From NCBI GenBank assembly GCA_003265685.1, contig QJOU01000028.1:1-64000 (forward strand): DNA of 64,000 nucleotides. The letters are read 5' to 3'. Source of the stretch: Piscinibacter caeni. Its GTDB lineage: Bacteria > Pseudomonadota > Gammaproteobacteria > Burkholderiales > Burkholderiaceae_C. The notes below the pieces were generated by a model. The model had not been told where the DNA came from. It ran no database searches and worked only from the letters and a program-made list of their open reading frames with translations. A program made the translations under genes and the position numbers. This document shows positions 1 to 64,000 of this stretch, in pieces; position 1 is the stretch's first letter; every line of letters begins with the position of its first letter.

Positions 1-2
1 CC

Positions 3-197
3 GCGCCGGCGCCCGCGCCGGCCCCGGCGGTGACGCTGGCCGCCGCCGGCCCGGCGACGGCGCGCGAGGCCTGCGGCAAGCGGGTGCTGTTCGCGCTCGC
101 CGGCTGCCTGGAGCGCGAATGCCAGTCGCCGCGCTTCCAGCAGGACCCGGACTGCCTGCGCCTGCGCGAGGAACGCCGCTCGCGCGAGAGCCGGTAG
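3..197 (+). CDS. C-terminal fragment of an unrecognised protein
   Basis: An open frame enters from the left edge and stops with TAG at 195-197. The visible 64 residues begin with an Ala-Pro rich linker and end in a short cysteine-bearing module with four Cys (AC, GC, EC, DC contexts) and a highly charged Arg/Glu tail. Small Cys-rich tails of this look occur at the end of larger signalling proteins in Burkholderiales, but that is a memory of the pattern and not a family assignment. Only the tail is present, so the function cannot be given. It ends 26 bases before the acyl-CoA ligase start, so the two may be co-transcribed. Confidence 0.55.
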   Translation, partial: APAPAPAPAVTLAAAGPATAREACGKRVLFALAGCLERECQSPRFQQDPDCLRLREERRSRESR

Positions 198-223
198 GCC
201 CCGGCCGGCGGGATACCGCGGTC

Positions 224-1954
224 ATGCCAGCGCCCGACCGCCCGCACCTGCGTTTCTGGCCGCGCCGCCTGCCGCGCGAGCTGGTGGTGCCCGAGACCAG
301 CCTGGTGGCCAACCTCGAGATCTCGGCCCGGCGCTACCCGGACAAGCCGGCCTACCGCTTCTTCGGCCGCTCGGTCAGCTACCGCGAGCTGCTCGCCCAG
401 GCCGAGGCGCTGGCCGGCTGGCTGCAGTCGGTGGGCGTGCGGCGCGCCGACCGGGTGCTGCTGTTCGCGCAGAACTGCCCGCAGTTCGTGGCCGCGGTGT
501 ACGGCGTCCTGCGCGCCGATGCGGTGGTGGTGCCGGTCAACCCGATGAACCGGGCCGAGGAGTTCGGCCACTACATCACCGACCCCGAGGCGCGCGTCGC
601 GATCTGCAGTGCCGACCTGGCCGGCGTGGTGGCCCAGGCCGATGCGGCGCTCCCCGGCCCGCAGCGGCTCGCGGAGGTGCTGGTGCTGCGTTATGCCGAC
701 GCGCTGCCCGCCGGCCCGCTGCCCGCCGCCGAGGCCCCGGGCGAGGCCACCGAGGCCTGGCTGCGCGCCGATCCGCCGCTGCCCGAGGCCGCGCCCGGCG
801 GCCCGCGCTGGACGCGCTGGTCCGACGCGCTGGCCGCGGCCCCCGTGCCCGCGCCGGCACAGGCCGGGCCGGACGACCTGGCACTGCTGCCCTACACCTC
901 GGGCACCACCGGGCTGCCCAAGGGCTGCCGGCACACGCACCGCTCGCTGATGCACAACGCCGCGGCGGGCATCTGGAACTACGCCGGCGCCGAGGCGGTC
1001 AGCCTGTCGGTGGTGCCGATGTTCCACATCACCGGCATGGTGTACGGCGTGCTCGGCACGGTGTTCTTCGGCAGTACCGGCGTGATCCTGCCGCGCTGGG
1101 ACCGCGAGCTCGCCGCGCGGCTGATCGCGCTGCACCGCGTCAGCCACTGGGTCTGCATCCCGACCATGATCATCGACCTGCTGGCGAGCCCGAACGTCGA
1201 GCACTTCGACCTGTCCAGCCTGCGCAGCCTGTCGGGCGGCGGCGCCGCGATGCCGCAGGCGGTGGCGCAGCGCCTGCAGGAACGCTTCGGCCTCGCCTTC
1301 GCCGAGGGTTACGGCCTGACCGAGACCGCTGCGCCCAGCCACATCAACCCGCCCGAGCGGCCCAAGCAGCAGTGCCTGGGCGTGCCGATCTTCGGCACTG
1401 ACGCGCGCGTGGTGGATCCGCTCACGCTGGCCGAGCTGCCGCCCGGCGAGGTGGGCGAGATCGTCACGCGCGGGCCGATGCTGTTCCAGGGCTACTGGAA
1501 GCACCCGCAGGCCACCGAGGCCGCGTTCGTCACGCTGGCCGGCGACACGAGCGGCGCGCGCTTCTTCCGCACCGGCGACCTCGGCCGCATGGACGAGGAC
1601 GGCTACTTCTTCCTGACCGACCGCCTCAAGCGCATGATCAACGCGAGCGGCTACAAGGTCTGGCCGGCCGAGGTGGAGACGCTGCTGTTCCGCCACCCGG
1701 CGGTGCAGGAGGCCTGCGTGATCGCCGCGCGCGATGCCTACCGCGGCGAGACGGTCAAGGCGGTGGTGGTGCTGCGGCCCGAGGCGCGCGGCTGCACGCG
1801 CGAGCAGGAGATCCTCGACTGGTCGCGCGAGCACATGGCGGCCTACAAGGCGCCGCGCATCGTGGAGTTCGTCGACACGCTGCCCAAGTCCGGCGCGGGC
1901 AAGGTGATGTGGCGGCTGCTGCAGGACCGCGAGTCCGCGCGGGGTGCGGCGTGA
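224..1954 (+). CDS. AMP-dependent synthetase / long-chain acyl-CoA ligase
   Basis: A 576-residue member of the ANL superfamily, which activates a carboxylic acid with ATP to an acyl-adenylate and transfers it to CoA. Seen: the phosphate-binding motif YTSGTTGLPKG near residue 224, the YGLTE motif near 362, TGDLG near 449, the GYKVWPAEVE hinge region, and the C-terminal catalytic lysine in SGAGKV near 560. I chose the ATG at 224 because it starts just before the conserved part; an upstream in-frame ATG at 119 lies inside the preceding gene. The substrate is not determined by the sequence; the family includes medium/long-chain fatty-acid and aryl-acid ligases. Its stop overlaps the next start by 4 bases (GTGA), so translation is probably coupled. 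Confidence 0.9.
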   Translation: MPAPDRPHLRFWPRRLPRELVVPETSLVANLEISARRYPDKPAYRFFGRSVSYRELLAQAEALAGWLQSVGVRRADRVLLFAQNCPQFVAAVYGVLRADAVVVPVNPMNRAEEFGHYITDPEARVAICSADLAGVVAQADAALPGPQRLAEVLVLRYADALPAGPLPAAEAPGEATEAWLRADPPLPEAAPGGPRWTRWSDALAAAPVPAPAQAGPDDLALLPYTSGTTGLPKGCRHTHRSLMHNAAAGIWNYAGAEAVSLSVVPMFHITGMVYGVLGTVFFGSTGVILPRWDRELAARLIALHRVSHWVCIPTMIIDLLASPNVEHFDLSSLRSLSGGGAAMPQAVAQRLQERFGLAFAEGYGLTETAAPSHINPPERPKQQCLGVPIFGTDARVVDPLTLAELPPGEVGEIVTRGPMLFQGYWKHPQATEAAFVTLAGDTSGARFFRTGDLGRMDEDGYFFLTDRLKRMINASGYKVWPAEVETLLFRHPAVQEACVIAARDAYRGETVKAVVVLRPEARGCTREQEILDWSREHMAAYKAPRIVEFVDTLPKSGAGKVMWRLLQDRESARGAA

Positions 1955-3135
1955 GCGCGCCGGGCGCCGACGACTACGCCGCCGTGCTGGCGCATTACCG
2001 GCGCGGCGAGCTGGCGGCCGCGGGCGCCGCGGCGCAGGCGCTGCTGGCGCGCGAACCGGAACATGCCGGCGCGCTGCAGATCGTCGGCCTGGTCGAGGCG
2101 CGGGCAGGCCGCTTCGAGAGCGCGCTCGGCTGGCTGGAGCGCGCCGCCGTGCGCGAGCCGGGCAACGCGGTGCTGCACAACCACCTCGGCAACGTGCTGC
2201 TGGCGCTGGAGCGCGAGGACGCGGCGATCGCCGCCTACGAGCAGGCCGTCGCGCTCGGCCTGGAAGACCCGCATGCGCTGAACAACCGCGGCGCCGCGCT
2301 GCAGGCGCGCCGCCGCTTCGACGCGGCGCTGCAGTGCTTCGAGCGCGCGCTCGAGCTGCGGCCGGACTTCGCCGACGCGTTGCTGAACCGTGGCGAGCTG
2401 CTGGTCGAGCTGGGGCGCCGCAGCGCCGGCATCGAATCGCTGCAGCGTGCGCGCGAGGCCGGCGCCGACGACGCCAAGATCGGCTTCGCCCTTGCCGCGC
2501 TCGGCGTCGAGCCGGCCGCCGAACGCGCCCCGCCGGAGTTCGTGCGCGAGCTGTTCGACCAGTACGCGCACGGCTTCGACGCACACCTCACCGGTCGGCT
2601 CGGCTACCGTGCGCCCGAGCTGATCGGCGCGGCGCTGCAGCCGCTCGCCCTGGGCGGCGCCGCGGTGGTCGACCTCGGCTGCGGCACCGGGCTGTGCGCG
2701 CCGCTGCTGCGCCCGCTGGCGGCGCGGCTGGACGGCATCGACCTCTCCGGCGCGATGCTCGAGCAGGCGCGCGCGCGCGGGCTCTACGACGAGCTGCTGC
2801 AGGCCGAGATCGTCGCCGCGCTGGGCGGTCGCCCGGCGCACTACGACCTGGCCGTGGCGGCCGACGTGCTGATCTACTTCGGCGCGCTCGAGCCGGTGCT
2901 GGCCGCGGTGCACTCCGCGCTGCGGCCGCGCGGCTGGTTCGTCTTCACGCTCGAGGCGGGCGAGGCCGCGGACCACGTGCTGCGGCCGACGCGCCGCTAC
3001 GCCCATTCGGCGGGTTATGTCGCGCGTGCCGCGCAGGCGCAGGGCTTCGTGCTGCAGCGACTGAACGACGAGACGCTGCGCAGCGAGGGCGGGGCCGAGG
3101 TGGCGGGCTACCTGGTCGTGCTGCAGCGCGACTAG
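1951..3135 (+). CDS. TPR-repeat SAM-dependent methyltransferase
   Basis: A 394-residue protein with two parts. Residues about 1-170 are tandem TPR helices (pattern of A, G, Y, F every 34 residues; NNRGAALQ and NRGELLVE repeats), a protein-binding scaffold. The second half is a class I methyltransferase with motif I VVDLGCGTGLCAPLL near residue 239 and DGIDLSGAMLEQA following. The GTG start at 1951 forms a GTGA overlap with the ligase stop; an ATG at 1909 is possible but would extend far into that gene. The methylated substrate is unknown. The gene ends convergently with the DUF924 gene, the two stop codons sharing the palindrome CTAG at 3132-3135. Confidence 0.85.
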   Translation: MSAPGADDYAAVLAHYRRGELAAAGAAAQALLAREPEHAGALQIVGLVEARAGRFESALGWLERAAVREPGNAVLHNHLGNVLLALEREDAAIAAYEQAVALGLEDPHALNNRGAALQARRRFDAALQCFERALELRPDFADALLNRGELLVELGRRSAGIESLQRAREAGADDAKIGFALAALGVEPAAERAPPEFVRELFDQYAHGFDAHLTGRLGYRAPELIGAALQPLALGGAAVVDLGCGTGLCAPLLRPLAARLDGIDLSGAMLEQARARGLYDELLQAEIVAALGGRPAHYDLAVAADVLIYFGALEPVLAAVHSALRPRGWFVFTLEAGEAADHVLRPTRRYAHSAGYVARAAQAQGFVLQRLNDETLRSEGGAEVAGYLVVLQRD

Positions 3136-3707
3136 AAGCGCGAGCCGGGTTGCGTCAGGAACGCGATCTCGTCGGCGCTGCTGGTGCGCCCGAGGGTCGC
3201 GTTGCGGTGCGGAAAGCGCCCGAAGCGCGCCACGATGTCGCGGTGGCGGATCGCGTAGTCGAGCTCCTCGGCCGCGTCCGCGAACTCGGCCGCGAGCGCC
3301 TCGTACAGCGCCACCGACTGCTGCTGTGCGGCCAGGTCCTCGGCGTGCTCGAAGGGCAGGTAGGCGAAGGCGCGCGGGTGGCGCGCCAGGCCGCGGTGCG
3401 CGCCGCCGTCCACCAGCGAGCGGGCGAGGGCCAGCGCGCGTGCGTCCCCGGCGAAGGCACGCGGCGTGTCGCGGAAGCTGTTGCGCGTGAACTGGTCCAG
3501 CACCAGGATCAGCGCCAGCGTGCCCTCGGTGTCGTTGCACCACTCGGCCAGGCCGCCGGCCAGCGCCTGCTCGAGCGTCGCGCCGAAGCGTTCGCGGATC
3601 AGTGCGTCGAAGGCCGGGTCCTTGCGGAACCACTCGGGGCGGGCCGTGCCGTGCAGCGGCGAGCCGGGCGCGCCGAACCAGAAGTCGAGTACCTCGCGCG
3701 CATTCAT
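3132..3707 (-). CDS. DUF924 family protein
   Basis: A 191-residue protein of the DUF924 family, recognisable from the opening VLDFWFG, the EWFRKDPAFD segment, the LALILVLDQFTRN motif and the FGRFPHRN motif near the end. Length matches the family (about 180-190). The fold is TPR-like and all-helical; no enzyme activity is established to my knowledge. It is the last gene of a minus-strand chain: its ATG (3707-3705) overlaps the stop of the prolyl oligopeptidase as ATGA, implying coupled translation. Confidence 0.9.
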   Translation of the reverse strand: MNAREVLDFWFGAPGSPLHGTARPEWFRKDPAFDALIRERFGATLEQALAGGLAEWCNDTEGTLALILVLDQFTRNSFRDTPRAFAGDARALALARSLVDGGAHRGLARHPRAFAYLPFEHAEDLAAQQQSVALYEALAAEFADAAEELDYAIRHRDIVARFGRFPHRNATLGRTSSADEIAFLTQPGSRF

Positions 3708-5836
3708 CGCGGTGTGCCCAGCTGCTGCCACAGGTAGGTGTACTCCACCGCCTGCAGCGTGGCGCGCTGTTCGTTGTCGGCCGCGCCGCCGTGGCCGCCC
3801 TCGATGTTCTCGTAGTACAGCACCGGGTGGCCCAGTTCGCGCAGCCGCGCCGCCATCTTGCGCGCGTGGCCGGGGTGCACGCGGTCGTCGCGGGTCGAGG
3901 TGGCGATCAGCGCGCGCGGGTAGCGCACGCCGGGCTTCAGGTTCTGGTAGGGGCTGTAGCGCGAGATGAAGGCCCAGTCGGCCGGGTCGTCGGGGTTGCC
4001 GTACTCGGCCATCCAGCTCGCCCCGGCCAGCAGCTTGTGGAAGCGCCGCATGTCCAGCAGCGGCACCTGGCAGACCACCGCGTTGAACAGCTCGGGCCGC
4101 TGCACCATCACCGCGCCGACCAGCAGCCCGCCGTTGCTGCCGCCTTCGATGCCGAGCTGCGCCGGCGTCGCCACGCCGCGCGCGATCAGGTCCTCGGCGA
4201 CCGCGATGAAGTCGTCGAAGGCGCGCTGCCGGTGCTCGCGCAGCGCCGCCTGGTGCCAGCGCGGCCCGAACTCGCCGCCGCCGCGGATGTTGGCCAGCAC
4301 GAACACGCCGCCGCGCTCCAGCCAGGCGGCGCCCACCGGCCGCATGTAGCGCGGGTTCAGCGCGATGCGGAAGCCGCCGTAGCCGTACAGCAGCGTCGGC
4401 CGCGGCCGCGCCTCGCCGCGCGGCGCGATCACGAAATAGGGCACGCGCGTGCCGTCGCGGCTGCTGGCGAAGCGCTGCTCGGCCTGCAGGCCGGCGGCGT
4501 CGAAGGCGGCCGGCAGCGTCTTGAGCGCGGCGCGCCGGTCGCTGCCGGTGCGCGCGAGCCAGAGCGTGTCGGGCGTCAGGAAGCCGGTGTAGGAGAGCAG
4601 GTACTGCTCGGCCAGCGCGTCGTCGCGCGCGAGCGGGTCGTTCAGCGGCGCGATCGAGAAGCTGCCGGGCGCGGGCGCCTCGATCGCGCGGCGCACGAAG
4701 CGGCCGTCGCCGCCGCGGCGCCATTCCTCCAGCCGCCCGGTCACGTTGTCGAGCACGTTCAGCAGCACGTGGCGGCGCGTGAACGTGAAGCCGGCCAGCG
4801 AGCGTGTCGGCCCCGGCTCGAACAGCACCTGGAACTCGCGCCGGCCGGCCAGGAAGGCGCGCGCGTCGATCGCCAGCAGGCGGCCCGAGGGGTGGCGCGA
4901 GCCGCCCACCTCCCAGTCGCTGCGCAGCTCGATCAGCAAGGTGTCGCCGCGCACGCCGGCGCTGTGCATGAAGGCGACGCGCGCCTGCTCGGGCACGGGC
5001 AGCGGCTGCCAGCGGCCGTCGGGCTGCAGCAGCATCACCTGCTGGCGGTAGAAGTCGAGCATGCGCACGAGCGTCGTGCGCTCGAAGCCGGGTGTGTGGT
5101 CGACCGAGACGTCGACCGCCACGTCCTGCGCCTGGCCCTCGAACACCGTGACGGCCTCGGCCAGTGGCGTGCCGCGGCGCCAGCGCTTGATGACACGCGG
5201 GTAGCCCGACTCGGTCATCGAGCCGGGGCCGAAGTCGGTGCCGACGTAGAGCTGGTCGAGGTCGATCCAGGCCACGTCGGTCTTGGCCTCGGGCAGCATG
5301 AAGCCGCCAGGGACGAAACGCTTGTCGACCAGGTCGAACTCGCGCACCACCGTCGCGTCGGCGCCGCCGCGCGACAGCGACACCAGGCAGCGCCGCCAGG
5401 CCGGGCCGAGGCAGTTCATGCCGGCCCAGACCCAGTTCTCGTTCTCGGCCGCGCCGAGCGCGTCCAGGTCGAGCACGGTCTCCCAGGCGGGCGAGGGCTT
5501 GCGGTACTCGGCCAGCGTGGTGCGGCGCCACAGGCCGCGCTTGTGCGTCTCGTCCTGCCAGAGGTTGTAGAGCCGGTCGCCGATGCGCTGCACCGCGGGG
5601 ATGCGGTCCTTCGCGTTCAGGATGCCCAGCAGCCGCTCGCGCGTGGGCGCGAAGTCGGGCCGCGCCTGCAGCTCGGCCAGGGTCTCGGCGTTGCGCTCGC
5701 GCACCCAGGCGAGCGCGCGCTCGCCCTGCACGTCCTCGAGCCACAGCCAGGGGTCGTCGTCGCTCATCGCGGGAAGGGTGATGAAAAGGAGGGCGGCGGC
5801 CAGCAGCCGCCGCAGGGTGCGCCGCGGCCCGCTCAC
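3704..5836 (-). CDS. Prolyl oligopeptidase family serine peptidase (S9A type)
   Basis: A 710-residue two-domain peptidase that cleaves short peptides, usually after proline. The N-terminal part is the seven-blade propeller, opening with DPWLWLEDVQGERALAWV. The C-terminal alpha/beta-hydrolase has the nucleophile in GGSNGG near residue 565, the acid in TRDDRVHP near 649 and the histidine in GGHGG near 680. I chose the GTG at 5836: it overlaps the GNAT stop as GTGA and adds a plausible signal sequence (Arg-rich start, then LLAAALLFITLPA), suggesting export. The alternative ATG at 5767 would give a cytosolic 687-residue form. A second, distinct S9 peptidase lies at 21009-23018. Confidence 0.88.
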   Translation of the reverse strand: MSGPRRTLRRLLAAALLFITLPAMSDDDPWLWLEDVQGERALAWVRERNAETLAELQARPDFAPTRERLLGILNAKDRIPAVQRIGDRLYNLWQDETHKRGLWRRTTLAEYRKPSPAWETVLDLDALGAAENENWVWAGMNCLGPAWRRCLVSLSRGGADATVVREFDLVDKRFVPGGFMLPEAKTDVAWIDLDQLYVGTDFGPGSMTESGYPRVIKRWRRGTPLAEAVTVFEGQAQDVAVDVSVDHTPGFERTTLVRMLDFYRQQVMLLQPDGRWQPLPVPEQARVAFMHSAGVRGDTLLIELRSDWEVGGSRHPSGRLLAIDARAFLAGRREFQVLFEPGPTRSLAGFTFTRRHVLLNVLDNVTGRLEEWRRGGDGRFVRRAIEAPAPGSFSIAPLNDPLARDDALAEQYLLSYTGFLTPDTLWLARTGSDRRAALKTLPAAFDAAGLQAEQRFASSRDGTRVPYFVIAPRGEARPRPTLLYGYGGFRIALNPRYMRPVGAAWLERGGVFVLANIRGGGEFGPRWHQAALREHRQRAFDDFIAVAEDLIARGVATPAQLGIEGGSNGGLLVGAVMVQRPELFNAVVCQVPLLDMRRFHKLLAGASWMAEYGNPDDPADWAFISRYSPYQNLKPGVRYPRALIATSTRDDRVHPGHARKMAARLRELGHPVLYYENIEGGHGGAADNEQRATLQAVEYTYLWQQLGTPR

Positions 5837-6117
5837 ACCGGCCCGGCCAGCAGGTCCTGCGTCTCGGGGTGGCGCCGCATGTAGGCCTGCACGTAGGAGC
5901 ACAGCGGCCGCACCTTCAGGCCTTGCGTGCGGGCATGGCCGAGCGCGGCGCGCACCAGCTCGGCGGCCAGGCCCTGGCCTTCCAGCTCGGGCGCGACCTC
6001 GGTGTGCGTGATGACCATCACGCCGTCGCGCAGGCGGTAGTCGCACACGCACAGGTGGCCGTGCACCCGCGCCTGGAAGCGGCCGGTGTGCGCGTCGTGG
6101 TCGATCGTCGGGGTCAT
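5833..6117 (-). CDS. GNAT family N-acetyltransferase, small YjdJ-like type
   Basis: A 94-residue mini-GNAT of the COG2388 kind. It has the central strand with ITHTEVAPELEGQGLAAELVRAAL, which carries the Q/R-x-x-G-x-A acetyl-CoA loop (here EGQGLA), followed by the short C-terminal VRPLCSYVQAYMRRHPE helix typical of this subfamily. Substrates of these small acetyltransferases are mostly unknown. It heads the chain GNAT > prolyl oligopeptidase > DUF924; its TGA overlaps the next GTG. Confidence 0.88.
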   Translation of the reverse strand: MTPTIDHDAHTGRFQARVHGHLCVCDYRLRDGVMVITHTEVAPELEGQGLAAELVRAALGHARTQGLKVRPLCSYVQAYMRRHPETQDLLAGPV

Positions 6118-6132
6118 CGTGGTCGGACTCCT

Positions 6133-6687
6133 TCAGCGCGGGTGGAGGCGTTCGGGCGTCAGCTCGACGGCCTGCTGGCCGTCGCCCAGCCAGACGTGGC
6201 CGTCCTGGATGGTGGCCTGCAGCTGCATGCTGCGCTGCGCGAGGCCGGCGAGTTCCTGCGACTGCGCCGCCGGCAGCCGCCAGACCTCGACGTTGCGCGT
6301 GCGCGCCAGCCGGTCGGCCAGGCCCTGCCACCAGATCGGCGCGCTCTGGCCGTAGGCCAGTACGGTGAGCCGCCCGGCGCGGCCGGCGGCGCGCAGGATG
6401 GCGCGCTCGTCGGGCTGGCCGATCTCGATCCAGTGCGTCACCGCGCCGGTCAGGTCGCGCTGCCAGAGGTCGGGTTCGTCGGCGTCCGACAGGCCGCGGC
6501 CGAACTCGAGCGCGCCGTCGTGGTCGTCGGCCGGCACGTGCAGCGCGAAGGCGAGCAGCCGCACCATCATGCGCTCGTCGGTCTCGGACGGGTGGCGCGC
6601 CAGCGTCAGCGCATGCTCCGCGTAGACGTTGCGGTCCATGTCGGCGATCTGCACGCGCGCCTTGAAGATGGTGGCCTTGAGTGCCAT
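6133..6687 (-). CDS. yaeQ: YaeQ family protein
   Basis: A 184-residue YaeQ protein, identified by MALKATIFKA at the start, the MDRNVYAEHALTLARHPSETDERMM stretch split over residues 17-42, and FGRGLSDADEPDLWQ. The family has a restriction-endonuclease-like fold and a suggested but unproven link to suppression of antitermination defects. Length is normal. It ends 15 bases upstream of the GNAT gene on the same strand and may share its transcript; it is divergent from the K+ channel with 54 bases between starts. Confidence 0.93.
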   Translation of the reverse strand: MALKATIFKARVQIADMDRNVYAEHALTLARHPSETDERMMVRLLAFALHVPADDHDGALEFGRGLSDADEPDLWQRDLTGAVTHWIEIGQPDERAILRAAGRAGRLTVLAYGQSAPIWWQGLADRLARTRNVEVWRLPAAQSQELAGLAQRSMQLQATIQDGHVWLGDGQQAVELTPERLHPR

Positions 6688-6741
6688 GGCTTGACTGTAG
6701 TCGAGAGCGCGGCCGGGTCCGCCGCTACCATCGTCGAGACC

Positions 6742-7620
6742 ATGAGCAGCCCCCCGCGCCTGCCGGCCGACGCCGCCTTGCCCGACTTCGGCCGCCCCGA
6801 GGCCGGCTGGCGGCTGCGCCTGTACATGGTGATCTTCGAGGCCGACACACGCGCCGGCCGGGCCTTCGACATCGTGCTGATCTGGGCCATCCTGGCCAGT
6901 GTCGTGGTCGTCGTGCTCGACAGCGTGGTCACAATCGGTGCGCGCTTCCACCTCGCCTTCGCGCTGGCCGAATGGGCCTTCACGGTGCTCTTCACGGTCG
7001 AATACCTGGCCCGGCTGGCCTGCGTGCGCCGGCCCTGGCGCTACGCGACCAGCGTGTTCGGCGTCATCGACCTGCTGGCCGTGCTGCCCACCTGGCTGGC
7101 GCTGTTCGCGCCCGAGCTGCACGCGCTGATCGACGTGCGCATCCTGCGCCTGCTGCGCATCTTCCGCGTGCTGAAGATGAGCGAGTACGTGGCCGAGTAC
7201 CGCGCGCTCGGCGCCGCGCTGCGCGCCAGCCGGCGCAAGATCATGGTGTTCCTGTCCTTCGTGCTGATGGTGGTGCTGGTGATGGGCACGCTGATGTACG
7301 TCGTGGAGGGCGCGGGCAACGGCTTCACCAGCATCCCGATCGGCATCTACTGGGCCGTGACCACCATGACGACGGTGGGCTTCGGCGACATCACGCCCAA
7401 GACCGACCTGGGCCGCGCCATCGCCTCGCTGATGATGCTGCTGGGCTGGGGCATCCTCGCCGTGCCCACCGGCATCGTCAGCGCCGAGTTCACCGCGCAG
7501 CGTGTCGGCGCCCGGCCGACCACGCGCACCTGCCCGGAGTGCCTGAGCGAAGGCCACGAGAGCACGGCCGCGTTCTGCCGCGATTGCGGCGCGCGGCTGC
7601 CGCCGCACCAGCGCGACTGA
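6742..7620 (+). CDS. Voltage-gated potassium channel with C-terminal zinc ribbon
   Basis: A 292-residue six-transmembrane channel subunit. S1-S3 are hydrophobic segments between residues 30 and 120; S4 is DVRILRLLRIFRVLKM near 130 with Arg/Lys every third position, the voltage sensor; the pore has the selectivity filter TVGFGD near 211-216; S6 follows. After the membrane part there is a short tail with two Cys pairs (CPEC near 264, CRDC near 280), a likely zinc ribbon. Similar bacterial Kv channels usually lack an assigned physiology. The ATG at 6742 is preceded by a TACCAT hexamer 10 bases upstream that could be a -10 element. Confidence 0.92.
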   Translation: MSSPPRLPADAALPDFGRPEAGWRLRLYMVIFEADTRAGRAFDIVLIWAILASVVVVVLDSVVTIGARFHLAFALAEWAFTVLFTVEYLARLACVRRPWRYATSVFGVIDLLAVLPTWLALFAPELHALIDVRILRLLRIFRVLKMSEYVAEYRALGAALRASRRKIMVFLSFVLMVVLVMGTLMYVVEGAGNGFTSIPIGIYWAVTTMTTVGFGDITPKTDLGRAIASLMMLLGWGILAVPTGIVSAEFTAQRVGARPTTRTCPECLSEGHESTAAFCRDCGARLPPHQRD

Positions 7621-7633
7621 ACGCGAAGGAGTA

Positions 7634-8653
7634 TCAGCCCAGCCCGGCCCCGAGCAGCGCCATCACCGCCACCGCCTGCTCCGGCGGCACCGGGTTGGGC
7701 GCGGTGCCGCGCAGGGCGTCGCGGAGGCCGGCGTAGTAGTCGCCGTAGCGGCCCGGCTGCAGCGGCAAGGCCTCGTCGACCAGGGTCTCGCCCACGGCGC
7801 GTGTCAGCACGCTGCGGCTGCCGTCGCGGCCCCAGTCCGGGCCGTGCGGCCAGGCCGGACGGGCGCCGGCCTTCAGCGCATCCTCTTGCGCATCCAGGCC
7901 GTGCTTCACCCAGCTGCCCGCGGTGCCGTGCACCACGAAACGCGGGCCGGGCGCCGCCGCCAGCGTGCTGGCCGAGAGCGTCACCTCGAGCCGCTGGTAG
8001 CGCAGTCGGGCGCAGAACCAGTCGTCCGACACCGCGCCGTCGCGCAGCACGGCGCGGTCGACGCGCATGGCGCGCGGCGTGCCGAACAACTGCAGCGCCT
8101 GGTCGAGCAGGTGCGGCGCGAGGTCGAACCACAGCCCGGCGCCGGGCTGGGCCGATTCGCGCCAGCGTGCGCGCACCTGCGGGCGGAAGCGGTCGAAGCG
8201 CGACTCGATGTGCACCACGCGGCCCAGCGTGCCGGCGGCGAGCAGCGCACGCAGGGTCAGGAAGTCGCCGTCCCAGCGCCGGTTGTGGAACACCGAGAGC
8301 AGCCGGCCGCGCTGCGCCGCCAGCGCCTCCAGCTCGCGGGCCTGGGCCAGCGTCAGCGTGAACGGCTTGTCGACCACCACGTGCCGCCCGGCCGCCAGCG
8401 CGGCGCGCGCGAGCGCGTGGTGGCTGTCGTTGGGCGACGCGATCACGACCAGGTCCAGCTCGGGCCGCTGCAGCAGCGCGTACGGGTCGGCGTCGACCTG
8501 GGCGTCCGGGAAGTCGGCGTGCACCTTGGCGGCGTCGCGGCTGGCCACCGCCGCCAGCACCAGCCCCGGCACGCCGGCGATCAGTGGGGCATGGAAGGTG
8601 CGCCCGGCGTAGCCGTAGCCGATCAGTCCGACACGCAGCAGGTCCGAGTTCAT
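7634..8653 (-). CDS. Gfo/Idh/MocA family NAD(P)-dependent oxidoreductase
   Basis: A 339-residue oxidoreductase with an N-terminal Rossmann fold (VGLIGYGYAGRTFHAPLI at residues 7-24) and a family-type VVDKPFTLT motif near residue 93, where the usual E-K-P is D-K-P; the lysine is the expected catalytic residue. The C-terminal half is the substrate-binding sheet domain. The opening GYAGRTFHAPLI places it near the YdgJ-type oxidoreductases. Substrate unknown, probably a sugar or polyol. It faces the K+ channel end to end with 13 bases between. Confidence 0.9.
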   Translation of the reverse strand: MNSDLLRVGLIGYGYAGRTFHAPLIAGVPGLVLAAVASRDAAKVHADFPDAQVDADPYALLQRPELDLVVIASPNDSHHALARAALAAGRHVVVDKPFTLTLAQARELEALAAQRGRLLSVFHNRRWDGDFLTLRALLAAGTLGRVVHIESRFDRFRPQVRARWRESAQPGAGLWFDLAPHLLDQALQLFGTPRAMRVDRAVLRDGAVSDDWFCARLRYQRLEVTLSASTLAAAPGPRFVVHGTAGSWVKHGLDAQEDALKAGARPAWPHGPDWGRDGSRSVLTRAVGETLVDEALPLQPGRYGDYYAGLRDALRGTAPNPVPPEQAVAVMALLGAGLG

Positions 8654-8738
8654 GGCCCGGGATTGTGGACTGTCATGCGTACCCCGCGCCAGCGACGAAT
8701 GCCACGCCGCGGCATGATCGGGTGCAACGAGGTGGAGC

Positions 8739-10094
8739 ATGGACGAGACAAGCTGGGACCTGTTCGTGATCGGCGCCGGCAGCGGCGGCGTGCGCGCGGC
8801 GCGCATGGCGGCGCAGCGCGGTGCGCGCGTGGCCATCGCCGAGCCCGGTGCGCTGGGCGGCACCTGCGTCAACGTGGGCTGCATCCCGAAGAAGCTGTAC
8901 AGCTTCGCGGCCGGCTACGGCGCGGCCTTTGCGCAGTCACGCGGCTACGGCTGGGACCCGGGCACGCCGGTGTTCGACTGGGTCGCTTTGAAGGCCGCCC
9001 GGGCGCGCGAGATCGACCGCCTGAACGGCGTCTACGAGCAGCTGCTGCGCGGCGCCGGCGCGACGCTGCTGCGCGGCCGCGCGCGCCTGGTCGGCCCCGG
9101 GCAGGTGGAGGTGGACGGCGTGCGCCACGCGGCCCGCCACGTGCTGGTGGCCACCGGCGCGCGCCCGGCCGCGCTGGAGATCCCCGGACGCGAGCTGGCC
9201 GTGAGCTCGGACGCGATGTTCGACCTGCCGGTGTTCCCGCGCCGGCTGGTGGTGGTGGGCGCGGGCTACATCGCCTGCGAGTTCGCCTCGATCTTCCGCG
9301 GCCTGGGCGCGCAGGTGACGCAGGTGCTGCGCGGCGATCAGGTGCTGCGCGGCTTCGACGAGGACCTGCGCCGCTGCCTCGGTGACGAGTTGCGCCGCCA
9401 GGGCGTGGACCTGCGCAGCGGCTGCACGCCGGCGGCGATCGAGCGCGGCGCCGACGCGCTCGTCGTCAGCCTGTCCGACGGCACGCGCGTGGCGGCCGAC
9501 ACCGTGCTGCTGGCCACCGGCCGGGTGCCCAACAGCGCCGGCCTCGGGCTGGAGGCGCTCGGCGTGGCGCTGCGCGCCAACGGCGCGATCCCGGTGGACG
9601 AGCATTTCCAGACCGCCGTGCCGGGGCTGCATGCGCTGGGCGACGTGATCGGCCGGGTGCAGCTGACGCCGGTGGCCATCGCCGAGGCGATGGTGCTGGT
9701 GGACCGCCTGTTCGGGCGCGGCGAGCGCCGCCTCGACTACACGCAGATTCCGACCGCGGTGTTCACCCACCCCAGCGTGGCCAGCGTCGGCCTGACCGAG
9801 GCGCAGGCGCGCGAGCGCCACGGCGACGCGGTGCGTGTCTACCGCAGCGAGTTCCGGCCGCTGCGCCACACGCTCTCGGGCGACGGCGAGCGCACGCTCG
9901 TCAAGCTGGTGGTCGACGGCGCCAGCGACCGCGTGCTCGGCCTGCACATGGTGGGCGAGGAGGCCGGCGAGATCGTGCAGGGTTTCGCCGTGGCGCTCAC
10001 CGCCGGCGCGACCAAGGCGCAGTTCGACGCCACCGTCGGCATCCATCCGACCGTGGCCGAGGAGTTCGTGACGCTGCGTTCGCCGGTGGCATGA
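8739..10094 (+). CDS. gor: Glutathione-disulfide reductase
   Basis: A 451-residue class I flavoprotein disulfide reductase that reduces GSSG with NADPH. Seen: FAD-binding start GAGSGGVRAARMAAQRG, redox disulfide GGTCVNVGCIPKKLY near residues 40-52, the second dinucleotide motif GAGYIACEFA near 175, and the catalytic HPT (IGIHPTVAEEF) near 435. The two Arg six residues apart after the second Rossmann motif (LRGDQVLRGFD) match the NADPH-specificity arginines of glutathione reductases, arguing against dihydrolipoamide dehydrogenase. Its stop overlaps the next gene as ATGA. Confidence 0.93.
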   Translation: MDETSWDLFVIGAGSGGVRAARMAAQRGARVAIAEPGALGGTCVNVGCIPKKLYSFAAGYGAAFAQSRGYGWDPGTPVFDWVALKAARAREIDRLNGVYEQLLRGAGATLLRGRARLVGPGQVEVDGVRHAARHVLVATGARPAALEIPGRELAVSSDAMFDLPVFPRRLVVVGAGYIACEFASIFRGLGAQVTQVLRGDQVLRGFDEDLRRCLGDELRRQGVDLRSGCTPAAIERGADALVVSLSDGTRVAADTVLLATGRVPNSAGLGLEALGVALRANGAIPVDEHFQTAVPGLHALGDVIGRVQLTPVAIAEAMVLVDRLFGRGERRLDYTQIPTAVFTHPSVASVGLTEAQARERHGDAVRVYRSEFRPLRHTLSGDGERTLVKLVVDGASDRVLGLHMVGEEAGEIVQGFAVALTAGATKAQFDATVGIHPTVAEEFVTLRSPVA

Positions 10095-10585
10095 TCCCGG
10101 TCATGACACGCCTTCCCCTTCTTTTCTCGGCGGCGCTGCTGGCGGCCGGTGCGCAGGCCGCCGGCGACAAGCTCAAGCTCGGCGCCTTCGGTCCCGGCAA
10201 GGCCAGCGGCCCGCTGCTCAGCCGCACCGAGCTGCGCGACTGCCTCGAGCGCATGGACCGGCTGCGCATCGGCAACGACAAGCTGGCGCGCGAGCGCGAA
10301 CGCATCGAGCGCGACAAGGCCGATCTGCTGCGCCAGGACGACGAGCTGAAGGCCCAGCTCGCCACGATCGACCGCACCAGCGAGGAGGCGGTGACGGCCT
10401 TCAACACGCGCGTGCTCGAGCGCGACAAGGCCCGCGGCGAATTCCTGCAGCGCACCGATGCCTTCAACACCGAGGTCACCGCGCTGGACGGCGAGCGCCG
10501 CCAGTTCGCGCAGCGCTGCGAGAACCGGCGCTTCGACCAGGACGACGAGACCGCGCTGCGCGCCGAGATGAAGCGGGGCTCCTAG
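10091..10585 (+). CDS. Secreted coiled-coil protein of unknown function
   Basis: A 164-residue protein with a cleavable-looking signal (MTRLPLLFSAALLAAGAQA) and then a highly charged helical body rich in Arg/Lys/Glu/Asp with heptad-like spacing from about residue 50 to 140. A single Cys sits in RDCLERMDRL and another in AQRCENRRF, which could form a disulfide in the periplasm. I do not recognise the family. The ATG at 10091 gives a 4-base overlap with gor; the ATG at 10103 gives a cleaner signal peptide, so either may be used. Confidence 0.8.
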   Translation: MIPVMTRLPLLFSAALLAAGAQAAGDKLKLGAFGPGKASGPLLSRTELRDCLERMDRLRIGNDKLARERERIERDKADLLRQDDELKAQLATIDRTSEEAVTAFNTRVLERDKARGEFLQRTDAFNTEVTALDGERRQFAQRCENRRFDQDDETALRAEMKRGS

Positions 10586-10588
10586 AAT
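10583..10588 (+). promoter_or_regulatory. Possible -10 element (TAGAAT) upstream of prlC
   Basis: TAGAAT starts inside the stop codon of the preceding gene and lies 30 bases before the prlC ATG. The same hexamer recurs before other genes here (35444, 46681, 56735). No convincing -35 is visible. Confidence 0.3.
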
Positions 10589-10618
10589 CCGCGGCTTCTC
10601 CGACCCCGAGAAGCCACC

Positions 10619-12688
10619 ATGCCAACTGCCGCCGGCAACCCGCTGCTGCAGCCCTGGGATACCCCCTTCGGCCTGCCGCCGTTCGAGTCCATCCGACCCG
10701 AGCATTTCGTCCCCGCCTTCGAGCAGGCCTGCCGCGAGCATCTCGCGGAGATCGACGCCATCGCGCACGACCCGGCGCCGCCGGACTTCGAGAACACCGC
10801 CGCCGCGCTGGACCGCGCCGGTCGGCTCGTGCACCGCATCGAGCACCTGTTCCACAACCTCACCGCCAGCGCCACCTCGCCGGCGCTGCAGCAGGCCGAG
10901 CGCGCGCTGGCGCCCCGGCTGGCGGCGCACGCCAACGCGATCTACCTGAACCGCGCGCTGTTCGAGCGGCTCGACGCGCTGCACGCGCGGCGCGAGTCGG
11001 CCGGCCTCGCGCCCGAGCAGCGCCGCCTGCTGGAGCGGCTGCACCTGGACTTCGTGCGCGCCGGTGCGCGGCTGCCGCAGGCGCAGCGCGCGCGTTATGC
11101 GCAGATCACCGAGCGCCTGGCCGAGCTGCAGACGCGCTTCGGGCAGAACGTGCTGGCCGACGAGTCGGACTTCGCGCTCGAACTGCGCGGCGACGCCGAA
11201 CTGGCCGGCCTGCCCGACTTCGTGCGCGCGGCGGCGCGCCAGGCCGCGGCCGAACGCGGCCTGGCCGAGGGCGTGCACGCGGTGACGCTGTCGCGCTCGC
11301 TGATCGTGCCCTTCCTGACCTTCTCCGAGCGGCGCGACCTGCGCGAGCAGGCCTGGCGCGCCTGGACCACGCGCGGCGAGCACGCCGGCGAACACGACAA
11401 CCGCCCGGTGGCGCGCGAGATCCTCGCGCTACGCCTGGAGCTGGCGCGCGCGCACGGCTACGCCAGCTACGCCGACTACGCACTCGCCGACTCGATGGCC
11501 GGCACGCCCGCCGCGGTGGACCGGCTGCTGCAGCAGGTGTGGCAGCGCGCCACCGCCGCCGTGGCGCGCGAGCGTGCCGCGCTGCAGGCGCTGCAGGCCT
11601 CGCTCGGCGAGACCGGGGCGATCGAGCCCTGGGACTGGCGCCGCCTGGCCGAGCGGCTGCGCCAGCGCCGCTTCGGGCTCGACGAAGCCGAGGTCAAGCC
11701 CTACTTCCCGCTCGAGCGCATGGTCGAGGCGGCGTTCGACTGCGCGCAGCGCCTGTTCGGCCTGCGCTTCGTGGCCCAGCCGCAGCTGCGCGCGTACCAC
11801 CCGGACGTGCAGGTCTACGAGGTGCGCGATGCGGCCGGCGCGACGGTCGGCCTGTTCCTGCACGACAACTTCGCGCGGCCGAACAAGCGCAGCGGCGCCT
11901 GGATGAGCCAGCTGCGCATGCAGACCCGCAATGCGGCGCCGGGCGGCGGCAGCGAGCTGCCGATCGTGCTCAACAACAACAACTTCGCGCGCGGCGCCGC
12001 GGGCGAGCCGACGCTGCTCTCGTTCGACGATGCGCGCACGCTGTTCCACGAGTTCGGCCATGGCCTGCACGGGCTGCTGTCCAGCGTCACCTACGAGCGC
12101 CTGGCCGGCACGAACGTGCGGCGCGACTTCGTCGAGCTGCCTTCGCAGCTGTTCGAGCACTGGCTCACCGAGCCGGCGGTGCTGAAGGCGCACGCGCGGC
12201 ACGTGCACACGGGCGCGCCGATCCCCGACGCGCTGGTCGAGCGGCTGAAGGCCGCGCACCGCGCCGACCAGGGCTACGACACCGTCCGCTACGCCGCCTC
12301 GGCGCTGCTGGACATGGCGATCCACGCCCACACCGAGCCCGGCGGCCCGGACATCGGCGCCTTCGAACACGAGCTGCTCGCGCGCATCAGCCTGCCCGAA
12401 GGCGTCGGCCTGAACCACCGGCTGCCGCATTTCCAGCACCTGTTCTCGGGCGACGCGTACGCCGCCGGCTACTACGTCTACCTGTGGGCCGAGGTGCTGG
12501 ACGCGGACGGCTTCGACGCCTTCGCCGAGGCCGGCGACCCGTTCGACCCGGCGGTCGCGCAGCGCCTGCAACGCTACGTCTACGCCGCGGGCGACTCGAT
12601 CGAGCCCGGCGCCGCCTACCGCGCCTTCCGCGGCCGCGATGCAGCGCTCGAGCCGATGCTGCGCCAGCGCGGGCTGGTCGAGGCCTAG
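10619..12688 (+). CDS. prlC: Oligopeptidase A, M3 family zinc metallopeptidase
   Basis: A 689-residue cytosolic thimet-oligopeptidase relative that degrades short peptides, including cleaved signal peptides. The zinc motif FHEFGHGLH is near residue 478, with the third ligand expected in FVELPSQLFEHW about 30 residues later. The start NPLLQPWDTPFGLPPFESI is typical of PrlC. Length is normal (E. coli about 680). It converges on the hybrid kinase with the two stop codons sharing CTAG at 12685-12688. Confidence 0.94.
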   Translation: MPTAAGNPLLQPWDTPFGLPPFESIRPEHFVPAFEQACREHLAEIDAIAHDPAPPDFENTAAALDRAGRLVHRIEHLFHNLTASATSPALQQAERALAPRLAAHANAIYLNRALFERLDALHARRESAGLAPEQRRLLERLHLDFVRAGARLPQAQRARYAQITERLAELQTRFGQNVLADESDFALELRGDAELAGLPDFVRAAARQAAAERGLAEGVHAVTLSRSLIVPFLTFSERRDLREQAWRAWTTRGEHAGEHDNRPVAREILALRLELARAHGYASYADYALADSMAGTPAAVDRLLQQVWQRATAAVARERAALQALQASLGETGAIEPWDWRRLAERLRQRRFGLDEAEVKPYFPLERMVEAAFDCAQRLFGLRFVAQPQLRAYHPDVQVYEVRDAAGATVGLFLHDNFARPNKRSGAWMSQLRMQTRNAAPGGGSELPIVLNNNNFARGAAGEPTLLSFDDARTLFHEFGHGLHGLLSSVTYERLAGTNVRRDFVELPSQLFEHWLTEPAVLKAHARHVHTGAPIPDALVERLKAAHRADQGYDTVRYAASALLDMAIHAHTEPGGPDIGAFEHELLARISLPEGVGLNHRLPHFQHLFSGDAYAAGYYVYLWAEVLDADGFDAFAEAGDPFDPAVAQRLQRYVYAAGDSIEPGAAYRAFRGRDAALEPMLRQRGLVEA

Positions 12689-15324
12689 ATGCCTTCGCCG
12701 TAGGCCCGCATCGGGAACAGCGCCTCCAGCGCCGCGAGGAAGGCGCGGAAGTCGATCGGCTTGGTCCAGTAGTCGGTGAAGCCGGCCGCGCGGGCGCGCT
12801 CGATGTCCTCGGGCATGGCGTTGGCCGACAGCGCGATGCACGGGATGGCCGCGGTGGCCGGGTGCGCGCGCAGCCGGCGCAGCACCTCGAAGCCGTCGAA
12901 GTCGGGCAGCTGCATGTCCACCAGCACCAGGTCGGGCCGCGCCGCCACCGCGCGCGCCACGCCGTCGGTGCCGGTGGGCGCGCTCTCGATGTCCAGGCCC
13001 GAGAGGCTGCGCACCAGCTCCTCCACCAGCAGCACGTTGACCTGGTTGTCCTCGATGTAGAGCAGCCGGCCGCTGCGCTGGGCCAGCCGCTCGGGCAGCG
13101 CGGCCAGCGGCGTCGGGCTGGAGGCGGGCTGTTCGTTCAGGCGCGGCAGGCTGACCGTGAAGGTGCTGCCGCGGCCCGGGGTGCTGTGCACCTCGATGCT
13201 GCCGTGCATGCGCTCGACCAGCGCGCGGGCGATGGTCAGGCCGATGCCGGTGCCCTCGATCTCCTCGCGCTCGGCGCCGAGCCGGTTGAAGGGCTCGAAC
13301 AGGTGGGCGATCTGCTGCGGCGTGAGGCCGCGGCCGGTGTCGGTGACGCGCAGGGTCACCGTCGCCTTGGCCACGTCCGCGCCGACGCACACCTCGCCGC
13401 CGGGACGGTTGTACTTGATGGCGTTGCTGAGCAGGTTCACCAGCACCTGCAGCGCGCGCGTGCGGTCGGCCTGCACCACGCCCTGCAGCGCCTCGCGGCG
13501 CACCCGCACGCCATGGCGCTGCGCGAGCGGCTCGACCAGCGGCAGCGCCTGCTCGACCAGCGCCGCCAGGTCCACCGGCTGCAGCTCGAGGTGCAGGTTG
13601 CCGGCCTCCAGGCTGGACAGGTCCAGCACGCCGTCGACCAGCGCCAGCAGGTGCTCGCCGGCCGCGCGGATGTGGCGCAGCTTCAGGTCGCGCGCGGCGT
13701 CGCGCGCGTCCTGCGCCTCGACCTGCAGCAGCTGCGTGAAGCCGAGCACCGCGTTCAGCGGCGTGCGCAGCTCGTGGCTCATGCGCGCGAGGAAGGCCGA
13801 CTTGGCCTGGCTGGCGCGCTCGGCCACCGCGCTCGCGTGGCGTGCGGCCTCGGCGTCCTTGCTGTCGGTGATGTCCCAGTTGACGCCGATGCGCTGCCGC
13901 ACCTGGCCCTGCGCGTCCAGCACCGGGATCGAACGCGACGCCAGCCAGCGCACGCTGCCGTCGGGCCAGACCACGCGGAACTCGTAGCGCGCCGGGCGCG
14001 GCCCGGCCAGCAGCGCGGGCGAGCTGTCCAGGCTCTTCGCGCGGTCCTCCGGGTGCAGCAGCGCCAGGCGCTGCTCGCGCGGCGGCGGCTCGGCGCGCGG
14101 GGCGAGGCCGCGCAGGCGGAACATCTGCTCGTCCCAGCGCTCGATGTCGGGCTCGCCGAACTCGATCTCCCAGGTGCCGATGCCGGCGCTGCGCGCGGCC
14201 AGCGCGGCGCGTTCGTCGGCGCTGCGCAGCGCCCGCTCGGCGCGCACGCGTTCAGTCACGTCCAGCGCCACGCCGAGGAAGGCCACGGGCGTGCCCTGCG
14301 CGTCGCGCTGCAGCACGCGGCGTGTCAGCACGTGGCGCCAGCTGCCGTCGCGCCGCCGGTAGCGCGCCTGCATGTCGGTGGGCCGGTCGGTGGCCAGCGT
14401 CTGCTTCGCCGATGCGAGCACGCCGGGCAGGTCATCGGGGTGGATCAGCGCGCGCACCTCGTCCAGCGGCAGGCCGTCCGCGCGCGGCTCGATGCCGAGC
14501 ACCGCGTAGGCGCGGTCGTTGTAGTGCATGCGGTCGCTGCGCAGGTCGTGCCGCCACAGCGCGATGTCGGCCAGCTCGATGGCCAGCTTCAGCTGCGCGC
14601 TGGCGTCGCCCAGCGTGCGCGACAGCTCCATCGACTCGGTGTCGTCCATCATCACGCCGATGGCACGCGCCGGCACGCCGTCCGGGCCGTTCTGGATCTC
14701 CCACTGCGAATGCAGCCAGCGCAGGCTGCCATCGGGCCGGATCACGCGGTAGCGCTGCTCGTAGCGGCCGGCGCGCAGCTGGTCGGCGCGGAAGGGCAGC
14801 AGCTTGCGGTCCTCCGGATGCACGCTGGCCATGGCTTCGTTGTAGTCGGGCGTGCCGCCGGCCGGGTCGAGCCCCCAGAACGCGAACACGTGGCGGTCCC
14901 AGCGGCCGCGGCCGGACGGGATCTCGCGTTCCCACACGCCGAGGCGGCCGAACTCCTGCGCCATGTCCAGCAGCTCGGCCAGGTGGCGGGTCTGCGCCTG
15001 CAGCGCGTCTTCGCGGGTGCGCTCCACCAGGGTCCAGAGCCGGCGGTCGCCGCTGGTCGCCATGCGCAGGTCGAAGCGGCCATCGCCCAGGGCCACGTTC
15101 GTCGTCGCCGGGGCACTGCCTGCCAGCGCCGACTGCAGGGCTGCGCGCGCCGCGTCGTCGCCGGCCAGCTCGGCCAGGGTCTGCGGCGGCGGCGCGAAGC
15201 GGGCGTCGAAGGCCGTGTTGCTCCACAGCCGGCGGCCGCTGTCGTCGGTCAGCAGCAGCAGTTCGCCGGTCTGCTCGAACCAGGCCTGCAGCAGTGCGGG
15301 GTCGGGGGGCGCGGCGCGGTGCAC
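12685..15324 (-). CDS. Multi-PAS hybrid sensor histidine kinase / response regulator
   Basis: An 879-residue soluble hybrid kinase with no membrane segment. Order: N-terminal PAS (about 10-110), three further PAS/PAC units (the WxxxxxRxDGSxRW-type PAC motifs recur), HisKA with phospho-acceptor SHELRTPLN near 517, HATPase domain about 630-750 (GTGIGLTIARALVE), and a C-terminal receiver with the phospho-acceptor Asp in LVLVDMQLPD near 803 and the conserved Lys in WTKPID. The GTG at 15324 is preferred because an in-frame GTG further upstream lies inside the cold-shock terminator. The signal and target are unknown; no partner regulator is adjacent. Confidence 0.9.
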   Translation of the reverse strand: MHRAAPPDPALLQAWFEQTGELLLLTDDSGRRLWSNTAFDARFAPPPQTLAELAGDDAARAALQSALAGSAPATTNVALGDGRFDLRMATSGDRRLWTLVERTREDALQAQTRHLAELLDMAQEFGRLGVWEREIPSGRGRWDRHVFAFWGLDPAGGTPDYNEAMASVHPEDRKLLPFRADQLRAGRYEQRYRVIRPDGSLRWLHSQWEIQNGPDGVPARAIGVMMDDTESMELSRTLGDASAQLKLAIELADIALWRHDLRSDRMHYNDRAYAVLGIEPRADGLPLDEVRALIHPDDLPGVLASAKQTLATDRPTDMQARYRRRDGSWRHVLTRRVLQRDAQGTPVAFLGVALDVTERVRAERALRSADERAALAARSAGIGTWEIEFGEPDIERWDEQMFRLRGLAPRAEPPPREQRLALLHPEDRAKSLDSSPALLAGPRPARYEFRVVWPDGSVRWLASRSIPVLDAQGQVRQRIGVNWDITDSKDAEAARHASAVAERASQAKSAFLARMSHELRTPLNAVLGFTQLLQVEAQDARDAARDLKLRHIRAAGEHLLALVDGVLDLSSLEAGNLHLELQPVDLAALVEQALPLVEPLAQRHGVRVRREALQGVVQADRTRALQVLVNLLSNAIKYNRPGGEVCVGADVAKATVTLRVTDTGRGLTPQQIAHLFEPFNRLGAEREEIEGTGIGLTIARALVERMHGSIEVHSTPGRGSTFTVSLPRLNEQPASSPTPLAALPERLAQRSGRLLYIEDNQVNVLLVEELVRSLSGLDIESAPTGTDGVARAVAARPDLVLVDMQLPDFDGFEVLRRLRAHPATAAIPCIALSANAMPEDIERARAAGFTDYWTKPIDFRAFLAALEALFPMRAYGEGI

Positions 15325-15354
15325 GGGTGGGAGTCTAGGGTCGGCCGGCGCCGG

Positions 15355-15386
15355 AAACGAAAGAGCCGCGGGCAGGGCCGCGGCTC
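15355..15386 (-). terminator. Rho-independent terminator of the cold-shock gene
   Basis: A perfect 9-bp stem (arms 15363-15371 and 15378-15386, six-base loop) is followed on the minus strand by a TTTCGTTT tail. It lies 41 bases after the csp stop, and separates that gene from the kinase downstream. Confidence 0.8.
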
Positions 15387-15427
15387 GGATCACGCTTTGC
15401 AGCGGGCCGTGCGGCCCGCCGGCAACG

Positions 15428-15637
15428 TCACAGCGGACGGATGTTGGTGGCCTGCAGGCCCTTCTGGCCTTGCTTGACCTCGAACTCGACGCGCTGGTTT
15501 TCCTGCAGCGTCTTGAAGCCGTTGCCCTGGATGTCGCGGAAGTGCGCGAAGAGGTCCGCGCCGCCGCTGTCCTGGGCGATGAAGCCGTAGCCCTTGGCGT
15601 CGTTGAACCACTTGACGGTACCGGTCTGGGTCGTCAT
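15428..15637 (-). CDS. Cold-shock protein, CspA family
   Basis: A 69-residue single cold-shock domain that binds single-stranded RNA/DNA and melts RNA structure. RNP1 is KGYGFIAQD and RNP2-like region is DLFAHF; in RNP2 the usual VFVH is LFAH. It opens with TGTVKWFND, as in the family. The ATG at 15637 has AGGA 9 bases upstream. Its leader carries a terminator-like hairpin (15666-15693) and the gene is followed by a strong terminator, so it is probably a monocistronic, leader-controlled unit. Confidence 0.95.
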
Positions 15638-15665
15638 GGACGAATTCCTATCTCTGACTGATGAA

Positions 15666-15693
15666 CAACAAAAAAGCGCCGCGTGGGCGGCGC
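15666..15693 (-). promoter_or_regulatory. Terminator-like hairpin inside the csp 5' leader
   Basis: On the minus strand a perfect 7-bp GC stem (15693-15687 with 15682-15676, four-base loop) is followed directly by six T (15675-15670). It ends about 30 bases before the csp ATG, leaving no room for a promoter between it and the Shine-Dalgarno. Any csp transcript must pass through it, so it may be an attenuator or a cold-responsive leader element. Confidence 0.6.
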
Positions 15694-15858
15694 ACGCAGC
15701 GACACTCAAGCTGAAGGGTGGGGATTTCGGGTGCGGCCGGCCGCGGCATGCGCGGGAGCCTTCGGGAAGATCACGAACCAACGAACACTTGCGTATAACT
15801 GTGGCGCAACTGTACACGACGCACGTGCCCCCGCGCCGTGGCGATCGGTGCCAACTTC

Positions 15859-17724
15859 TCACGCCACCAGGGCGATCACGCGGTTGCGGCCGGCGCGCTT
15901 GGCGTCGTAGAGCGCGGCGTCGGCGCGGCGCAGCATGTCGCTCACGCTGTCGCCCCCGCCGCGCGTGGCGGCCACGCCGAGACTGATGGTCAGCGGCACC
16001 GGGATCTGGGTGCGCAGCGGGTCGATCGAGGCCACGTTCTCGCGGATGCGCTCGGCCACCTGGCGTGCGCTCTCCAGGTCGGTGGCCGGCAGCACGACCA
16101 GGAACTCCTCGCCGCCGAGCCGGCCGACGCTGACCGGCTCGCGTACCGCCTCGGTTAGCCGCGCGGCGATCAGCTTCAGCACCTCGTCGCCGACCAGGTG
16201 GCCGTGTTCGTCGTTGATGCGCTTGAAGTGGTCGAGGTCGGCCAGCAGCACCGCGCAGCGCGGATCGGGCCCGGCCAGCAGTGCCTGCAGCCGCGCCAGC
16301 ACGGCGCGCCGGTTCGGCAGCCCGGTCAGCTCGTCGGTGAGCGCGAGCGAATGCATCGCACGGCTGGTGCGGTACTGGCGCAGCACCATCAGCGCGAGCG
16401 CCAGCAGCAGCACCGCGGCCAGGCCGATCACCACCACCTTGAGCTGGTTGGCGCGCTGCTCGTGCACCAGGGCCTGCTCGGTGGCGCGGTTCTCGCGCTG
16501 CAGCAGCGCGTATTCGCGGTCCTTGGCAGAGGTGTCGAACTCGATCTTCAGGGTTGCGAAGCGCTGGTCGAGCTGCAGGCGCAGCAGCCGGTCGGATTCG
16601 GCCTTGAAGTCGGCGCCGCGCTGGTAGGCGGCATGCCAGTCGCCCGCCGCGGCGTGCGTCTGGGCCAGCGCGTCGTAGACCAGGGCCAGCTCGTTGCGCG
16701 AATCGGCCTGGGCGAAGATGCGCTGCGCCTGCTGCAGGGCCTGCACGCTCTCGCCCAGCCGGCTGGCCAGGCGCAGCGCGATGCCGCGCTGCAGCAGCAC
16801 CTGGGCCTGCAGGCGCTGGTCGGGGCTGGTGCGGATGCGCGCGTCGGCCTCGTCCAGCCGCCCCAGGGCCTCGCGCGAGTCGCCCTGCAGGTTGGCCAGG
16901 CTGGCCAGGCCGCGCAGCGCGTAGGCCTCGCCGCGCGGGAAGTCGATGCGCCGGCTGGTGGCCAGCGCGGCCTCGTAGTGGCGCCGCGCGGCGTCGCGGT
17001 CGCCCAGGTTCTCGGTGGCGCGGCCGAGGTTGTGCAGCGTCACGGCCTGCTCGCGCAGCGCGCCGTCGGCCTCGTGGCGCTTGAGCGACTGCAGGAAGTA
17101 GTCGCGCGCCTGGGCATGGTCGCCCATGCGGTTGTAGACGATCGCGATCGCGTTCAGCACGTTGGCGATGCGGTTGGCCTGCTCGAGCTTGAGGAACAAC
17201 TGGTGCGAGCGCCGCAGGTCGGCCAGCGCGCTGGCCAGCTCGCCCTGCACGCTGCGCAGGTAGCCGCGCAGGTAGAGCGCGTCGGCCAGCATGTCCTGGT
17301 CGCCCGCCTGCTCGGCCGACAGCACCGCCTCCTCGTAGTAGGCGCGTGCGCGCACGGTGTCGCTGGCGTACTCGTGGATCTGGCCCATGCAGGCCTGCAG
17401 GCCGGCGCGCAGGCCGCCGCGCCGGGCGCGCGGCAGCAGCTCCGCGACGATCGCCACCTCGCGCTGGGCGGCCGCCGGGTCGCGTTCGGCGTGGTGGTCG
17501 CACAGCACCAGCCGGGCCTCGATCTCGGTGTCGGTGTCGGGCTGCGCGGCCAGCGCCTGCAGCGTCTGCTCGGCCAGGCCGCGCGCCTGCGCCGGGTCGC
17601 GCATCACCGCGTCGCGCGCCTGGCGCAGCAGCTCGCGCGGGCTGTCCGCGGCCGGCGCCGCGCCGGCCAGCAGGGTCAGCAGCAGCGGCAGGAGCAGGCG
17701 GCGGGGCAGGGCGGTCGGCATCAT
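15859..17724 (-). CDS. TPR-containing diguanylate cyclase (GGDEF)
   Basis: A 621-residue membrane-anchored signalling protein. It has a signal sequence ([19 protein letters not shown]), a periplasmic region of TPR repeats from about 30 to 400, a coiled segment, one transmembrane helix near 430-450 ([19 protein letters not shown]) and a C-terminal GGDEF domain starting [15 protein letters not shown] with the active-site signature GGEEF near 536. It is expected to make c-di-GMP in response to a periplasmic cue. No RxxD inhibitory site is obvious four residues before GGEEF. No EAL domain. Start chosen at the first of two tandem ATGs. Confidence 0.9.
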
Positions 17725-17841
17725 GGCGGCAGCCGCGATTGTGTGCCCAGGCCGGGCCGGACGGGAGATCGGGTGCCGGCACGGCGCGCCCGGCTGTGCC
17801 AAGCTCGCGCCTGCAACGCTTGACCACACGAGGAGACACCG

Positions 17842-18867
17842 ATGTTCGAGACCTGCATCGCGGGCAGCCTGCCCAAGCCCGGCTGGCTGGCCGAAACCGA
17901 CAAGCTCTGGCCGCAGTGGAAGGCCGCCGGCGCCGAGCTCGAGCAGGCCAAGCGCGACGCCACGCTGCTGGCCATCAAGGAGCAGGAGGACGCCGGCCTG
18001 GACATCGTCGGCGACGGCGAGCAGGCGCGCCAGCACTTCGTGCACGGCTTCGTCGAGCGCGTCGGCGGCATCGACTTCGAGCACAAGGTGAAGATGGGCA
18101 TCCGCGACAACCGCTACGAGGCGATGGTGCCGCAGGTCGTCGCCCCGCTCACGCTGCCCGGCCGCGTGCACGCGATGGAGGCGCGGCTGGCGCGTGCGCA
18201 CACGAGGAAGACGCTGAAGTTCACCCTGCCCGGGCCGATGACCATCGTCGACACGGTGGCCGACCGCTACTACGGCGACAAGGTCAAGCTCGCCTTCGCG
18301 TTCGCCGAGCTGCTCAACCAGGAGGCGCTGGCGCTGCAGGCCGACGGCGTGGACATCGTGCAGTTCGACGAGCCCGCGTTCAACGTGTACATGCAGGACG
18401 CGGCCGACTGGGGCGTGGCCGCGCTGGAGCGTGCCGCCCGGGGCCTGACCTGCAGGACCGCGGTGCACATCTGCTACGGCTACGGCATCCAGGCCAACAT
18501 CGCCTGGAAGCAGACGCTGGGTGAGCAGTGGCGCCAGTACGAGCAGGTGTTCCCGGCGCTGGCAAAGAGCCGCATCGACCAGGTCTCGCTCGAGTGTTTC
18601 CACTCGCACGTGCCGGCCGAGCTGATGGCGCTGCTGGCGGGCAAGGACGTGATGGTGGGCGTGATCGACGTGGCCAGCGAACAGGTCGAGACGCCCGAGG
18701 AGGTGGCCGACACGATAGGCCGCGCGCTGCAGTTCGTGCCGAAGCACCGGCTCTTCCCGTGCACGAACTGCGGCCTCGCGCCGATGCCGCGCGCGGTGGC
18801 GCAGGCCAAGCTCGAGGCGCTGGCGCGCGGCGCCGCGCTGGCACGCCAGCGCTACGCCGCGGCCTGA
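17842..18867 (+). CDS. Core-type (MetE C-terminal-like) methionine synthase
   Basis: A 341-residue protein equal to the catalytic C-terminal half of cobalamin-independent methionine synthase, without the N-terminal half of MetE. Zinc/homocysteine ligands are visible as H-x-C in VHICYGYG near residue 208 and Cys in [11 protein letters not shown] near 307, with LECFHSH and QFDEPAFN between. Core proteins of this length are described as folate-independent methionine synthases (Mes families) that need a separate methyl donor. Those of the MesD type work with a DUF1852 partner (MesX); no such gene is next to it here. Divergent from the GGDEF gene with 117 bases between. Confidence 0.85.
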
Positions 18868-18877
18868 TCGGCGCGGG

Positions 18878-19399
18878 TCAGAACCGGTAGTTCACGCCGA
18901 TCGAGTACAGATCGGTGTTGGCCTTGGTGTCGAGCGCGTCGAAGCGGTAGCGTTCCCATTCGGCGCGCAGCGCGGTGTTCCTGTCGAAGTCGTACTGCAC
19001 GCCGGCGCCGACCTTGAAGTTGGTGCCGCGGTCGCTGCCGGCCAGCGAGCTGTCGAGCTTGCCGTTGAACACGCCGATGCGGCCCAGCGCGGAGAAGCCC
19101 GCGCCCAGCGGCAGCGTGCCGACGCCGTCCAGGTACAGGCCGTCGGCCTTCACGCTGCCGGCCCCGCTGCTGAACTTGCCGAAGTTGACGTAGCCCAGCT
19201 CGGCGCCGAGGTTGGGCGTGAAGCCGTAGCCGCCATAGAGCTTGTACGCGGTGTCCTTGCGGTCGGTGGCGACGCCGCCGACGTCGTCGCCCTTCCAGTG
19301 CGACTCGCCGATGCTGCCGCCGATCGACAGGCCTTCGGCATGCGCCGCGAAGGCGGCGAGCAGGGCGGTGGCGGTCAGAGCGCGGACGATGGTTTTCAT
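18878..19399 (-). CDS. Outer-membrane beta-barrel protein (OmpA-like N-terminal domain)
   Basis: A 173-residue protein with signal peptide MKTIVRALTATALLAAFAAHA and an eight-strand barrel pattern of alternating hydrophobic/polar residues (KLYGGYGF, GAELGYVNFG, GLYLDGVGTL, FSALGRIGVF, GAGVQYDF). It ends in Tyr-Arg-Phe, the terminal-Phe signal recognised by the BAM complex. There is no peptidoglycan-binding OmpA C-terminal domain. Its 5' leader carries a 9-bp hairpin with one mismatch (19426-19446). Confidence 0.87.
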   Translation of the reverse strand: MKTIVRALTATALLAAFAAHAEGLSIGGSIGESHWKGDDVGGVATDRKDTAYKLYGGYGFTPNLGAELGYVNFGKFSSGAGSVKADGLYLDGVGTLPLGAGFSALGRIGVFNGKLDSSLAGSDRGTNFKVGAGVQYDFDRNTALRAEWERYRFDALDTKANTDLYSIGVNYRF

Positions 19400-19573
19400 G
19401 GAGGAACTCCTTCTTGGCTGATGTCCCGCCGCTTGCAGCAGCGGGTGGCGCCACGATGGGTGGCCCGCGTGAAGGCGGTTCGTCCGTGGGTAAAGCTGTG
19501 TCGGCTCGCGTAACGCGGCGCAAAGTGAGCGCGCGGCGCGGAACCCGGCCGCGGGTGCCGGCTCGAAGGCGCG
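19400..19573. other. Short intergenic region between outer-membrane protein and cupin genes
   Basis: 174 bases upstream of the minus-strand barrel gene. Besides the hairpin at 19426-19446 and an AGGAG-type Shine-Dalgarno before the ATG, I see no clear promoter or coding sequence. Confidence 0.4.
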
Positions 19574-20059
19574 CTACAGCAGGCGCAGGGCCTCGGGCCG
19601 CAGGTGTTGCAGCGCCGCGCGCACCGGGGCGTGGTCGCGCCCGAAGGCGAAGTCGGCGAACTCGAAGCCCGGCGCGACGCTCGCACCGCACAGCGCGAAC
19701 TCGCCCAGCGGCTCGGCCGCCTGCCACCACGACGCCGGCACAGCATGCCGCGGCGGCTGGCCCGCGCCGAGTTCGACGGTCTCGACGCGCTCGAGCGCCG
19801 GCGGCATCAGCCACAGCCGCAGCGGCCCGCCTTCGAGCAGGTGCCACAGCTCGTCGGAGGCAACGCGGTGCCAGGCGCTGAACTCGCCGCGCCGCAGCAG
19901 GAAGTCGATGCAGGTCAGCGCGGCGCGCGTGCCGCGGCCGTCGCCGGGCTGCACCGGCGCGCCCGAGCGGAACCACTCGCGGTAGTGGCCGCCCTCGGGG
20001 TGCGGCTGCAGGCCGAGCGCGCGGATCAGCGCGGCCGCGCGGTCGAGCGCCGCGCTCAC
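19574..20059 (-). CDS. Cupin domain protein, DUF985 family
   Basis: A 161-residue cupin recognised by LGLQPHPEGGHYREWFRS at the start, TCIDFLLRRGEFSAWHRV and DELWHLLEGGPL, then the late FELCGASVAPGF-like segment (here FALCGASVAPGFEFADF). Metal-binding candidates are the His/Glu in PHPEGGHY and WHRV...ELWH. Related proteins have been called sugar or nucleotide-sugar binding, without firm function. It starts with GTG at 20059, overlapping the stop of the 46-residue Cys-rich gene (GTGA), so the two are likely translated together. Confidence 0.88.
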   Translation of the reverse strand: MSAALDRAAALIRALGLQPHPEGGHYREWFRSGAPVQPGDGRGTRAALTCIDFLLRRGEFSAWHRVASDELWHLLEGGPLRLWLMPPALERVETVELGAGQPPRHAVPASWWQAAEPLGEFALCGASVAPGFEFADFAFGRDHAPVRAALQHLRPEALRLL

Positions 20060-20196
20060 CGCTTCTTGTCGGCGTCCTTGGCAGGTGCGGCCGCACCCGG
20101 CTTGGGCTGGTCGCCGAGCACGCTCTTGAGCGGGCAGACCGAGAAGGCCGGGCATTTGCGGCAACCGGCAGCCAGGGCGATCGGGCACAGGGTCAT
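20056..20196 (-). CDS. 46-residue cysteine-rich small protein
   Basis: A short frame from ATG (20196-20194) to TGA (20058-20056). It has four Cys at positions 4, 12, 15 and 21 (C-x7-C-x2-C-x5-C) with Pro after three of them or nearby, then a Pro/Ala/Lys-rich tail ending KDADKKR. The pattern suggests a metal or Fe-S binding knuckle. An AGAACG-type purine stretch precedes the ATG. Support for being real: the Cys spacing, and the exact GTGA overlap with the downstream cupin, the same coupling seen at other operon joints here. No function is known to me. Confidence 0.7.
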   Translation of the reverse strand: MTLCPIALAAGCRKCPAFSVCPLKSVLGDQPKPGAAAPAKDADKKR

Positions 20197-20261
20197 CGCG
20201 TTCTCCGGGGGGTGAGGATGGCGCAGCATACGCCGGCCGGGATCCGCGGCATCATCCGGGC

Positions 20262-21002
20262 ATGACCCCCTTGCTCGCTCCGCCCATCACCGCCCCCGGC
20301 AACGCCGCCGAGGTGCTGCGCCGCCAGGGCCAGGCCGTGCTCGACGCCGCCGGCCTGCGCGACCTGACCGGCCTCACCGCCGCCGAGCTCGAGGCCTGGC
20401 GCCCGGCCTGGAGCCGCCTGCCGCCGGACACCCACCTGCGCGACGGCGGCCGCTACCGGCGCCGCCGCCACGGCAGCTTCGTCGTCGAGGGCGAAAGCGT
20501 CACGCGCGTGCCGCACCGCGCCCACTGGCAGCCGGTGGACTACAACGCGCTGCACGGTGGCATCGAGCGCTGGTTCGAGCCGATCGAGCCGTCGGTGTGC
20601 GACAGCCCCGCCTGGACGCGCCTGCTGGCCGGGCTGGGCGCGCTGTTCACGCGCGTGAAGGGCGAGTCACGCTGGTACGTCGAGGCGCACCCGTTCCGCA
20701 TCGATACCACCGACGGCATCGGCCGCCCGACGCCCGAGGGCGCGCACCGCGACGGCGTGGACTTCGTGGTGGTGGTGCTGGTGGCGCGCGAGAACGTCAA
20801 GGGCGGCGAGTCGCGCGTGTTCGAGGCGGCCGGCCCGGCCGGCCAGCGCTTCACCCTCAGCGAGCCCTGGACCACCGTGCTGCTGGACGACGAACGCGTG
20901 ATCCACGAGACCACGCCGATCCAGCCGGCCGGGCCCGGTGGGCACCGCGATACCTTGGTGCTGACCTACCGGCGCGGCGGCTTCCAGGACCCGGTCGGCT
21001 GA
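20262..21002 (+). CDS. 2-oxoglutarate/Fe(II) dioxygenase family protein (PF10014 type)
   Basis: A 246-residue member of the family containing the L-isoleucine 4-hydroxylase IDO. Iron ligands are visible as H-x-D in AHRDGVDF near residue 163 and the distal His in VIHETTPI near 210; the 2-oxoglutarate-binding Arg is probably in GHRDTLVLTYRR. Typical motifs PHRAHWQPVDYNALHGG and EAHPFRI are present. It probably hydroxylates a free amino acid or small metabolite; the substrate cannot be told. Divergent from the Cys-rich small gene, and convergent with the S9 lipoprotein gene with 6 bases between. Confidence 0.85.
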   Translation: MTPLLAPPITAPGNAAEVLRRQGQAVLDAAGLRDLTGLTAAELEAWRPAWSRLPPDTHLRDGGRYRRRRHGSFVVEGESVTRVPHRAHWQPVDYNALHGGIERWFEPIEPSVCDSPAWTRLLAGLGALFTRVKGESRWYVEAHPFRIDTTDGIGRPTPEGAHRDGVDFVVVVLVARENVKGGESRVFEAAGPAGQRFTLSEPWTTVLLDDERVIHETTPIQPAGPGGHRDTLVLTYRRGGFQDPVG

Positions 21003-21008
21003 GCCCGG

Positions 21009-23018
21009 TCAGTCCAGCCTGAGCACCTGGCGCAGGAACAGCACGGTCGCGTAGAACTGGAAGTCCGCGTTCTCCTTGCGTGCGAAGCCGTGGCCCTCGT
21101 TCTCCGCGCGCAGGTACCACACCGGCGTGCCGTTCTCGCGCACCCGCGCGACGATCTGCTCGGCCTCGGTCCAGGGCACACGCGGGTCGTTGCGACCCTG
21201 CACGACGAACAGCGGCTTGACGATCCGGTGCGCGTTCGACAGCGGCGAGATGCGCTCGAGGAACGCACGCATCGCCTCGTCGCGCTCGTCGCCGTACTCG
21301 GCGCGGCGCAGGTCGCGCCGGTAGCTCTCGGTGTTGCGCAGGAAGCTGACGATGTTGGAGATGCCCACCACGTCGATCGCGCCGGCGATGCGGTCGGCGT
21401 AGGTCGCGGCCGTGGCCAGGCTCATGAAGCCGCCGTAGCTGCCGCCGCTGACCGCCACGCGCGTGGCGTCCAGGCGCGGCTGCGTGGCGATCCAGTCGAG
21501 CAGCGCGCCAATGTCCTTCACCGCGTCTTCGCGCCGGTAGCCGTCGTCGAGCGCGAGGAAGGCCTTGCCGTAGCCCGACGAGCCGCGCACGTTGGGGCGG
21601 ATCACCGCCAGGCCGAGTTCCTCGACGAAGTAGTTGCTGCGGTCCAGGAATCCCGCGCGCGCCTGCGACTCGGGGCCGCCGTGGATGTCGATCAGCACCG
21701 GGCGCCGGCCCTCGAAGCGCGCCGGCGGCAGGGTCAGCAGGCCGGAGATGCCGCGCCCGTCGAAGCTGGTCCAGCGCACCACCTGGGCCTCGGCGAACTG
21801 CTCGGGCGCCGCACCGGCCGGGGCCTGCACACGGGTCCAGGCCTCGGGGGCGCCGCCACCCGGCGCGTACGACCAGACCTGGCTCGGCGAGGTGGCGCTG
21901 CTGACCGAGAAGGCGAGCTCGGCGCGTGCGCGGTGGAAGCCGGCCTGGCCGATGCGGCCGGTCGGCAGCGGCGGCCGCTTCAGCTCGGCGAGCCGGCGTG
22001 CGTCGAACAGGCGCAGCTCGTCGCGCCCGTCGACATTGGCCTGCACGGCCAGCCAGCGGCCGTCCTCGCTGGCCACCGGGCGTTCGACGTCCCACGGGAT
22101 GTGGCGCGTCAGCGGGCGCAGCGTCTTCGTGCCGAGGTCGAACAGCGACAGCTGCAGGAACTCGCCGTCGCGGTCCGACAGCAGCCACAGGCCGCGCCCG
22201 TCGCGGCGGAAGCCGCCGGCCAGGTGGGTGGCCCGTTCGCGTGACCTGGGCGCCGGCAGCATCTGCACCAACCGACCGGTGTCCAGGCTCAGCAGCCACA
22301 GCTGCGATTCGGTGGCCGAGATCCAGCGGGTCAGCGCGACGCTGCGGTCGTCTCGCGCGACGCCGCCGACGAACCAGCCGCTGCCCGGCAGTTCGGCGAG
22401 GCGCCGCCGCTGCGTCGGCCGAGCCGGGTCGACCAGGCTCAGCACCTGGCTGACCTGCGCGCGGCTGCCGCCGGCGGCCGTGCGGTCCAGCGGCATCGAC
22501 ATCACCAGCAGCCGGCTCGAGCGGTGCAGCCAGCCCTGCATCTCGTGGCGCTCCTTCGGGTCGGTCAGCAGCGTCAGCTCGCGCGTGGCGAGGTCGAGGC
22601 GGAACAGCTGCGTGGCCTCGTCGCCGCGGCTGGCGCGCTCGAACACCAGGTACTCGCCGCGCTGCGGCTCCCAGCTCGCCTCGCGCACCGGGTCGGGCCC
22701 GTCGGTGAGCTGCTCCGGCTCGGCCAGCGGCGCGGCGATGCGGAACAGCTGCGCCGTGCTGCCGCCGGCCGCGCGGTGCGTCACCAGCATCTCGCGCCTG
22801 ACCGGATGCCACTCGACGAAGGCATGGCCGCGGAAATCGGTGTAGCGCGCCACCGCGTCGGCCAGCCGCGCCGGGATCGGCGGAATGCCCTGCACCACCA
22901 GGTCCGGGTTCGGCGCGATCACCGGCTCGGCCGGGGCGGACGGCGGCGGCGTCGTGCCCGGCGCGGTGGCGCAGGCGGCGAGCAGGCCCAGGAGGGTGGC
23001 CAGCAGCAGGCGGATCAT
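21009..23018 (-). CDS. S9 family peptidase, predicted lipoprotein
   Basis: A 669-residue prolyl-oligopeptidase-like enzyme of the acylaminoacyl-peptidase/DPP type. The N-terminus MIRLLLATLLGLLAAC is a lipoprotein signal with the lipobox Cys at 16. A beta-propeller (about 60-400) precedes the hydrolase domain with nucleophile GGSYGGFMSL near 530, the acid in QGRNDPRVP near 615 and the His in ENEGHGF near 648. Lipidation would place it in the periplasm or outer membrane, unlike the S9A enzyme at 3704-5836. Confidence 0.9.
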   Translation of the reverse strand: MIRLLLATLLGLLAACATAPGTTPPPSAPAEPVIAPNPDLVVQGIPPIPARLADAVARYTDFRGHAFVEWHPVRREMLVTHRAAGGSTAQLFRIAAPLAEPEQLTDGPDPVREASWEPQRGEYLVFERASRGDEATQLFRLDLATRELTLLTDPKERHEMQGWLHRSSRLLVMSMPLDRTAAGGSRAQVSQVLSLVDPARPTQRRRLAELPGSGWFVGGVARDDRSVALTRWISATESQLWLLSLDTGRLVQMLPAPRSRERATHLAGGFRRDGRGLWLLSDRDGEFLQLSLFDLGTKTLRPLTRHIPWDVERPVASEDGRWLAVQANVDGRDELRLFDARRLAELKRPPLPTGRIGQAGFHRARAELAFSVSSATSPSQVWSYAPGGGAPEAWTRVQAPAGAAPEQFAEAQVVRWTSFDGRGISGLLTLPPARFEGRRPVLIDIHGGPESQARAGFLDRSNYFVEELGLAVIRPNVRGSSGYGKAFLALDDGYRREDAVKDIGALLDWIATQPRLDATRVAVSGGSYGGFMSLATAATYADRIAGAIDVVGISNIVSFLRNTESYRRDLRRAEYGDERDEAMRAFLERISPLSNAHRIVKPLFVVQGRNDPRVPWTEAEQIVARVRENGTPVWYLRAENEGHGFARKENADFQFYATVLFLRQVLRLD

Positions 23019-23183
23019 CGTCGGCGGGCTCCGTGTCGCAGGCGGGGAGCGCGGATTCTGGCCCGTCCCGGCGGCGTTTCGTCGCGTGCCCGCGCCGTCC
23101 GTCGCAAACGCGTCGCGGGGGCGTGACCGGTTGCCGATACTGCCTCGCATCGACACCGACGCCACGACACCGAGGACCGCTCC

Positions 23184-23438
23184 ATGAACACGCTGACCCG
23201 CCTGCTGCCCGCCGCCCTCGCCACCGCCGCCGTGGCCGCCGCTGCCCTGCAGTTGCAGGCCAGCGAAGCCGCCGTGCTGCCGGCCCCGGTGGTGCTGATG
23301 CCCACGGTCCAGGTGATCGGCAGCCGCGAGGTGCTGCGCACCGAGGTCGTGGAGCTGCCGATGGTGACGGTGATCGGCCAGCGTCCGCTGGGCGCGCCGA
23401 CGCGCGTCGCCCAACGTGCCGCGCAGCCGAACAGCTGA
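23184..23438 (+). CDS. Small secreted protein with a duplicated VIG motif
   Basis: An 84-residue protein with signal peptide (MNTLTRLLPAALATAAVAAAALQLQA) and a mature part of about 58 residues that contains a repeat: MPTVQVIGSR near 38 and MVTVIGQR near 58, each preceded by a Val/Leu-Pro stretch. No Cys, no recognisable domain. I do not recognise the family. It is convergent with the SDR gene and both stop codons lie in one perfect hairpin. Confidence 0.7.
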   Translation: MNTLTRLLPAALATAAVAAAALQLQASEAAVLPAPVVLMPTVQVIGSREVLRTEVVELPMVTVIGQRPLGAPTRVAQRAAQPNS

Positions 23439-23457
23439 GCGTCGCGTCGACGCTCAG
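23435..23457. terminator. Hairpin holding both convergent stop codons
   Basis: Perfect 10-bp inverted repeat (23435-23444 with 23448-23457, three-base loop). The left arm contains the TGA of the 84-residue gene, the right arm the complementary stop of the SDR gene. No T-tract on either side, so termination is probable but not certain. Confidence 0.55.
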
Positions 23458-24182
23458 GCGCGCACGTCGGCCACCGGCTCGGTGCCGAAATCGGGCCGCT
23501 CGAGGAAGGCCAGCAGCCGCTGCGCCGCGGCCTCGGGGGCGAGCAGCTTGCCGTCGCGGTGCAGCGCGACGAAGGTGTCGCGGTCGGGGAACGCGGCCGC
23601 GTCGGCACTGCGCAGCTGGCGCTGCATGTCGGTGTCGAACACCCCCGGCGCGACGGAGGCCACGCGGGCGCCGTGCGGCACCAGCGCCTCCTCCAGCGCG
23701 AGGCAGCGCGTCAGGTGGTCCATGCCGGCCTTGGCGGCGCAGTAGCCGGCGCTGCTGGCCATCGCGCGGCGCCCGAGCCCGGAGGAGACGTTCAGCACGC
23801 GGCGCGGCAGGGTCCAGCCGCGGGTGCCGGCCAGGAAGGCCTGGCACAGCAGCAGCGTGGCCTCCAGCCCGACCCGCAGCGCGGCCGACAGCGCGGCCGG
23901 GTCGGCCTCGCGCAGCGGCTGCGGGGTGCTCACCACGCCGGCGTTGTTGATCAGCGTGGCCTGCTCGATGGTCGACGGGTCCTGCGCCTCCAGCCAGGTC
24001 TGCAGCCGCAACGCCAGCGGCAGCGGGTCGGCCAGGTCGTGCGGCCACTGCTCGAGCGCCCCGGCAGGCAGCGGCAGCGCATGGCGTGCGATGCCCAGCA
24101 CCCGGTCGCCACGAGCGATCAGCTGGGTGGCCAGCGCGGCGCCCAGGCCGCGCGAATGGCCGGTCAGGATCGTCAGCCGCAC
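23454..24182 (-). CDS. Short-chain dehydrogenase/reductase (SDR)
   Basis: A 242-residue classical SDR with TGHSRGLG at residues 7-14, the NNAG motif, catalytic Ser in NVSSGLG and the Y-x-x-x-K pair in YCAAKAG. The cofactor loop with Arg after the second strand suggests NADP(H). The TGHSRGLG opening resembles benzil-reductase-type SDRs. Its start is 4 bases after the stop of the Tim44-like gene, so the two are probably in one operon. Substrate unknown. Confidence 0.9.
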   Translation of the reverse strand: MRLTILTGHSRGLGAALATQLIARGDRVLGIARHALPLPAGALEQWPHDLADPLPLALRLQTWLEAQDPSTIEQATLINNAGVVSTPQPLREADPAALSAALRVGLEATLLLCQAFLAGTRGWTLPRRVLNVSSGLGRRAMASSAGYCAAKAGMDHLTRCLALEEALVPHGARVASVAPGVFDTDMQRQLRSADAAAFPDRDTFVALHRDGKLLAPEAAAQRLLAFLERPDFGTEPVADVRA

Positions 24183-24186
24183 CGGC

Positions 24187-25026
24187 TCAGGCTTGCTGCC
24201 GTTGCTGGATGCCGGCGATGGCCCAGTCGCGGCTGCCGTCGACCGGCCGTACCAGGTGCCAGACCTCGTCGAACGGCGCCGCGGCCGCGGCGCGCTGCTC
24301 GCGGATCAGCCCGTGGAAGCGCACGCTGACCACCTGACGCCCGGCCTCCTCGGCGACGTCCAGCACCTCGGCGTCGACCTGCAGCACGTCGGTCTGCTGC
24401 TCGGCGCCCTGGCGCTCCTGCAGTTCGAGCCGGATCGCGGCGAACATTTCCGGCGTCGTGAACGCGCGCAGGTCGTCCAGGTCGCCGCGGTCGTTGGCGG
24501 TCTGCAGGCGGATGAAGATCATCTTTGCCAGGCGCGCGAAGCCGGCGGCATCGAAGCCGCCGGGCAGCGGTGCAGCGGCGCTGCCGCCACTGCCCTGCGG
24601 CGGCAGCGCGGTCGGCGGGGTGGCGGCACCCGGCATGCCGGCGAACTGCAGGCCGCGCGGCGCGGCCGTCGCCGGCGCGGCGAAGCGCCGCATCAGCCAG
24701 CGCACCAGCACGATCCCCAGCACGGCCAGCAGCGCGATCGTGATGAGGTTGGCCAGTTCCTCGCCGAAGCCGAGGGCGCTCGCGAGCGCCGCAATGCCCA
24801 GGCCCGCGGCGAGCCCGGCCACGGGGCCCATCCACGAGCGGCGCGGCGCAGCGGCCGCGGCCGCCGACTGGGCCGGCGTGCCCGGCGTCGCGTCCGGCGC
24901 GCGCGAGGGCAGGCTGCGTTGCATGCCCGACGAACCGCCGCCGCCCAGGCGCTTGGCCTCGGCCGGATCGGGCAGCATGGACAGCGAGAAGACGGCCATC
25001 AGCAGGCCCAGGAACCAGCGCTTCAT
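24187..25026 (-). CDS. Tim44-like domain protein with membrane anchor
   Basis: A 279-residue protein: signal or anchor (MKRWFLGLLMAVFSLSMLP), a Gly/Ser/Ala-rich linker opening with KRLGGGGSSGMQR, two hydrophobic segments about 68-110 (AGLAAGLGIAALASALGF and LITIALLAVLGIVLVRWL), another linker, and a Tim44-like domain from about 150 (FARLAKMIFIRLQTAND...DEVWHLVRP). This architecture is common and conserved in betaproteobacteria; function is not established. GAGG lies 9 bases before the ATG at 25026; the in-frame ATG at 25035 sits directly against that GAGG and is less likely. Confidence 0.9.
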   Translation of the reverse strand: MKRWFLGLLMAVFSLSMLPDPAEAKRLGGGGSSGMQRSLPSRAPDATPGTPAQSAAAAAAPRRSWMGPVAGLAAGLGIAALASALGFGEELANLITIALLAVLGIVLVRWLMRRFAAPATAAPRGLQFAGMPGAATPPTALPPQGSGGSAAAPLPGGFDAAGFARLAKMIFIRLQTANDRGDLDDLRAFTTPEMFAAIRLELQERQGAEQQTDVLQVDAEVLDVAEEAGRQVVSVRFHGLIREQRAAAAAPFDEVWHLVRPVDGSRDWAIAGIQQRQQA

Positions 25027-25139
25027 CGTCGACATCCTCGATCGCAGGAAAGGGAAGAAGCGGCGATGGTACGGCGCGTGACCAAGCCCCTTCGGCGCAA
25101 GACCCTGTTGCAGGCACGGCGCCGCGGGCCCGGCCGCGG

Positions 25140-25168
25140 TTGACCACGCGCATCGATGCTGCGACACT
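25140..25168 (+). promoter_or_regulatory. Possible sigma-70 promoter for the RsgA-type leader transcript
   Basis: TTGACC at 25140-25145, a 17-base spacer, then GACACT at 25163-25168. The -35 matches five of six consensus bases, the -10 only three. It would start a transcript near 25175, making a leader of about 255 bases before the GTPase start. Confidence 0.4.
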
Positions 25169-25181
25169 GCGCGCCTTCGAA

Positions 25182-25201
25182 CGAGGCCGGACTCGGCCTC
25201 G
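25182..25201 (+). promoter_or_regulatory. Leader hairpin 1 upstream of the short ORF
   Basis: Perfect 7-bp stem (25182-25188 with 25195-25201, six-base loop) lying between the possible promoter and the Shine-Dalgarno of the 13-residue frame. Confidence 0.4.
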
Positions 25202-25230
25202 CATCCCAACCCGAACCGAGGAGGTGCCCG

Positions 25231-25272
25231 ATGAAGACGACTGATCTTGCCCTCCTTGCGGCCGCCGCCTGA
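25231..25272 (+). CDS. Putative 13-residue leader peptide
   Basis: ATG at 25231 to TGA at 25270-25272 encodes MKTTDLALLAAAA. It has the best Shine-Dalgarno of this region, GAGGAGGT at 25218-25225, five bases before the ATG. Directly after the stop comes a C/T-rich, G-poor stretch (25273-25320) and then two perfect hairpins before the GTPase gene. The layout fits a leader ORF controlling the downstream gene, possibly through Rho. It is too short to prove coding by sequence alone. Confidence 0.5.
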   Translation: MKTTDLALLAAAA

Positions 25273-25356
25273 CGCGCCCTCCGGGTTCCTCTCTCCCGTT
25301 TCCGGTCGAGCTTCCCGCCGCGCGCGCACGCCGCGCCGCCGCCGTCTGCCTTCGTG

Positions 25357-25404
25357 CCCGGTGCCCTGCACCGGGTGATGCGTGTCCGCGCGCTGCGCGC
25401 GGAC
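25357..25404 (+). promoter_or_regulatory. Tandem perfect hairpins before the RsgA-type GTPase
   Basis: Hairpin 2: 8-bp stem, arms 25357-25364 and 25368-25375, three-base loop. Hairpin 3: 9-bp stem, arms 25384-25392 and 25396-25404, three-base loop. GGACC at 25401-25405 inside the 3' arm of hairpin 3 can alternatively pair with GGTCC at 25418-25422, just before the start codon, giving mutually exclusive folds. No T-tract follows. Confidence 0.5.
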
Positions 25405-25431
25405 CGGACGACTCACGGGTCCTGCTCCACC

Positions 25432-26520
25432 ATGATGAACATCGATGTCGAACCGCTGCGTTCGATGGGTCTGCAACCGGCGATCGCGCAACAGGCGATC
25501 GCGTTGGCCGCCGCGCACGGCCTGGACCATGCGCGCCTGGTGCGGCTCGTCGCGCTGCACCGCGAGACGCTGCGCCTGCACGACGGCCGCACCGAGCGCG
25601 AGGCACGGGCGCTGCCGCGCCTCGTGCGCCTGCTCGCCGAGGCCGACGACATGCTGGCCGTCGGCGACTGGGTGCTCGCCGCCGACGACGCCCACGGCGA
25701 CTGCTGGGTGCATGCGCGCGTGCCGCCGCTCACGCACCTGGTGCGGCGCGATGCCGACGGGCGCCGCCACCCGGTGGTCAGCAACGTCGACACCGCGCTG
25801 CTCGTGATGGGCCTGGACGCGGACTTCAACCCGCGCCGGCTCGAGCGCTTCCTCGCGCTGGTGCAGGGCAGCGGCGTGCAGCCGGTGATCGTGCTCAGCA
25901 AGGCCGACACCGTGCCCGACGCGGCGACGCTGTATTGCCGCATCCAGGAACTGCGCGGCCGCATGCCGGCCGGCGCCGAGATGATCGCGGTGGACACCCG
26001 CGATGCCGACTGCGTCGAGCGCCTCGCGCACCACCTGCGCGAGGGCCGCACGCTGGTGCTGATGGGCTCCTCCGGCGCAGGCAAGTCGACGCTGACCAAC
26101 ACGCTGCTCGGCGCGGCGCTGCAGGACACCGGCGCGGTGCGCGAGAGCGACGGGCGCGGCCAGCACACCACGACCGCACGCACGCTGTTCCGCCTCTTCG
26201 GCGGCGCCTGCGTGATCGACACGCCGGGGCTGCGCGCGCTGCGGCCGGATGCCGACGCGGCCGACGTGGCCGCGACCTTCGACGACATCGCGCGGCTCGC
26301 GCCGGCCTGCCGCTTCCGCAACTGCGCGCACCAGGGCGAGCCGGGCTGCGCGGTGCGCGAGGGGGTCGACGACGACCGGTTGCGCAACTACCACAAGCTG
26401 CTGCGCGAGGCGCGCCGCGACACCATGAGCGCGCTCGAGCGCCAGCAGCAGGTGGCGCTGTGGAAGGCGCGCGGCCGCGAGGGCCGCACGCGGCTCAAGA
26501 TGAAGCGCGGCGAGTCGTGA
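25432..26520 (+). CDS. rsgA: RsgA/YjeQ-type circularly permuted GTPase
   Basis: A 362-residue GTPase of the family that helps mature the 30S subunit. The circular permutation is visible: G4 (SKADT) near residue 155 precedes G1 GSSGAGKSTLTN near 213 and G3 DTPGLR near 264. It has the N-terminal OB-like part (VGDWVLAADD...) and the C-terminal zinc knuckle CRFRNCAHQGEPGC near 300. Either of two tandem ATGs (25432, 25435) may be used; no good Shine-Dalgarno is present there. The leader is unusually long and structured. It might be a second RsgA copy; the rest of the genome would tell. Confidence 0.88.
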   Translation: MMNIDVEPLRSMGLQPAIAQQAIALAAAHGLDHARLVRLVALHRETLRLHDGRTEREARALPRLVRLLAEADDMLAVGDWVLAADDAHGDCWVHARVPPLTHLVRRDADGRRHPVVSNVDTALLVMGLDADFNPRRLERFLALVQGSGVQPVIVLSKADTVPDAATLYCRIQELRGRMPAGAEMIAVDTRDADCVERLAHHLREGRTLVLMGSSGAGKSTLTNTLLGAALQDTGAVRESDGRGQHTTTARTLFRLFGGACVIDTPGLRALRPDADAADVAATFDDIARLAPACRFRNCAHQGEPGCAVREGVDDDRLRNYHKLLREARRDTMSALERQQQVALWKARGREGRTRLKMKRGES

Positions 26521-26526
26521 GGCGCC

Positions 26527-27012
26527 TCAGGCGCGCAGCTGGCCGGGGCGTGTCGAGGCGAACGGGCGGCTGTTCTCGATGCGCCGCCACTTGCGCTGCT
26601 CCCAGGTCTGCGGGCCCTGCAGCGGCCATTTCTCGACCAGCGGGGCCACCTCGACACGCGGCACGCGCGCGAAGTCGGGCCCCGCGGTGCGCAGCAGCCA
26701 GCGCCCGCGGCGCAGCCGCATCGGCAGCGAGACGCGTGTGTCGCTGACCCAGAACACGCAGCCCTTCTCGGCCCAGAAGGCCTGGCGCTCGAAGTTCACC
26801 CGGCCGGCGAAGCCGGTGAAGTCCGGGAAGATGAGGCATTCCTCCTCGAGCTCCACCACGGCATAGAGCAGGTCGCCGGGCGACTCGCCCGCGTCGCGGT
26901 GCACGAACACCACGCGCAGGATGTCGGGCGCGTGAACGCGGTCGATCTCGTCGTCGTCGCGAAAGACGACGATGTCCTGGCCCTGCCAGGCGGTGCGCCA
27001 AGTGCTTCTCAT
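26527..27012 (-). CDS. Conserved-looking protein of unknown function
   Basis: A 161-residue soluble protein without signal or membrane segment, rich in aromatic residues (11 Trp/Phe in the second half) and ending KWRRIENSRPFASTRPGQLRA. A beta-rich pattern (DILRVVFVHRD, DLLYAVVELEEECLIFPDF, GCVFWVSDTRVSLPMRL) suggests a small beta fold. I do not recognise it. The ATG at 27012 is chosen because GGTGGAG lies 8 bases upstream; an ATG at 27042 is in frame. Convergent with the RsgA-type gene, 6 bases between. Confidence 0.75.
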   Translation of the reverse strand: MRSTWRTAWQGQDIVVFRDDDEIDRVHAPDILRVVFVHRDAGESPGDLLYAVVELEEECLIFPDFTGFAGRVNFERQAFWAEKGCVFWVSDTRVSLPMRLRRGRWLLRTAGPDFARVPRVEVAPLVEKWPLQGPQTWEQRKWRRIENSRPFASTRPGQLRA

Positions 27013-27091
27013 GGACGAATCTCCACCGGATGGCTCAACCATAGCGTGTGATGTTTGTCACACTGTGTCGAGTCGCATCAGAGCGATCACG

Positions 27092-28336
27092 TCAGAGCGC
27101 GAGGCCGGCGCAGGCGCCGAGCACGCCGGCCGCGAGCGCCGCGGACACGCGCAGCGCGAACGCGGCGCCGCCGGTCAGCAGGGCGACGACGCTGCGCGTC
27201 AGGCTGTTGGCGCCGATGGCCAGCAGCGTGCCGGTCTGCAGCGTGTGCGCGTCGATGCGCCCGGCGGCCTCGAGCGCGAGCTGCGCGGCTACCGGCGCAT
27301 GCGCATCGGCAAGCCCGGCCAGCAGCGCGCCGCCGTAGACGCCCGCGCTGCCGAAGTGCAGCTCGGCCGCGGCCACCAGCAAGGTCACCAGGCTCAGCGC
27401 GACGGCGATCAGCAACGCCTCGCGCAGGCGCAGCACGCGGTGGTCCTGTGGCGCAGCGTCGGCCGCGCGCGGCCCGCGTGCCGCGCCGCGCAGCAGCGCG
27501 AACGAGGCCGCGCCGGCGGCCAGTGCGCCGGCGCCGGCCACCGGCAGCAGGTCGGCCAGCGCGGCTGGCGCGAGGGCCGTGGCCATCACCAGCGCCTGCA
27601 GCCAGGTGGCGCAGGTCGAGAACGCGGCCGCTGCGGCGGCGCTGGCCGCCTGCGCGGGCGCGTGGCGGGCGCGGGCGCCGTAGGCCGCGATGGTGGCGCT
27701 GCTGGACACGAAGCCGCCGAAGAAGCCGGCCGCGGCCACGCCCAGTCCCGGGCCGAGCAGGCGCAGCGCCAGGTGGCCGGCCGCCTGCACGAGCAGGATC
27801 AGCAGCACCAGCGCCACCAGCGGGCGCAGCCGGATGCCGGCCAGCCAGGCCGGCGCGCTGTCCGGCACCAGCGGCAGCACGACCAGCGCGAGCGCGGCCA
27901 GCATCAGGCCGTCGTGCAGCTCCTGCTCGCTCAGCCAGCGGGTCGCGAAGCGGTGCAGCTGCGTGCGCGCGGCCAGCAGCACCACCAGCACCACGCCGCA
28001 GGCCGCGCCGAGCGCGGGCCAGAGCACGCACTGCACGCCGATCAGGTAGGTGGCCACCATCGCCAGCTCGGTGGTCAGCCCGGGGTCGCGTGCCGGGCTG
28101 CGCCAGTAGGCCAGCGCCGCCAGCACGACGATGCCGGCCGCGCCGGCCACCACCAGCGCCGTGTTGCCGTTGACCTGCGCGAGAGCGCCCAGCAGCGCGA
28201 TGATCGCGAAGCTGCGGATGCCGGCCGCGGCCCGGTTCGCGCCGCGGCCCTTGCGGCGCTCGCGCTCCAGCCCGATCAGCAGCCCGCAGCCCAGCGCGAC
28301 GGCCAGGCCGGTGGTGTCACCCAGCGTCAGGTTCAG
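27092..28336 (-). CDS. MgtC/SapB-like membrane protein with DUF4010, apparent CTG start
   Basis: A 414-residue polytopic membrane protein with about twelve hydrophobic segments. The N-terminal motif GLLIGLERERRKG is the MgtC/SapB signature and the C-terminal half is DUF4010. There is no ATG, GTG or TTG near the start of the conserved region. A CTG at 28336 overlaps the stop of the upstream beta-CASP gene as CTGA, exactly where other joints in this window show GTGA or ATGA, so CTG initiation by coupling is the best explanation. Function of MgtC/DUF4010 proteins is unclear; some relatives act in magnesium or virulence physiology. Confidence 0.85.
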   Translation of the reverse strand: MNLTLGDTTGLAVALGCGLLIGLERERRKGRGANRAAAGIRSFAIIALLGALAQVNGNTALVVAGAAGIVVLAALAYWRSPARDPGLTTELAMVATYLIGVQCVLWPALGAACGVVLVVLLAARTQLHRFATRWLSEQELHDGLMLAALALVVLPLVPDSAPAWLAGIRLRPLVALVLLILLVQAAGHLALRLLGPGLGVAAAGFFGGFVSSSATIAAYGARARHAPAQAASAAAAAAFSTCATWLQALVMATALAPAALADLLPVAGAGALAAGAASFALLRGAARGPRAADAAPQDHRVLRLREALLIAVALSLVTLLVAAAELHFGSAGVYGGALLAGLADAHAPVAAQLALEAAGRIDAHTLQTGTLLAIGANSLTRSVVALLTGGAAFALRVSAALAAGVLGACAGLAL

Positions 28337-29688
28337 GGCGTGACCTCGGCGCCGTGCTCGGGCACGGCGACACGCCAGCCGAGCTGGTCGGCGATGCGGC
28401 TGCGCAGCGCGTCGCTGGCGGCCGGCTCGCCGTGCACGACGAAGGTCTGGCGCGGTGGCCGTTCGAAGCCGCGCAGCCAGCCGAGCAGGCCGTCGGCGTC
28501 GGCATGGCCGGAGAAACCTTCGAGGTGGCTGACCTGGGCCTTCACCGCGACGTACTCGCCGAAGATCTTCACGTCCGGTGCACCCTCGACCAGCTTGGCG
28601 CCGCGCGTGCCGGCCACCTGGAAGCCGGGGAAGACGATGTGGTGGCGCGGGTTCGGCGCCATCGCCTTGAGGTGGTGCAGCACGCGCCCGCCGGTGGCCA
28701 TGCCGCTGGCGCTGATGATCACCGCCGGATAACGCGCGCGGGTGAGCTTCTCCGAATCCTGCGCCCGCTCGACCAGCGTGACGCCGTCGCACAGGCCGGT
28801 GGCCTCGCGCGGCGCGATGCGCAGCGCGCGCCGGTGCCGCTGGTACAGCGTGGTGGCGGCGATGGCCATCGGGCTGTCGAGGAACACCGGCAGCTCGGTC
28901 GGGATCTCGCCGGCCGCCTTCAGGCGCTGCAGCACCAGCAGCAGCGCCTGCGCGCGGCCGACCGCGAACGAGGGCAGCAGCACCGAGCCGCCGCGGCGCA
29001 CCGTGTCGCGCACGATCGCGCCCAGGCGCGCCTGCACGTCCTCGCGCGGGTGCAGCCGGTTGCCGTAGGTCGATTCGACCAGCAGCACGTCGGCCTGGGC
29101 GATCGCCTGCGGCGCGGGCATCAGCAGGTCGTCGTCGCGCCCGAGGTCGCCCGAGAACACCAGCGTGCCGCCTGGCCCGCGCAGCGTGACGGCGCAGGCA
29201 CCCAGCAGGTGGCCGACCGGCGTGAAGGTGGCCGTCAGCGCGCCGAGCTTCACGCTGCGGCCGGGCGCCACCGGTTCGAGCCGCGTGATCGCCTTCTTCG
29301 CGTCGGCCACGGTGTACAGCGGCAGGGCCGGCGCGTGGCGCGAGAAGCCGCGCCGGTTGGCGCGCCGTGCGTCCTCTTCCTGCAGGTGCGCGCTGTCCAG
29401 CAGCAGCACCTCGGCCAGGTCGCGCGTCGGCGCCGTACACCAGATGCGGCCGCGGAAGCCCTGCTTCACGAGTGCCGGCAGGAAGCCGCTGTGGTCCAGG
29501 TGCGCATGGCTGAGCAGCACCGCGTCGATCGACGCGGGCGGCACCGGGAAGGGCTGCCAGTTGCGCTCGCGCCAGGTCTTGAAGCCCTGGAACAGGCCGC
29601 AGTCGAGCAGCAGGCATTGGCCGTCGGTCTCGACCAGGTGGCGCGAGCCGGTCACGGTGTCGGCAGCGCCGAGGAAGTGGATCTTCAT
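28333..29688 (-). CDS. Metallo-beta-lactamase / beta-CASP family RNA hydrolase
   Basis: A 451-residue protein of the beta-CASP group, nucleic-acid processing zinc hydrolases related to CPSF73 and RNase J. Seen: GAADTVTGSRHL at the start, the zinc motif SHAHLDHSG near residue 65, FSGDLGRDD, VESTYGNR, the beta-CASP block with SGMATGGRVLHHL and FPGFQVAGTRG, and GFSGHAD then VVHGEP at the end. It is expected to be a cytosolic RNase or exonuclease. It is translationally linked to the DUF4010 membrane protein through a CTGA overlap. Confidence 0.92.
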   Translation of the reverse strand: MKIHFLGAADTVTGSRHLVETDGQCLLLDCGLFQGFKTWRERNWQPFPVPPASIDAVLLSHAHLDHSGFLPALVKQGFRGRIWCTAPTRDLAEVLLLDSAHLQEEDARRANRRGFSRHAPALPLYTVADAKKAITRLEPVAPGRSVKLGALTATFTPVGHLLGACAVTLRGPGGTLVFSGDLGRDDDLLMPAPQAIAQADVLLVESTYGNRLHPREDVQARLGAIVRDTVRRGGSVLLPSFAVGRAQALLLVLQRLKAAGEIPTELPVFLDSPMAIAATTLYQRHRRALRIAPREATGLCDGVTLVERAQDSEKLTRARYPAVIISASGMATGGRVLHHLKAMAPNPRHHIVFPGFQVAGTRGAKLVEGAPDVKIFGEYVAVKAQVSHLEGFSGHADADGLLGWLRGFERPPRQTFVVHGEPAASDALRSRIADQLGWRVAVPEHGAEVTP

Positions 29689-29741
29689 GCGGCGAGCCTA
29701 GCGCAGCACGCGCCCGGCGGGGCGAGGCGGATCAAGCCCCG

Positions 29742-30356
29742 TCAAACGAGCACGGCGATCGGGAAGTTCGCCTGCAGCCCGTCCGCGCCCGGCAGGAAGG
29801 GCACGGTCAGCGCGGCGCGGCCGCGCTCGTCGAGGCGGCGCCAGAGGAAGTCGCGCGCGTTGCCCGGGTCGCCCTGCACGTAGACCTGCGTGGTCAGCAG
29901 CTCGCGCGGGCCGAGCTTCACCTTGAGGTGGATGTGCGGGGTGCGGCCGCCGTAGGGTGCCGGGCGGATGGTGCGGAAGCGGTAGCGCCCGTCGGCGCCG
30001 ACCGTGACCCGGCCGAAGCCCTGGAACGCCGGGTCGGCGCGTCCGCCGTCGCCGGGGTGGTGGTAATGGCCGTCCTGGTCGCATTGCCAGATCTCGACCA
30101 GCGCGCCGGCCACGGCGCGCCCGTCGACATCGCTCAGGGTGCCGGCGAGCCAGGCCGGCTGGCCGCGGACGTAGCGGCGCGCGCCCTGCACCAGCAGGTC
30201 GGCATCGCTGTCGGCGGGCAGCTCGACGGGGTAGAACGGGCCCTCGGTCTGCGCCGGGGTCGGGGCGAGCCGGCCCTGGGCGACGGCGGCGCGCCACACC
30301 GCCGGGGCCGCGAGCAGCGCCGCGGCGGCGACCAGGCGGCGCCTACTTGCGGACAT
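29742..30356 (-). CDS. Intradiol ring-cleavage dioxygenase-like protein, exported
   Basis: A 204-residue protein of the protocatechuate 3,4-dioxygenase fold. Iron ligands are visible as Tyr in DGHYHHP near residue 98, Tyr in APYGGR near 134 and two His in PHIHLKVK near 140. The N-terminus MSASRRRLVAAAALLAAPAVWRAAVA has an Arg cluster and a hydrophobic stretch, a likely Tat or Sec signal, unusual for catabolic dioxygenases, which are cytosolic. Exported relatives with unclear substrate exist in many proteobacteria. The start overlaps the end of the upstream gene by 14 bases. Confidence 0.85.
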   Translation of the reverse strand: MSASRRRLVAAAALLAAPAVWRAAVAQGRLAPTPAQTEGPFYPVELPADSDADLLVQGARRYVRGQPAWLAGTLSDVDGRAVAGALVEIWQCDQDGHYHHPGDGGRADPAFQGFGRVTVGADGRYRFRTIRPAPYGGRTPHIHLKVKLGPRELLTTQVYVQGDPGNARDFLWRRLDERGRAALTVPFLPGADGLQANFPIAVLV

Positions 30357-30900
30357 GGTCGAGATCGCGCGGCGGCACGAAGCCGAGCTCGACCGCGCGG
30401 GCCTCGTAGACCGCCGCCAGCACCGGCTGGGCCGCGCGCCGGTAGTGCAGCGCCAGCTCGTAGCTGGCGCGCTCGTCGCCGAGGCGGGCGGCGTACTGCA
30501 GCCAGCCGAGGTAACGCGGCGTGTCCTGGCGCGCCTCGTGCGCAAGGCGCACGGCGGCCGCACGATCGCCCAGCGCGGCGCGGCGCAGCTCGTCGCGTGC
30601 GGCGGGCGTGGCCTCGGGCTGGAACGCGTTGCGGTAGAGCCGCACGTCGCGCTCGGCGAGCACGTGGGCGCCGAACTCGGCCTGGCTGCGCCACTCGCGC
30701 GCCTGCACGGCAAACGGGCTCTGGGGATAGCGCTGCAGGTAACGGTCCGCCGCCGCGACGATGTCGGCCGGCCAGGTGGCCTGCTGCAACTGTTCGCGCA
30801 GCGCGGCCTCGCTGTCCGCCGCCTGCGCCCAGACCGCCGGCGCGACCAGCAGCGCCAGCGTCAACCCGATCGGCAGGGCCAGGCGTTGCATTGCGGACAT
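30343..30900 (-). CDS. Periplasmic TPR/Sel1-like protein of unknown function
   Basis: A 185-residue protein with signal MQRLALPIGLTLALLVAPAVWAQA and a helical repeat body (AADRYLQRYPQSPFAVQAREW; AARLGDERASYELALHYRRA) resembling TPR/Sel1 repeats. No enzyme motif. It starts at ATG 30900 or the in-frame ATG 30891. It overlaps the exported dioxygenase downstream by 14 bases and is probably made from the same transcript, so it may assist that enzyme; this is inference only. Divergent from ftsK. Confidence 0.75.
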   Translation of the reverse strand: MSAMQRLALPIGLTLALLVAPAVWAQAADSEAALREQLQQATWPADIVAAADRYLQRYPQSPFAVQAREWRSQAEFGAHVLAERDVRLYRNAFQPEATPAARDELRRAALGDRAAAVRLAHEARQDTPRYLGWLQYAARLGDERASYELALHYRRAAQPVLAAVYEARAVELGFVPPRDLDHVRK

Positions 30901-30990
30901 GAAAACCACGGCGACGGCGGTGAAGCAGGCCAGCAGTGTGAACCATCCCGCAGTAACCGGGTGTAGCCATGCCCGACACGCCCCATGGGA

Positions 30991-30996
30991 GACAAT
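30991..30996 (+). promoter_or_regulatory. Possible -10 element (GACAAT) just before ftsK
   Basis: GACAAT ends 6 bases before the ftsK ATG. If it is a -10, transcription would start at about the A of the start codon, giving a leaderless mRNA. No convincing -35 is visible. Confidence 0.35.
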
Positions 30997-31002
30997 CGCG
31001 CC

Positions 31003-33399
31003 ATGACCTTTCCCCTCGGATCGTTGCGCGCCGACGGCGCGTCGAACGCCGCGTCGGGCGGCAGTCCCCGCCGCGAAAAGGCCTCCCGCGCCGCATCGGC
31101 CGGCGCGACCCCGGCACCGCTGCCCGGCCTGCCGCGCTGGCGCGCCCAGGCGCGGCTGCTGGTCGGTGCGGTGCTGTGGCTGCTGGCGCTGATCGCGCTG
31201 GCCACGCACAGCGCCGCCGACCCGGCCTTCACGACCTCCGGCAGCCTCGAGGCGGCGCAGAACAAGGCCGGCACGCTCGGCGCCTGGTTCTCGGACCTGG
31301 CCTATTTCGGCTTCGGCTTCTCGTTCTGGTGGGTGATGCTGGTGGCCGCGCGCGCCTGGCTCGGCGCACTCGCGCGCCTGCTGCGCAGCGAGCACGCGGC
31401 CACCGTGCCGGCCGACCCGCATGCGCCGCCGGTGTGGTGGGCCTGGGCCGGGCTCGCGCTGCTGCTGGCTGCGAGCTGTGCGCTCGAGTCGACGCGGCTG
31501 TACCGCTTCGAGCCGCTGGTGGCCGGCGGCCATGCCGGCGGCGTGCTGGGCTGGCTGCTCGGGCCGGCCAGCCAGACGCTGCTCGGCTTCGCCGGCTCGG
31601 GTGTGCTGTGGATCGCCGCGCTGGTGGCCGGGCTCGGCATGGCGCTGCGTTTCTCGTGGCTGCGCGTGGCCGAGGGCATCGGCACCTGGCTCGAGTCGTT
31701 CCGCACGCGCCGCGCCGAGGCGATCGAACGCGCGCGCGACGTCGAACTCGGCGAGCGTGCGTTGCGCGAGCGCGAGCACGTGGTCGAGGTCGAGCACCAG
31801 CTGCACGAGGAGCACCTGCCGATCGTCATCGAGGAGCCGGTGGTCGAGGTGCCGAAGTCGGCGCGCGTGGCCAAGGAGCGCCAGAAGCCGCTCTTCACCG
31901 AGCTGTCCGACACGAAGCTGCCGCAGGTCGACCTGCTCGACGCCGCGCCGGGCCGCCAGGAATCGGTGACGCCCGAGACGCTCGAGATGACCTCGCGGCT
32001 GATCGAGAAGCGGCTCAAGGACTTCGGCGTCGAGGTGCGCGTGGTGGCGGCCTCGCCGGGCCCGGTGATCACGCGCTACGAGATCGAGCCGGCCACCGGC
32101 GTGAAGGGCGCGCAGATCGTCAACCTCGCGAAGGACCTGGCGCGCTCGCTCTCGCTGGTCAGCATCCGCGTGGTCGAGACCATCCCCGGCAAGACCACGA
32201 TGGCGCTCGAGCTGCCCAACGCCAAGCGGCAGATGATCCGCCTGTCGGAGATCCTCGGCTCGCAGGTCTACAACGACGCCGCCTCGCAGCTGACCATGGG
32301 ACTGGGCAAGGACATCGTCGGCGCGCCGGTGGTGGCCGACCTCGGCAAGATGCCGCACTGCCTGGTCGCCGGCACCACCGGCTCGGGCAAGTCGGTGGGC
32401 ATCAACGCGATGATCCTCAGCCTGCTCTACAAGGCCGAGGCGCGCGACGTGCGGCTGATCCTGATCGACCCGAAGATGCTCGAGATGAGCGTCTACGAAG
32501 GCATCCCGCACCTGCTCGCGCCCGTGGTCACGGACATGAAGCAGGCCGCCAACGCGCTGAACTGGTGTGTGGGCGAGATGGAGCGGCGCTACAAGCTGAT
32601 GAGCAAGCTCGGCGTGCGCAACCTGGGTGGCTACAACAAGAAGATCGCCGAAGCGGCCGAGAAGGGCGAGAGCCTGCCCAACCCGTTCAGCCTGACGCCC
32701 GAGGCGCCCGAGCCGCTCGAGCGCCTGCCGTTCGTGGTGGTGGTGATCGACGAACTCGCCGACCTGATGATGGTGGTCGGCAAGAAGATCGAGGAGCTGA
32801 TCGCGCGACTGGCGCAGAAGGCGCGCGCCTCGGGCATCCACCTGATCCTGGCCACGCAGCGGCCGAGCGTGGACGTGATCACCGGCCTGATCAAGGCCAA
32901 CATCCCGACCCGGCTGTCGTTCCAGGTCTCGAGCAAGATCGACAGCCGCACCATCCTCGACCAGATGGGCGCCGAGGCGCTGCTCGGCCAGGGCGACATG
33001 CTCTACCTCGCGCCGGGCACCGGGCTGCCGGTGCGCGTGCATGGCGCCTTCGTCAGCGACGACGAGGTGCACCGCGTCGTCGAGTACCTCAAGTCGCAGG
33101 GCGAGCCGAACTACATCGAGGGCATCCTCGAGGGCGGCGTGCTGGAGGGCGACGGCGGCGAGGCCGGCACCGCCGACCTACCCGGCGGCGGGGGCGGCGA
33201 GAGCGACCCGATGTACGACCAGGCGGTGGCCATCGTGCTGCAGCACAAGCGCGCCTCGATCTCGCTGGTGCAGCGCCACCTGCGCATCGGCTACAACCGC
33301 GCGGCGCGGCTGCTGGAACAAATGGAGAAATCGGGGCTCGTAACGGCCATGGCCACCAACGGGAACCGGGACATCATCGTTCCCAACCGCTCCGAATGA
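31003..33399 (+). CDS. ftsK: DNA translocase FtsK
   Basis: A 798-residue septal DNA pump that clears chromosomes and drives dimer resolution at division. Four N-terminal transmembrane helices lie about 48-215, followed by a charged linker, and the RecA-like motor with Walker [13 protein letters not shown] near 457 and Walker [12 protein letters not shown] near 580. The C-terminal gamma winged helix ([33 protein letters not shown] in segments) that recognises polar KOPS sequences is present. The linker is short compared with E. coli FtsK (1329 aa), as in many betaproteobacteria. Stop overlaps lolA as ATGA. Confidence 0.95.
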
Positions 33400-34004
33400 A
33401 GCGAATCATTGCCGCCGGGTTTCTGTTCGCATGCGCTGCGACGGCACGTGCCGATGCCGTCGACACGCTGCGCGACTTCGTGCGCGACGTGAAGACCGGC
33501 CGCGCGCAGTTCACGCAGACCGTCACCTCGCCCGACGGCACGAAGACGAAGACCAGCAGCGGAAGCTTCGAGTTCGCGCGGCCGAACCGCTTCCGCTTCG
33601 CCTACACCAAGCCCTTCGAGCAGACCATCGTGGCCGACGGCCAGAAGGTCTGGATCCACGATGCCGACCTGAACCAGGTCAGCACGCGCAGGATCGCCGG
33701 CGCGATCGGCGCCACGCCGGCGGCCCTGCTGGCTGGCGGCAGCCTCGAGAAGGACTTCGACCTGAGCGCGCTGCCCGCCGCCGACGGGATGGAATGGGCG
33801 CAGGCCCAGCCCAAGGCGAAGGACGGCAGCTTCGAGATGCTGAAGGTCGGCTTCAAGGGCAGGGAGCTCGCGGCGGTGGAGATCGTCGACGGCTTCGGCC
33901 AGCGCTCGCGGCTGCAGTTCAGCCAGTGGGTCGCCAACCCGGCGATCAAGCCCGAGGCGTTCCGCTTCGTCGTGCCCAAGGGTGCCGACCTGATCGAACA
34001 GTAG
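33396..34004 (+). CDS. lolA: Outer-membrane lipoprotein carrier protein LolA
   Basis: A 202-residue periplasmic chaperone that ferries lipoproteins from LolCDE to LolB. Signal peptide [19 protein letters not shown], then the LolA pattern: [48 protein letters not shown], and [14 protein letters not shown] at the end. Position directly after ftsK and before rarA is the usual arrangement in this group. ATGA overlap with ftsK. Confidence 0.95.
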
Positions 34005-34019
34005 CCCACGGCCGGCTGC

Positions 34020-34025
34020 GACAAT
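34020..34025 (+). promoter_or_regulatory. Possible -10 element (GACAAT) just before rarA
   Basis: GACAAT ends 7 bases before the rarA ATG, the same spacing as before ftsK and uvrD. It would give a leaderless or near-leaderless transcript. No good -35. Confidence 0.35.
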
Positions 34026-34032
34026 CGCGGCC

Positions 34033-35370
34033 ATGTCGTCGTCGTCGCTGAGCCTGCCGCTCGAAGATCCCGCGCCGCCGGAGCCGGCCGCGCCGGACGC
34101 GCCGCTGGCCGAGCGGCTGCGCCCGCGCACGCTGGGCGAGGTGATCGGCCAGCAGCACCTGCTCGGCCCCGGCAAGCCGCTGCGCAGCGCGTTCGAGCGC
34201 GGCCGGCTGCACTCGATGATCCTGTGGGGCCCGCCGGGCGTCGGCAAGACCACGCTGGCGCGGCTCGTCGCCGGTGCCTTCGACGCGCAGTTCATCGCCA
34301 TCTCCGCGGTGCTCGGCGGCGTGAAGGACATCCGCGACGCGGTCGAGCGCGCCCAGGCCGTGCAGTCGCAGGGCCGGCGCACGGTGGTGTTCGTCGACGA
34401 GGTGCACCGCTTCAACAAGAGCCAGCAGGACGCCTTCCTGCCGCATGTCGAGTCGGGCCTGTTCACCTTCATCGGCGCGACCACCGAGAACCCGTCCTTC
34501 GAGGTCAACTCGGCGCTGCTGTCGCGCGCCACGGTGCACGTGCTCAAGCCGCTGGCCGAGGCCGACCTGCGCACGCTGCTCGAGCGCGCCCGCACGCTGC
34601 TCGCGGCCGCGCCGCTGAGCGAGGCCGCCATGCTGCGCCTGATCGGGTATGCCGACGGCGACGCACGCCGCCTGCTGAACGCCTACGAGAACCTGGTCGA
34701 GATGGCCGGCGGCGCCGCCGAGCTCGACGAGGCGCTGCTGGAGCGATCGCTGGGCGAGCAGCTGCGCCGCTACGACAAGGGCGGCGAGCAGTTCTACGAC
34801 ACCATCTCGGCGCTGCACAAGGCGGTGCGCGGCAGCGACCCGGACGCGGCGCTGTACTGGTTCGTGCGCATGCTCGACGGCGGGGTCGACCCGCGCTACG
34901 CCGCGCGCCGCCTGGTGCGCATGGCGGTCGAGGACATCGGCCTGGCCGACCCGCGCGCGCTGCGCCTCGCGCTGGACGCGACCGAGACCTACGAGCGGCT
35001 CGGCTCGCCCGAAGGCGAGCTGGCGCTGGCCGAGGCGGTGGTCTACCTCGCCGTCGCGGCCAAGAGCAACGCGGTCTACACGGCCTACAAGGCGGCACGG
35101 GCCTTCGTCGCCGGCGACGGCACGCGGCCGGTGCCGCTGCACCTGCGCAACGCACCGACGAAGCTGATGAAGTCGCTCGACTACGGCCGCGGCTACCGCT
35201 ATGCGCACGACGAGGAGGGCGCCTTCGCGGCCGGCGAGAACTACTGGCCCGAGGACCTGCCCGATGCGCCGGCCTTCTACCGGCCGGTGGCGCGCGGGCT
35301 GGAGATCCGCATCGGCGAGAAGCTGGAGGAACTGCGCCGATTGAACGAGGCGGCGAAGAAAGCTCGGTGA
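34033..35370 (+). CDS. rarA: Replication-associated recombination protein A (RarA/MgsA)
   Basis: A 445-residue AAA+ ATPase of the RarA/WRNIP1/Mgs1 family acting at stalled forks. Walker A GPPGVGKTTL near 66, Walker B VVFVDEVHRFN near 120, sensor 1 GATTENPSFEVN near 155, and the C-terminal tetramerisation region with PDAALYWFVRMLDGGVDPRY and VEDIGLADPRAL. Normal length. Confidence 0.95.
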   Translation: MSSSSLSLPLEDPAPPEPAAPDAPLAERLRPRTLGEVIGQQHLLGPGKPLRSAFERGRLHSMILWGPPGVGKTTLARLVAGAFDAQFIAISAVLGGVKDIRDAVERAQAVQSQGRRTVVFVDEVHRFNKSQQDAFLPHVESGLFTFIGATTENPSFEVNSALLSRATVHVLKPLAEADLRTLLERARTLLAAAPLSEAAMLRLIGYADGDARRLLNAYENLVEMAGGAAELDEALLERSLGEQLRRYDKGGEQFYDTISALHKAVRGSDPDAALYWFVRMLDGGVDPRYAARRLVRMAVEDIGLADPRALRLALDATETYERLGSPEGELALAEAVVYLAVAAKSNAVYTAYKAARAFVAGDGTRPVPLHLRNAPTKLMKSLDYGRGYRYAHDEEGAFAAGENYWPEDLPDAPAFYRPVARGLEIRIGEKLEELRRLNEAAKKAR

Positions 35371-35443
35371 ACCCGCGAGTTTGCGCTCCATCCGCCGGAT
35401 TGCATGGTGGAAATTCCGGGGCTTCTCGCTAGGAACGGGCCCC

Positions 35444-35449
35444 TAGAAT
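35444..35449 (+). promoter_or_regulatory. Possible -10 element (TAGAAT) in the livH leader
   Basis: TAGAAT lies 35 bases before the terminator hairpin and 168 bases before the livH start. If used, the transcript would meet that terminator before livH. Confidence 0.3.
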
Positions 35450-35482
35450 CTCGCCCCGGCGCTCGTGCTTCCCGCGACCTGG

Positions 35483-35510
35483 GCCCGCTGCAGACCGCGG
35501 CGGGCTTTTT
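35483..35510 (+). terminator. Rho-independent terminator between rarA and livH
   Basis: 8-bp stem with one G-T pair (35483-35490 with 35498-35505) followed by TTTTT at 35506-35510. It may end the rarA transcript or act as an attenuator of the liv operon; 107 bases then remain to the livH ATG. Confidence 0.7.
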
Positions 35511-35617
35511 GCTAAGGGGGTGAAGGCGCCCACGTTCCGGACGCGACCCGTCCGGCACGACGAGGCCGCCGCCACGAACACAAGGCGGCCCGATCCACAA
35601 CGCAGGAGATCCCCCTG

Positions 35618-36541
35618 ATGGACACGTTCATCCAGCAGATCATCAACGGTCTGGTGCTCGGCAGCATGTATGCGCTGGTCGCCCTCGGCTACACGATGGT
35701 CTACGGCATCATCAACCTGATCAACTTCGCCCACGGCGACGTGCTGATGGTCGGCGCCCTCGTCAGCTGGACGGTCGTCACTGCGCTGTCGGACTCCGGC
35801 CTGCCGGGCTGGCTGCTGATGCTGATCTCGCTGGTCGCGGCCATCGTCGTGTGCGCCGCGCTGAACTTCTCCATCGAGAAGATCGCCTACCGGCCGCTGC
35901 GCAACGCGCCGCGCCTGGCCCCGCTGATCACCGCGATCGGCATGTCGCTGATGCTGCAGACGCTGGCGATGATCGTCTGGAAGCCCAACCCCAAGCCCTA
36001 TCCGCCGCTGCTGCCCAACGACCCGATCGACCTCGGCGGGCCGGTGATCAGCGTGACGCAGATCCTGATCCTGGTGCTGACGGCGACGATCCTCGGCGGG
36101 CTGCTCTGGCTGGTGCACCGCACCAAGCTCGGCCGCGCGATGCGCGCCACCGCCGAGAACCCGCGCGTGGCCGCGCTGATGGGCGTGCGCCCCGACATGG
36201 TGATCTCCGCCACCTTCATCATCGGCGCCGCGCTCGCCGCCGTCGCCGGAGTGATGTGGGCGGCCAACTACGGCACGGTGCAGCACTCGATGGGCTTCCT
36301 GCCCGGCCTGAAGGCCTTCACCGCGGCGGTGATGGGCGGCATCGGCAACCTCGCCGGCGCGATGGTCGGCGGCGTGCTGCTCGGGCTGATCGAGGCGATC
36401 GGCGCCGGCTACCTCGGCGCGCTGACCGGCGGCGTGCTGGGCAGCCACTACGCCGACATCTTCGCCTTCATCGCGCTGATCCTGGTGCTGACGCTGCGCC
36501 CCTCGGGCCTGCTCGGCGAACGTGTCGCGGACCGCGCCTGA
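35618..36541 (+). CDS. livH: Branched-chain amino acid ABC transporter permease LivH
   Basis: A 307-residue inner-membrane permease with about eight hydrophobic helices. The start FIQQIINGLVLGSMYALVALG and the NFAHGD and GGIGNLAGAMVGG motifs are typical LivH. First gene of livHMGF. No substrate-binding LivJ/K gene is adjacent on either side, so the binding protein must be encoded elsewhere or supplied by another system. Confidence 0.93.
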   Translation: MDTFIQQIINGLVLGSMYALVALGYTMVYGIINLINFAHGDVLMVGALVSWTVVTALSDSGLPGWLLMLISLVAAIVVCAALNFSIEKIAYRPLRNAPRLAPLITAIGMSLMLQTLAMIVWKPNPKPYPPLLPNDPIDLGGPVISVTQILILVLTATILGGLLWLVHRTKLGRAMRATAENPRVAALMGVRPDMVISATFIIGAALAAVAGVMWAANYGTVQHSMGFLPGLKAFTAAVMGGIGNLAGAMVGGVLLGLIEAIGAGYLGALTGGVLGSHYADIFAFIALILVLTLRPSGLLGERVADRA

Positions 36542-36554
36542 ACGGGGAGCCGAG

Positions 36555-37640
36555 ATGAAGAACAAGCTGATCGTCTTCCTGATCGTCGGCCTCGCGCTGG
36601 TGGCGCTGCCCCTCTTCGCGCAGCAGTTCGGTGCAGGCTGGGTGCGCATCATGGCGCTGGCGCTGCTGTACGTGCTGCTCGCGCTGGGCCTGAACATCGT
36701 GGTCGGCTACGCCGGCCTGCTGGACCTGGGCTTCGTCGCGTTCTACGCGGTCGGCGCCTACATGTACGCGCTGCTGGCGAGCCCGCACCTGAGCGAGAAC
36801 TTCCCCGGCTTCCAGGCCATGTTCCCGAACGGGCTGCACACGCCGATCTGGCTCGTGGTGCCGCTGGCCGCGGGGCTCGCGGCCATCGCCGGGGTGCTGC
36901 TGGGCACCCCGGTGCTCAAGCTGCGCGGCGACTACCTGGCCATCGTCACGCTGGGCTTCGGCGAGATCATCCGGGTGTTCATGAACAACCTCGAGCACCC
37001 GGTCAACATCACCAACGGCCCGCGCGGGCTGGACCGCATCGACCCGATGAACATCTTCGGCTTCAGCTTCGGCAAGGCCATCGACATCGGCGACTTCCGC
37101 ATCCCCTCGGTGACGCTGTACTACTGGCTGTTCCTCGCGCTGGTGGTGCTCAGCGTGGTCATCTGCCACCGCCTGGAGACCTCTCGCATCGGCCGCGCCT
37201 GGATGGCGATCCGCGAGGACGAGATCGCCGCCAAGGCGATGGGCATCAACACCCGCAACATGAAGCTGCTCGCCTTCGGCATGGGCGCCACCTTCGGTGG
37301 CGTCTCGGGCTCGATGTTCTCGGCCTTCCAGGGCTTCGTCTCGCCGGAATCGTTCAGCCTGATGGAGTCGGTGATGATCGTCGCGATGGTGGTGCTCGGC
37401 GGCATCGGCCACCTGCCCGGGGTGATCCTCGGCGCGGTGATGCTGGCGGCGCTGCCCGAGGTGCTGCGCTACGTGGCCGGGCCGCTGCAGCAGATGACCG
37501 ACGGGCGGCTCGACGCCTCGATCCTGCGCCAGCTGCTGATCGCCACCGCGATGATCGTGATCATGCTGCTGCGCCCGCGCGGCCTGTGGCCGACGCCCGA
37601 ACACGGCAAGGCCGCGGCCGTGCCGACGCCGGTGAAGTGA
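36555..37640 (+). CDS. livM: Branched-chain amino acid ABC transporter permease LivM
   Basis: A 361-residue permease partner of LivH. Motifs LNIVVGYAGLLDLGFVAFYAVGAY, RGDYLAIVTLGFGEI and GGIGHLPGVILGA are LivM signatures. The ATG at 36555 has GGGGAGC upstream and starts 13 bases after livH; an upstream in-frame ATG at 36522 lies within livH. Confidence 0.93.
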   Translation: MKNKLIVFLIVGLALVALPLFAQQFGAGWVRIMALALLYVLLALGLNIVVGYAGLLDLGFVAFYAVGAYMYALLASPHLSENFPGFQAMFPNGLHTPIWLVVPLAAGLAAIAGVLLGTPVLKLRGDYLAIVTLGFGEIIRVFMNNLEHPVNITNGPRGLDRIDPMNIFGFSFGKAIDIGDFRIPSVTLYYWLFLALVVLSVVICHRLETSRIGRAWMAIREDEIAAKAMGINTRNMKLLAFGMGATFGGVSGSMFSAFQGFVSPESFSLMESVMIVAMVVLGGIGHLPGVILGAVMLAALPEVLRYVAGPLQQMTDGRLDASILRQLLIATAMIVIMLLRPRGLWPTPEHGKAAAVPTPVK

Positions 37641-37650
37641 GGAGCCGACC

Positions 37651-38427
37651 ATGACCCAGCCTCAACTCAAGGTTGCCGGGGTTTCCAAGCGCTTCGGCGG
37701 CCTGCAGGCGCTGTCCGACGTCGGCATCACCATCATGCCGGGGCAGGTGTACGGCCTGCTCGGCCCGAACGGCGCCGGCAAGACGACCTTCTTCAACGTG
37801 ATGACCGGGCTGTACACGCCCGACTCCGGCACGTTCGAGCTCGGCGGCGAGCCCTACAAACCCACCGCGGTGCACGACGTGGCGCGTGCGGGCATCGCGC
37901 GCACCTTCCAGAACATCCGGCTGTTCGCCGAGATGACGGCGCTGGAGAACGTGATGGTCGGCCGCCACGTGCGCACCCGCTCGGGGCTGGGCGGGGCGAT
38001 CTTCCGCACTCCCGGCTTCAAGGCCGAGGAGGCCGCGATCGCCGCGCGTGCCCAGGAACTGCTCGACTACGTCGGCATCGGCCGCTACGCCGAGTACAAG
38101 GCGCGCACGCTCAGCTACGGCGACCAGCGGCGCCTGGAGATCGCGCGCGCGCTGGCCACCGACCCGAAGCTGATCGCACTCGACGAACCCGCCGCCGGCA
38201 TGAACGCCACCGAGAAGGTGGTGCTGCGCGAGCTGATCGACCGCATCCGCAACGACGGCCGCACCATCCTGCTGATCGAGCACGACGTGAAGCTGGTGAT
38301 GGGCCTGTGCGACCGCGTGACCGTGCTCGACTACGGCAAGCAGATCGCCGAAGGCACGCCGGCCGAGGTGCAACGCAACGACAAGGTGATCGAGGCCTAC
38401 CTCGGCGCCGGACACCAGGCGCATTGA
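37651..38427 (+). CDS. livG: Branched-chain amino acid ABC transporter ATPase LivG
   Basis: A 258-residue ATPase: Walker A GPNGAGKTT near residue 37, the LivG-specific insertion with ARTFQNIRLFAEMTALENVMVG, signature LSYGDQRRLEIARAL near 153, Walker B LIALDEPAAGMN, and the switch His in LIEHDVKLVMGLCDRV. Ten bases after livM. Confidence 0.94.
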   Translation: MTQPQLKVAGVSKRFGGLQALSDVGITIMPGQVYGLLGPNGAGKTTFFNVMTGLYTPDSGTFELGGEPYKPTAVHDVARAGIARTFQNIRLFAEMTALENVMVGRHVRTRSGLGGAIFRTPGFKAEEAAIAARAQELLDYVGIGRYAEYKARTLSYGDQRRLEIARALATDPKLIALDEPAAGMNATEKVVLRELIDRIRNDGRTILLIEHDVKLVMGLCDRVTVLDYGKQIAEGTPAEVQRNDKVIEAYLGAGHQAH

Positions 38428-38440
38428 GGGGCACGCTTCC

Positions 38441-39154
38441 ATGGCAAACACATTGCTCGAGGTCAGCGGCCTGAAGGTCGCGTACGGCGGCATCCAGGCC
38501 GTCAAGGGCGTCTCGTTCGAGGTGCGCGAGGGCGAACTGGTCAGCCTGATCGGCGCCAACGGCGCCGGCAAGACCACCACGCTGAAGGCCATCACCGGCA
38601 CGCAGCCGGCCGGCGCCGGCGACATCAAGTTCCTCGGCCGCAACATCAAGGGCCAGGGCGCGTGGGACCTGGTCAGGCAGGGCCTGGTGATGGTGCCCGA
38701 GGGGCGCGGCACCTTCACCCGCATGACGATCGTCGAGAACCTGCAGATGGGCGCCTTCGTGCGCGACGACGCGGAGGTCGAGGCCGACATCGAGAAGGTG
38801 TTCGCCATCTTCCCGCGCCTGAAGGAGCGCGCCAAGCAACTGGCCGGCACGATGAGCGGCGGCGAGCAGCAGATGCTCGCGATGGGCCGCGCACTGATGG
38901 CCAAGCCCAAGGTGCTGCTGCTGGACGAGCCCTCGATGGGCCTGTCGCCCATCATGGTCGACAAGATCTTCGAGGTGGTGGCCGACATCCACAGCCGGGG
39001 CACGACCATCCTGCTGGTCGAGCAGAACGCCAGCCGCGCGCTCGGCCTGGCCAACCGCGGCTACGTGATGGACTCCGGCGAGGTCACGATGACCGGCGAG
39101 GCCAAGGCGCTGCTGGCCGATCCCAAGGTGCGCGCGGCCTACCTGGGCGAGTAG
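38441..39154 (+). CDS. livF: Branched-chain amino acid ABC transporter ATPase LivF
   Basis: A 237-residue ATPase: Walker A GANGAGKTTT near 39, the LivF pattern VPEGRGTFTRMTIVENL, signature MSGGEQQMLAMGRAL near 138, Walker B VLLLDEPSMGLSP and switch LLVEQNA. Last recognisable gene of the liv operon. Confidence 0.94.
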   Translation: MANTLLEVSGLKVAYGGIQAVKGVSFEVREGELVSLIGANGAGKTTTLKAITGTQPAGAGDIKFLGRNIKGQGAWDLVRQGLVMVPEGRGTFTRMTIVENLQMGAFVRDDAEVEADIEKVFAIFPRLKERAKQLAGTMSGGEQQMLAMGRALMAKPKVLLLDEPSMGLSPIMVDKIFEVVADIHSRGTTILLVEQNASRALGLANRGYVMDSGEVTMTGEAKALLADPKVRAAYLGE

Positions 39155-39221
39155 CGGCAAGGCGTTTCCTGACGCGGCGCGCGCCGGCACGTCGAACCGG
39201 CATCGTCGCCAAGGAGTCGCC

Positions 39222-39725
39222 ATGAACCCGATCCGTCTCGCCGTACTGTCTTCCCTGCTGCTCGGCGCCGCGTCCGTGGGCGCCCAGACCCTGGTGGGGC
39301 AACCCATCGCCAACGAGAAACGCACGCTGCAGGCCTGGGCGCGCCAGATCGAGTGCGAGCAGCCGGCCGGCGACGCCCGTCGCCTGGACGGCCGCGTGCG
39401 CGGCCAGCCCTTCCGCGTCTACACGATGAACTGCAACTTCGTCGGCGGCAACGCGCAATGGGCGGCCATGATGATCGGCTTCCACGACGGCCAGCGCTAC
39501 ACCCGCGTGGTGGCTTTCGCCGGCGGGCTGTCGCCCACCAGCAGCCCGACGCTTCGCGACGGCCGACTGGGCTACGACGCGCTGGTGGCCAAGCCCGAGG
39601 ACGCGCGCTGCTGTCCGTCGGGCAAGGCGCGGGTCGAGATCGACATGGCGACGCTGGTGCGCACCACGCAGACGATCGGCTTTCGCGGCAACTTCCCGCC
39701 CGAGCGCGCGAAGGCGCTGCGCTGA
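39222..39725 (+). CDS. Secreted protein of unknown function downstream of livF
   Basis: A 167-residue protein with signal MNPIRLAVLSSLLLGAASVGAQ. The mature part has four Cys (IECEQP, NCNF, RCCPSGKA), giving two possible disulfides, and a beta-rich middle (FRVYTMNCNFVGGNAQWAAMMIGF in two parts). It lies 67 bases after livF on the same strand with GGAG before the ATG. It does not resemble a Liv binding protein. I do not recognise the family. Confidence 0.75.
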   Translation: MNPIRLAVLSSLLLGAASVGAQTLVGQPIANEKRTLQAWARQIECEQPAGDARRLDGRVRGQPFRVYTMNCNFVGGNAQWAAMMIGFHDGQRYTRVVAFAGGLSPTSSPTLRDGRLGYDALVAKPEDARCCPSGKARVEIDMATLVRTTQTIGFRGNFPPERAKALR

Positions 39726-39735
39726 GCCTCGCCGG

Positions 39736-40707
39736 TCAGTCGGCCTTCGCGCCGCTGCGCTTGACCACGCCTTCGTACTTGGCGAGTTCCGCCTTGACGA
39801 AGCCGGCGAACTGCTCCGGCGTGGTCGGCATCGCCTCGGCCATCAGGCCGGCCAGGCGCGCCTTCAGCTCCGGCGTGCCGAGCGCGGCGACGAAGGCGCG
39901 GTTCAGGCGCTGCGTCGCCTCGGCCGGCAGCCCGGCCGGGCCGAACAGGCCGAACCAGGTGTGGATGTCGAAGCCGGCGAGCGCGCCGCCGGCCTCGGCG
40001 ATGGTCGGCACCTCGGGCATCACCGGCGTGCGCTTCGCGGTGGTCACGGCCAGCGCGCGCAGCCTGCCGGCCTTGATGTTGGTCGAGGCCGCGGCGAGGT
40101 TGTCGAAGTTCAGGTCGACCTGGCCGGCCAGCAGCGCGAGCTGCGCCGGGTTGCCGCCGGCGTAGGGGATGTGGACCATGAACACGCCGGCCTGGGCCTT
40201 GAACATCTCGCCGGCCAGGTGCCCGGCGCTGCCGTTGCCGCCCGAGCCGTAGTTGAGCTTGCCCGGGTTCGCCTTCGCGTAGGCCACCAGGTCGGCCACG
40301 CCGCGCACGCCCAGCCGATCCGCCGTGGCCGGGTTCATCACCAGCACGTTGGGCACCTGCGCCACGCCGGTCAGCGGCGTGAAGTCGCGCAGCGGGTCGT
40401 AGGGCAGCTTCGTGTACAGCCAGGGATTGATCGCGTGCGTGGCCACGGCGCCCATCACGATGGTGTGGCCGTCGGGCGCCGACTTGGCAGCCAGGTCGGC
40501 ACCGAGGTTGCCGCCGGCGCCCGGACGGTTGTCGACCACGACGGGGCCGAGTGAATCCTTCACCGCCTCGGCGAGCGCGCGGGCCACGATGTCCAGCGGG
40601 CCACCGGGCGGGTAGGGCACGATCAGGCGGATCGGCCTGGCCTGCGCCAGCGCCGGAAGGGCCAGCGCGGCGGCGCCGGCCAGCAGGAGCTCACGCCGTT
40701 GCGCCAT
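39736..40707 (-). CDS. Bug-family (tripartite tricarboxylate transporter) binding protein
   Basis: A 323-residue periplasmic binding protein of the Bordetella uptake gene type, greatly expanded in Burkholderiales. Signal MAQRRELLLAGAAALALPALAQA; then PIRLIVPYPPGGPLDIVARALAE, VVDNRPGAGGNLGADLAAKSAPDGHT and YKLPYDPLRDFTPLTG-like blocks (here LYTKLPYDPLRDFTPL). Substrate is normally a small carboxylate but is unknown here. No TctA/TctB membrane genes are nearby. Its start overlaps the upstream reductase by 17 bases. Confidence 0.92.
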   Translation of the reverse strand: MAQRRELLLAGAAALALPALAQARPIRLIVPYPPGGPLDIVARALAEAVKDSLGPVVVDNRPGAGGNLGADLAAKSAPDGHTIVMGAVATHAINPWLYTKLPYDPLRDFTPLTGVAQVPNVLVMNPATADRLGVRGVADLVAYAKANPGKLNYGSGGNGSAGHLAGEMFKAQAGVFMVHIPYAGGNPAQLALLAGQVDLNFDNLAAASTNIKAGRLRALAVTTAKRTPVMPEVPTIAEAGGALAGFDIHTWFGLFGPAGLPAEATQRLNRAFVAALGTPELKARLAGLMAEAMPTTPEQFAGFVKAELAKYEGVVKRSGAKAD

Positions 40708-41734
40708 GTTTGTCTGCCTCCGAGGTGAAGCTGTCCGCGTAGAACTCGTCCTCCGGCAGGCCGCACTGCGCGACGAAATCGCGCTTCGCGGACTCCACCA
40801 TGATCGGCACGCCGCAGGCGTAGACCTGGTGGCCGGAGAGATCGGGGAAGTCTTCCATCACCGCGCGGTGGACGAAGCCGGTGCGGCCGCTCCAGCCGTC
40901 CTCCGGCGCGGCTTCGGAGAGCACCGGCACGTAGCGCAGGTTCGGCAGGCGCTGCGCGGCCTGCTCGGCCCAGTCGTGCAGGTACAGGTCGGCACGGCGC
41001 CGCGCGCCCCAGTACAGCACTGCCGGGCGCGTGATGCCCTTGAACTCGATCTGCTCGATGATCGCCTTGATCGGCGCGAAGCCGGTGCCCGAGGCCAGCA
41101 GCACGATCGGCTTGTCGCTGTCCTCGCGCAGGAAGAAGCTGCCGAACGGGCCTTCGAGGCGCAGGATGTCCTTCTCCTTCATCGCCCCGAACACATGGTC
41201 GGTGAACTTGCCGCCGGGCATGTGGCGCACGTGCAGCTCGATGGACGGCTTGTCGGTCTGGGTGTGCGGCGCGTTGGCCATCGAGTAGCTGCGGCGCGCG
41301 CCGTCGCGCAGGATGAACTCGACGTACTGGCCGGCGTGGTACTTGAGCGGGTCGTTGGCGGGCAGCTGCATCTGCAGCACCGCCACGTCCGGCGCCACCT
41401 TGTCGATCGACATCACGCGGGTGGGCATCTTGCGCACTGGGAACTCGCCGGCGCCGGGCACGGTGCGGGCCTCGACTACGAGGTCGGTCTGCGGCGCCGC
41501 GCGGCAGGTGAGGATCAGCCCGGCGGCTTCCTCCGCGGGGGAGAGCGCCTTGAGCTGGTGGGTGCCGTGGATCACGCGGCCCTCGAGCAGGCGGCTCTTG
41601 CACGAGCCGCAGGCGCCGTCCTTGCAGCCGTAGGGCAGGCCGATGCCCTGCCGGATGGCGGCCACGAGCACGGGCTCGTCGCGCTCGACGCTGAAGCTGC
41701 GCCCGCTGGGCTGCACGGTGACGGTGAAGGACAT
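40691..41734 (-). CDS. Ferredoxin-type NAD(P)H reductase (AscD/CDP-6-deoxy-glucoseen reductase-like)
   Basis: A 347-residue electron-transfer protein with an N-terminal plant-type 2Fe-2S domain (YGCKDGACGSCK at residues 36-47 and the fourth Cys in LTCRAAP near 75), a middle FAD-binding barrel (RRSYSMANAP) and a C-terminal NAD(P) domain (ASGTGFAPIKAIIE; ACGVPIMVESA). Such proteins are often called CDP-6-deoxy-delta-3,4-glucoseen reductase, but no deoxysugar genes are nearby, so the real partner is more likely an oxygenase or other acceptor elsewhere. Confidence 0.87.
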   Translation of the reverse strand: MSFTVTVQPSGRSFSVERDEPVLVAAIRQGIGLPYGCKDGACGSCKSRLLEGRVIHGTHQLKALSPAEEAAGLILTCRAAPQTDLVVEARTVPGAGEFPVRKMPTRVMSIDKVAPDVAVLQMQLPANDPLKYHAGQYVEFILRDGARRSYSMANAPHTQTDKPSIELHVRHMPGGKFTDHVFGAMKEKDILRLEGPFGSFFLREDSDKPIVLLASGTGFAPIKAIIEQIEFKGITRPAVLYWGARRRADLYLHDWAEQAAQRLPNLRYVPVLSEAAPEDGWSGRTGFVHRAVMEDFPDLSGHQVYACGVPIMVESAKRDFVAQCGLPEDEFYADSFTSEADKHGATA

Positions 41735-41804
41735 GGTGTGGAAGGGGCTCGTAGACTTCGCGGGCGGTCACGCGACCGCAACCCGCCATTCTGCCCGCGA
41801 CCGC

Positions 41805-42716
41805 ATGTCCTCTGCCCGTGCCGCCTTGCCACGCTTGCCCGCCTTCGGCGCCCTGCGCCTGCTGATCGTCGGCTGCGGAGATGTCGGCCTGCGGGTCGCG
41901 CGGCGCCTGTGCGGGCGGGTGCGCCTGCTGGCCCTGACCTCCGATGCCTCCCGCAGCGCCGAGCTGCGCGCCGCGGGCATCGTGCCGCTGGTCGGCAACC
42001 TCGACGACCCGCACTCGCTGCAGCGCCTGGCCGGCCTGGCCGACGTCGTGCTGCACCTCGCCCCGCCGCCTGCGCAGGGCGCGACCGACCCGCGCACCGC
42101 GGCGCTGCTGCGCGTGCTGGCGCGGCGCGGCCGGCCTGCGGCGATCGTCTACGGCAGCACCACCGGCGTGTACGGCGACTGCGGCGGCGAACGCTTCGAC
42201 GAGACCCGCGCCGTCGCGCCGGCCACCGACCGGGCGCGCCGGCGCGTCGACGCCGAGCAGCGCCTGCGCCGGCATGCCCGCCAGACCGGCACGCGCGTGA
42301 CGATCCTGCGCATCCCCGGCATCTACGCCGCCGACCGCCCGGGGGGCCATCCGCGCGAGCGCCTGGCGCGCGGCACGCCGGTGCTGGTGAGAGCGGACGA
42401 CGTGCACACCAACCACATCCATGCCGAGGACCTGGCGCGTGCCTGCCTGGCCGCGCTGTGGCGCGGCCGGCCGCAGCGCATCGTGCACGCCAGCGACGAC
42501 ACCGAGCTCGCGATGGGCGACTACTTCGACCGCGCGGCCGACCTGTGCGGCCTGCCGCGCCCGCCGCGCATCTCGCGCAGCGAGGCGCGGCGCACGCTCT
42601 CGCCGATGCTGCTGAGCTTCATGAGCGAATCGCGCCGGCTCGACAACCGGCGCCTCAAGCAAGAGCTGCGCTTCGCGTTCCTCTACCCGACGGTGGATAC
42701 CGGCCTGCTGGCCTGA
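41805..42716 (+). CDS. NAD-dependent epimerase/dehydratase-like SDR
   Basis: A 303-residue atypical SDR of the YeeZ kind. Rossmann motif LLIVGCGDVGLRVARRL near residue 18, then STTGVYGDCGGE where Tyr and Ser of the family are expected, and the late HIHAEDLARACLAAL. The usual Y-x-x-x-K is not clear, as in YeeZ relatives. Divergent from the reductase; 70 bases between starts. Confidence 0.85.
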   Translation: MSSARAALPRLPAFGALRLLIVGCGDVGLRVARRLCGRVRLLALTSDASRSAELRAAGIVPLVGNLDDPHSLQRLAGLADVVLHLAPPPAQGATDPRTAALLRVLARRGRPAAIVYGSTTGVYGDCGGERFDETRAVAPATDRARRRVDAEQRLRRHARQTGTRVTILRIPGIYAADRPGGHPRERLARGTPVLVRADDVHTNHIHAEDLARACLAALWRGRPQRIVHASDDTELAMGDYFDRAADLCGLPRPPRISRSEARRTLSPMLLSFMSESRRLDNRRLKQELRFAFLYPTVDTGLLA

Positions 42717-42723
42717 GGGGCCT

Positions 42724-43749
42724 TCAGATGCCTTGCGGCTTGCGCAGCGTGCGCATGCGGTCGACGGCATGCACCGTGAGCGTCTGAGTCTCGTCGCCGC
42801 GCCGGATCACCAGCTCGACGTCGCGCTCGGCCGCATCCTTCCAGAGCCGCTTGTAGAAGGTCTCGAGCGCGCCGACCTCGGTGCCGTCGATGCGCAGGAT
42901 GCGGTCGCCCGGCTGCAGGCCGGAGCGTTCGGCCGGGCTGTCGCGCGTGACGCGCACCACCTGCACCGCCCCCTCGTTCTCGGCGCAGTTGACGCCCAGC
43001 CAGGCGCGGTGGCTCTGGCGCGAGGCGCCGCGGCTGCGCAGCTCGGCCAGGATCGGCGGCAGCAGGTCGACCGGCACGAACATGTTGCCTGGCAGGCGCC
43101 CGGCGGCCGGGCCCAGCGCGTCGCTGACGACCAGGGAGCCGATGCCCAGCAGCTCGCCATCGAGGTTGAACAGGCCGGCGCCGCTGTGGTCGCCGCGTGC
43201 CGGCACGGTGAACAGCGCCTGCTCGAGGTGGTACTCCCAGTAGCCCGAGAACGGCCGGCGCGACACCAGCCGCGCGAGGCTCAGCTCGCCGTCGTCGCCG
43301 CCGCTGGCGACCATCAGCGGCTCGTCGAGATCGGCCGCGTCGGCGCGGCCCAGGCGCACCGGCGCGATGCGCAGCGGCGCGAGCGCCTGCAGCAGGCCGA
43401 AGCCCGAGGCCTGGTCGTAGGCCACCACCCGCGCCGGCACCACGCGCCCACTGTCCAGCAGCAGGTCGACCCGCTCGGCCTCGAGCACCAGGTAGCCGAT
43501 GGTCAGCACCAGCCCGTCGTCGCCGATCAGCACGCCCGAGCCCTGGCGCACGCGGCCCAGCGAGGCGATCGAGCCGGCATCCTCGACCGCCAGGCTGATC
43601 ACGCCGACCATGGCGGCCTGGGCCCGCACCAGTGCCTCGGTCTTGTCCGGCAGGGCGGCCGTGCCGCTGGCCGGGATCTGCGCCGCCGACGTGGCGGTGA
43701 CCAGGGCCAGGACCATGGGGAGCAGGCAGCGGCGGAGCAGGTCGGGCAT
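42724..43749 (-). CDS. Degenerate S1C (DegP/HtrA-like) protein with PDZ domain, probably not a protease
   Basis: A 341-residue exported protein: signal MPDLLRRCLLPMVLALVTATSAA, a trypsin-like domain (GSGVLIGDDGLVLT... to about 230) and a PDZ domain from about 255 (WLGVNCAEN...SPAERSGLQPGDRILRIDG). Compared with DegP, the catalytic His of TNAHVV is Tyr (TIGYLV) and the catalytic Asp of DLAVL is Gly (SGFGLL); the Ser is retained in DHSGAGLF. With two of three triad residues gone it is unlikely to cut peptides and may be a binding or sensing protein. Annotation pipelines would call it a serine protease. Confidence 0.83.
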   Translation of the reverse strand: MPDLLRRCLLPMVLALVTATSAAQIPASGTAALPDKTEALVRAQAAMVGVISLAVEDAGSIASLGRVRQGSGVLIGDDGLVLTIGYLVLEAERVDLLLDSGRVVPARVVAYDQASGFGLLQALAPLRIAPVRLGRADAADLDEPLMVASGGDDGELSLARLVSRRPFSGYWEYHLEQALFTVPARGDHSGAGLFNLDGELLGIGSLVVSDALGPAAGRLPGNMFVPVDLLPPILAELRSRGASRQSHRAWLGVNCAENEGAVQVVRVTRDSPAERSGLQPGDRILRIDGTEVGALETFYKRLWKDAAERDVELVIRRGDETQTLTVHAVDRMRTLRKPQGI

Positions 43750-43939
43750 GGCGAACTCCCGCGGGGACGCAGGCGACCAGCATGGACCTTCGCGGTCGCC
43801 CTGCGCTGTGCAGGGGCATTGGCGGGGCACGGTCGGGTGCACGCGTTGCGTGCGCTCAACGCGGCCCGGCCGGGCGCCGGCTACAAGCCTGTGAAGGGCT
43901 GCCGACGCCGGGTTCGACGGCCTGTCGAAGGAGGACGAC

Positions 43940-44362
43940 ATGACACTGGCAAAGACCGTCGCCGCGCTGATTGCCGCGCCGCTGCTGACCTGCAGCATGA
44001 CCGCCGCGTGGGCGCAGGCCAAGCCCGATGCGGGCAAGCGCGAGTACGACGCCAACTGCGCCGTCTGCCACGGCGCGGATGGCCGCGGCAACGGCCCCTA
44101 TGTCGATCTGCTCAAGCGCAGCCCGCCGGACCTGACCCAGCTGCAGAAGCGCAACGGCGGCGTGTTCCCGCTGCAGCGGGTCTACGAGGTGGTGGAGGGC
44201 GCCGGGGTCGGCCACGGCACGCGCGACATGCCGATCTGGGGCGATCGCTACCGGGCCCAGGCGGCCGAGTACTACGTCGACGTGCCCTACAACGACCAGG
44301 CCTACGTGCGGGCGCGCATCCTCGCGCTGGCCGAGTACCTGAGTCGTTTGCAGGCGCGCTGA
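43940..44362 (+). CDS. Periplasmic c-type cytochrome
   Basis: A 140-residue single-haem cytochrome c with signal peptide (MTLAKTVAALIAAPLLTCSMTAAWAQ), haem motif CAVCH near residue 39 and the likely axial Met in TRDMPIWGDRY near 95. The block DGRGNGPYVDLLKRSPPDLT is typical of small class I cytochromes fused or attached to oxidases or oxidoreductases. GAAGGAGG sits five bases before the ATG, a strong Shine-Dalgarno. Convergent with the rhomboid gene. Confidence 0.92.
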   Translation: MTLAKTVAALIAAPLLTCSMTAAWAQAKPDAGKREYDANCAVCHGADGRGNGPYVDLLKRSPPDLTQLQKRNGGVFPLQRVYEVVEGAGVGHGTRDMPIWGDRYRAQAAEYYVDVPYNDQAYVRARILALAEYLSRLQAR

Positions 44363-44400
44363 ACGGGCGCGCGGGAGCGCGGCCGGCGCCCGCTCAGCGC
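44356..44400. terminator. Long inverted repeat holding both convergent stop codons
   Basis: Arms 44356-44370 and 44386-44400 match at 14 of 15 positions with a 15-base loop. The left arm includes the TGA of the cytochrome gene (44360-44362), the right arm the complementary stop of the rhomboid gene (44394-44396). Probably a bidirectional terminator, although there is no T-tract. Confidence 0.55.
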
Positions 44401-44981
44401 CGGCCGAACGGCGCTTGGCCGCGCCAGTAGCGGATCATCAGCCAGCCGCCGAGCATGCCGCCGAGGTGCGCGAAGTGCGCCACGCCGCCGGTGGGCGAGT
44501 ACACGCCCAGGGCCAGCTCGATCACGCCGAACACCACCACGAAGGTCTTGGCCTTCATCGGGATGGGCGGGATCAGCAGCATGACCGTGCGGTTCGGGAA
44601 CATCATGCCGTAGGCCAGCAGCAGGCCGAACAGCCCGCCCGACGCGCCGACCGTCGGCGCCCCGGCGAACAGCAGGCCCACGGCCAGCTGCGTCAGCGCG
44701 GCCGTCAGCACGCTCGCGAAGTACAGCTGCAGGTAGCGCTTGCCGCCCCACAGCCGCTCGAGCTCGGAGCCGAACATCCACAGGCCGAGCATGTTGAAGA
44801 ACAGGTGGCCGAAGCTGCCGTGCAGGAAGGCGTAGGTGCCGACCTGCCAGGGCATGAACGCGCTGCCGAGCGGCCACAGCGCGAACCAGTGCGTCAGCAG
44901 GCCGCCGAGCAGCACATCCAGCGCGTAGAACGCGACGTTGGCGAGGATCAGCGCTTGGGTCAGGGGCGGCAGCGGCGGCAT
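44394..44981 (-). CDS. Rhomboid family intramembrane serine protease
   Basis: A 195-residue six-helix membrane protease. Motifs: HLFFNMLGLWMFG with the helix-2 His/Asn, catalytic Ser in GASGGLFGLL near residue 112 and catalytic His in HFAHLGGMLGGWL near 165. ATG 44981 chosen near the first helix; an in-frame ATG at 45014 adds 11 residues. No clear Shine-Dalgarno at either. The gene follows tRNA-Leu in the same direction by 20-53 bases and may be read from the tRNA transcript. Confidence 0.9.
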   Translation of the reverse strand: MPPLPPLTQALILANVAFYALDVLLGGLLTHWFALWPLGSAFMPWQVGTYAFLHGSFGHLFFNMLGLWMFGSELERLWGGKRYLQLYFASVLTAALTQLAVGLLFAGAPTVGASGGLFGLLLAYGMMFPNRTVMLLIPPIPMKAKTFVVVFGVIELALGVYSPTGGVAHFAHLGGMLGGWLMIRYWRGQAPFGRR

Positions 44982-45033
44982 GCGGTGGGTTGTCGTCGGT
45001 CGCGGTGGACGCATCCGGGCGATGCGTGGAGCC

Positions 45034-45120
45034 TGGTGCCGGAGACCGGAATCGAACCGGTACGAGGTTGCCCTCGGCAGATTTTGAGTCTGCTGCGTCT
45101 ACCGATTTCGCCACTCCGGC
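45034..45120 (-). tRNA. tRNA-Leu (anticodon CAA)
   Basis: 87 bases on the minus strand. Acceptor GCCGGAG (45120-45114) pairs with CTCCGGC; anticodon stem GCAGA/TCTGC encloses the loop CTCAAAA with anticodon CAA; the long variable arm (CGAGGGCAACCTCG) marks a class II tRNA; the T-arm loop is TTCGATT. The 3' CCA is encoded (45036-45034). Reads UUG. Confidence 0.97.
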
Positions 45121-45190
45121 CGGTGGAGCGCGCTCGGGCGCGAAGGGGCCGGATTATGGCACGCACCCTGCGAGGCGCCGGCCGGCCTGA

Positions 45191-45196
45191 GACAAT
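45191..45196 (+). promoter_or_regulatory. Possible -10 element (GACAAT) before cysM
   Basis: GACAAT lies 18 bases before the cysM ATG, with GAGGAG between. Same hexamer as before ftsK and rarA. No clear -35. Confidence 0.3.
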
Positions 45197-45214
45197 GCGC
45201 CGCGAGGAGACTCC

Positions 45215-46144
45215 ATGCCTGCTTCGAAAGCCCCGGCGCCGCCGCGCTACCCCACCCTCGAGGACGTGATCGGCCAGACGCCGCTGGTGCGGCTGCAGCG
45301 CGTGCCGGGCGCCGAGAACGAGCGCCGTGGCAACGTGATCCTCGGCAAGCTCGAGGGCAACAACCCGGCCGGCTCGGTGAAGGACCGCCCGGCCATCAGC
45401 ATGATCCGGCGCGCCGAGGAGCGCGGCGAGATCAAGCCCGGCGACACGCTGATCGAGGCCACCTCGGGCAACACCGGCATCGCGCTGGCCATGGCCGCGG
45501 CGATCCGCGGCTACCGCATGGTGCTGATCATGCCGGAGGACCTGTCGATCGAACGCGCGCAGACCATGAAGGCCTTCGGCGCGGAACTGGTGCTGACGCC
45601 GCGCTCCGGCGGCATGGAGTACGCGCGCGACCTGGCCGAGCAGATGCAGAAGGACGGCAAGGGCCGCGTGCTCGACCAGTTTGCCAACCCGGACAACCCG
45701 CGTGTCCACTACGAGACCACCGGCCCCGAGATCTGGCGCGACACCGCCGGACGCATCACGCACTTCGTCAGCGCGATGGGCACCACCGGCAGCATCACCG
45801 GCACCTCGCGCTTCCTCAAGGAGAAGAACCCGGCGGTGCGCGTGATCGGCGCGCAGCCCGCCGACGGCTCGCGCATCCCCGGCATCCGCAAGTGGCCGGC
45901 CGAGTACCTGCCCAAGATCTACGACCCGACCTGGGTCGACGAACTGGTGTCGGTCAGCCAGTCGGATGCCGAGGAGATGGCCCGCCGGCTGGCGCGCGAG
46001 GAGGGCCTGTTCGCCGGCATCTCGGCGGCCGGGGCCTGCTGGGTGGCGCTGCAGATCGCCAGGCAGGTGGAGGGCGCGACCATCGTCTTCATCGTCTGCG
46101 ACCGCGGCGACCGCTACCTCTCGACCGGGGTGTTCCCGGCGTGA
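45215..46144 (+). CDS. cysM: Cysteine synthase B
   Basis: A 309-residue PLP enzyme making cysteine from O-acetylserine and sulfide or thiosulfate. PLP lysine in NPAGSVKDRP near residue 56, the substrate loop ATSGNTGIALA, and the phosphate-binding GTTGSITG near 185. The sequence after the active site (KWPAEYLPKIYD) fits CysM more than CysK. GAGGAG precedes the ATG. Its stop overlaps the Nudix start (GTGA). Confidence 0.94.
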   Translation: MPASKAPAPPRYPTLEDVIGQTPLVRLQRVPGAENERRGNVILGKLEGNNPAGSVKDRPAISMIRRAEERGEIKPGDTLIEATSGNTGIALAMAAAIRGYRMVLIMPEDLSIERAQTMKAFGAELVLTPRSGGMEYARDLAEQMQKDGKGRVLDQFANPDNPRVHYETTGPEIWRDTAGRITHFVSAMGTTGSITGTSRFLKEKNPAVRVIGAQPADGSRIPGIRKWPAEYLPKIYDPTWVDELVSVSQSDAEEMARRLAREEGLFAGISAAGACWVALQIARQVEGATIVFIVCDRGDRYLSTGVFPA

Positions 46145-46683
46145 GCGGCGCCTACGTCTACTGCCCCGCCTGCGCGACGCCGCTGCAGCGGCTGGTGCGC
46201 GAGGAGGACGCCGGCCCCAAGGAACGGCTGCGCTGCCCGGCCTGCGACTGGACGCACTGGAACAATCCGACGCCGGTGCTGGCCGCGGTGGTGGAGTGTG
46301 CGGACCGCGGCGGGCAGATCCTGCTGGCGCGCAACTCCGCGTGGACGCAGCGCATGTTCGCGCTGATCACCGGCTTCATGGAGGCCGGCGAGTCGCCGGT
46401 CGAGGGCATTGCGCGCGAGGTGGCGGAGGAGACCGGGCTGGCGGTCGACGCGGTGAACCTGATCGGCGTCTACGACTTCCAGCGCATGAACCAGGTGATC
46501 ATCGCCTACCACGTGCTGGCGCGCGGCGAGGTGCGCCTGTCGCCCGAGCTGGCCGAGTACCGGCTCTACACGCCCGAGACGGTGCGCTGCTGGAGCGCCG
46601 GCACCGGGCAGGCCCTGGCGGACTGGCTGCGCTCGCGCGGGCACGAGCCGGTTTTCCTCGAGGGCCCGCCGCGCGCGGCCTAG
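46141..46683 (+). CDS. Nudix hydrolase with N-terminal zinc ribbon
   Basis: A 180-residue protein with CPAC...CPAC zinc ribbon (residues 6-39) followed by HWNNPTPV and a Nudix box of the form G-x5-E-x7-RE-x2-EE-x-G (GFMEAGES...REVAEETGL) near 80-102. The ribbon-plus-Nudix arrangement is that of NudC-type NADH pyrophosphatases, but the N-terminal NudC domain and the SQPWPFP motif are missing, so the substrate is open. Starts with GTG overlapping the cysM stop. Confidence 0.88.
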   Translation: MSGAYVYCPACATPLQRLVREEDAGPKERLRCPACDWTHWNNPTPVLAAVVECADRGGQILLARNSAWTQRMFALITGFMEAGESPVEGIAREVAEETGLAVDAVNLIGVYDFQRMNQVIIAYHVLARGEVRLSPELAEYRLYTPETVRCWSAGTGQALADWLRSRGHEPVFLEGPPRAA

Positions 46684-46686
46684 AAT
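46681..46686 (+). promoter_or_regulatory. Possible -10 element (TAGAAT) before tusA
   Basis: TAGAAT begins inside the stop of the Nudix gene and ends 21 bases before the tusA ATG. No clear -35. Confidence 0.3.
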
Positions 46687-46707
46687 CCGTCGTCGCCGGA
46701 GACCGAC

Positions 46708-46935
46708 ATGGACGCCCAGAAAGAGATCGACACCCGCGGGCTGAACTGCCCGCTGCCCATCCTGAAGGCCAAGAAGGCGCTGGCCGACATGAAAAGCGGC
46801 GACGTGCTCAAGGTCGTCGCCACCGACCCGGGCTCGGTGCGCGACTTCCAGGCCTTCGCCCGCCAGACCGGCAACGAACTGGTCGAACAATCCTCGGCCA
46901 ACGACGAGTTCGTGCACTACCTGCGCCGCAGGTAA
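46708..46935 (+). CDS. tusA: TusA family sulfurtransferase
   Basis: A 75-residue persulfide carrier with the active Cys in LNCPLPILKAKKAL near residue 13 (C-P-x-P motif), full length for the family. TusA passes sulfur to tRNA thiolation, molybdenum cofactor and Fe-S pathways. Position after cysM and the Nudix gene suggests a sulfur cluster. GGAG precedes the ATG. Confidence 0.93.
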   Translation: MDAQKEIDTRGLNCPLPILKAKKALADMKSGDVLKVVATDPGSVRDFQAFARQTGNELVEQSSANDEFVHYLRRR

Positions 46936-47095
46936 GCGCGCCGAGTTCCCGCTCCGCCCGTTCGAGGGCTGGCCCGCGCCGCGGCGGCATGCCAAAGTCG
47001 TGACCGTTCGGCCGCCGGTGTCCGCTGCGCGGCATACTGGGCTCCCCGCCCGAAACACCGTCACCTGCCCGCACGGCGGGCCGTCACCCCGGCGC

Positions 47096-48073
47096 ATGAA
47101 GCTGCTTGTCGTCGAACCGCTCGAGACGGAGGTCATGCAGTGGCTGGAGGCGCGCCACGAGGTGCGCTTCGCGCCCGAACTCGCGCTCGACCCGCGTGCG
47201 CTGCGCCAGGCGCTCTACAACGTGCGCGCGATGATCGCGCCGCCGTCCGCCCCGGTGGATGCTCAGACGCTGCACAGCGCACCGCTGCTGCGCGCCATCG
47301 GCCGCGTCAGCGCCGGCCTGGAGAACATCGACCTGGATGCCTGCGCGCGCGCCGGCGTCGAGGTGGTGCGCAGCCTGACCGCCACTGCGCAGGCCGAGGC
47401 CGAATTCATGATCGGCGCGCTGCTGTCGATGCTGCGCCGCGTGCCGGTTGTCGGCACCGACGGGCTGCTGGTGGGCCGCGAGCTGGGCGCGGCGACGGTC
47501 GGCCTGATCGGCATGCCGCCGGCGGCGCGCTCGATGTCGACCCTGCTGGCGGCCTTCGGCTCGAAGGTGGTCGGCTACGACCCCTCGCTGCATGCGAGCG
47601 ACGGCGTGTGGGAGCGCTGGAAGGTGCAGCCGCTGCCGCTGCGCGAACTGCTCGAGCGCTGCGACGCGGTGTGCGTGCAGCTGAGTTACTTCAGCCGTTA
47701 CCACGGCCTGCTGGGCGAGCGCTTCCTGCCGCACTGCAAGCCCAACCAGGTGATCGTCTGCACCGCCCACTCGGGCCTGTTCGACGACGCGGCGCTTGCG
47801 CGCGAGCTGGCCGGCGGGCGCATCGCCGCGGCCTGGTTCGACAGCCTGGAGCCCGGCGCGCTCGACCCCGGCCGCCCGCTGGCCGGCATCTCGACGCTGC
47901 AGGTCACGCCCTGCGTGGCCAGCACCACGCGCGAGTCGCGCCTGCGCAGCGCCTGGGCGGTGGCGCGCCGCATCGACGAGCTGATCGCCGCCGCGCCGGC
48001 CACGCCGCGCGAGTTCAGGCCGACGGAGCCAGGCGTGCCGACTGATCTCGCAGACGGTCCCGCGTCGCCGTGA
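47096..48073 (+). CDS. D-2-hydroxyacid dehydrogenase homologue with altered catalytic and cofactor residues
   Basis: A 325-residue protein of the phosphoglycerate/formate dehydrogenase fold, with [34 protein letters not shown] and [21 protein letters not shown]. The NAD glycine motif G-x-G-x-x-G is GMPPAA, the catalytic Arg of the ARG motif is His (TAHSG), and the catalytic His of TPH is Cys (VTPCVAS). The Glu in the LEP segment may remain. It is therefore unlikely to be a normal dehydrogenase. ATG at 47096 chosen; an upstream in-frame start at 47000 would add a non-family extension. Its last 59 bases overlap the convergent valS. Confidence 0.83.
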
Positions 48074-50852
48074 GCTCGGCGATGCGCTGACGCACCTGCG
48101 CCACCACCTCGGCCGGCGCGCGCGCCACGAAGCTTTCGTTGGCCAGCTTGCCGGTCTCGCGCGCCAGGTCGGCCTCGACCTTGGCGACCTCCTTCTCGAG
48201 GCGCACGCGCTCGGCGGCGAGGTCGATCTCCACGTGCAGCGCCAGGCGCGTCGCGCCGCGCACCACCACCGGCAGGTGGCGCGTGGCCGCGGCGAAGTCG
48301 GCCTCGTCGTCGAACACCTGCACGTCCGCGAGCTTGGCGAGCGCGGCCAGCAGCGGCGCGGCCGAGCGCACGAAGTCCGCGTCACCGCAGGCGCGCAGCG
48401 GCACGCGCTGGCCCGGCGGCAGGCCCATCTCGCTGCGCAGCGCGCGGCAGGCGCCGGCGAGTTCCTTGAGCCGGGCCACCCAGGCGTCGGCCGCCGGATC
48501 GATCTTCTCCAGCTGCGCCTGCGGATAGGCTGCGCGCACGATGCCGCCGTCGGTGGGCCGGCCGGCCACCGGCGCGACGCTCTCCCACAGCTCCGCGGTG
48601 ATGAACGGCGCGATCGGGTGCAGCAGGCGCAGCACCGTCTCGAGCGTGCGGAGCAGCGTGCGCCGCGTGGCGCGCTGCTGCGCCTCGGAGCCGCCGGCGA
48701 TCTGCACCTTGGCGATCTCGATGTACCAGTCGCAGTACTCGTCCCACACGAAGCTGTAGATGGCGTTGGCGACGTTGTCGAGCCGGTAGTCGGCGAAGCC
48801 CTGCGCCACCGCGGCCTCGACCCGCTGCAGCTCGCCGGCGATCCAGCGGTCGGCCGGCGAGAAGCTCATGTAGCCGTGGAACGGCCCGCCGGGCTCGCAT
48901 TCCGCCTTGGTGTGCTCCTTCAGCCCGCAGTCCTGCGCCTCGCAGTTCATCAGCACGAACTTGGTGGCGTTCCAGAGCTTGTTGCAGAAGTTGCGGTAGC
49001 CCTCGCAGCGCTTGGTGTCGAAGTTGACGTTGCGGCCGAGCGTGGCGTAGCTCGCCATCGTGAAGCGCAGCGCGTCGGCGCCGAAGGCGGGAATGCCCTG
49101 CGGGAACTCCTTCTCCGTGTCCTTGCGCACGCGCGGCGCGGTCTCGGGCCGGCGCAGGCCGGTGGTGCGCTTCTCGAGCAGCGGCGCGAGCGCGATGCCG
49201 TCGATCAGGTCGACCGGGTCGAGCACGTTGCCCTCGCTCTTGCTCATCTTGTGGCCGTGCGCGTCGCGCACCAGGCCGTGGATGTAGACGTGGCGGAACG
49301 GCACCTTGCCGGTGAAGTGCACCGTCATCATGATCATCCGGGCGACCCAGAAGAAGATGATGTCGAAGCCGGTCACGAGCACGGTGGAGGGCAGGAACAG
49401 GTCCTGCTCGGGCGTCTGCTCCGGCCAGCCGAGCGTGGAGAAGGGCACCAGCGCCGAGGAGTACCAGGTGTCCAGCACGTCCGGGTCGCGTGTCAGCGGC
49501 CCGTGATAGCCGGCCGCGGCGGCGCGCTCGCGCGCCTGCGCCTCGCTGCGCGCGACGAACTGTTCGCCGCCCGTGCCGTACCAGGCCGGGATCTGGTGGC
49601 CCCACCAGAGCTGGCGCGAGATGCACCAGTCCTGGATGTTCTTCATCCACTGGTTGTAGGTGTTGATCCACTGCTCGGGCACGAACTTCACCGAGCCGTT
49701 CTCCACCACCTCGATGGCCTTGGCGGCGATGCTCCTGCCGTCCGCGCCCGGCTTGCTCATCGCGACGAACCACTGGTCGGTCAGCATCGGCTCGACCACC
49801 TGGCCGGTGCGCGCGCAGCGCGGCACCATCAGGCGGTGCTTCTTCGTCTCGACCAGCAGGCCCTGTGCCTCGAGGTCGGCCACCACCTTCTTGCGCGCGA
49901 CGAAGCGGTCGAGCCCGCGGTAGGCCGCGGGCGCGTTGTCGTTGATCTTCGCGTCCAGGCTCAGCACGCCGATCATCGGCAGGCCGTGGCGCTGGCCCAC
50001 GGCGTAGTCGTTCGGGTCGTGCGCCGGCGTGACCTTCACGACGCCGGTGCCGAACGCGCGGTCGACGTAGGCGTCGGCGATCACCGGGATCTCGCGCTCG
50101 CACAGGGGCAGGCGCACCATCTTGCCGATCAGCGCGGCGTAGCGCTCGTCCTCCGGGTGCACCATCACCGCGGTGTCGCCGAGCATGGTCTCGGGCCGCG
50201 TCGTCGCCACCACCAGCGTGCCCGAGCCGTCGGCCAGCGGATACGCGATGTGCCAGAGGAAGCCGTCCTCCTCCTCGCTCTCGACCTCGAGGTCGGACAC
50301 GGCAGACATCAGCACCGGGTCCCAGTTGACCAGTCGCTTGCCGCGGTAGATCAGGCCCTCGTCGTACAGCCGCACGAAGGTGTCGGTGACGACCTTCGAG
50401 AGCTTCTCGTCCATCGTGAAGTACTCGTGCTCCCAGCTCACGCTGTCGCCCAGGCGGCGCATCTGGCGCGTGATGGTCGCGCCCGAGCTGTGCTTCCAGT
50501 CCCACACGTGCTTCAGGAATCCCTCGCGGCCGAGGTCATGCCGGCTGATGCCGGCCTCCTGCAGCTGGCGCTCGACGACGATCTGCGTGGCGATGCCGGC
50601 GTGGTCCGTGCCCGGCAGCCACAGCGTGTTGAAGCCGCGCATCCGGTGGTAGCGCGTCAGCGAGTCCATGATCGTCTGGTTGAACGCATGGCCCATGTGC
50701 AGCGTGCCGGTCACGTTGGGCGGCGGCAGCTGGATGCTGAACGAGGGCTTCGCCGGGTCCAGCGTGGGCCGGAAGGCGCCGGAGGCTTCCCAGGCGGCGC
50801 TCCAGCGGGCCTCGATGTCGGCCGGTTCGAAGGACTTGGCGAGTTCGGTCAT
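48015..50852 (-). CDS. valS: Valyl-tRNA synthetase
   Basis: A 945-residue class Ia synthetase. HIGH motif as [13 protein letters not shown] near residue 50, editing domain ([22 protein letters not shown]), KMSKS motif [14 protein letters not shown] near 536, and the C-terminal coiled coil with [22 protein letters not shown]. Length fits bacterial ValRS. It overlaps the preceding convergent gene by 59 bases at its 3' end. Confidence 0.96.
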
Positions 50853-50968
50853 GGCGCGCTCAGGCACGGCATCGCGCCGTGAAACAAGGTGCAAGCAGGG
50901 GAGGTCGGATTGTAGGTGGAGCGCTGTCCCTGCTAAGGTGCCGCGCGTCGTGGCAGGAGGGCGGGGCG

Positions 50969-52273
50969 ATGCAGGGTCGCGGGTGGAAGTGGGTGTCGGT
51001 GCTGGTGCTGCTGGTGGCGGCCTGCGGCGGCGACGACGAGCGCCGCCCCGCGCCGGCGGCGAGCTGCGACCTGCCGACGCAGCAGGCCTGGCTGCGCGAC
51101 TACATGCACGACTGGTACCTGTGGGCCGACCGCGCGCCCGACCCGGCACCGGACGGCTACCCCACGCTCGCGGCCTACTTCGAGGCGCTGCGCTTCCCCG
51201 GCGACGCGACCACGCGGGCCGATGTCTGGAGCTTCTTCCAGAGCACCACCAGCTACCAGCAGTTCTACGGCGAAGGCCAGACCATGGGCTACGGCCTGTT
51301 CGTCAACGGCATCGAGCGCACGCTGCCGCTGCGCGTGCGCATGGTCGAGCCGCGCGGGCCGGCCGCGCTGGCCGGCCTGGTGCGCGGCGACCGCATCGTC
51401 TCGATCGACGGCGTGCCCGACAGCGAGCTGATCACCGGCGACTTCGCGCCGCTCAGTCCGGCACAGCCCGGCCAGCGCATCGCCGTGGAGGTGGAGAACG
51501 CCCAGGGACGGCGCAGTGTCGAGCTGACCGCGGCCGTCTACGACCTGACGCCGGTGCCGACGACCCGCGTGCTGGCCCTGCCCGACGGCCGGCGCGCCGG
51601 CTATCTCGCGCTGAAGGACTTCATCCCGCAGGCCGAGGCGCCGCTGGACGCCGCCTTCGCCGAATTCCGTGCCCAGGGGGCGAGCGAGCTGATCGTCGAC
51701 CTGCGCTACAACGGCGGTGGCCGCATCTCCACCGCCCGGCGCCTGGCCTCGCAGGTGGTCGGCGCGGTGCAGTCGGGGAACCGCTTCGTGCTGCTGCGCT
51801 ACAACGCCGCGCACCAGGACGCCAACATCGACATGCGCTTCACCTCGGCCGCGGCGCCCGCGTTCGCGCGGGTGGTCGTGCTGACGGGCGCTCGCACCTG
51901 CTCGGCCAGCGAGCTGATCGTCAACGGCCTGGTGCCCCATGCGGAGGTGGTGACGATCGGCGACACGACTTGCGGCAAGCCCTACGGCTTCACCCCGGTC
52001 GACTCCTGCGGCAACACCTTCAGCGTGGTCAATTTCGACTCGGTCAATGCGGCGGGCATGGGCGGTTACGACCAGGGCCTCGCGCCGACCTGCCCGCTGG
52101 AGGAGGACTTCACCGCCGCCATCGGCGACCCGGCCGAGAAGCTCACCGGCGCGGCGCTCGACTACCTGCACATGGGCAACTGCCCGGCACCCGGCGCGAC
52201 GGCGGCCCGGGCCGCGCTGCGCCGGCCGGCCATGCTGGAACCGGGCGAGCGCCGCGGCATGAGCGCCGACTGA
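50969..52273 (+). CDS. S41 family (C-terminal processing) peptidase, lipoprotein
   Basis: A 434-residue protein with lipoprotein signal ([12 protein letters not shown], lipobox Cys near 18), an N-terminal helical cap, a PDZ-like domain ([23 protein letters not shown] near 125) and the S41 core: [10 protein letters not shown], nucleophile Ser in TCSASELI near 312 and the Lys in TTCGKPYGF near 335. Two extra Cys near the end may form a disulfide. It would act in the periplasm on unknown substrates. Divergent from valS. Confidence 0.87.
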
Positions 52274-52365
52274 CGCCGCGCCCGGGTGTCGGCGGCCCGT
52301 ACCGCCAGACACATTCCGACATGTTCCCCCACAGCCGCGCAACATGGCGCGCCGACGATGGCGCG

Positions 52366-53196
52366 ATGAACCAGCCCTATCACGTCTATGTGGTCGACGC
52401 CGAGCGCCCCTCGCGCGAGGCCTTGCGCAGCTACCTGGAGTCACACGGCCTGCGTGTCACCACGATGGACGGTGCCGCCGACTTGCTGCGGCGCATGCAC
52501 CGCGCCCGGCCCGACCTGATCGTGCTCGACATGGCGCTGCCCGGCACCAGCGGCCTGCAGGCCTGCCAGAAGCTGCGCGCCGAGGGCGACCGGGTGCCGG
52601 TCATCTTCCTGTCCGCGCGCGACGAGGAGGTCGACCGCGTGCTCGGCCTCGAGATCGGCGGCGACGACGTGCTCGGCAAACCCTGCTCGCCGCGCGAGCT
52701 GCTGGCCCGCGTGCATGCCGTGCTGCGCCGCGCGCTGGTGCCGCCGGGCCTGCCGATGCTGGCGATGTCGCCGGTGACGATCGGCCGGCACGAGTTCGAC
52801 AGGGCCACCCGCTGCCTGCGCTGCGGCGAGCGCCTGCACGTGCTGAGCACGGTGGAGTACGCGGTGCTGGCCGAGTTGGTGTCCAACCCGGGCGTGGCGA
52901 TCTCGCGCGAGCGGCTGCTGGCCGCCTCGCACAGCCGCGCCGAGGGCCTGATGCTGCGCGCAGTCGACGTGGCGGTGATGCGGCTGCGCAAGCGGGTCGA
53001 GCCCGTGCCGGCGCAGCCGCGCTTCATCCAGACCATCCGCGGGCACGGCTACATGTTCGTGCCGACCTCGGGCGCCGAACATGGCGCCGAGGAACCGGTG
53101 CGCGGTGCCCGGTCGCTGCCGGGCCCGCTCGCTCAGCGGTCGCGGCGCGGAATGCCCACCGGCGCGTTGGCGTCGCCGAGCATGAATACCGTGTAG
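52366..53196 (+). CDS. OmpR/PhoB-type response regulator with altered acidic pocket
   Basis: A 276-residue two-domain regulator. Receiver: phospho-acceptor Asp in LIVLDMALPG near residue 50 and Lys in LGKPCSP; the N-terminal acidic pair that holds Mg2+ is D-A-E (VVDAERPS) where D-D is usual. Effector: C-terminal winged helix ending IQTIRGHGYMFVP. A Ser/Pro-rich tail of about 45 residues follows. No sensor kinase is adjacent, so it is an orphan. An in-frame ATG at 52321 would add 15 residues. Its end overlaps the DUF4397 gene by 64 bases. Confidence 0.87.
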   Translation: MNQPYHVYVVDAERPSREALRSYLESHGLRVTTMDGAADLLRRMHRARPDLIVLDMALPGTSGLQACQKLRAEGDRVPVIFLSARDEEVDRVLGLEIGGDDVLGKPCSPRELLARVHAVLRRALVPPGLPMLAMSPVTIGRHEFDRATRCLRCGERLHVLSTVEYAVLAELVSNPGVAISRERLLAASHSRAEGLMLRAVDVAVMRLRKRVEPVPAQPRFIQTIRGHGYMFVPTSGAEHGAEEPVRGARSLPGPLAQRSRRGMPTGALASPSMNTV

Positions 53197-54425
53197 ACCC
53201 GGGTGGCCAGCAGCGTCACGTCCTCGGCCAGATAGAGCGAGCCGCCGGCCGGCGAGGTGACCTCGAGCCGGATCAGGGTGCCGGCCGGGATCGACGCGGG
53301 CGTCGACGCGGCGTTGGGGCCGATGTCGGTGGCCACGGCTCCGAAATCGGCGGTCAGCGTCATCGGGCTGGCCGACGAGCCGACGCCGTTGACCAGGCGC
53401 AGCTTGGTGTTGGCGGTGTTCAGCGGCGGACGGTTGTCGTCGGCCAGCAGCGTGGCGGTGCCGCTGCCCGCTGCGCCGGTGACCAGGAGCGTGTTGTCCG
53501 AGCCGGCCGCCAGCGTGCCGGTCGGCAGCGTCACCGCCTGGCCGGCGATGCTCACCGAGCCGGTCAGCGCGCCGGCGCCGACGAGCACGTAGTTGCCGAC
53601 CGACGAAGAGGGTTGCCCGGCCGACAGCTGCACACCGCGCACCGTGGCCGCGACGCTGGCATTGGCGTTCGCGCCGGCCACCAGGCGCACGCGCGCCGAG
53701 GGGTTCTTGCGCGCCGCCACGTCGCCCTTCTGGTCCAGCGTCGTGCCGTGCACCAGCACGCCGCCCGGCGTGGAGGTCAGCACCAGGGTGGTGATCTGCT
53801 GGTCGTTCAGCGTGACCGAGGGCAGGTCCAGGCGCAGGTCGTTCTTGTCGCCGGCGCCGGTCACGCGGATGCGGTAGGTGCCTTCGCTGATCTCGTTGTA
53901 GGTGGTGACCCGCTCGGTGCCGACGCTCGACACGGTCGGCGAGCTGTCGTTCAGCGAGGCGGTCGGGTCGGTGACGTAGACGTCCAGCGTGCCGGCCTCG
54001 ACCGAGCCGTTGAACACCCGCAGCTTGGCCGCGCCGCTGCTCGGCGCCACCTCGGTCTCGGACAGCATCACCGAGCGCAGCGAATCCGCCGTCGAGTAGG
54101 CCAGCAGCGAATACGAGGTGGAACCGCTCACGGTGCGCGAGCCACTGCTCGCCGTCGTGCTCGAGCCGGCCCGCTTCAGCTTGAAGGTGTAGGTGTTGGA
54201 GCCGAGGGTCGTGTAGTCGCCTGCGCTGTCCAGGCTCACCGCGGAGCTGATCTCGGTGTCGTTGGCGTACAGGTCGAGCGAGTCGTAGCCTTCGGCGGCA
54301 TTGACCAGGCGCACCGCGCCGTCGCCGCCGCCGCTGTCGCTGCCGCCGCCTCCGCAGCCGTGCAGCAGCGGCAGGCTCAGTGCAGCGATGGCCATCCAGG
54401 ATCGCATCCAGGATTGTCTTGTCAC
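53133..54425 (-). CDS. DUF4397 repeat lipoprotein
   Basis: A 430-residue surface or periplasmic lipoprotein: lipobox Cys in LPLLHGC near 24, a Gly/Ser linker, then about four related beta units, each with a (K/A)xRLVNA or KLRVFN opening (VRLVNAAEGYDSLDLY; LRVFNGSVEAGTLDVY; VRLVAGANANASV; LRLVNGVGSSASPM), the DUF4397 repeat. Very rich in Ser, Thr, Gly and Ala, with few Cys. GAGAGG lies before the GTG at 54425; an ATG at 54407 is in frame. Function unknown; probably envelope or matrix associated. Confidence 0.85.
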   Translation of the reverse strand: MTRQSWMRSWMAIAALSLPLLHGCGGGGSDSGGGDGAVRLVNAAEGYDSLDLYANDTEISSAVSLDSAGDYTTLGSNTYTFKLKRAGSSTTASSGSRTVSGSTSYSLLAYSTADSLRSVMLSETEVAPSSGAAKLRVFNGSVEAGTLDVYVTDPTASLNDSSPTVSSVGTERVTTYNEISEGTYRIRVTGAGDKNDLRLDLPSVTLNDQQITTLVLTSTPGGVLVHGTTLDQKGDVAARKNPSARVRLVAGANANASVAATVRGVQLSAGQPSSSVGNYVLVGAGALTGSVSIAGQAVTLPTGTLAAGSDNTLLVTGAAGSGTATLLADDNRPPLNTANTKLRLVNGVGSSASPMTLTADFGAVATDIGPNAASTPASIPAGTLIRLEVTSPAGGSLYLAEDVTLLATRVYTVFMLGDANAPVGIPRRDR

Positions 54426-54548
54426 GGGTGTCCCTCTCGCAGGTGGTGGCGCCGGCACCGTGCCGGCCAAACCGCAATGATTGCAGATTATTCGGCCCGC
54501 CCGGCCCGGGCATGGCCGCCGGGTGGTATCACGGCATGTGACCGGGGC

Positions 54549-55526
54549 TCACATCAGCAGGTGCTCGCCGGCATTGTCGCCGCCGAGGATCACGTAGTTC
54601 ACCTTGCGGATGTCGGCCAGCCTGGTGCCGCCGGCGTAGCTGATCGAGCTCTGCACGTCCTCGCGCATCTCGCGCAGCGTGTCGGCGAGCCGGCCCTTGA
54701 TCGGCTCGAGGATCCGCTTGCCCTCGACATGCTTGTACTCGCCCTTGTTGAAGTCGCTGGCCGAGCCGTAGTACTCCTTGAACAGCTGGCCGTCGACCTC
54801 CACCGTGCGGCCGGGCGATTCCTCGTGGCCGGCGAACAACGAGCCGATCATCACCATCGAGGCGCCGAAGCGCACGCTCTTGGCGATGTCGCCATGGTCG
54901 CGGATGCCGCCGTCGGCGATGATCGGCTTGGTGGCCACGCGGGCGCACCACTTCAGCGCCGAGAGCTGCCAGCCGCCGGTGCCGAAGCCGGTCTTGAGCC
55001 GCGTGATGCACACCTTGCCCGGGCCGATGCCGACCTTGGTGGCGTCCGCGCCCCAGTTCTCCAGGTCGATCACCGCCTCCGGCGTGCCGACGTTGCCGGC
55101 GATCACGAAGGTCTTCGGCAGCTTCTCCTTGATGTGCTCGATCATGCGCCGCACGGTCTCGGCGTGGCCGTGCGCGATGTCGATCGTGATGTAGTCGGCG
55201 CCGACGCCCTCGAGCGCGAGGTGGTCGATCAGCTGATAGTCGGCCGGCTTGACGCCGGCGCTGATCGAGACGAACAGGCCCTTCCCGCGCATGCGCTTGG
55301 CGTAGGCGAGCGCGTCGAGGTCGAAGCGGTGCATCACGTAGAAGTACCCGTTGGCGGCCAGCCACTCGGTGATGCCCTCGTCGACCACCGTCTTCATGTT
55401 GGCCGGCACCACCGGCAGGTTGAAGCGCCGGCCGCCGAACTCGACCGAGGCGTCGCACTCGGCGCGGCTCGTGACGCGGCACTTGCGCGGCAGCAGCAGG
55501 ATGTTGTCGTAGTCGAAGATTTCCAT
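54549..55526 (-). CDS. guaC: GMP reductase
   Basis: A 325-residue TIM-barrel enzyme converting GMP to IMP with NADPH. Catalytic Cys in GPGKVCITR near residue 171, NADPH/phosphate region [20 protein letters not shown], and [10 protein letters not shown] at the start. There is no CBS insertion, which separates it from IMP dehydrogenase. The sequence resembles the shorter GuaC type seen in many proteobacteria and firmicutes. GGAG precedes the ATG. Confidence 0.94.
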
Positions 55527-55644
55527 GGTTCAGGCTCCGTGATAACGAGCGCTTGACTTGGAAACCCGGTGTTCGTGCGAGGCCGTCGGCGCGGACGGTG
55601 CCCAAAGTGAACCGGGCGCCAAAATTTGGGCCCGGTGGCGAATT

Positions 55645-56685
55645 CTACGCGGCTGCTCGGGGCGCCGCGAACTGCGCGGCGAAGTCCACCGTCGAGGCAT
55701 GGCCGACTCGCGCGCCCTGATCGGCCAGCCAGGCCTGCGTACGCGCGCGGCCCAGGTCACGCAGGCGTTCCAGGAAGGGCAGGTGGGCGATCAGGCGCGT
55801 CTCGGCGCGCAGGCCGGCCAGGTCGTCGTGGGCGTCGATCAGGTGGGTGCGCAGCCGGCGCAGGCGCCGCTCCAGCCGGCCGAACGCGAAGACCCCGGCG
55901 CGCGCTTCGGTGCAGGCCTGCGCCAGCATCACCGCCTCGCGCAGGAAGCCGGCGTTGAAGGTGAACTCGAGCGCGCGCTGGCGGATCTGCTCGGCGCTGA
56001 CCGGCGACTCGGCATAGGTCTGCGGGCTGAGCGAGACCACCAGCAGGTCCGCGATGCCGGTGCGCACCAGCGGGAACAGCGCCGGGTTGGCGCTGTAGCC
56101 GCCGTCCCAATAGGGTTCGCCGTCGATCATCACGGCGTGGTGCAGCGTGGGCAGGCAGGCCGAGGCGAGTGCCGCGTCGATGCCCAGGTCCGCGTTGCCG
56201 AACAGGCGCAGCCGGCCGCTGTTGGCATGCGTCGCGGCGATGAACAGCCGCGCCGCATCCGGCCGGCGCAGCCGCTCGAAGTCGATCTGCTCGGCCAGCA
56301 CCTCGCGCAGCGGGTTCAGCCCGAGCGGGTTGAGCTGGTAGGGCGAGAACAGGCGCGTCCAGTGCATCAGCGCCTGGAAGCCGGGCGCGAGGCCGGGCGA
56401 ATCGGTGGGCCCCACCATCAGCAGTTCGAAGGGCAGCCGCGTGCCCACCGCCTGCCAGAAGGCCCGCAGCGCCGCCCGTGCGCCGTCGCGCCCGCCGGCC
56501 AGCAGGCCGTGGGCCAGCGCCAGCGCGTTCATCGCGCCGGCGCTGGTGCCGCTGAGCGCGGGCAGATCGAAGCGGCCGTCCTCGAGCAAGGCATCGAGCA
56601 CGCCCCAGGTGAACGCGCCGTGCGCGCCGCCGCCCTGCAGGGCGAGTGCGAGCGGGGTGCGGGTGAAGGGCAGCTTCCAGGCCAT
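55645..56685 (-). CDS. Patatin-like phospholipase
   Basis: A 346-residue patatin-domain hydrolase. Oxyanion loop GGGAHGAFTWGVLDAL near residue 20, nucleophile G-x-S-x-G as GTSAGAMNAL near 44, and catalytic Asp in DGGYSANP near 195; Ser-Asp dyad complete. The C-terminal 100 residues are helical and Arg-rich. No signal peptide, so cytosolic. Divergent from uvrD with 61 bases between. Confidence 0.92.
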   Translation of the reverse strand: MAWKLPFTRTPLALALQGGGAHGAFTWGVLDALLEDGRFDLPALSGTSAGAMNALALAHGLLAGGRDGARAALRAFWQAVGTRLPFELLMVGPTDSPGLAPGFQALMHWTRLFSPYQLNPLGLNPLREVLAEQIDFERLRRPDAARLFIAATHANSGRLRLFGNADLGIDAALASACLPTLHHAVMIDGEPYWDGGYSANPALFPLVRTGIADLLVVSLSPQTYAESPVSAEQIRQRALEFTFNAGFLREAVMLAQACTEARAGVFAFGRLERRLRRLRTHLIDAHDDLAGLRAETRLIAHLPFLERLRDLGRARTQAWLADQGARVGHASTVDFAAQFAAPRAAA

Positions 56686-56734
56686 GGCGCGAGTGTCACC
56701 GGCCCGTGTGCAAGAACCGTGCGGGAGCGGCTCC

Positions 56735-56740
56735 TAGAAT
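56735..56740 (+). promoter_or_regulatory. Possible -10 element (TAGAAT) just before uvrD
   Basis: TAGAAT ends 6 bases before the uvrD ATG. If it is a -10, the mRNA would be leaderless, as proposed for ftsK and rarA. No clear -35. Confidence 0.35.
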
Positions 56741-56746
56741 GCAACG

Positions 56747-59143
56747 ATGAGTTCGCACCATCCGCCCGACGAGCGTGACATCCCGGTGTTCGAGGAGCAC
56801 GAGGCGAGCGCGCCGCCGCCCGTCGACGACGGCTTGCTGCGCGGCCTGAACCCGGAGCAGCTCGCCGCGGTGACGCTGCCGCCGCAGCCCGCGCTGATCC
56901 TCGCCGGCGCGGGTTCGGGCAAGACACGCGTGCTGACCACGCGCATCGCCTGGCTGATCAGCCACGGCATGGTCTCGCCGGGCGGCGTGATGGCCGTGAC
57001 CTTCACCAACAAGGCGGCCAAGGAGATGCTGACGCGGCTCTCCGCCATGCTGCCGCTGCCGGTGCGCGGCATGTGGATCGGCACCTTCCACGGCCTGTGC
57101 AACCGCTTCCTGCGCGCGCACTGGAAACTCGCCGCGCTGCCGCAGGGCTTCCAGATCCTCGATTCGGCCGACCAGCTCTCGGCCGTCAAGCGCGTCATCA
57201 AGGCGATGAACCTGGACGAGGAGCGCTACGTCCCGAAGCAGGTCACCTGGTTCATCGCGGCGCAGAAGGAAGAGGGGCACCGACCCAAGGACGTCGAGAT
57301 CCGCGACGAGATGACGCGCGTGATGACGCAGGTCTACCAGGGCTACGAGGAGCAGTGCCAGCGCGAGGGCGTGGTCGACTTTGCCGAGCTGCTGCTGCGC
57401 ACCTACGAGCTGATGCGCGACAACGCGGCGCTGCGCGACCACTACCAGCGCCGCTTCCGCCACATCCTGGTCGACGAGTTCCAGGACACCAACAAGCTGC
57501 AGTACGCCTGGCTGAAGATGTTCGCCGGGCCGCCCGGCGGCATCGCCGGTCGTGAGCCTTGCGCGGTGTTCGCCGTGGGCGACGACGACCAGAGCATCTA
57601 CGCCTTCCGCGGCGCGCAGGTCGGCAACATGAGCGCCTTCGAGCGCGAGTTCCGCGTCGGGCAGGTGATCAAGCTGGAGCGCAACTACCGCTCGTACGGC
57701 AACATCCTGGACGCGGCCAACGGGCTGATCGCGCACAACGCGCGGCGCTTGGGCAAGAACCTGCGCACCGAGGCCGGCGCCGGCGAGCCGGTGCGCGTGT
57801 ACGAGGCGACCAGCGATTTCGCCGAGGCGCAGTGGTTCGTCGAGGAAGCGCAGCAACTGCACCGCGAGGGCCTGCCGCGCCACGAGATCGCCTTGCTCTA
57901 CCGCAGCAACGCGCAGAGCCGGGTGCTGGAATCGGCGCTGTTCAACGCCGGCATCCCCTACAAGGTGTACGGTGGCCTGCGCTTCTTCGAGCGCGCCGAA
58001 GTCAAGCATGCGCTGGCCTACCTGCGCCTGGTCGAGAACCCGAACGACGACACCAGCTTCCTGCGCGTCGTCAACTTCCCCACGCGCGGCATCGGCGCGC
58101 GCACGCTGGAACTGCTGCAGGACGCGGCGCGGACCAGCGGGCGCAGCCTGGCGCAGAGCGTCGGCGCGGTGGCGGGCAAGGGCGGCGCCAACCTGCAGGC
58201 CTTCGTCCATCTCGTCGACGCGATGCGCGACGCCACCAGGGGCCTGACGCTGCGCGAGATCATCGAGCACATGCTGCACGCCTCGGGGCTCGTCGACTTC
58301 TACAAGACCGAGAAGGAAGGCGCCGAGCGGCTCGAGAACCTCGAGGAACTGGTCAACGCGGCCGAGGCCTTCGTCACGCAGGAAGGCTTCGGCAAGGACG
58401 CCGTCGCGCTGCCGGTGGACGAGCAGGGCGGCGCCGCGCCGGTCCCGGTGCCGGATGCCGAGACGGGCGAGATCATGTCGCCGCTGGCCGCCTTCCTGAC
58501 CCATGCCTCGCTGGAGGCCGGCGACAACCAGGCCCAGGCCGGACAGGACGCCATCCAGCTGATGACCATCCACGCCGCCAAGGGCCTGGAGTTCGATGCG
58601 GTGTTCATCACCGGGCTCGAGGAGGGCCTGTTCCCGCACGAGAACAGCCTGTCCGACGGCGACGGCCTGGAGGAGGAGCGCCGCCTGATGTACGTGGCGA
58701 TCACGCGTGCACGCCAGCGGCTGTACCTGAGCTTCAGCCAGACGCGCATGCTGCACGGCCAGACCCGCTACAACGTCAAGAGCCGCTTCTTCGACGAGCT
58801 GCCCGAGGCGACACTGAAGTGGATCACGCCACGCCAGCAGGGCTTCGGCTCGGGTTATGCGCGGCAGTACCAGGAGGCCTGGTCGCGCGGCTCAGGGCTG
58901 GGCTCGATCGTCGGAGCGGGGCGTGTCGAGGCGCGCCCGGCGAGTTCCTACCCGATGCCCTCGAAGGCGGCCGCGGGCCACGGCCTGCGGGTGGGCCAGA
59001 GCGTGTTCCACACCAAGTTCGGCGAGGGCGTGATCGTCACGCTCGAGGGCAGCGGCGAGGATGCGCGCGCCCAGGTCAACTTCGGTCGCCACGGCATGAA
59101 GTGGCTGGCGCTCTCGGTGGCCAAGTTGACGCCGGTCAACTGA
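56747..59143 (+). CDS. uvrD: UvrD/Rep-type superfamily 1 DNA helicase
   Basis: A 798-residue 3'-5' helicase of repair. It has the Q motif LNPEQLAAV, Walker A GAGSGKTRVL near residue 57, motif Ia (TFTNKAAKEM), motif II VDEFQDTN near 240, motif III FAVGDDDQSIYAFRGA, motif IV LERNYRS, motif V TIHAAKGLEFDAVFI near 605 and motif VI VAITRARQRLYL. The C-terminal Tudor-like region (GQSVFHTKFGEGVIVTLEG) that binds RNA polymerase in UvrD/PcrA is present, favouring UvrD over Rep. Confidence 0.93.
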   Translation: MSSHHPPDERDIPVFEEHEASAPPPVDDGLLRGLNPEQLAAVTLPPQPALILAGAGSGKTRVLTTRIAWLISHGMVSPGGVMAVTFTNKAAKEMLTRLSAMLPLPVRGMWIGTFHGLCNRFLRAHWKLAALPQGFQILDSADQLSAVKRVIKAMNLDEERYVPKQVTWFIAAQKEEGHRPKDVEIRDEMTRVMTQVYQGYEEQCQREGVVDFAELLLRTYELMRDNAALRDHYQRRFRHILVDEFQDTNKLQYAWLKMFAGPPGGIAGREPCAVFAVGDDDQSIYAFRGAQVGNMSAFEREFRVGQVIKLERNYRSYGNILDAANGLIAHNARRLGKNLRTEAGAGEPVRVYEATSDFAEAQWFVEEAQQLHREGLPRHEIALLYRSNAQSRVLESALFNAGIPYKVYGGLRFFERAEVKHALAYLRLVENPNDDTSFLRVVNFPTRGIGARTLELLQDAARTSGRSLAQSVGAVAGKGGANLQAFVHLVDAMRDATRGLTLREIIEHMLHASGLVDFYKTEKEGAERLENLEELVNAAEAFVTQEGFGKDAVALPVDEQGGAAPVPVPDAETGEIMSPLAAFLTHASLEAGDNQAQAGQDAIQLMTIHAAKGLEFDAVFITGLEEGLFPHENSLSDGDGLEEERRLMYVAITRARQRLYLSFSQTRMLHGQTRYNVKSRFFDELPEATLKWITPRQQGFGSGYARQYQEAWSRGSGLGSIVGAGRVEARPASSYPMPSKAAAGHGLRVGQSVFHTKFGEGVIVTLEGSGEDARAQVNFGRHGMKWLALSVAKLTPVN

Positions 59144-59156
59144 GCCGGCGCGGGGC

Positions 59157-59513
59157 TCAAAGCTTGCCGAAGGCGGTGTCGTCGATGATGTCGGCGAAGC
59201 CGGTGTCGGGCAGCGGCATCGGCGCACTGCCACCTTGCTGCCGCAACTGCTTGCGTGCGAGCCACTTCTCCTGCGCGGCGGGCGGCAGGTCGGTCAGGAT
59301 CAGCAGGTGGCGCTCGATCAGCAGGTCGACCAGGTCCTCGAGCACACGCACGAAGCCGGCATCGAGCCGGTCGAAGCCCTGGCCGGGAGCGTCCGCGCGC
59401 AGGAAACCGATCACCTCGTCGTCGAGTGCCTCGCGGTACTCGACGGCGTCGGGCTGCGGATCGCGGTACAGGCCGACGATCTCGCCGCGGACATTGCGCT
59501 GCACATAGGGCAC
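59157..59513 (-). CDS. Small conserved protein often mislabelled tryptophan synthase beta-like
   Basis: A 118-residue acidic helical protein opening PYVQRNVRGEIVGLYRDPQPDA and containing VRVLEDLVDLLIERHLLILTDLPPAAQEKWLARKQLR in segments. I recall close relatives in Burkholderiales labelled tryptophan synthase subunit beta like; nothing here resembles the TrpB active site, so the label is not a function. The start is uncertain: GTG at 59513 fits the family start, a TTG at 59558 would add 15 residues; neither has a clear Shine-Dalgarno. No homologue with known role comes to mind. Confidence 0.75.
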   Translation of the reverse strand: MPYVQRNVRGEIVGLYRDPQPDAVEYREALDDEVIGFLRADAPGQGFDRLDAGFVRVLEDLVDLLIERHLLILTDLPPAAQEKWLARKQLRQQGGSAPMPLPDTGFADIIDDTAFGKL

Positions 59514-59654
59514 CTCGGCAGCTTGCGCCAGCACGCCCGGGTTGTCGAGCGCCCACAAATTACCCGTGCGCCACTCTCGGTCGATGCTAGCGGGGCGGGC
59601 CCCGCGCGGCGCACAGTCGGAATCGGACGGGCCGACCCGGGCTCGTCCGCCACG

Positions 59655-60311
59655 ATGCGACGCCGCGCCTTCGTCAGCCTGGGCACCGCAGCGGCCGCGC
59701 CGCTGCCGTGGGCCGGCATCGTGCGTGCGGCCGCGGCGCCGGTGCCGTTGCAGCAGTGGCAGGCGCTGGTCGAGCAGGCCGCGCAGGCGGATGGCTTGGC
59801 GCGCATCGAACTGGTCAACGCGGTGCTGAACCGCTGGCTCGTGGAGTGGGACGACTCCGCCCGTCTCGACTGGCCCACGCCACGCGAGGTGATGGCGCGC
59901 GGCGGCGGGGACTGCCGGGCCTTCGCGATCCTGAAGTTCTTCACGCTGCTGGCCGCGCACCACCCGGCGCGCGACACGCGGGTGCTCTACGCGATCCGGC
60001 AGCGCCGCTCGACGCCGGGCCTGCAGCAGCCCCATCTGGTGGCCTGGGCGCGTGCCGGGGGCGAGGAGCCGCGGGTGCTGGACAGCCTGAACCCGTTCGC
60101 GCTGCGGCTCTCGCAGCGGCGCGACCTGAAGCCCTTGTTCAGTGTCGACCTGGAGCACCTGCGGCGTGGTGCCGACGAGGCGATCGACCGGCCGGCGAGC
60201 GACTTGCGGCCCTGGCGCGAGATGCTCGAGCGCCGCGCCCGGGAGCCGGCTCAATCGCTGGTGGACACCTCGAGCACACGCCCGCTGCGAGGGTTGAGCT
60301 CGCAGCGGTAG
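59655..60311 (+). CDS. Exported transglutaminase-like cysteine peptidase
   Basis: A 218-residue protein of the bacterial transglutaminase-like cysteine proteinase (BTLCP, LapG-related) fold. N-terminus MRRRAFVSLGTAAAAPLPWAGIVRA has an Arg cluster and hydrophobic stretch, a Tat or Sec signal. Catalytic Cys in GGGDCRAFAIL near residue 85, His in QPHLVAWA near 128, Asp in VLDSLNPF near 145: triad complete. LapG proteins release adhesins on c-di-GMP control; no lapD or large adhesin is adjacent, so that role is only a possibility. Its last 61 bases overlap the next convergent gene. Confidence 0.84.
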   Translation: MRRRAFVSLGTAAAAPLPWAGIVRAAAAPVPLQQWQALVEQAAQADGLARIELVNAVLNRWLVEWDDSARLDWPTPREVMARGGGDCRAFAILKFFTLLAAHHPARDTRVLYAIRQRRSTPGLQQPHLVAWARAGGEEPRVLDSLNPFALRLSQRRDLKPLFSVDLEHLRRGADEAIDRPASDLRPWREMLERRAREPAQSLVDTSSTRPLRGLSSQR

Positions 60312-60865
60312 GTGAAGGGCACGGCGTTCATGCCTTCGGCGCGCTGCACCGCGCCCTGGCCGACGAGCAGCACCGTGCCGTTGCTGCCGGGCTGGATGCG
60401 GCGCGAATCCGAGCCGAACACGATGCGCCCGACGCGCGGATGGCGCGCCTTCAGCGAGCCGGCGGCGGCGCTCTCGCAGGCCTCCGGCGAGAGGTTGGTC
60501 AGGTCGGGTTCGAAGGCCTTCTCGGCCGGCGCACGCGCCGCGACGATGTCGCGGAACAGCGCTCCCGAGGCACTGTCTGACTTCGCGTTGTAGGCGCAGC
60601 TGTAGGTGAAGGGCACCGTGGAGCCGCCGAGCCGGTAGCGGCCCTCGCCGCGCACGCTGGTCTCGTCGTCGGTGGCGGGCGTCAGCACGCGGCGGCCGGC
60701 GATGTACTGCACCTCCTGCACCTCCTTGCCCCGCATGCGGCGGATGGTGTCGCTGACCTCCGCTTCGCAGCGCTCGGCGGCCTTGGGCGTTTCGGCCCGG
60801 ACCACTGGGGCCGTCGCGATCAAGGCAAGCAGCAGGGCAGCCGGGCCGGGATGGAAGCAGGTCAT
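60251..60865 (-). CDS. Exported protein with an internal duplication
   Basis: A 204-residue protein with signal MTCFHPGPAALLLALIATAPVVRA. Two segments look alike: VPFTYSCAYNAKSDSASG near 90 and VPFTYRCELNPRSGRVLE near 182, each VPFTY-x-C followed by Asn and Ser/Gly. Four Cys allow disulfides (ERCEAE, YSCAY, EACES, YRCEL). I do not recognise the family. Convergent with and overlapping the transglutaminase-like gene by 61 bases. Confidence 0.75.
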   Translation of the reverse strand: MTCFHPGPAALLLALIATAPVVRAETPKAAERCEAEVSDTIRRMRGKEVQEVQYIAGRRVLTPATDDETSVRGEGRYRLGGSTVPFTYSCAYNAKSDSASGALFRDIVAARAPAEKAFEPDLTNLSPEACESAAAGSLKARHPRVGRIVFGSDSRRIQPGSNGTVLLVGQGAVQRAEGMNAVPFTYRCELNPRSGRVLEVSTSD

Positions 60866-61223
60866 GGGAGGGGTGGGCAGGACTTCTTGCCGGGCATGGT
60901 GGCGCCTTTCGGGCCCCCGGGCAAGTGAGGCTACCCGGATCGGGTGGCGTGCTGTTGTGTCCCCGATCGCGCCCGGACCGCACGGTGACGCGGGCCCGGC
61001 GCGGCCGGCCTGGCCGGAGAAGCATCCCGATGCGCAGTTCGCCCTCGACGATGTCCCCGCCCTCCGAGCCGCCCGACTCGTGGCGCCTGAAAAAATCGGG
61101 CCCGCGGACGGGCCCGATCGAACATCGGGTCAGCTCCTCCCTGCCGACCGATGCCGGAGGGGAGACTCCTCCGGGAAAAATGCTCCACGCCCCGACCCGG
61201 AGGCCGGATGCGGCGCGGCCCGT
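60866..61223. other. Intergenic region between the duplicated-domain gene and the sugar transporter
   Basis: 358 bases. It contains the transporter terminator (61090-61118) and a second, 7-bp hairpin near 61155-61175 without a T-tract. Open frames here are Pro/Arg/Ser-rich and I judge them non-coding. Confidence 0.5.
61090..61118 (-). terminator. Rho-independent terminator of the sugar ABC operon
   Basis: Perfect 10-bp stem (61095-61104 with 61109-61118, four-base loop) followed on the minus strand by TTTTTT (61095-61090). It lies 106 bases after the permease stop. Confidence 0.82.
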
Positions 61224-62272
61224 TCACGCCGTCTCGCCGGCGCCATGGGGCGAGTCCTTCTCTGCGGGAGAGCGTGTGCGGGGGCGCCGGCGGTAGCGCG
61301 CGAACTGCTGGTCCGCCAGCACGCCGACCAGGATGACGGAGCCCATCACCGCGAAGTTCAGCGAGCTCGGGATGCCCAGCAGGTTCACCAGGTTCTGCAG
61401 GATCTGCAGCAGGATCGTGCCGAGCACGACGCCGATCACCGAGCCTTCCCCGCCGCGCAGCGAGAAGCCGCCGAGCACGGCCGCGGCGATCGCGTACAGC
61501 TCGTAGAAGTTGCCGTGCACGGCCGGGGAGATCGAGCGCGTGTACATCGCGAGCAGGATCGCGTTGACGGCGGTCAGCCCGCAGCAGATGACGTAGGCCG
61601 CGATCGTGATGCGGGCGGTGGCGATGCCCGAGTAGCGCGCCGCCTCCTCGTTCTTGCCGATCGCGTACAGGTAGCGCCCCAGCACCGAGCGGTGCAGCAC
61701 CACGCCGGCGACCAGCGTGACGACCGCCAGCACGATCAGCGTGTGCGGCACGGCGAGGGTCGGCCCGTCGTGGCCGAACAGGCGCGCGAGCGGCGCGAAG
61801 ATCTCGCTGCGCCCGGCCGTCAGCCACTCGAGCGTGGGGAAGCTCGCGCCGAAGCCGAAGCCGACGGTGGCGTCCTCGGTGTAGTAGCGCGCCATGCCGC
61901 GGTAGATCAGCAGCGCGCACAGCGTCACGACGAAGGGCTGCAGCCCGACCTTGGCCACCAGCGTGCCGTGCACCAGCCCCATCAGCATGCCCGCGGCGAC
62001 GACGAGCAGCATCGCCACGCCCCAATGCACCTCGGCGTTGACGATCAGGTCGATGAACAGCACGCCCAGCAGCGCGACGACTGCGCCCACCGACAGCTCG
62101 ATGCCGCCGACCAGGATGACGAAGGCCTGCGCGATGGCGATGATGCCGAACATGCCGATCTGGTTGGCCGTGTTCGAGATGTTCGCCGCGAGCAGGAAGC
62201 GTGGGTTGATGAGGGCCACGATCGTGCCCACCACCAGGATCAGCACGAGCAGGCCGATGTCCTTCTTGAAGA

Positions 62273-62276
<4 letters not shown>
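61224..62276 (-). CDS. Sugar ABC transporter permease (RbsC-like)
   Basis: A 350-residue inner-membrane permease with about ten helices of the ribose/xylose type: AQAFVILVGGIELSVGAVVALLGV, VVTLCALLIYRGMAR, YAIGKNEEAARYSGI and AVLGGFSLRGGEGSVIGVVLG are family signatures. It starts with GTG at 62276, overlapping the ATPase stop (GTGA). C-terminal Arg-rich tail of about 25 residues. Sugar unknown. Confidence 0.92.
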
Positions 62277-63796
<1,520 letters not shown>

Positions 63797-63809
63797 CGCC
63801 GGCCCGGGC

Positions 63810-64000
63810 TCACTTGCCCATCATCTGCTTCAGTCCGGCCGTGAAGGCGTCGACGTTGGACTTGTCGATCACCTTGCCCGGCACGATGATGATGCCGTCC
63901 TTCGGCACGCCGGACTTGTTGCCGTCCAGGTAGGCCGCCATCAGCTTCATGCCGCGGTAGCCCCACTCGTAGGGCTGCTGCACGACGGTGCCGACGATGC
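63810..64000 (-). CDS. Sugar ABC transporter substrate-binding protein, C-terminal part
   Basis: The last 62 residues of a periplasmic binding protein of the RbsB type; the rest lies beyond the right edge. Visible blocks are GTVVQQPYEWGYRGMKLM, a helix AAYLDGN, and the end KVIDKSNVDAFTAGLKQMMGK. The QQPYEWGY motif is typical of ribose/galactose-family binding proteins. The gene order binding protein > ATPase > permease with short or overlapping joints shows one operon. Confidence 0.88.
   Translation of the reverse strand, partial: IVGTVVQQPYEWGYRGMKLMAAYLDGNKSGVPKDGIIIVPGKVIDKSNVDAFTAGLKQMMGK

Follow-up and report, generated by a model that had tools for sequence, protein, structure and literature searches.

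The rsgA2 locus

The window, which is the whole 64,000-nucleotide stretch of Piscinibacter caeni DNA that was analysed, carries a gene for an RsgA-type GTPase, rsgA2, that is preceded by a leader with a candidate promoter, a short upstream open reading frame (uORF) and a number of predicted RNA helices. The features are as follows:

25140-25168, + strand: candidate promoter, with -35 TTGACC (25140-25145), a 17-nt spacer and -10 GACACT (25163-25168)
25182-25201, + strand: 5' hairpin, 8 bp with loop GACU, from the fold
25218-25226, + strand: uORF Shine-Dalgarno GAGGAGGTG, strong, read from the sequence
25231-25272, + strand: uORF, 13 codons, encoding MKTTDLALLAAAA; ATG at 25231, TGA at 25270-25272, codon 6 is CTT, which is rare in these genes
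25257-25271, + strand: helix A, predicted 5' strand (uORF 3' end), from coevolution; the free-leader fold of the window pairs 25258-25271 with 25327-25342
25304-25317, + strand: P1, predicted 5' strand, with GGU 25304-25306, GAGC 25308-25311 and CCC 25314-25316; G25317 may extend it
25327-25342, + strand: helix A, predicted 3' strand, at the site of an element with consensus GCGGCCGAC in relatives; from coevolution and the fold
25357-25375, + strand: hairpin P4, 8 bp with loop CCT, from sequence and fold
25384-25404, + strand: hairpin P5, 9 bp with loop CTG, from sequence and fold
25416-25431, + strand: P1, predicted 3' strand, with GGG 25417-25419, GCUC 25424-25427 and ACC 25429-25431; C25416 may extend it; abuts the rsgA2 start codon
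25432-26520, + strand: rsgA2, RsgA-type circularly permuted GTPase, paralogue, 362 aa

An original prediction from the sequence had described a strong Shine-Dalgarno with a 13-codon ORF and two perfect hairpins of 8 and 9 bp with three-base loops, and both descriptions are exact; the gene was called weakly initiated, in agreement with an ATG at 25432 that has no good Shine-Dalgarno. The hairpin reported at the 5' end of the leader is present, but has 8 rather than 7 bp in the fold; a similar GC hairpin is seen by eye in Piscinibacter relatives. The possible promoter placed at 25140 has a -35-like TTGACC at that position, and TTGAC with a spaced NANNNT upstream of the uORF is kept in 66 of 73 representative leaders vs 0 of 73 in reversed sequence; a generic sigma-70 scan of the leader returned no promoter site, and no intrinsic terminator either. 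The stretch after the uORF stop, predicted to be C/T-rich and G-poor, is C-rich, with C minus G at the 99.6th percentile among the 60-nt stretches of the window, but is not strikingly G-poor, since the 61 nt at 25273-25333 contain 30 C, 17 G, 12 T and 2 A. In orthologues the mean C minus G is 0.146 after the stop; within the ORF it is 0.108, and over the final 60 nt 0.057.

A second RsgA

RsgA2 has the RsgA_GTPase domain, a P-loop, DTPG, the G2-loop His and C-x4-C-x-H-x5-C, and scores 143 bits against TIGR00157 and 156 bits against Pfam RsgA_GTPase; G215, K218, D263-G266, H245, C293, C298, H300 and C306 are invariant in a 17-row alignment. It belongs to the RsgA-type circularly permuted GTPase superfamily. 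The predicted model resembles RsgA structures and was aligned with RsgA chains across about 310 columns. None of the Pfam matches at E 0.01 is the N-terminal RsgA domain; the model shows strands between 35 and 106 with high pLDDT.

The earlier assignment as an RsgA-type GTPase is thus right by domain and profile, but the gene is not the better-scoring rsgA, which is located elsewhere in the same genome; the window copy is a second RsgA of a separate paralogue group. In the tree, 25 RsgA2 rows and 19 other RsgA rows, with row labels assigned by us, lie on opposite sides of a 100/99 branch; RsgA2 does not fall with the RsgA that was assumed to be the housekeeping one. A second RsgA is present in many of the genomes searched, 85 of 399 in the host's family alone, and a literature search found no account of its purpose.

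The leader ORF

Of 112 distinct leaders of rsgA2 in Burkholderiales, 105 have a short ORF led by a Shine-Dalgarno under one fixed rule. Per 112 leaders, the same rule gives a mean of 1.34 for shuffled sequence and 3 for the reverse strand, and it finds one such ORF among 19 other rsgA loci; three of the 112 (L097, L133, L134) have no candidate ORF even with a laxer rule. Left out of the count beforehand were L015, L016, L022, L024, L031 and L033 (other rsgA) and L057-L063 (other phyla), and also left out were L151 (contig end) and L157-L162 (low similarity). The peptides share a recurrent pattern, M-x-x-x-D-[L/I]-A..S-A-A, whose S-A-A codons overlap helix A, and they appear unrelated outside Burkholderiales. 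The pattern AGGAG..ATG..GAYMTTGCC has 28 matches in 26 of 250 genomes of the host's family, 14 of them at rsgA2 by coordinates; the 14 others begin 10 long ORFs (at least 127 codons) and 4 short ones (12, 13, 21 and 27 codons) and so give no evidence of the leader's use before other genes.

Codon-level conservation of the short ORF, a check suggested with the original prediction, was not found: pN/pS is 0.88 for codons 2-8 and 1.43 for codons 9 to the end, in 27 non-overlapping pairs and without a significance test. Peptide-level conservation as the cause of the recurrent peptide was rejected on these values near or above 1, which also speak against an arrest peptide. An mgtL-like, Mg-sensing leader was considered as well, and the absence of peptide constraint stands against it. 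Codon 6 is CTT or ATT in 48 of 87 unique ORFs; no other codon position has these codons in more than 7. The helix-A match was obtained for 62 of these 87, and CTT/ATT is found among codons 4-9 in 44 of the 62; in 36 of the 44, helix A starts 11 or 14 nt past the first base of that codon, close to where the leading edge of a ribosome would lie. The enrichment is suggestive of a stall at a defined codon.

Long-range pairing in the leader

Sequence comparison shows coevolution of two predicted long-range helices: helix A, in which the uORF 3' end would pair with an element lying 65-120 nt upstream of the rsgA2 AUG, and P1, in which the 24 nt preceding that AUG would pair with RNA further upstream. 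The tests used only leaders with an ORF found (109), of which 13 (L051, L052, L054, L094, L095, L103, L104, L111, L126, L131, L153, L159 and L161) were left out for an uncertain ORF or start or a gene too distant; one more was dropped for want of an in-frame ATG, and from the resulting 95, 73 representatives sharing less than 60% identity were kept. For the anchored helix-A count the 95 leaders gave 88 distinct rows and 72 representatives.

In the swap test helix A gives z 5.8 against the whole downstream region and 6.4 against -120..-65 (0 of 10000 each), and with GC-matched swaps z 5.06 and 5.58 (0 of 20000). Ten control region pairs range from z -1.7 to 2.2, most control regions being null; weak signals elsewhere are those of the Shine-Dalgarno with the 30 nt past the stop (z 2.15, 186 of 10000) and with ORF nt 10-36 (z 1.49, 697 of 10000). 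In the anchored count (72 rows), pairing is 80.7% vs 77.4 +/- 0.6 expected, double-change cells number 21 vs 8.3 and covariation is 0.177 vs 0.128, each reached in 0 of 500 shuffles; the count of pairs with a double change was matched by 134 of 500 shuffles and that of further pair types by 11 of 500. Versions of the helix slid out of place match the double-change counts, but at 28-53% pairing. Partner strands in relatives include GTCGGCCAC/GTGGCCGAC, GTCGGCCAT/ATGGCCGAC and TCGGTTGC/GCAACCGA; the window's own 3' strand deviates from the relatives' consensus, and this strand is partly taken by P2 in the alternative state. Among 23 uORFs picked by eye outside Burkholderiales, helix-A-like complementarity has z 2.5 (211 of 20000), GC-matched only z 1.5 (1370 of 20000), which is suggestive only of such a pairing there.

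The conserved pairing beside the rsgA2 start codon is P1 (25304-25317 with 25416-25431). Its swap test gives z 4.61 (0 of 20000), as against z 0.64 for -48..-25 and -0.18 for -72..-49, and z 4.3 when GC-matched (0 of 20000 in one coding, 1 in the other). Leader by leader the signal is weak: when each is compared with swapped partners, 9 of 73 reach the best 5%, and the window ranks 55 of 72; an RNAduplex version of the test places 16 of 73 in the best 5%. By eye, the hairpins within P1 vary widely between genera among the leaders listed. RNAalifold on clade alignments finds clear structure in the Roseateles-type leaders, which have a structured P1-P5 junction ahead of the AUG, in Janthinobacterium and in one three-member set, and little in others. 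A covariance model, R1, built from 8 Roseateles-type leaders places L148, L145 and L140 correctly when run over 370 kb, with E from 4e-4 to 3.4e-3. In 94 loci it gives 36 matches with E no higher than 1, of which 24 are directly upstream of rsgA2 on the same strand, 10 of them Roseateles-type and 8 of these the seeds; the other 12 are elsewhere or on the opposite strand, the best at E 0.089. Rfam has no match at the gathering threshold in 8 loci; with E allowed up to 5 the window leader has a single match, which falls well short of its threshold.

Folding by ribosome state

The free-leader fold of the window contains helix A, with the Shine-Dalgarno (25218-25224) paired to 25251-25257, which run from the last part of codon 7 into codon 9, and the window's P1 pairs appear in the fold with a ribosome at the uORF stop codon. 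The unpaired probability of 25412-25437 is 0.57 in the free leader, 0.35 with the ribosome at the stop and 0.53 when it is stalled; with the ribosome stalled at codon 5 the MFE structure keeps P1 and is without helix A, so that the shift is in the ensemble only. Over the 73 leaders, expected P1 pairs are 9.28 with the ribosome at the stop, 8.49 free and 7.24 stalled at codon 5, the stalled value being below that at the stop in 52 of 73. The loss is 1.76 in cognate leaders vs 0.13 in chimeras (p 5e-4); mean start-region accessibility changes little, from 0.417 to 0.441.

A proposed uORF switch and its alternatives

The uORF and its promoter recur, codon 6 is enriched for CTT/ATT, and helix A and P1 coevolve. 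The leader has a Shine-Dalgarno-led ORF between the candidate promoter and the gene, a predicted stem closing the start region and a putative alternative pairing that uses the uORF, the elements of an attenuator, and the coevolving helices point to translation initiation as the step controlled. With a probability of roughly 0.7 the leader is a translational attenuator, or uORF switch, of the second RsgA. The original idea that translation of a leader peptide controls the GTPase is thus probably correct as to the leader ORF, given the conserved ORF, promoter and long-range stems, but not as to a peptide conserved at the codon level.

By default the uORF, with its very strong Shine-Dalgarno, would be translated through to the stop codon, where the ribosome would cover the last codons so that helix A could not form; the element would then pair in P2, and P1 would close over the 24 nt preceding the rsgA2 AUG, keeping rsgA2 low or off. 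Failure of uORF initiation, or slowing near the rare CTT/ATT codon 6, would leave the uORF 3' end free; helix A would form, P1 would open because helix A crosses it, and rsgA2 would be translated. Since the two helices cross by position they should exclude each other, and we infer that they do so in vivo, that a translated uORF means off and a failed or stalled one on, that ribosomes stall at codon 6, and that the signal is impaired translation or 30S function. RsgA2 is probably stress-induced.

A variant of this switch takes its input from uORF initiation, hence from the supply of competent 30S subunits, with no internal stall, the leader being on when untranslated and off when translated. 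The window's start region, most open in the free leader with helix A (0.57) and closed with the ribosome at the stop (0.35), the lack of peptide constraint and the established action of RsgA on 30S subunits all fit it, but it leaves unexplained both CTT/ATT at codon 6 and the distance from there to helix A, and across the 73 leaders expected P1 pairs are more numerous in the free state (8.49) than in the stalled state (7.24); it is possible, with the odds against it. Less probable is a Rho-dependent attenuator, the type raised with the original prediction, in which uORF translation would set Rho loading on the C-rich post-stop RNA and so end transcription before rsgA2. The strongest conserved features are helices bearing on the rsgA2 start region, and C-richness is modest in orthologues, even though the post-stop stretch is extreme within the window, the scan found no intrinsic terminator, and the layout is that of mgtL/corL. 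A Rho step is apparently not needed to explain the leader, but one may follow translational repression as a secondary event, the order proposed for topAI.

Very improbable is a ligand-binding riboswitch or protein-binding leader in which the ORF is incidental, as the P1-P5 junction of the Roseateles-type leaders might suggest: 105 of the 112 leaders have the ORF, whose 3' end forms one side of a coevolving helix, Rfam gives no match, and the hairpins enclosed by P1 are those that vary between genera. The chance is slimmer still that the ORF encodes a functional small protein and is kept for its product, since the recurrent peptide pattern that favors this has S-A-A codons coinciding with helix A, pN/pS values near or above 1, and no evident relation to the peptides beyond Burkholderiales.

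Relation to known systems

The erm/cat attenuators share with the rsgA2 leader a uORF, alternative stems and a sequestered downstream start; erm leaders, however, require an arrest peptide and drug, whereas no selection on the peptide was found for the rsgA2 uORF (pN/pS 0.88 and 1.43). The Rho-dependent attenuators of mgtL/corL have a leader ORF followed by C-rich RNA, as does the rsgA2 leader, though with 17 G of 61 and modestly in orthologues; unlike in mgtL/corL, the coevolving helices would act at the downstream start codon.

In toiL-topAI of Escherichia coli, according to the available portion of PMC12121999, the proposal is that the uORF base-pairs with the topAI RBS, that ribosome stalling on the uORF brings relief and that a Rho step is secondary to translational repression. 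The rsgA2 leader resembles it in its short uORF, repressive RNA at the next gene's RBS, use of the uORF as switch strand and proposed stall relief (PMC12121999, in part). The toiL uORF would pair directly with the RBS, which should keep an empty leader off, whereas for the rsgA2 uORF end the predicted partner is an element supporting the RBS-closing stem P1, so an empty leader is predicted to be on; the targets also differ, a toxin-antitoxin gene in the one and a GTPase paralogue in the other (PMC12121999, in part). A DUF1127 uORF of Sinorhizobium meliloti is a proposed monitor of ribosome availability, but by transcription attenuation through C-rich codons, unlike the proposed translational switch of rsgA2 (PMC12218461, portion available).

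A literature search found no account of this rsgA2 leader. The sole published parallel found is in Streptomyces coelicolor, where one of the RsgA/EngC paralogues SCO6149 and SCO5211, judged from list order to be SCO6149, is listed among WblC-activated, tetracycline-raised genes, wblC itself being under uORF control (PMC7157823, portion available). That control is transcriptional activation as opposed to the leader attenuation proposed for rsgA2, and the likeness is at the RsgA-paralogue level (PMC7157823, in part).

In many bacteria, then, a uORF before the second RsgA gene probably pairs through its end with downstream RNA and switches production of the GTPase by uORF translation. A broader reading, which is tentative and more doubtful than the switch itself, is that RsgA2 is a translation-stress RsgA, silenced across several bacterial classes as well as Lactobacillales by uORF switches that share no sequence but follow one logic, in which the end of the uORF would compete for an element that otherwise shuts the rsgA2 start; in Burkholderiales the rare, wobble-read CTT/ATT codon would be placed so that a waiting ribosome frees the switch, a built-in test of 30S decoding that would summon a 30S-maturation GTPase. 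If the proposed leader switch is real, rsgA2 would be a sensor-controlled response to failing translation, the paralogue would gain a testable role in 30S repair or protection during translation stress, and a ribosome-assembly GTPase would join the targets of uORF attenuators.

RsgA2, a second RsgA family

The window gene for an RsgA-type GTPase matches TIGR00157 and the Pfam family RsgA_GTPase, and its closest named relative seen is the GTPase of Piscinibacter defluvii (Betaproteobacteria, Burkholderiales, Sphaerotilaceae; 98% identity). A second RsgA with a better score lies on contig C1 of the same genome (G000) and is taken as the housekeeping copy; RsgA2 is our label for the window-type family. 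The features of the window considered here are:

25432-26520, + strand: rsgA2
25231-25272: leader ORF (uORF) of 13 codons behind a Shine-Dalgarno (SD) sequence
25257-25271 with 25327-25342: helix A, the uORF 3' end paired with a downstream element
25304-25317 with 25416-25431: P1, GGU-C-GAGC-UU-CCC with GGG-UCCU-GCUC-C-ACC, ending at the rsgA2 AUG

In a maximum-likelihood tree a 100/99 branch separates 25 window-type proteins, from Burkholderiales, other Pseudomonadota and Lactobacillales, from 19 other RsgA proteins to which we assigned the housekeeping label; L286, a long row adjoining this branch, was flagged by a warning of the tree tool. The best matches of the predicted RsgA2 structure (mean pLDDT 82) are RsgA structures. 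Distribution is patchy: RsgA2 was found in 85/399 genomes of the window's family (E <= 1e-60), 25/399 of its order (E <= 1e-45; the last six matches, at 33-37% identity, were left out of the leader counts), 54/398 of its phylum (E <= 1e-50) and, with a Lacticaseibacillus record's own protein as query, 6/148 of that record's order (E <= 1e-70). In one locus of the window's genus (L012, G005:C1:2313344-2314425) the rsgA2 orthologue is broken across two frames while the leader ORF is intact, reflecting either sequence error or real decay.

Extracts of PMC7157823 describe two Streptomyces coelicolor RsgA paralogues, SCO6149 and SCO5211, one of them WblC-activated and raised by tetracycline; which of the two this is we read from the order of the names there. 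The activated paralogue is a parallel to RsgA2 and at most a candidate member of that family.

A leader ORF apparently conserved as RNA

A short SD-led ORF recurs before rsgA2 in Burkholderiales, e.g. MNTTDIAPLAAGA, MEQADRVALLLAGCLSAQRR, MRHSDIAVLSAA and MKTFDLALLSATA. A fixed rule (ATG, 8-30 codons, AGGAG or GGAGG ahead, 60-450 nt upstream) finds it in 105 of 112 distinct leaders, compared with a mean of 1.34 and a maximum of 4 per 112 in 50 rounds of dinucleotide shuffling, 3/112 on the reverse strand and 1/19 at other rsgA loci. Among the leaders failing the rule, L048 and L154 carry this type of ORF farther upstream (-485 and -579), L052 has one of 31 codons, and in L156 MHQPDTALRSAA appears under a laxer rule; no leader ORF was found in L097, L133 and L134. 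A TTGAC promoter lies upstream in 66/73 leaders.

Codon-level conservation, which the original prediction proposed to test, was not found: over 27 non-overlapping pairs pN/pS comes to 0.88 for codons 2-8 and to 1.43 for codon 9 and later ones, so that what is conserved looks like RNA rather than peptide. CTT or ATT is codon 6 in 48 of 87 unique ORFs and occurs at any other codon in at most 7; in the coding regions of 16 rsgA2 genes, 12 of 641 Leu codons are CTT and 15 of 205 Ile codons are ATT. A downstream element, with consensus GCGGCCGAC (exact in 21/88 rows), is complementary to the last uORF codons, whose consensus is CTG TCG GCC GCC TGA. The resulting helix A starts 11 or 14 nt past the first base of CTT/ATT in 36/44 ORFs, roughly at the expected front of a ribosome whose A site holds that codon.

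In L048 (Inhella proteolytica) an apparent insertion of some 264 nt, bounded by the inverted ends GGCCTGTTAACACTACGC...GCGTAGTGTTAACAGGCC, separates the uORF (about -485) from the remaining leader; in L044 (Caenimonas koreensis) a tandem repeat of CCCGCAAGGTGATC-like units lies between the uORF and the AUG-proximal leader. Away from rsgA2, the loci L252, L254, L259 and L264 have SD-led ORFs of 27, 13, 21 and 12 codons with the common start M-x-x-x-D-[I/L]-A.

Helix A and P1

When cognate partner strands are compared with exchanged ones, helix A (uORF nt 25-45 against the downstream leader) is stronger in cognates (z 5.8, 0/10000), also with the -120..-65 stretch alone (z 6.4, 0/10000) and with GC-matched partners (z 5.06 and 5.58, 0/20000); ten control region pairs give z -1.7 to 2.2, the highest coming from the SD tested with the 30 nt that follow the stop (186/10000). 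With each side aligned to the consensus independently of the other, 523 of 648 cells are paired versus 501.3 +/- 4.5 in swaps (maximum 520 in 5000). A separate counting tool gives 80.7% paired versus 77.4 +/- 0.6 (0/500), 21 double-change cells versus 8.3 (0/500), covariation of 0.177 versus 0.128 (0/500) and further pair types at 11/500; in the count of pairs showing double changes helix A does not stand out (134/500). Among the compensated variants are GTCGGCCAC/GTGGCCGAC (L144), GTCGGCCAT/ATGGCCGAC (L152), TCGGTTGC/GCAACCGA (L091) and GGCTTGCGGC/GCCGCAAGCC (L110). The window's own best helix A is shorter (TGCGGC/GCCGCG, rank 65/72), and mismatches extend it in the window fold.

P1 joins the last 24 nt ahead of the rsgA2 AUG to a strand farther upstream (swap test z 4.61, 0/20000; z 4.3 with GC-matched partners) that lies 100-135 nt from the AUG in 39/73 best helices (range 50-172). 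The control windows -48..-25 and -72..-49 are near null (z 0.64 and -0.18), and leader by leader just 9/73 fall in the best 5%. Variants are TCCATTGA/TCAATGGA, GGGTCTGA/TCAGACCC, CGGATCGATC/GATCGATCCG and GAGATCTG/CAGATCTC. As one uninterrupted helix the window P1 is ordinary (rank 55/72); the MFE fold contains it when a ribosome occupies the stop codon of the uORF. A covariance model of eight Roseateles-type leaders, comprising P1 to P5 (P4 and P5 being leader hairpins), was searched in 370 kb and matched the same place in other genera in L148, L145 and L140 (E <= 0.0034) and more weakly in L044, L126 and L009 (E <= 0.08), the first misplaced match having E 0.089.

Leaders outside Burkholderiales

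The phylum search gave 53 other RsgA2 matches, of which 48 were inspected (28 + 20), by eye and with no control; 19 have an SD-led uORF and 29 none that is convincing. The uORF sequences are unrelated, e.g. MIVLKTHPANLVKSL, MDIVTSLRARAA and MIVLVANALRCAAVRLP. Lactobacillales-type rsgA2 has a uORF in 4/6 loci, and in L285 and L287 a GGAGG within the uORF has its complement between the uORF and the rsgA2 SD, a textbook attenuator layout. Helix-A-like complementarity in 23 uORFs outside Burkholderiales gives z 2.5, or 1.5 after GC matching. On these by-eye counts and this complementarity, uORFs probably recur beyond Burkholderiales, and a switch common to Burkholderiales and other RsgA2 loci is only suggested. 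The RsgA2 loci L163, L165, L166, L168, L170 and L172, of one family, have no convincing uORF, and several have similar upstream sequence; in the Lactobacillales-type L288 an SD is followed by a possible uORF of five codons, ATGGCGGTCATTGACTAA, below the length minimum of the rule.

A proposed switch

In mainly open literature, with broad topics covered by top-ranked matches, no account was found of uORF, leader-peptide or attenuator control of rsgA (engC/yjeQ), nor of such control among the top-ranked matches for rsgA with translation inhibitors or for rsgA paralogues; in the available portion of PMC6912228 the phrase "leader peptide" is confined to the reference list. The nearest mechanism found is that of toiL-topAI (PMC12121999).

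Helix A and P1 cross, because the 5' strand of P1 falls within the helix A loop and the 3' strand of P1 beyond it. Thermodynamic folding of 73 leaders shifts in the direction that a switch between them would take: when a ribosome occupies the uORF stop the predicted pairs number 1.13 for helix A and 9.28 for P1, versus 4.20 and 7.24 when the ribosome stalls while its P site holds codon 5. On stalling, P1 is lower in 52/73 leaders and the start region more open in 48/73 (p 5e-4), mean openness rising little, from 0.417 to 0.441. Predicted P1 loss is 1.76 pairs in cognates versus 0.13 in chimeras (146 leaders, each with a foreign 5' part; p 5e-4), and helix A gain 2.97 versus 1.35 (p 0.013). The unpaired probability of the window start region is 0.57 in the free leader, 0.35 with the ribosome at the stop and 0.53 when stalled; P1 is still present in the window's stalled MFE fold. 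From the folding shifts, the chimeras and the window openness we propose a switch in which translation of the uORF to its end would turn rsgA2 off, and a uORF left unfinished or never started would leave rsgA2 on.
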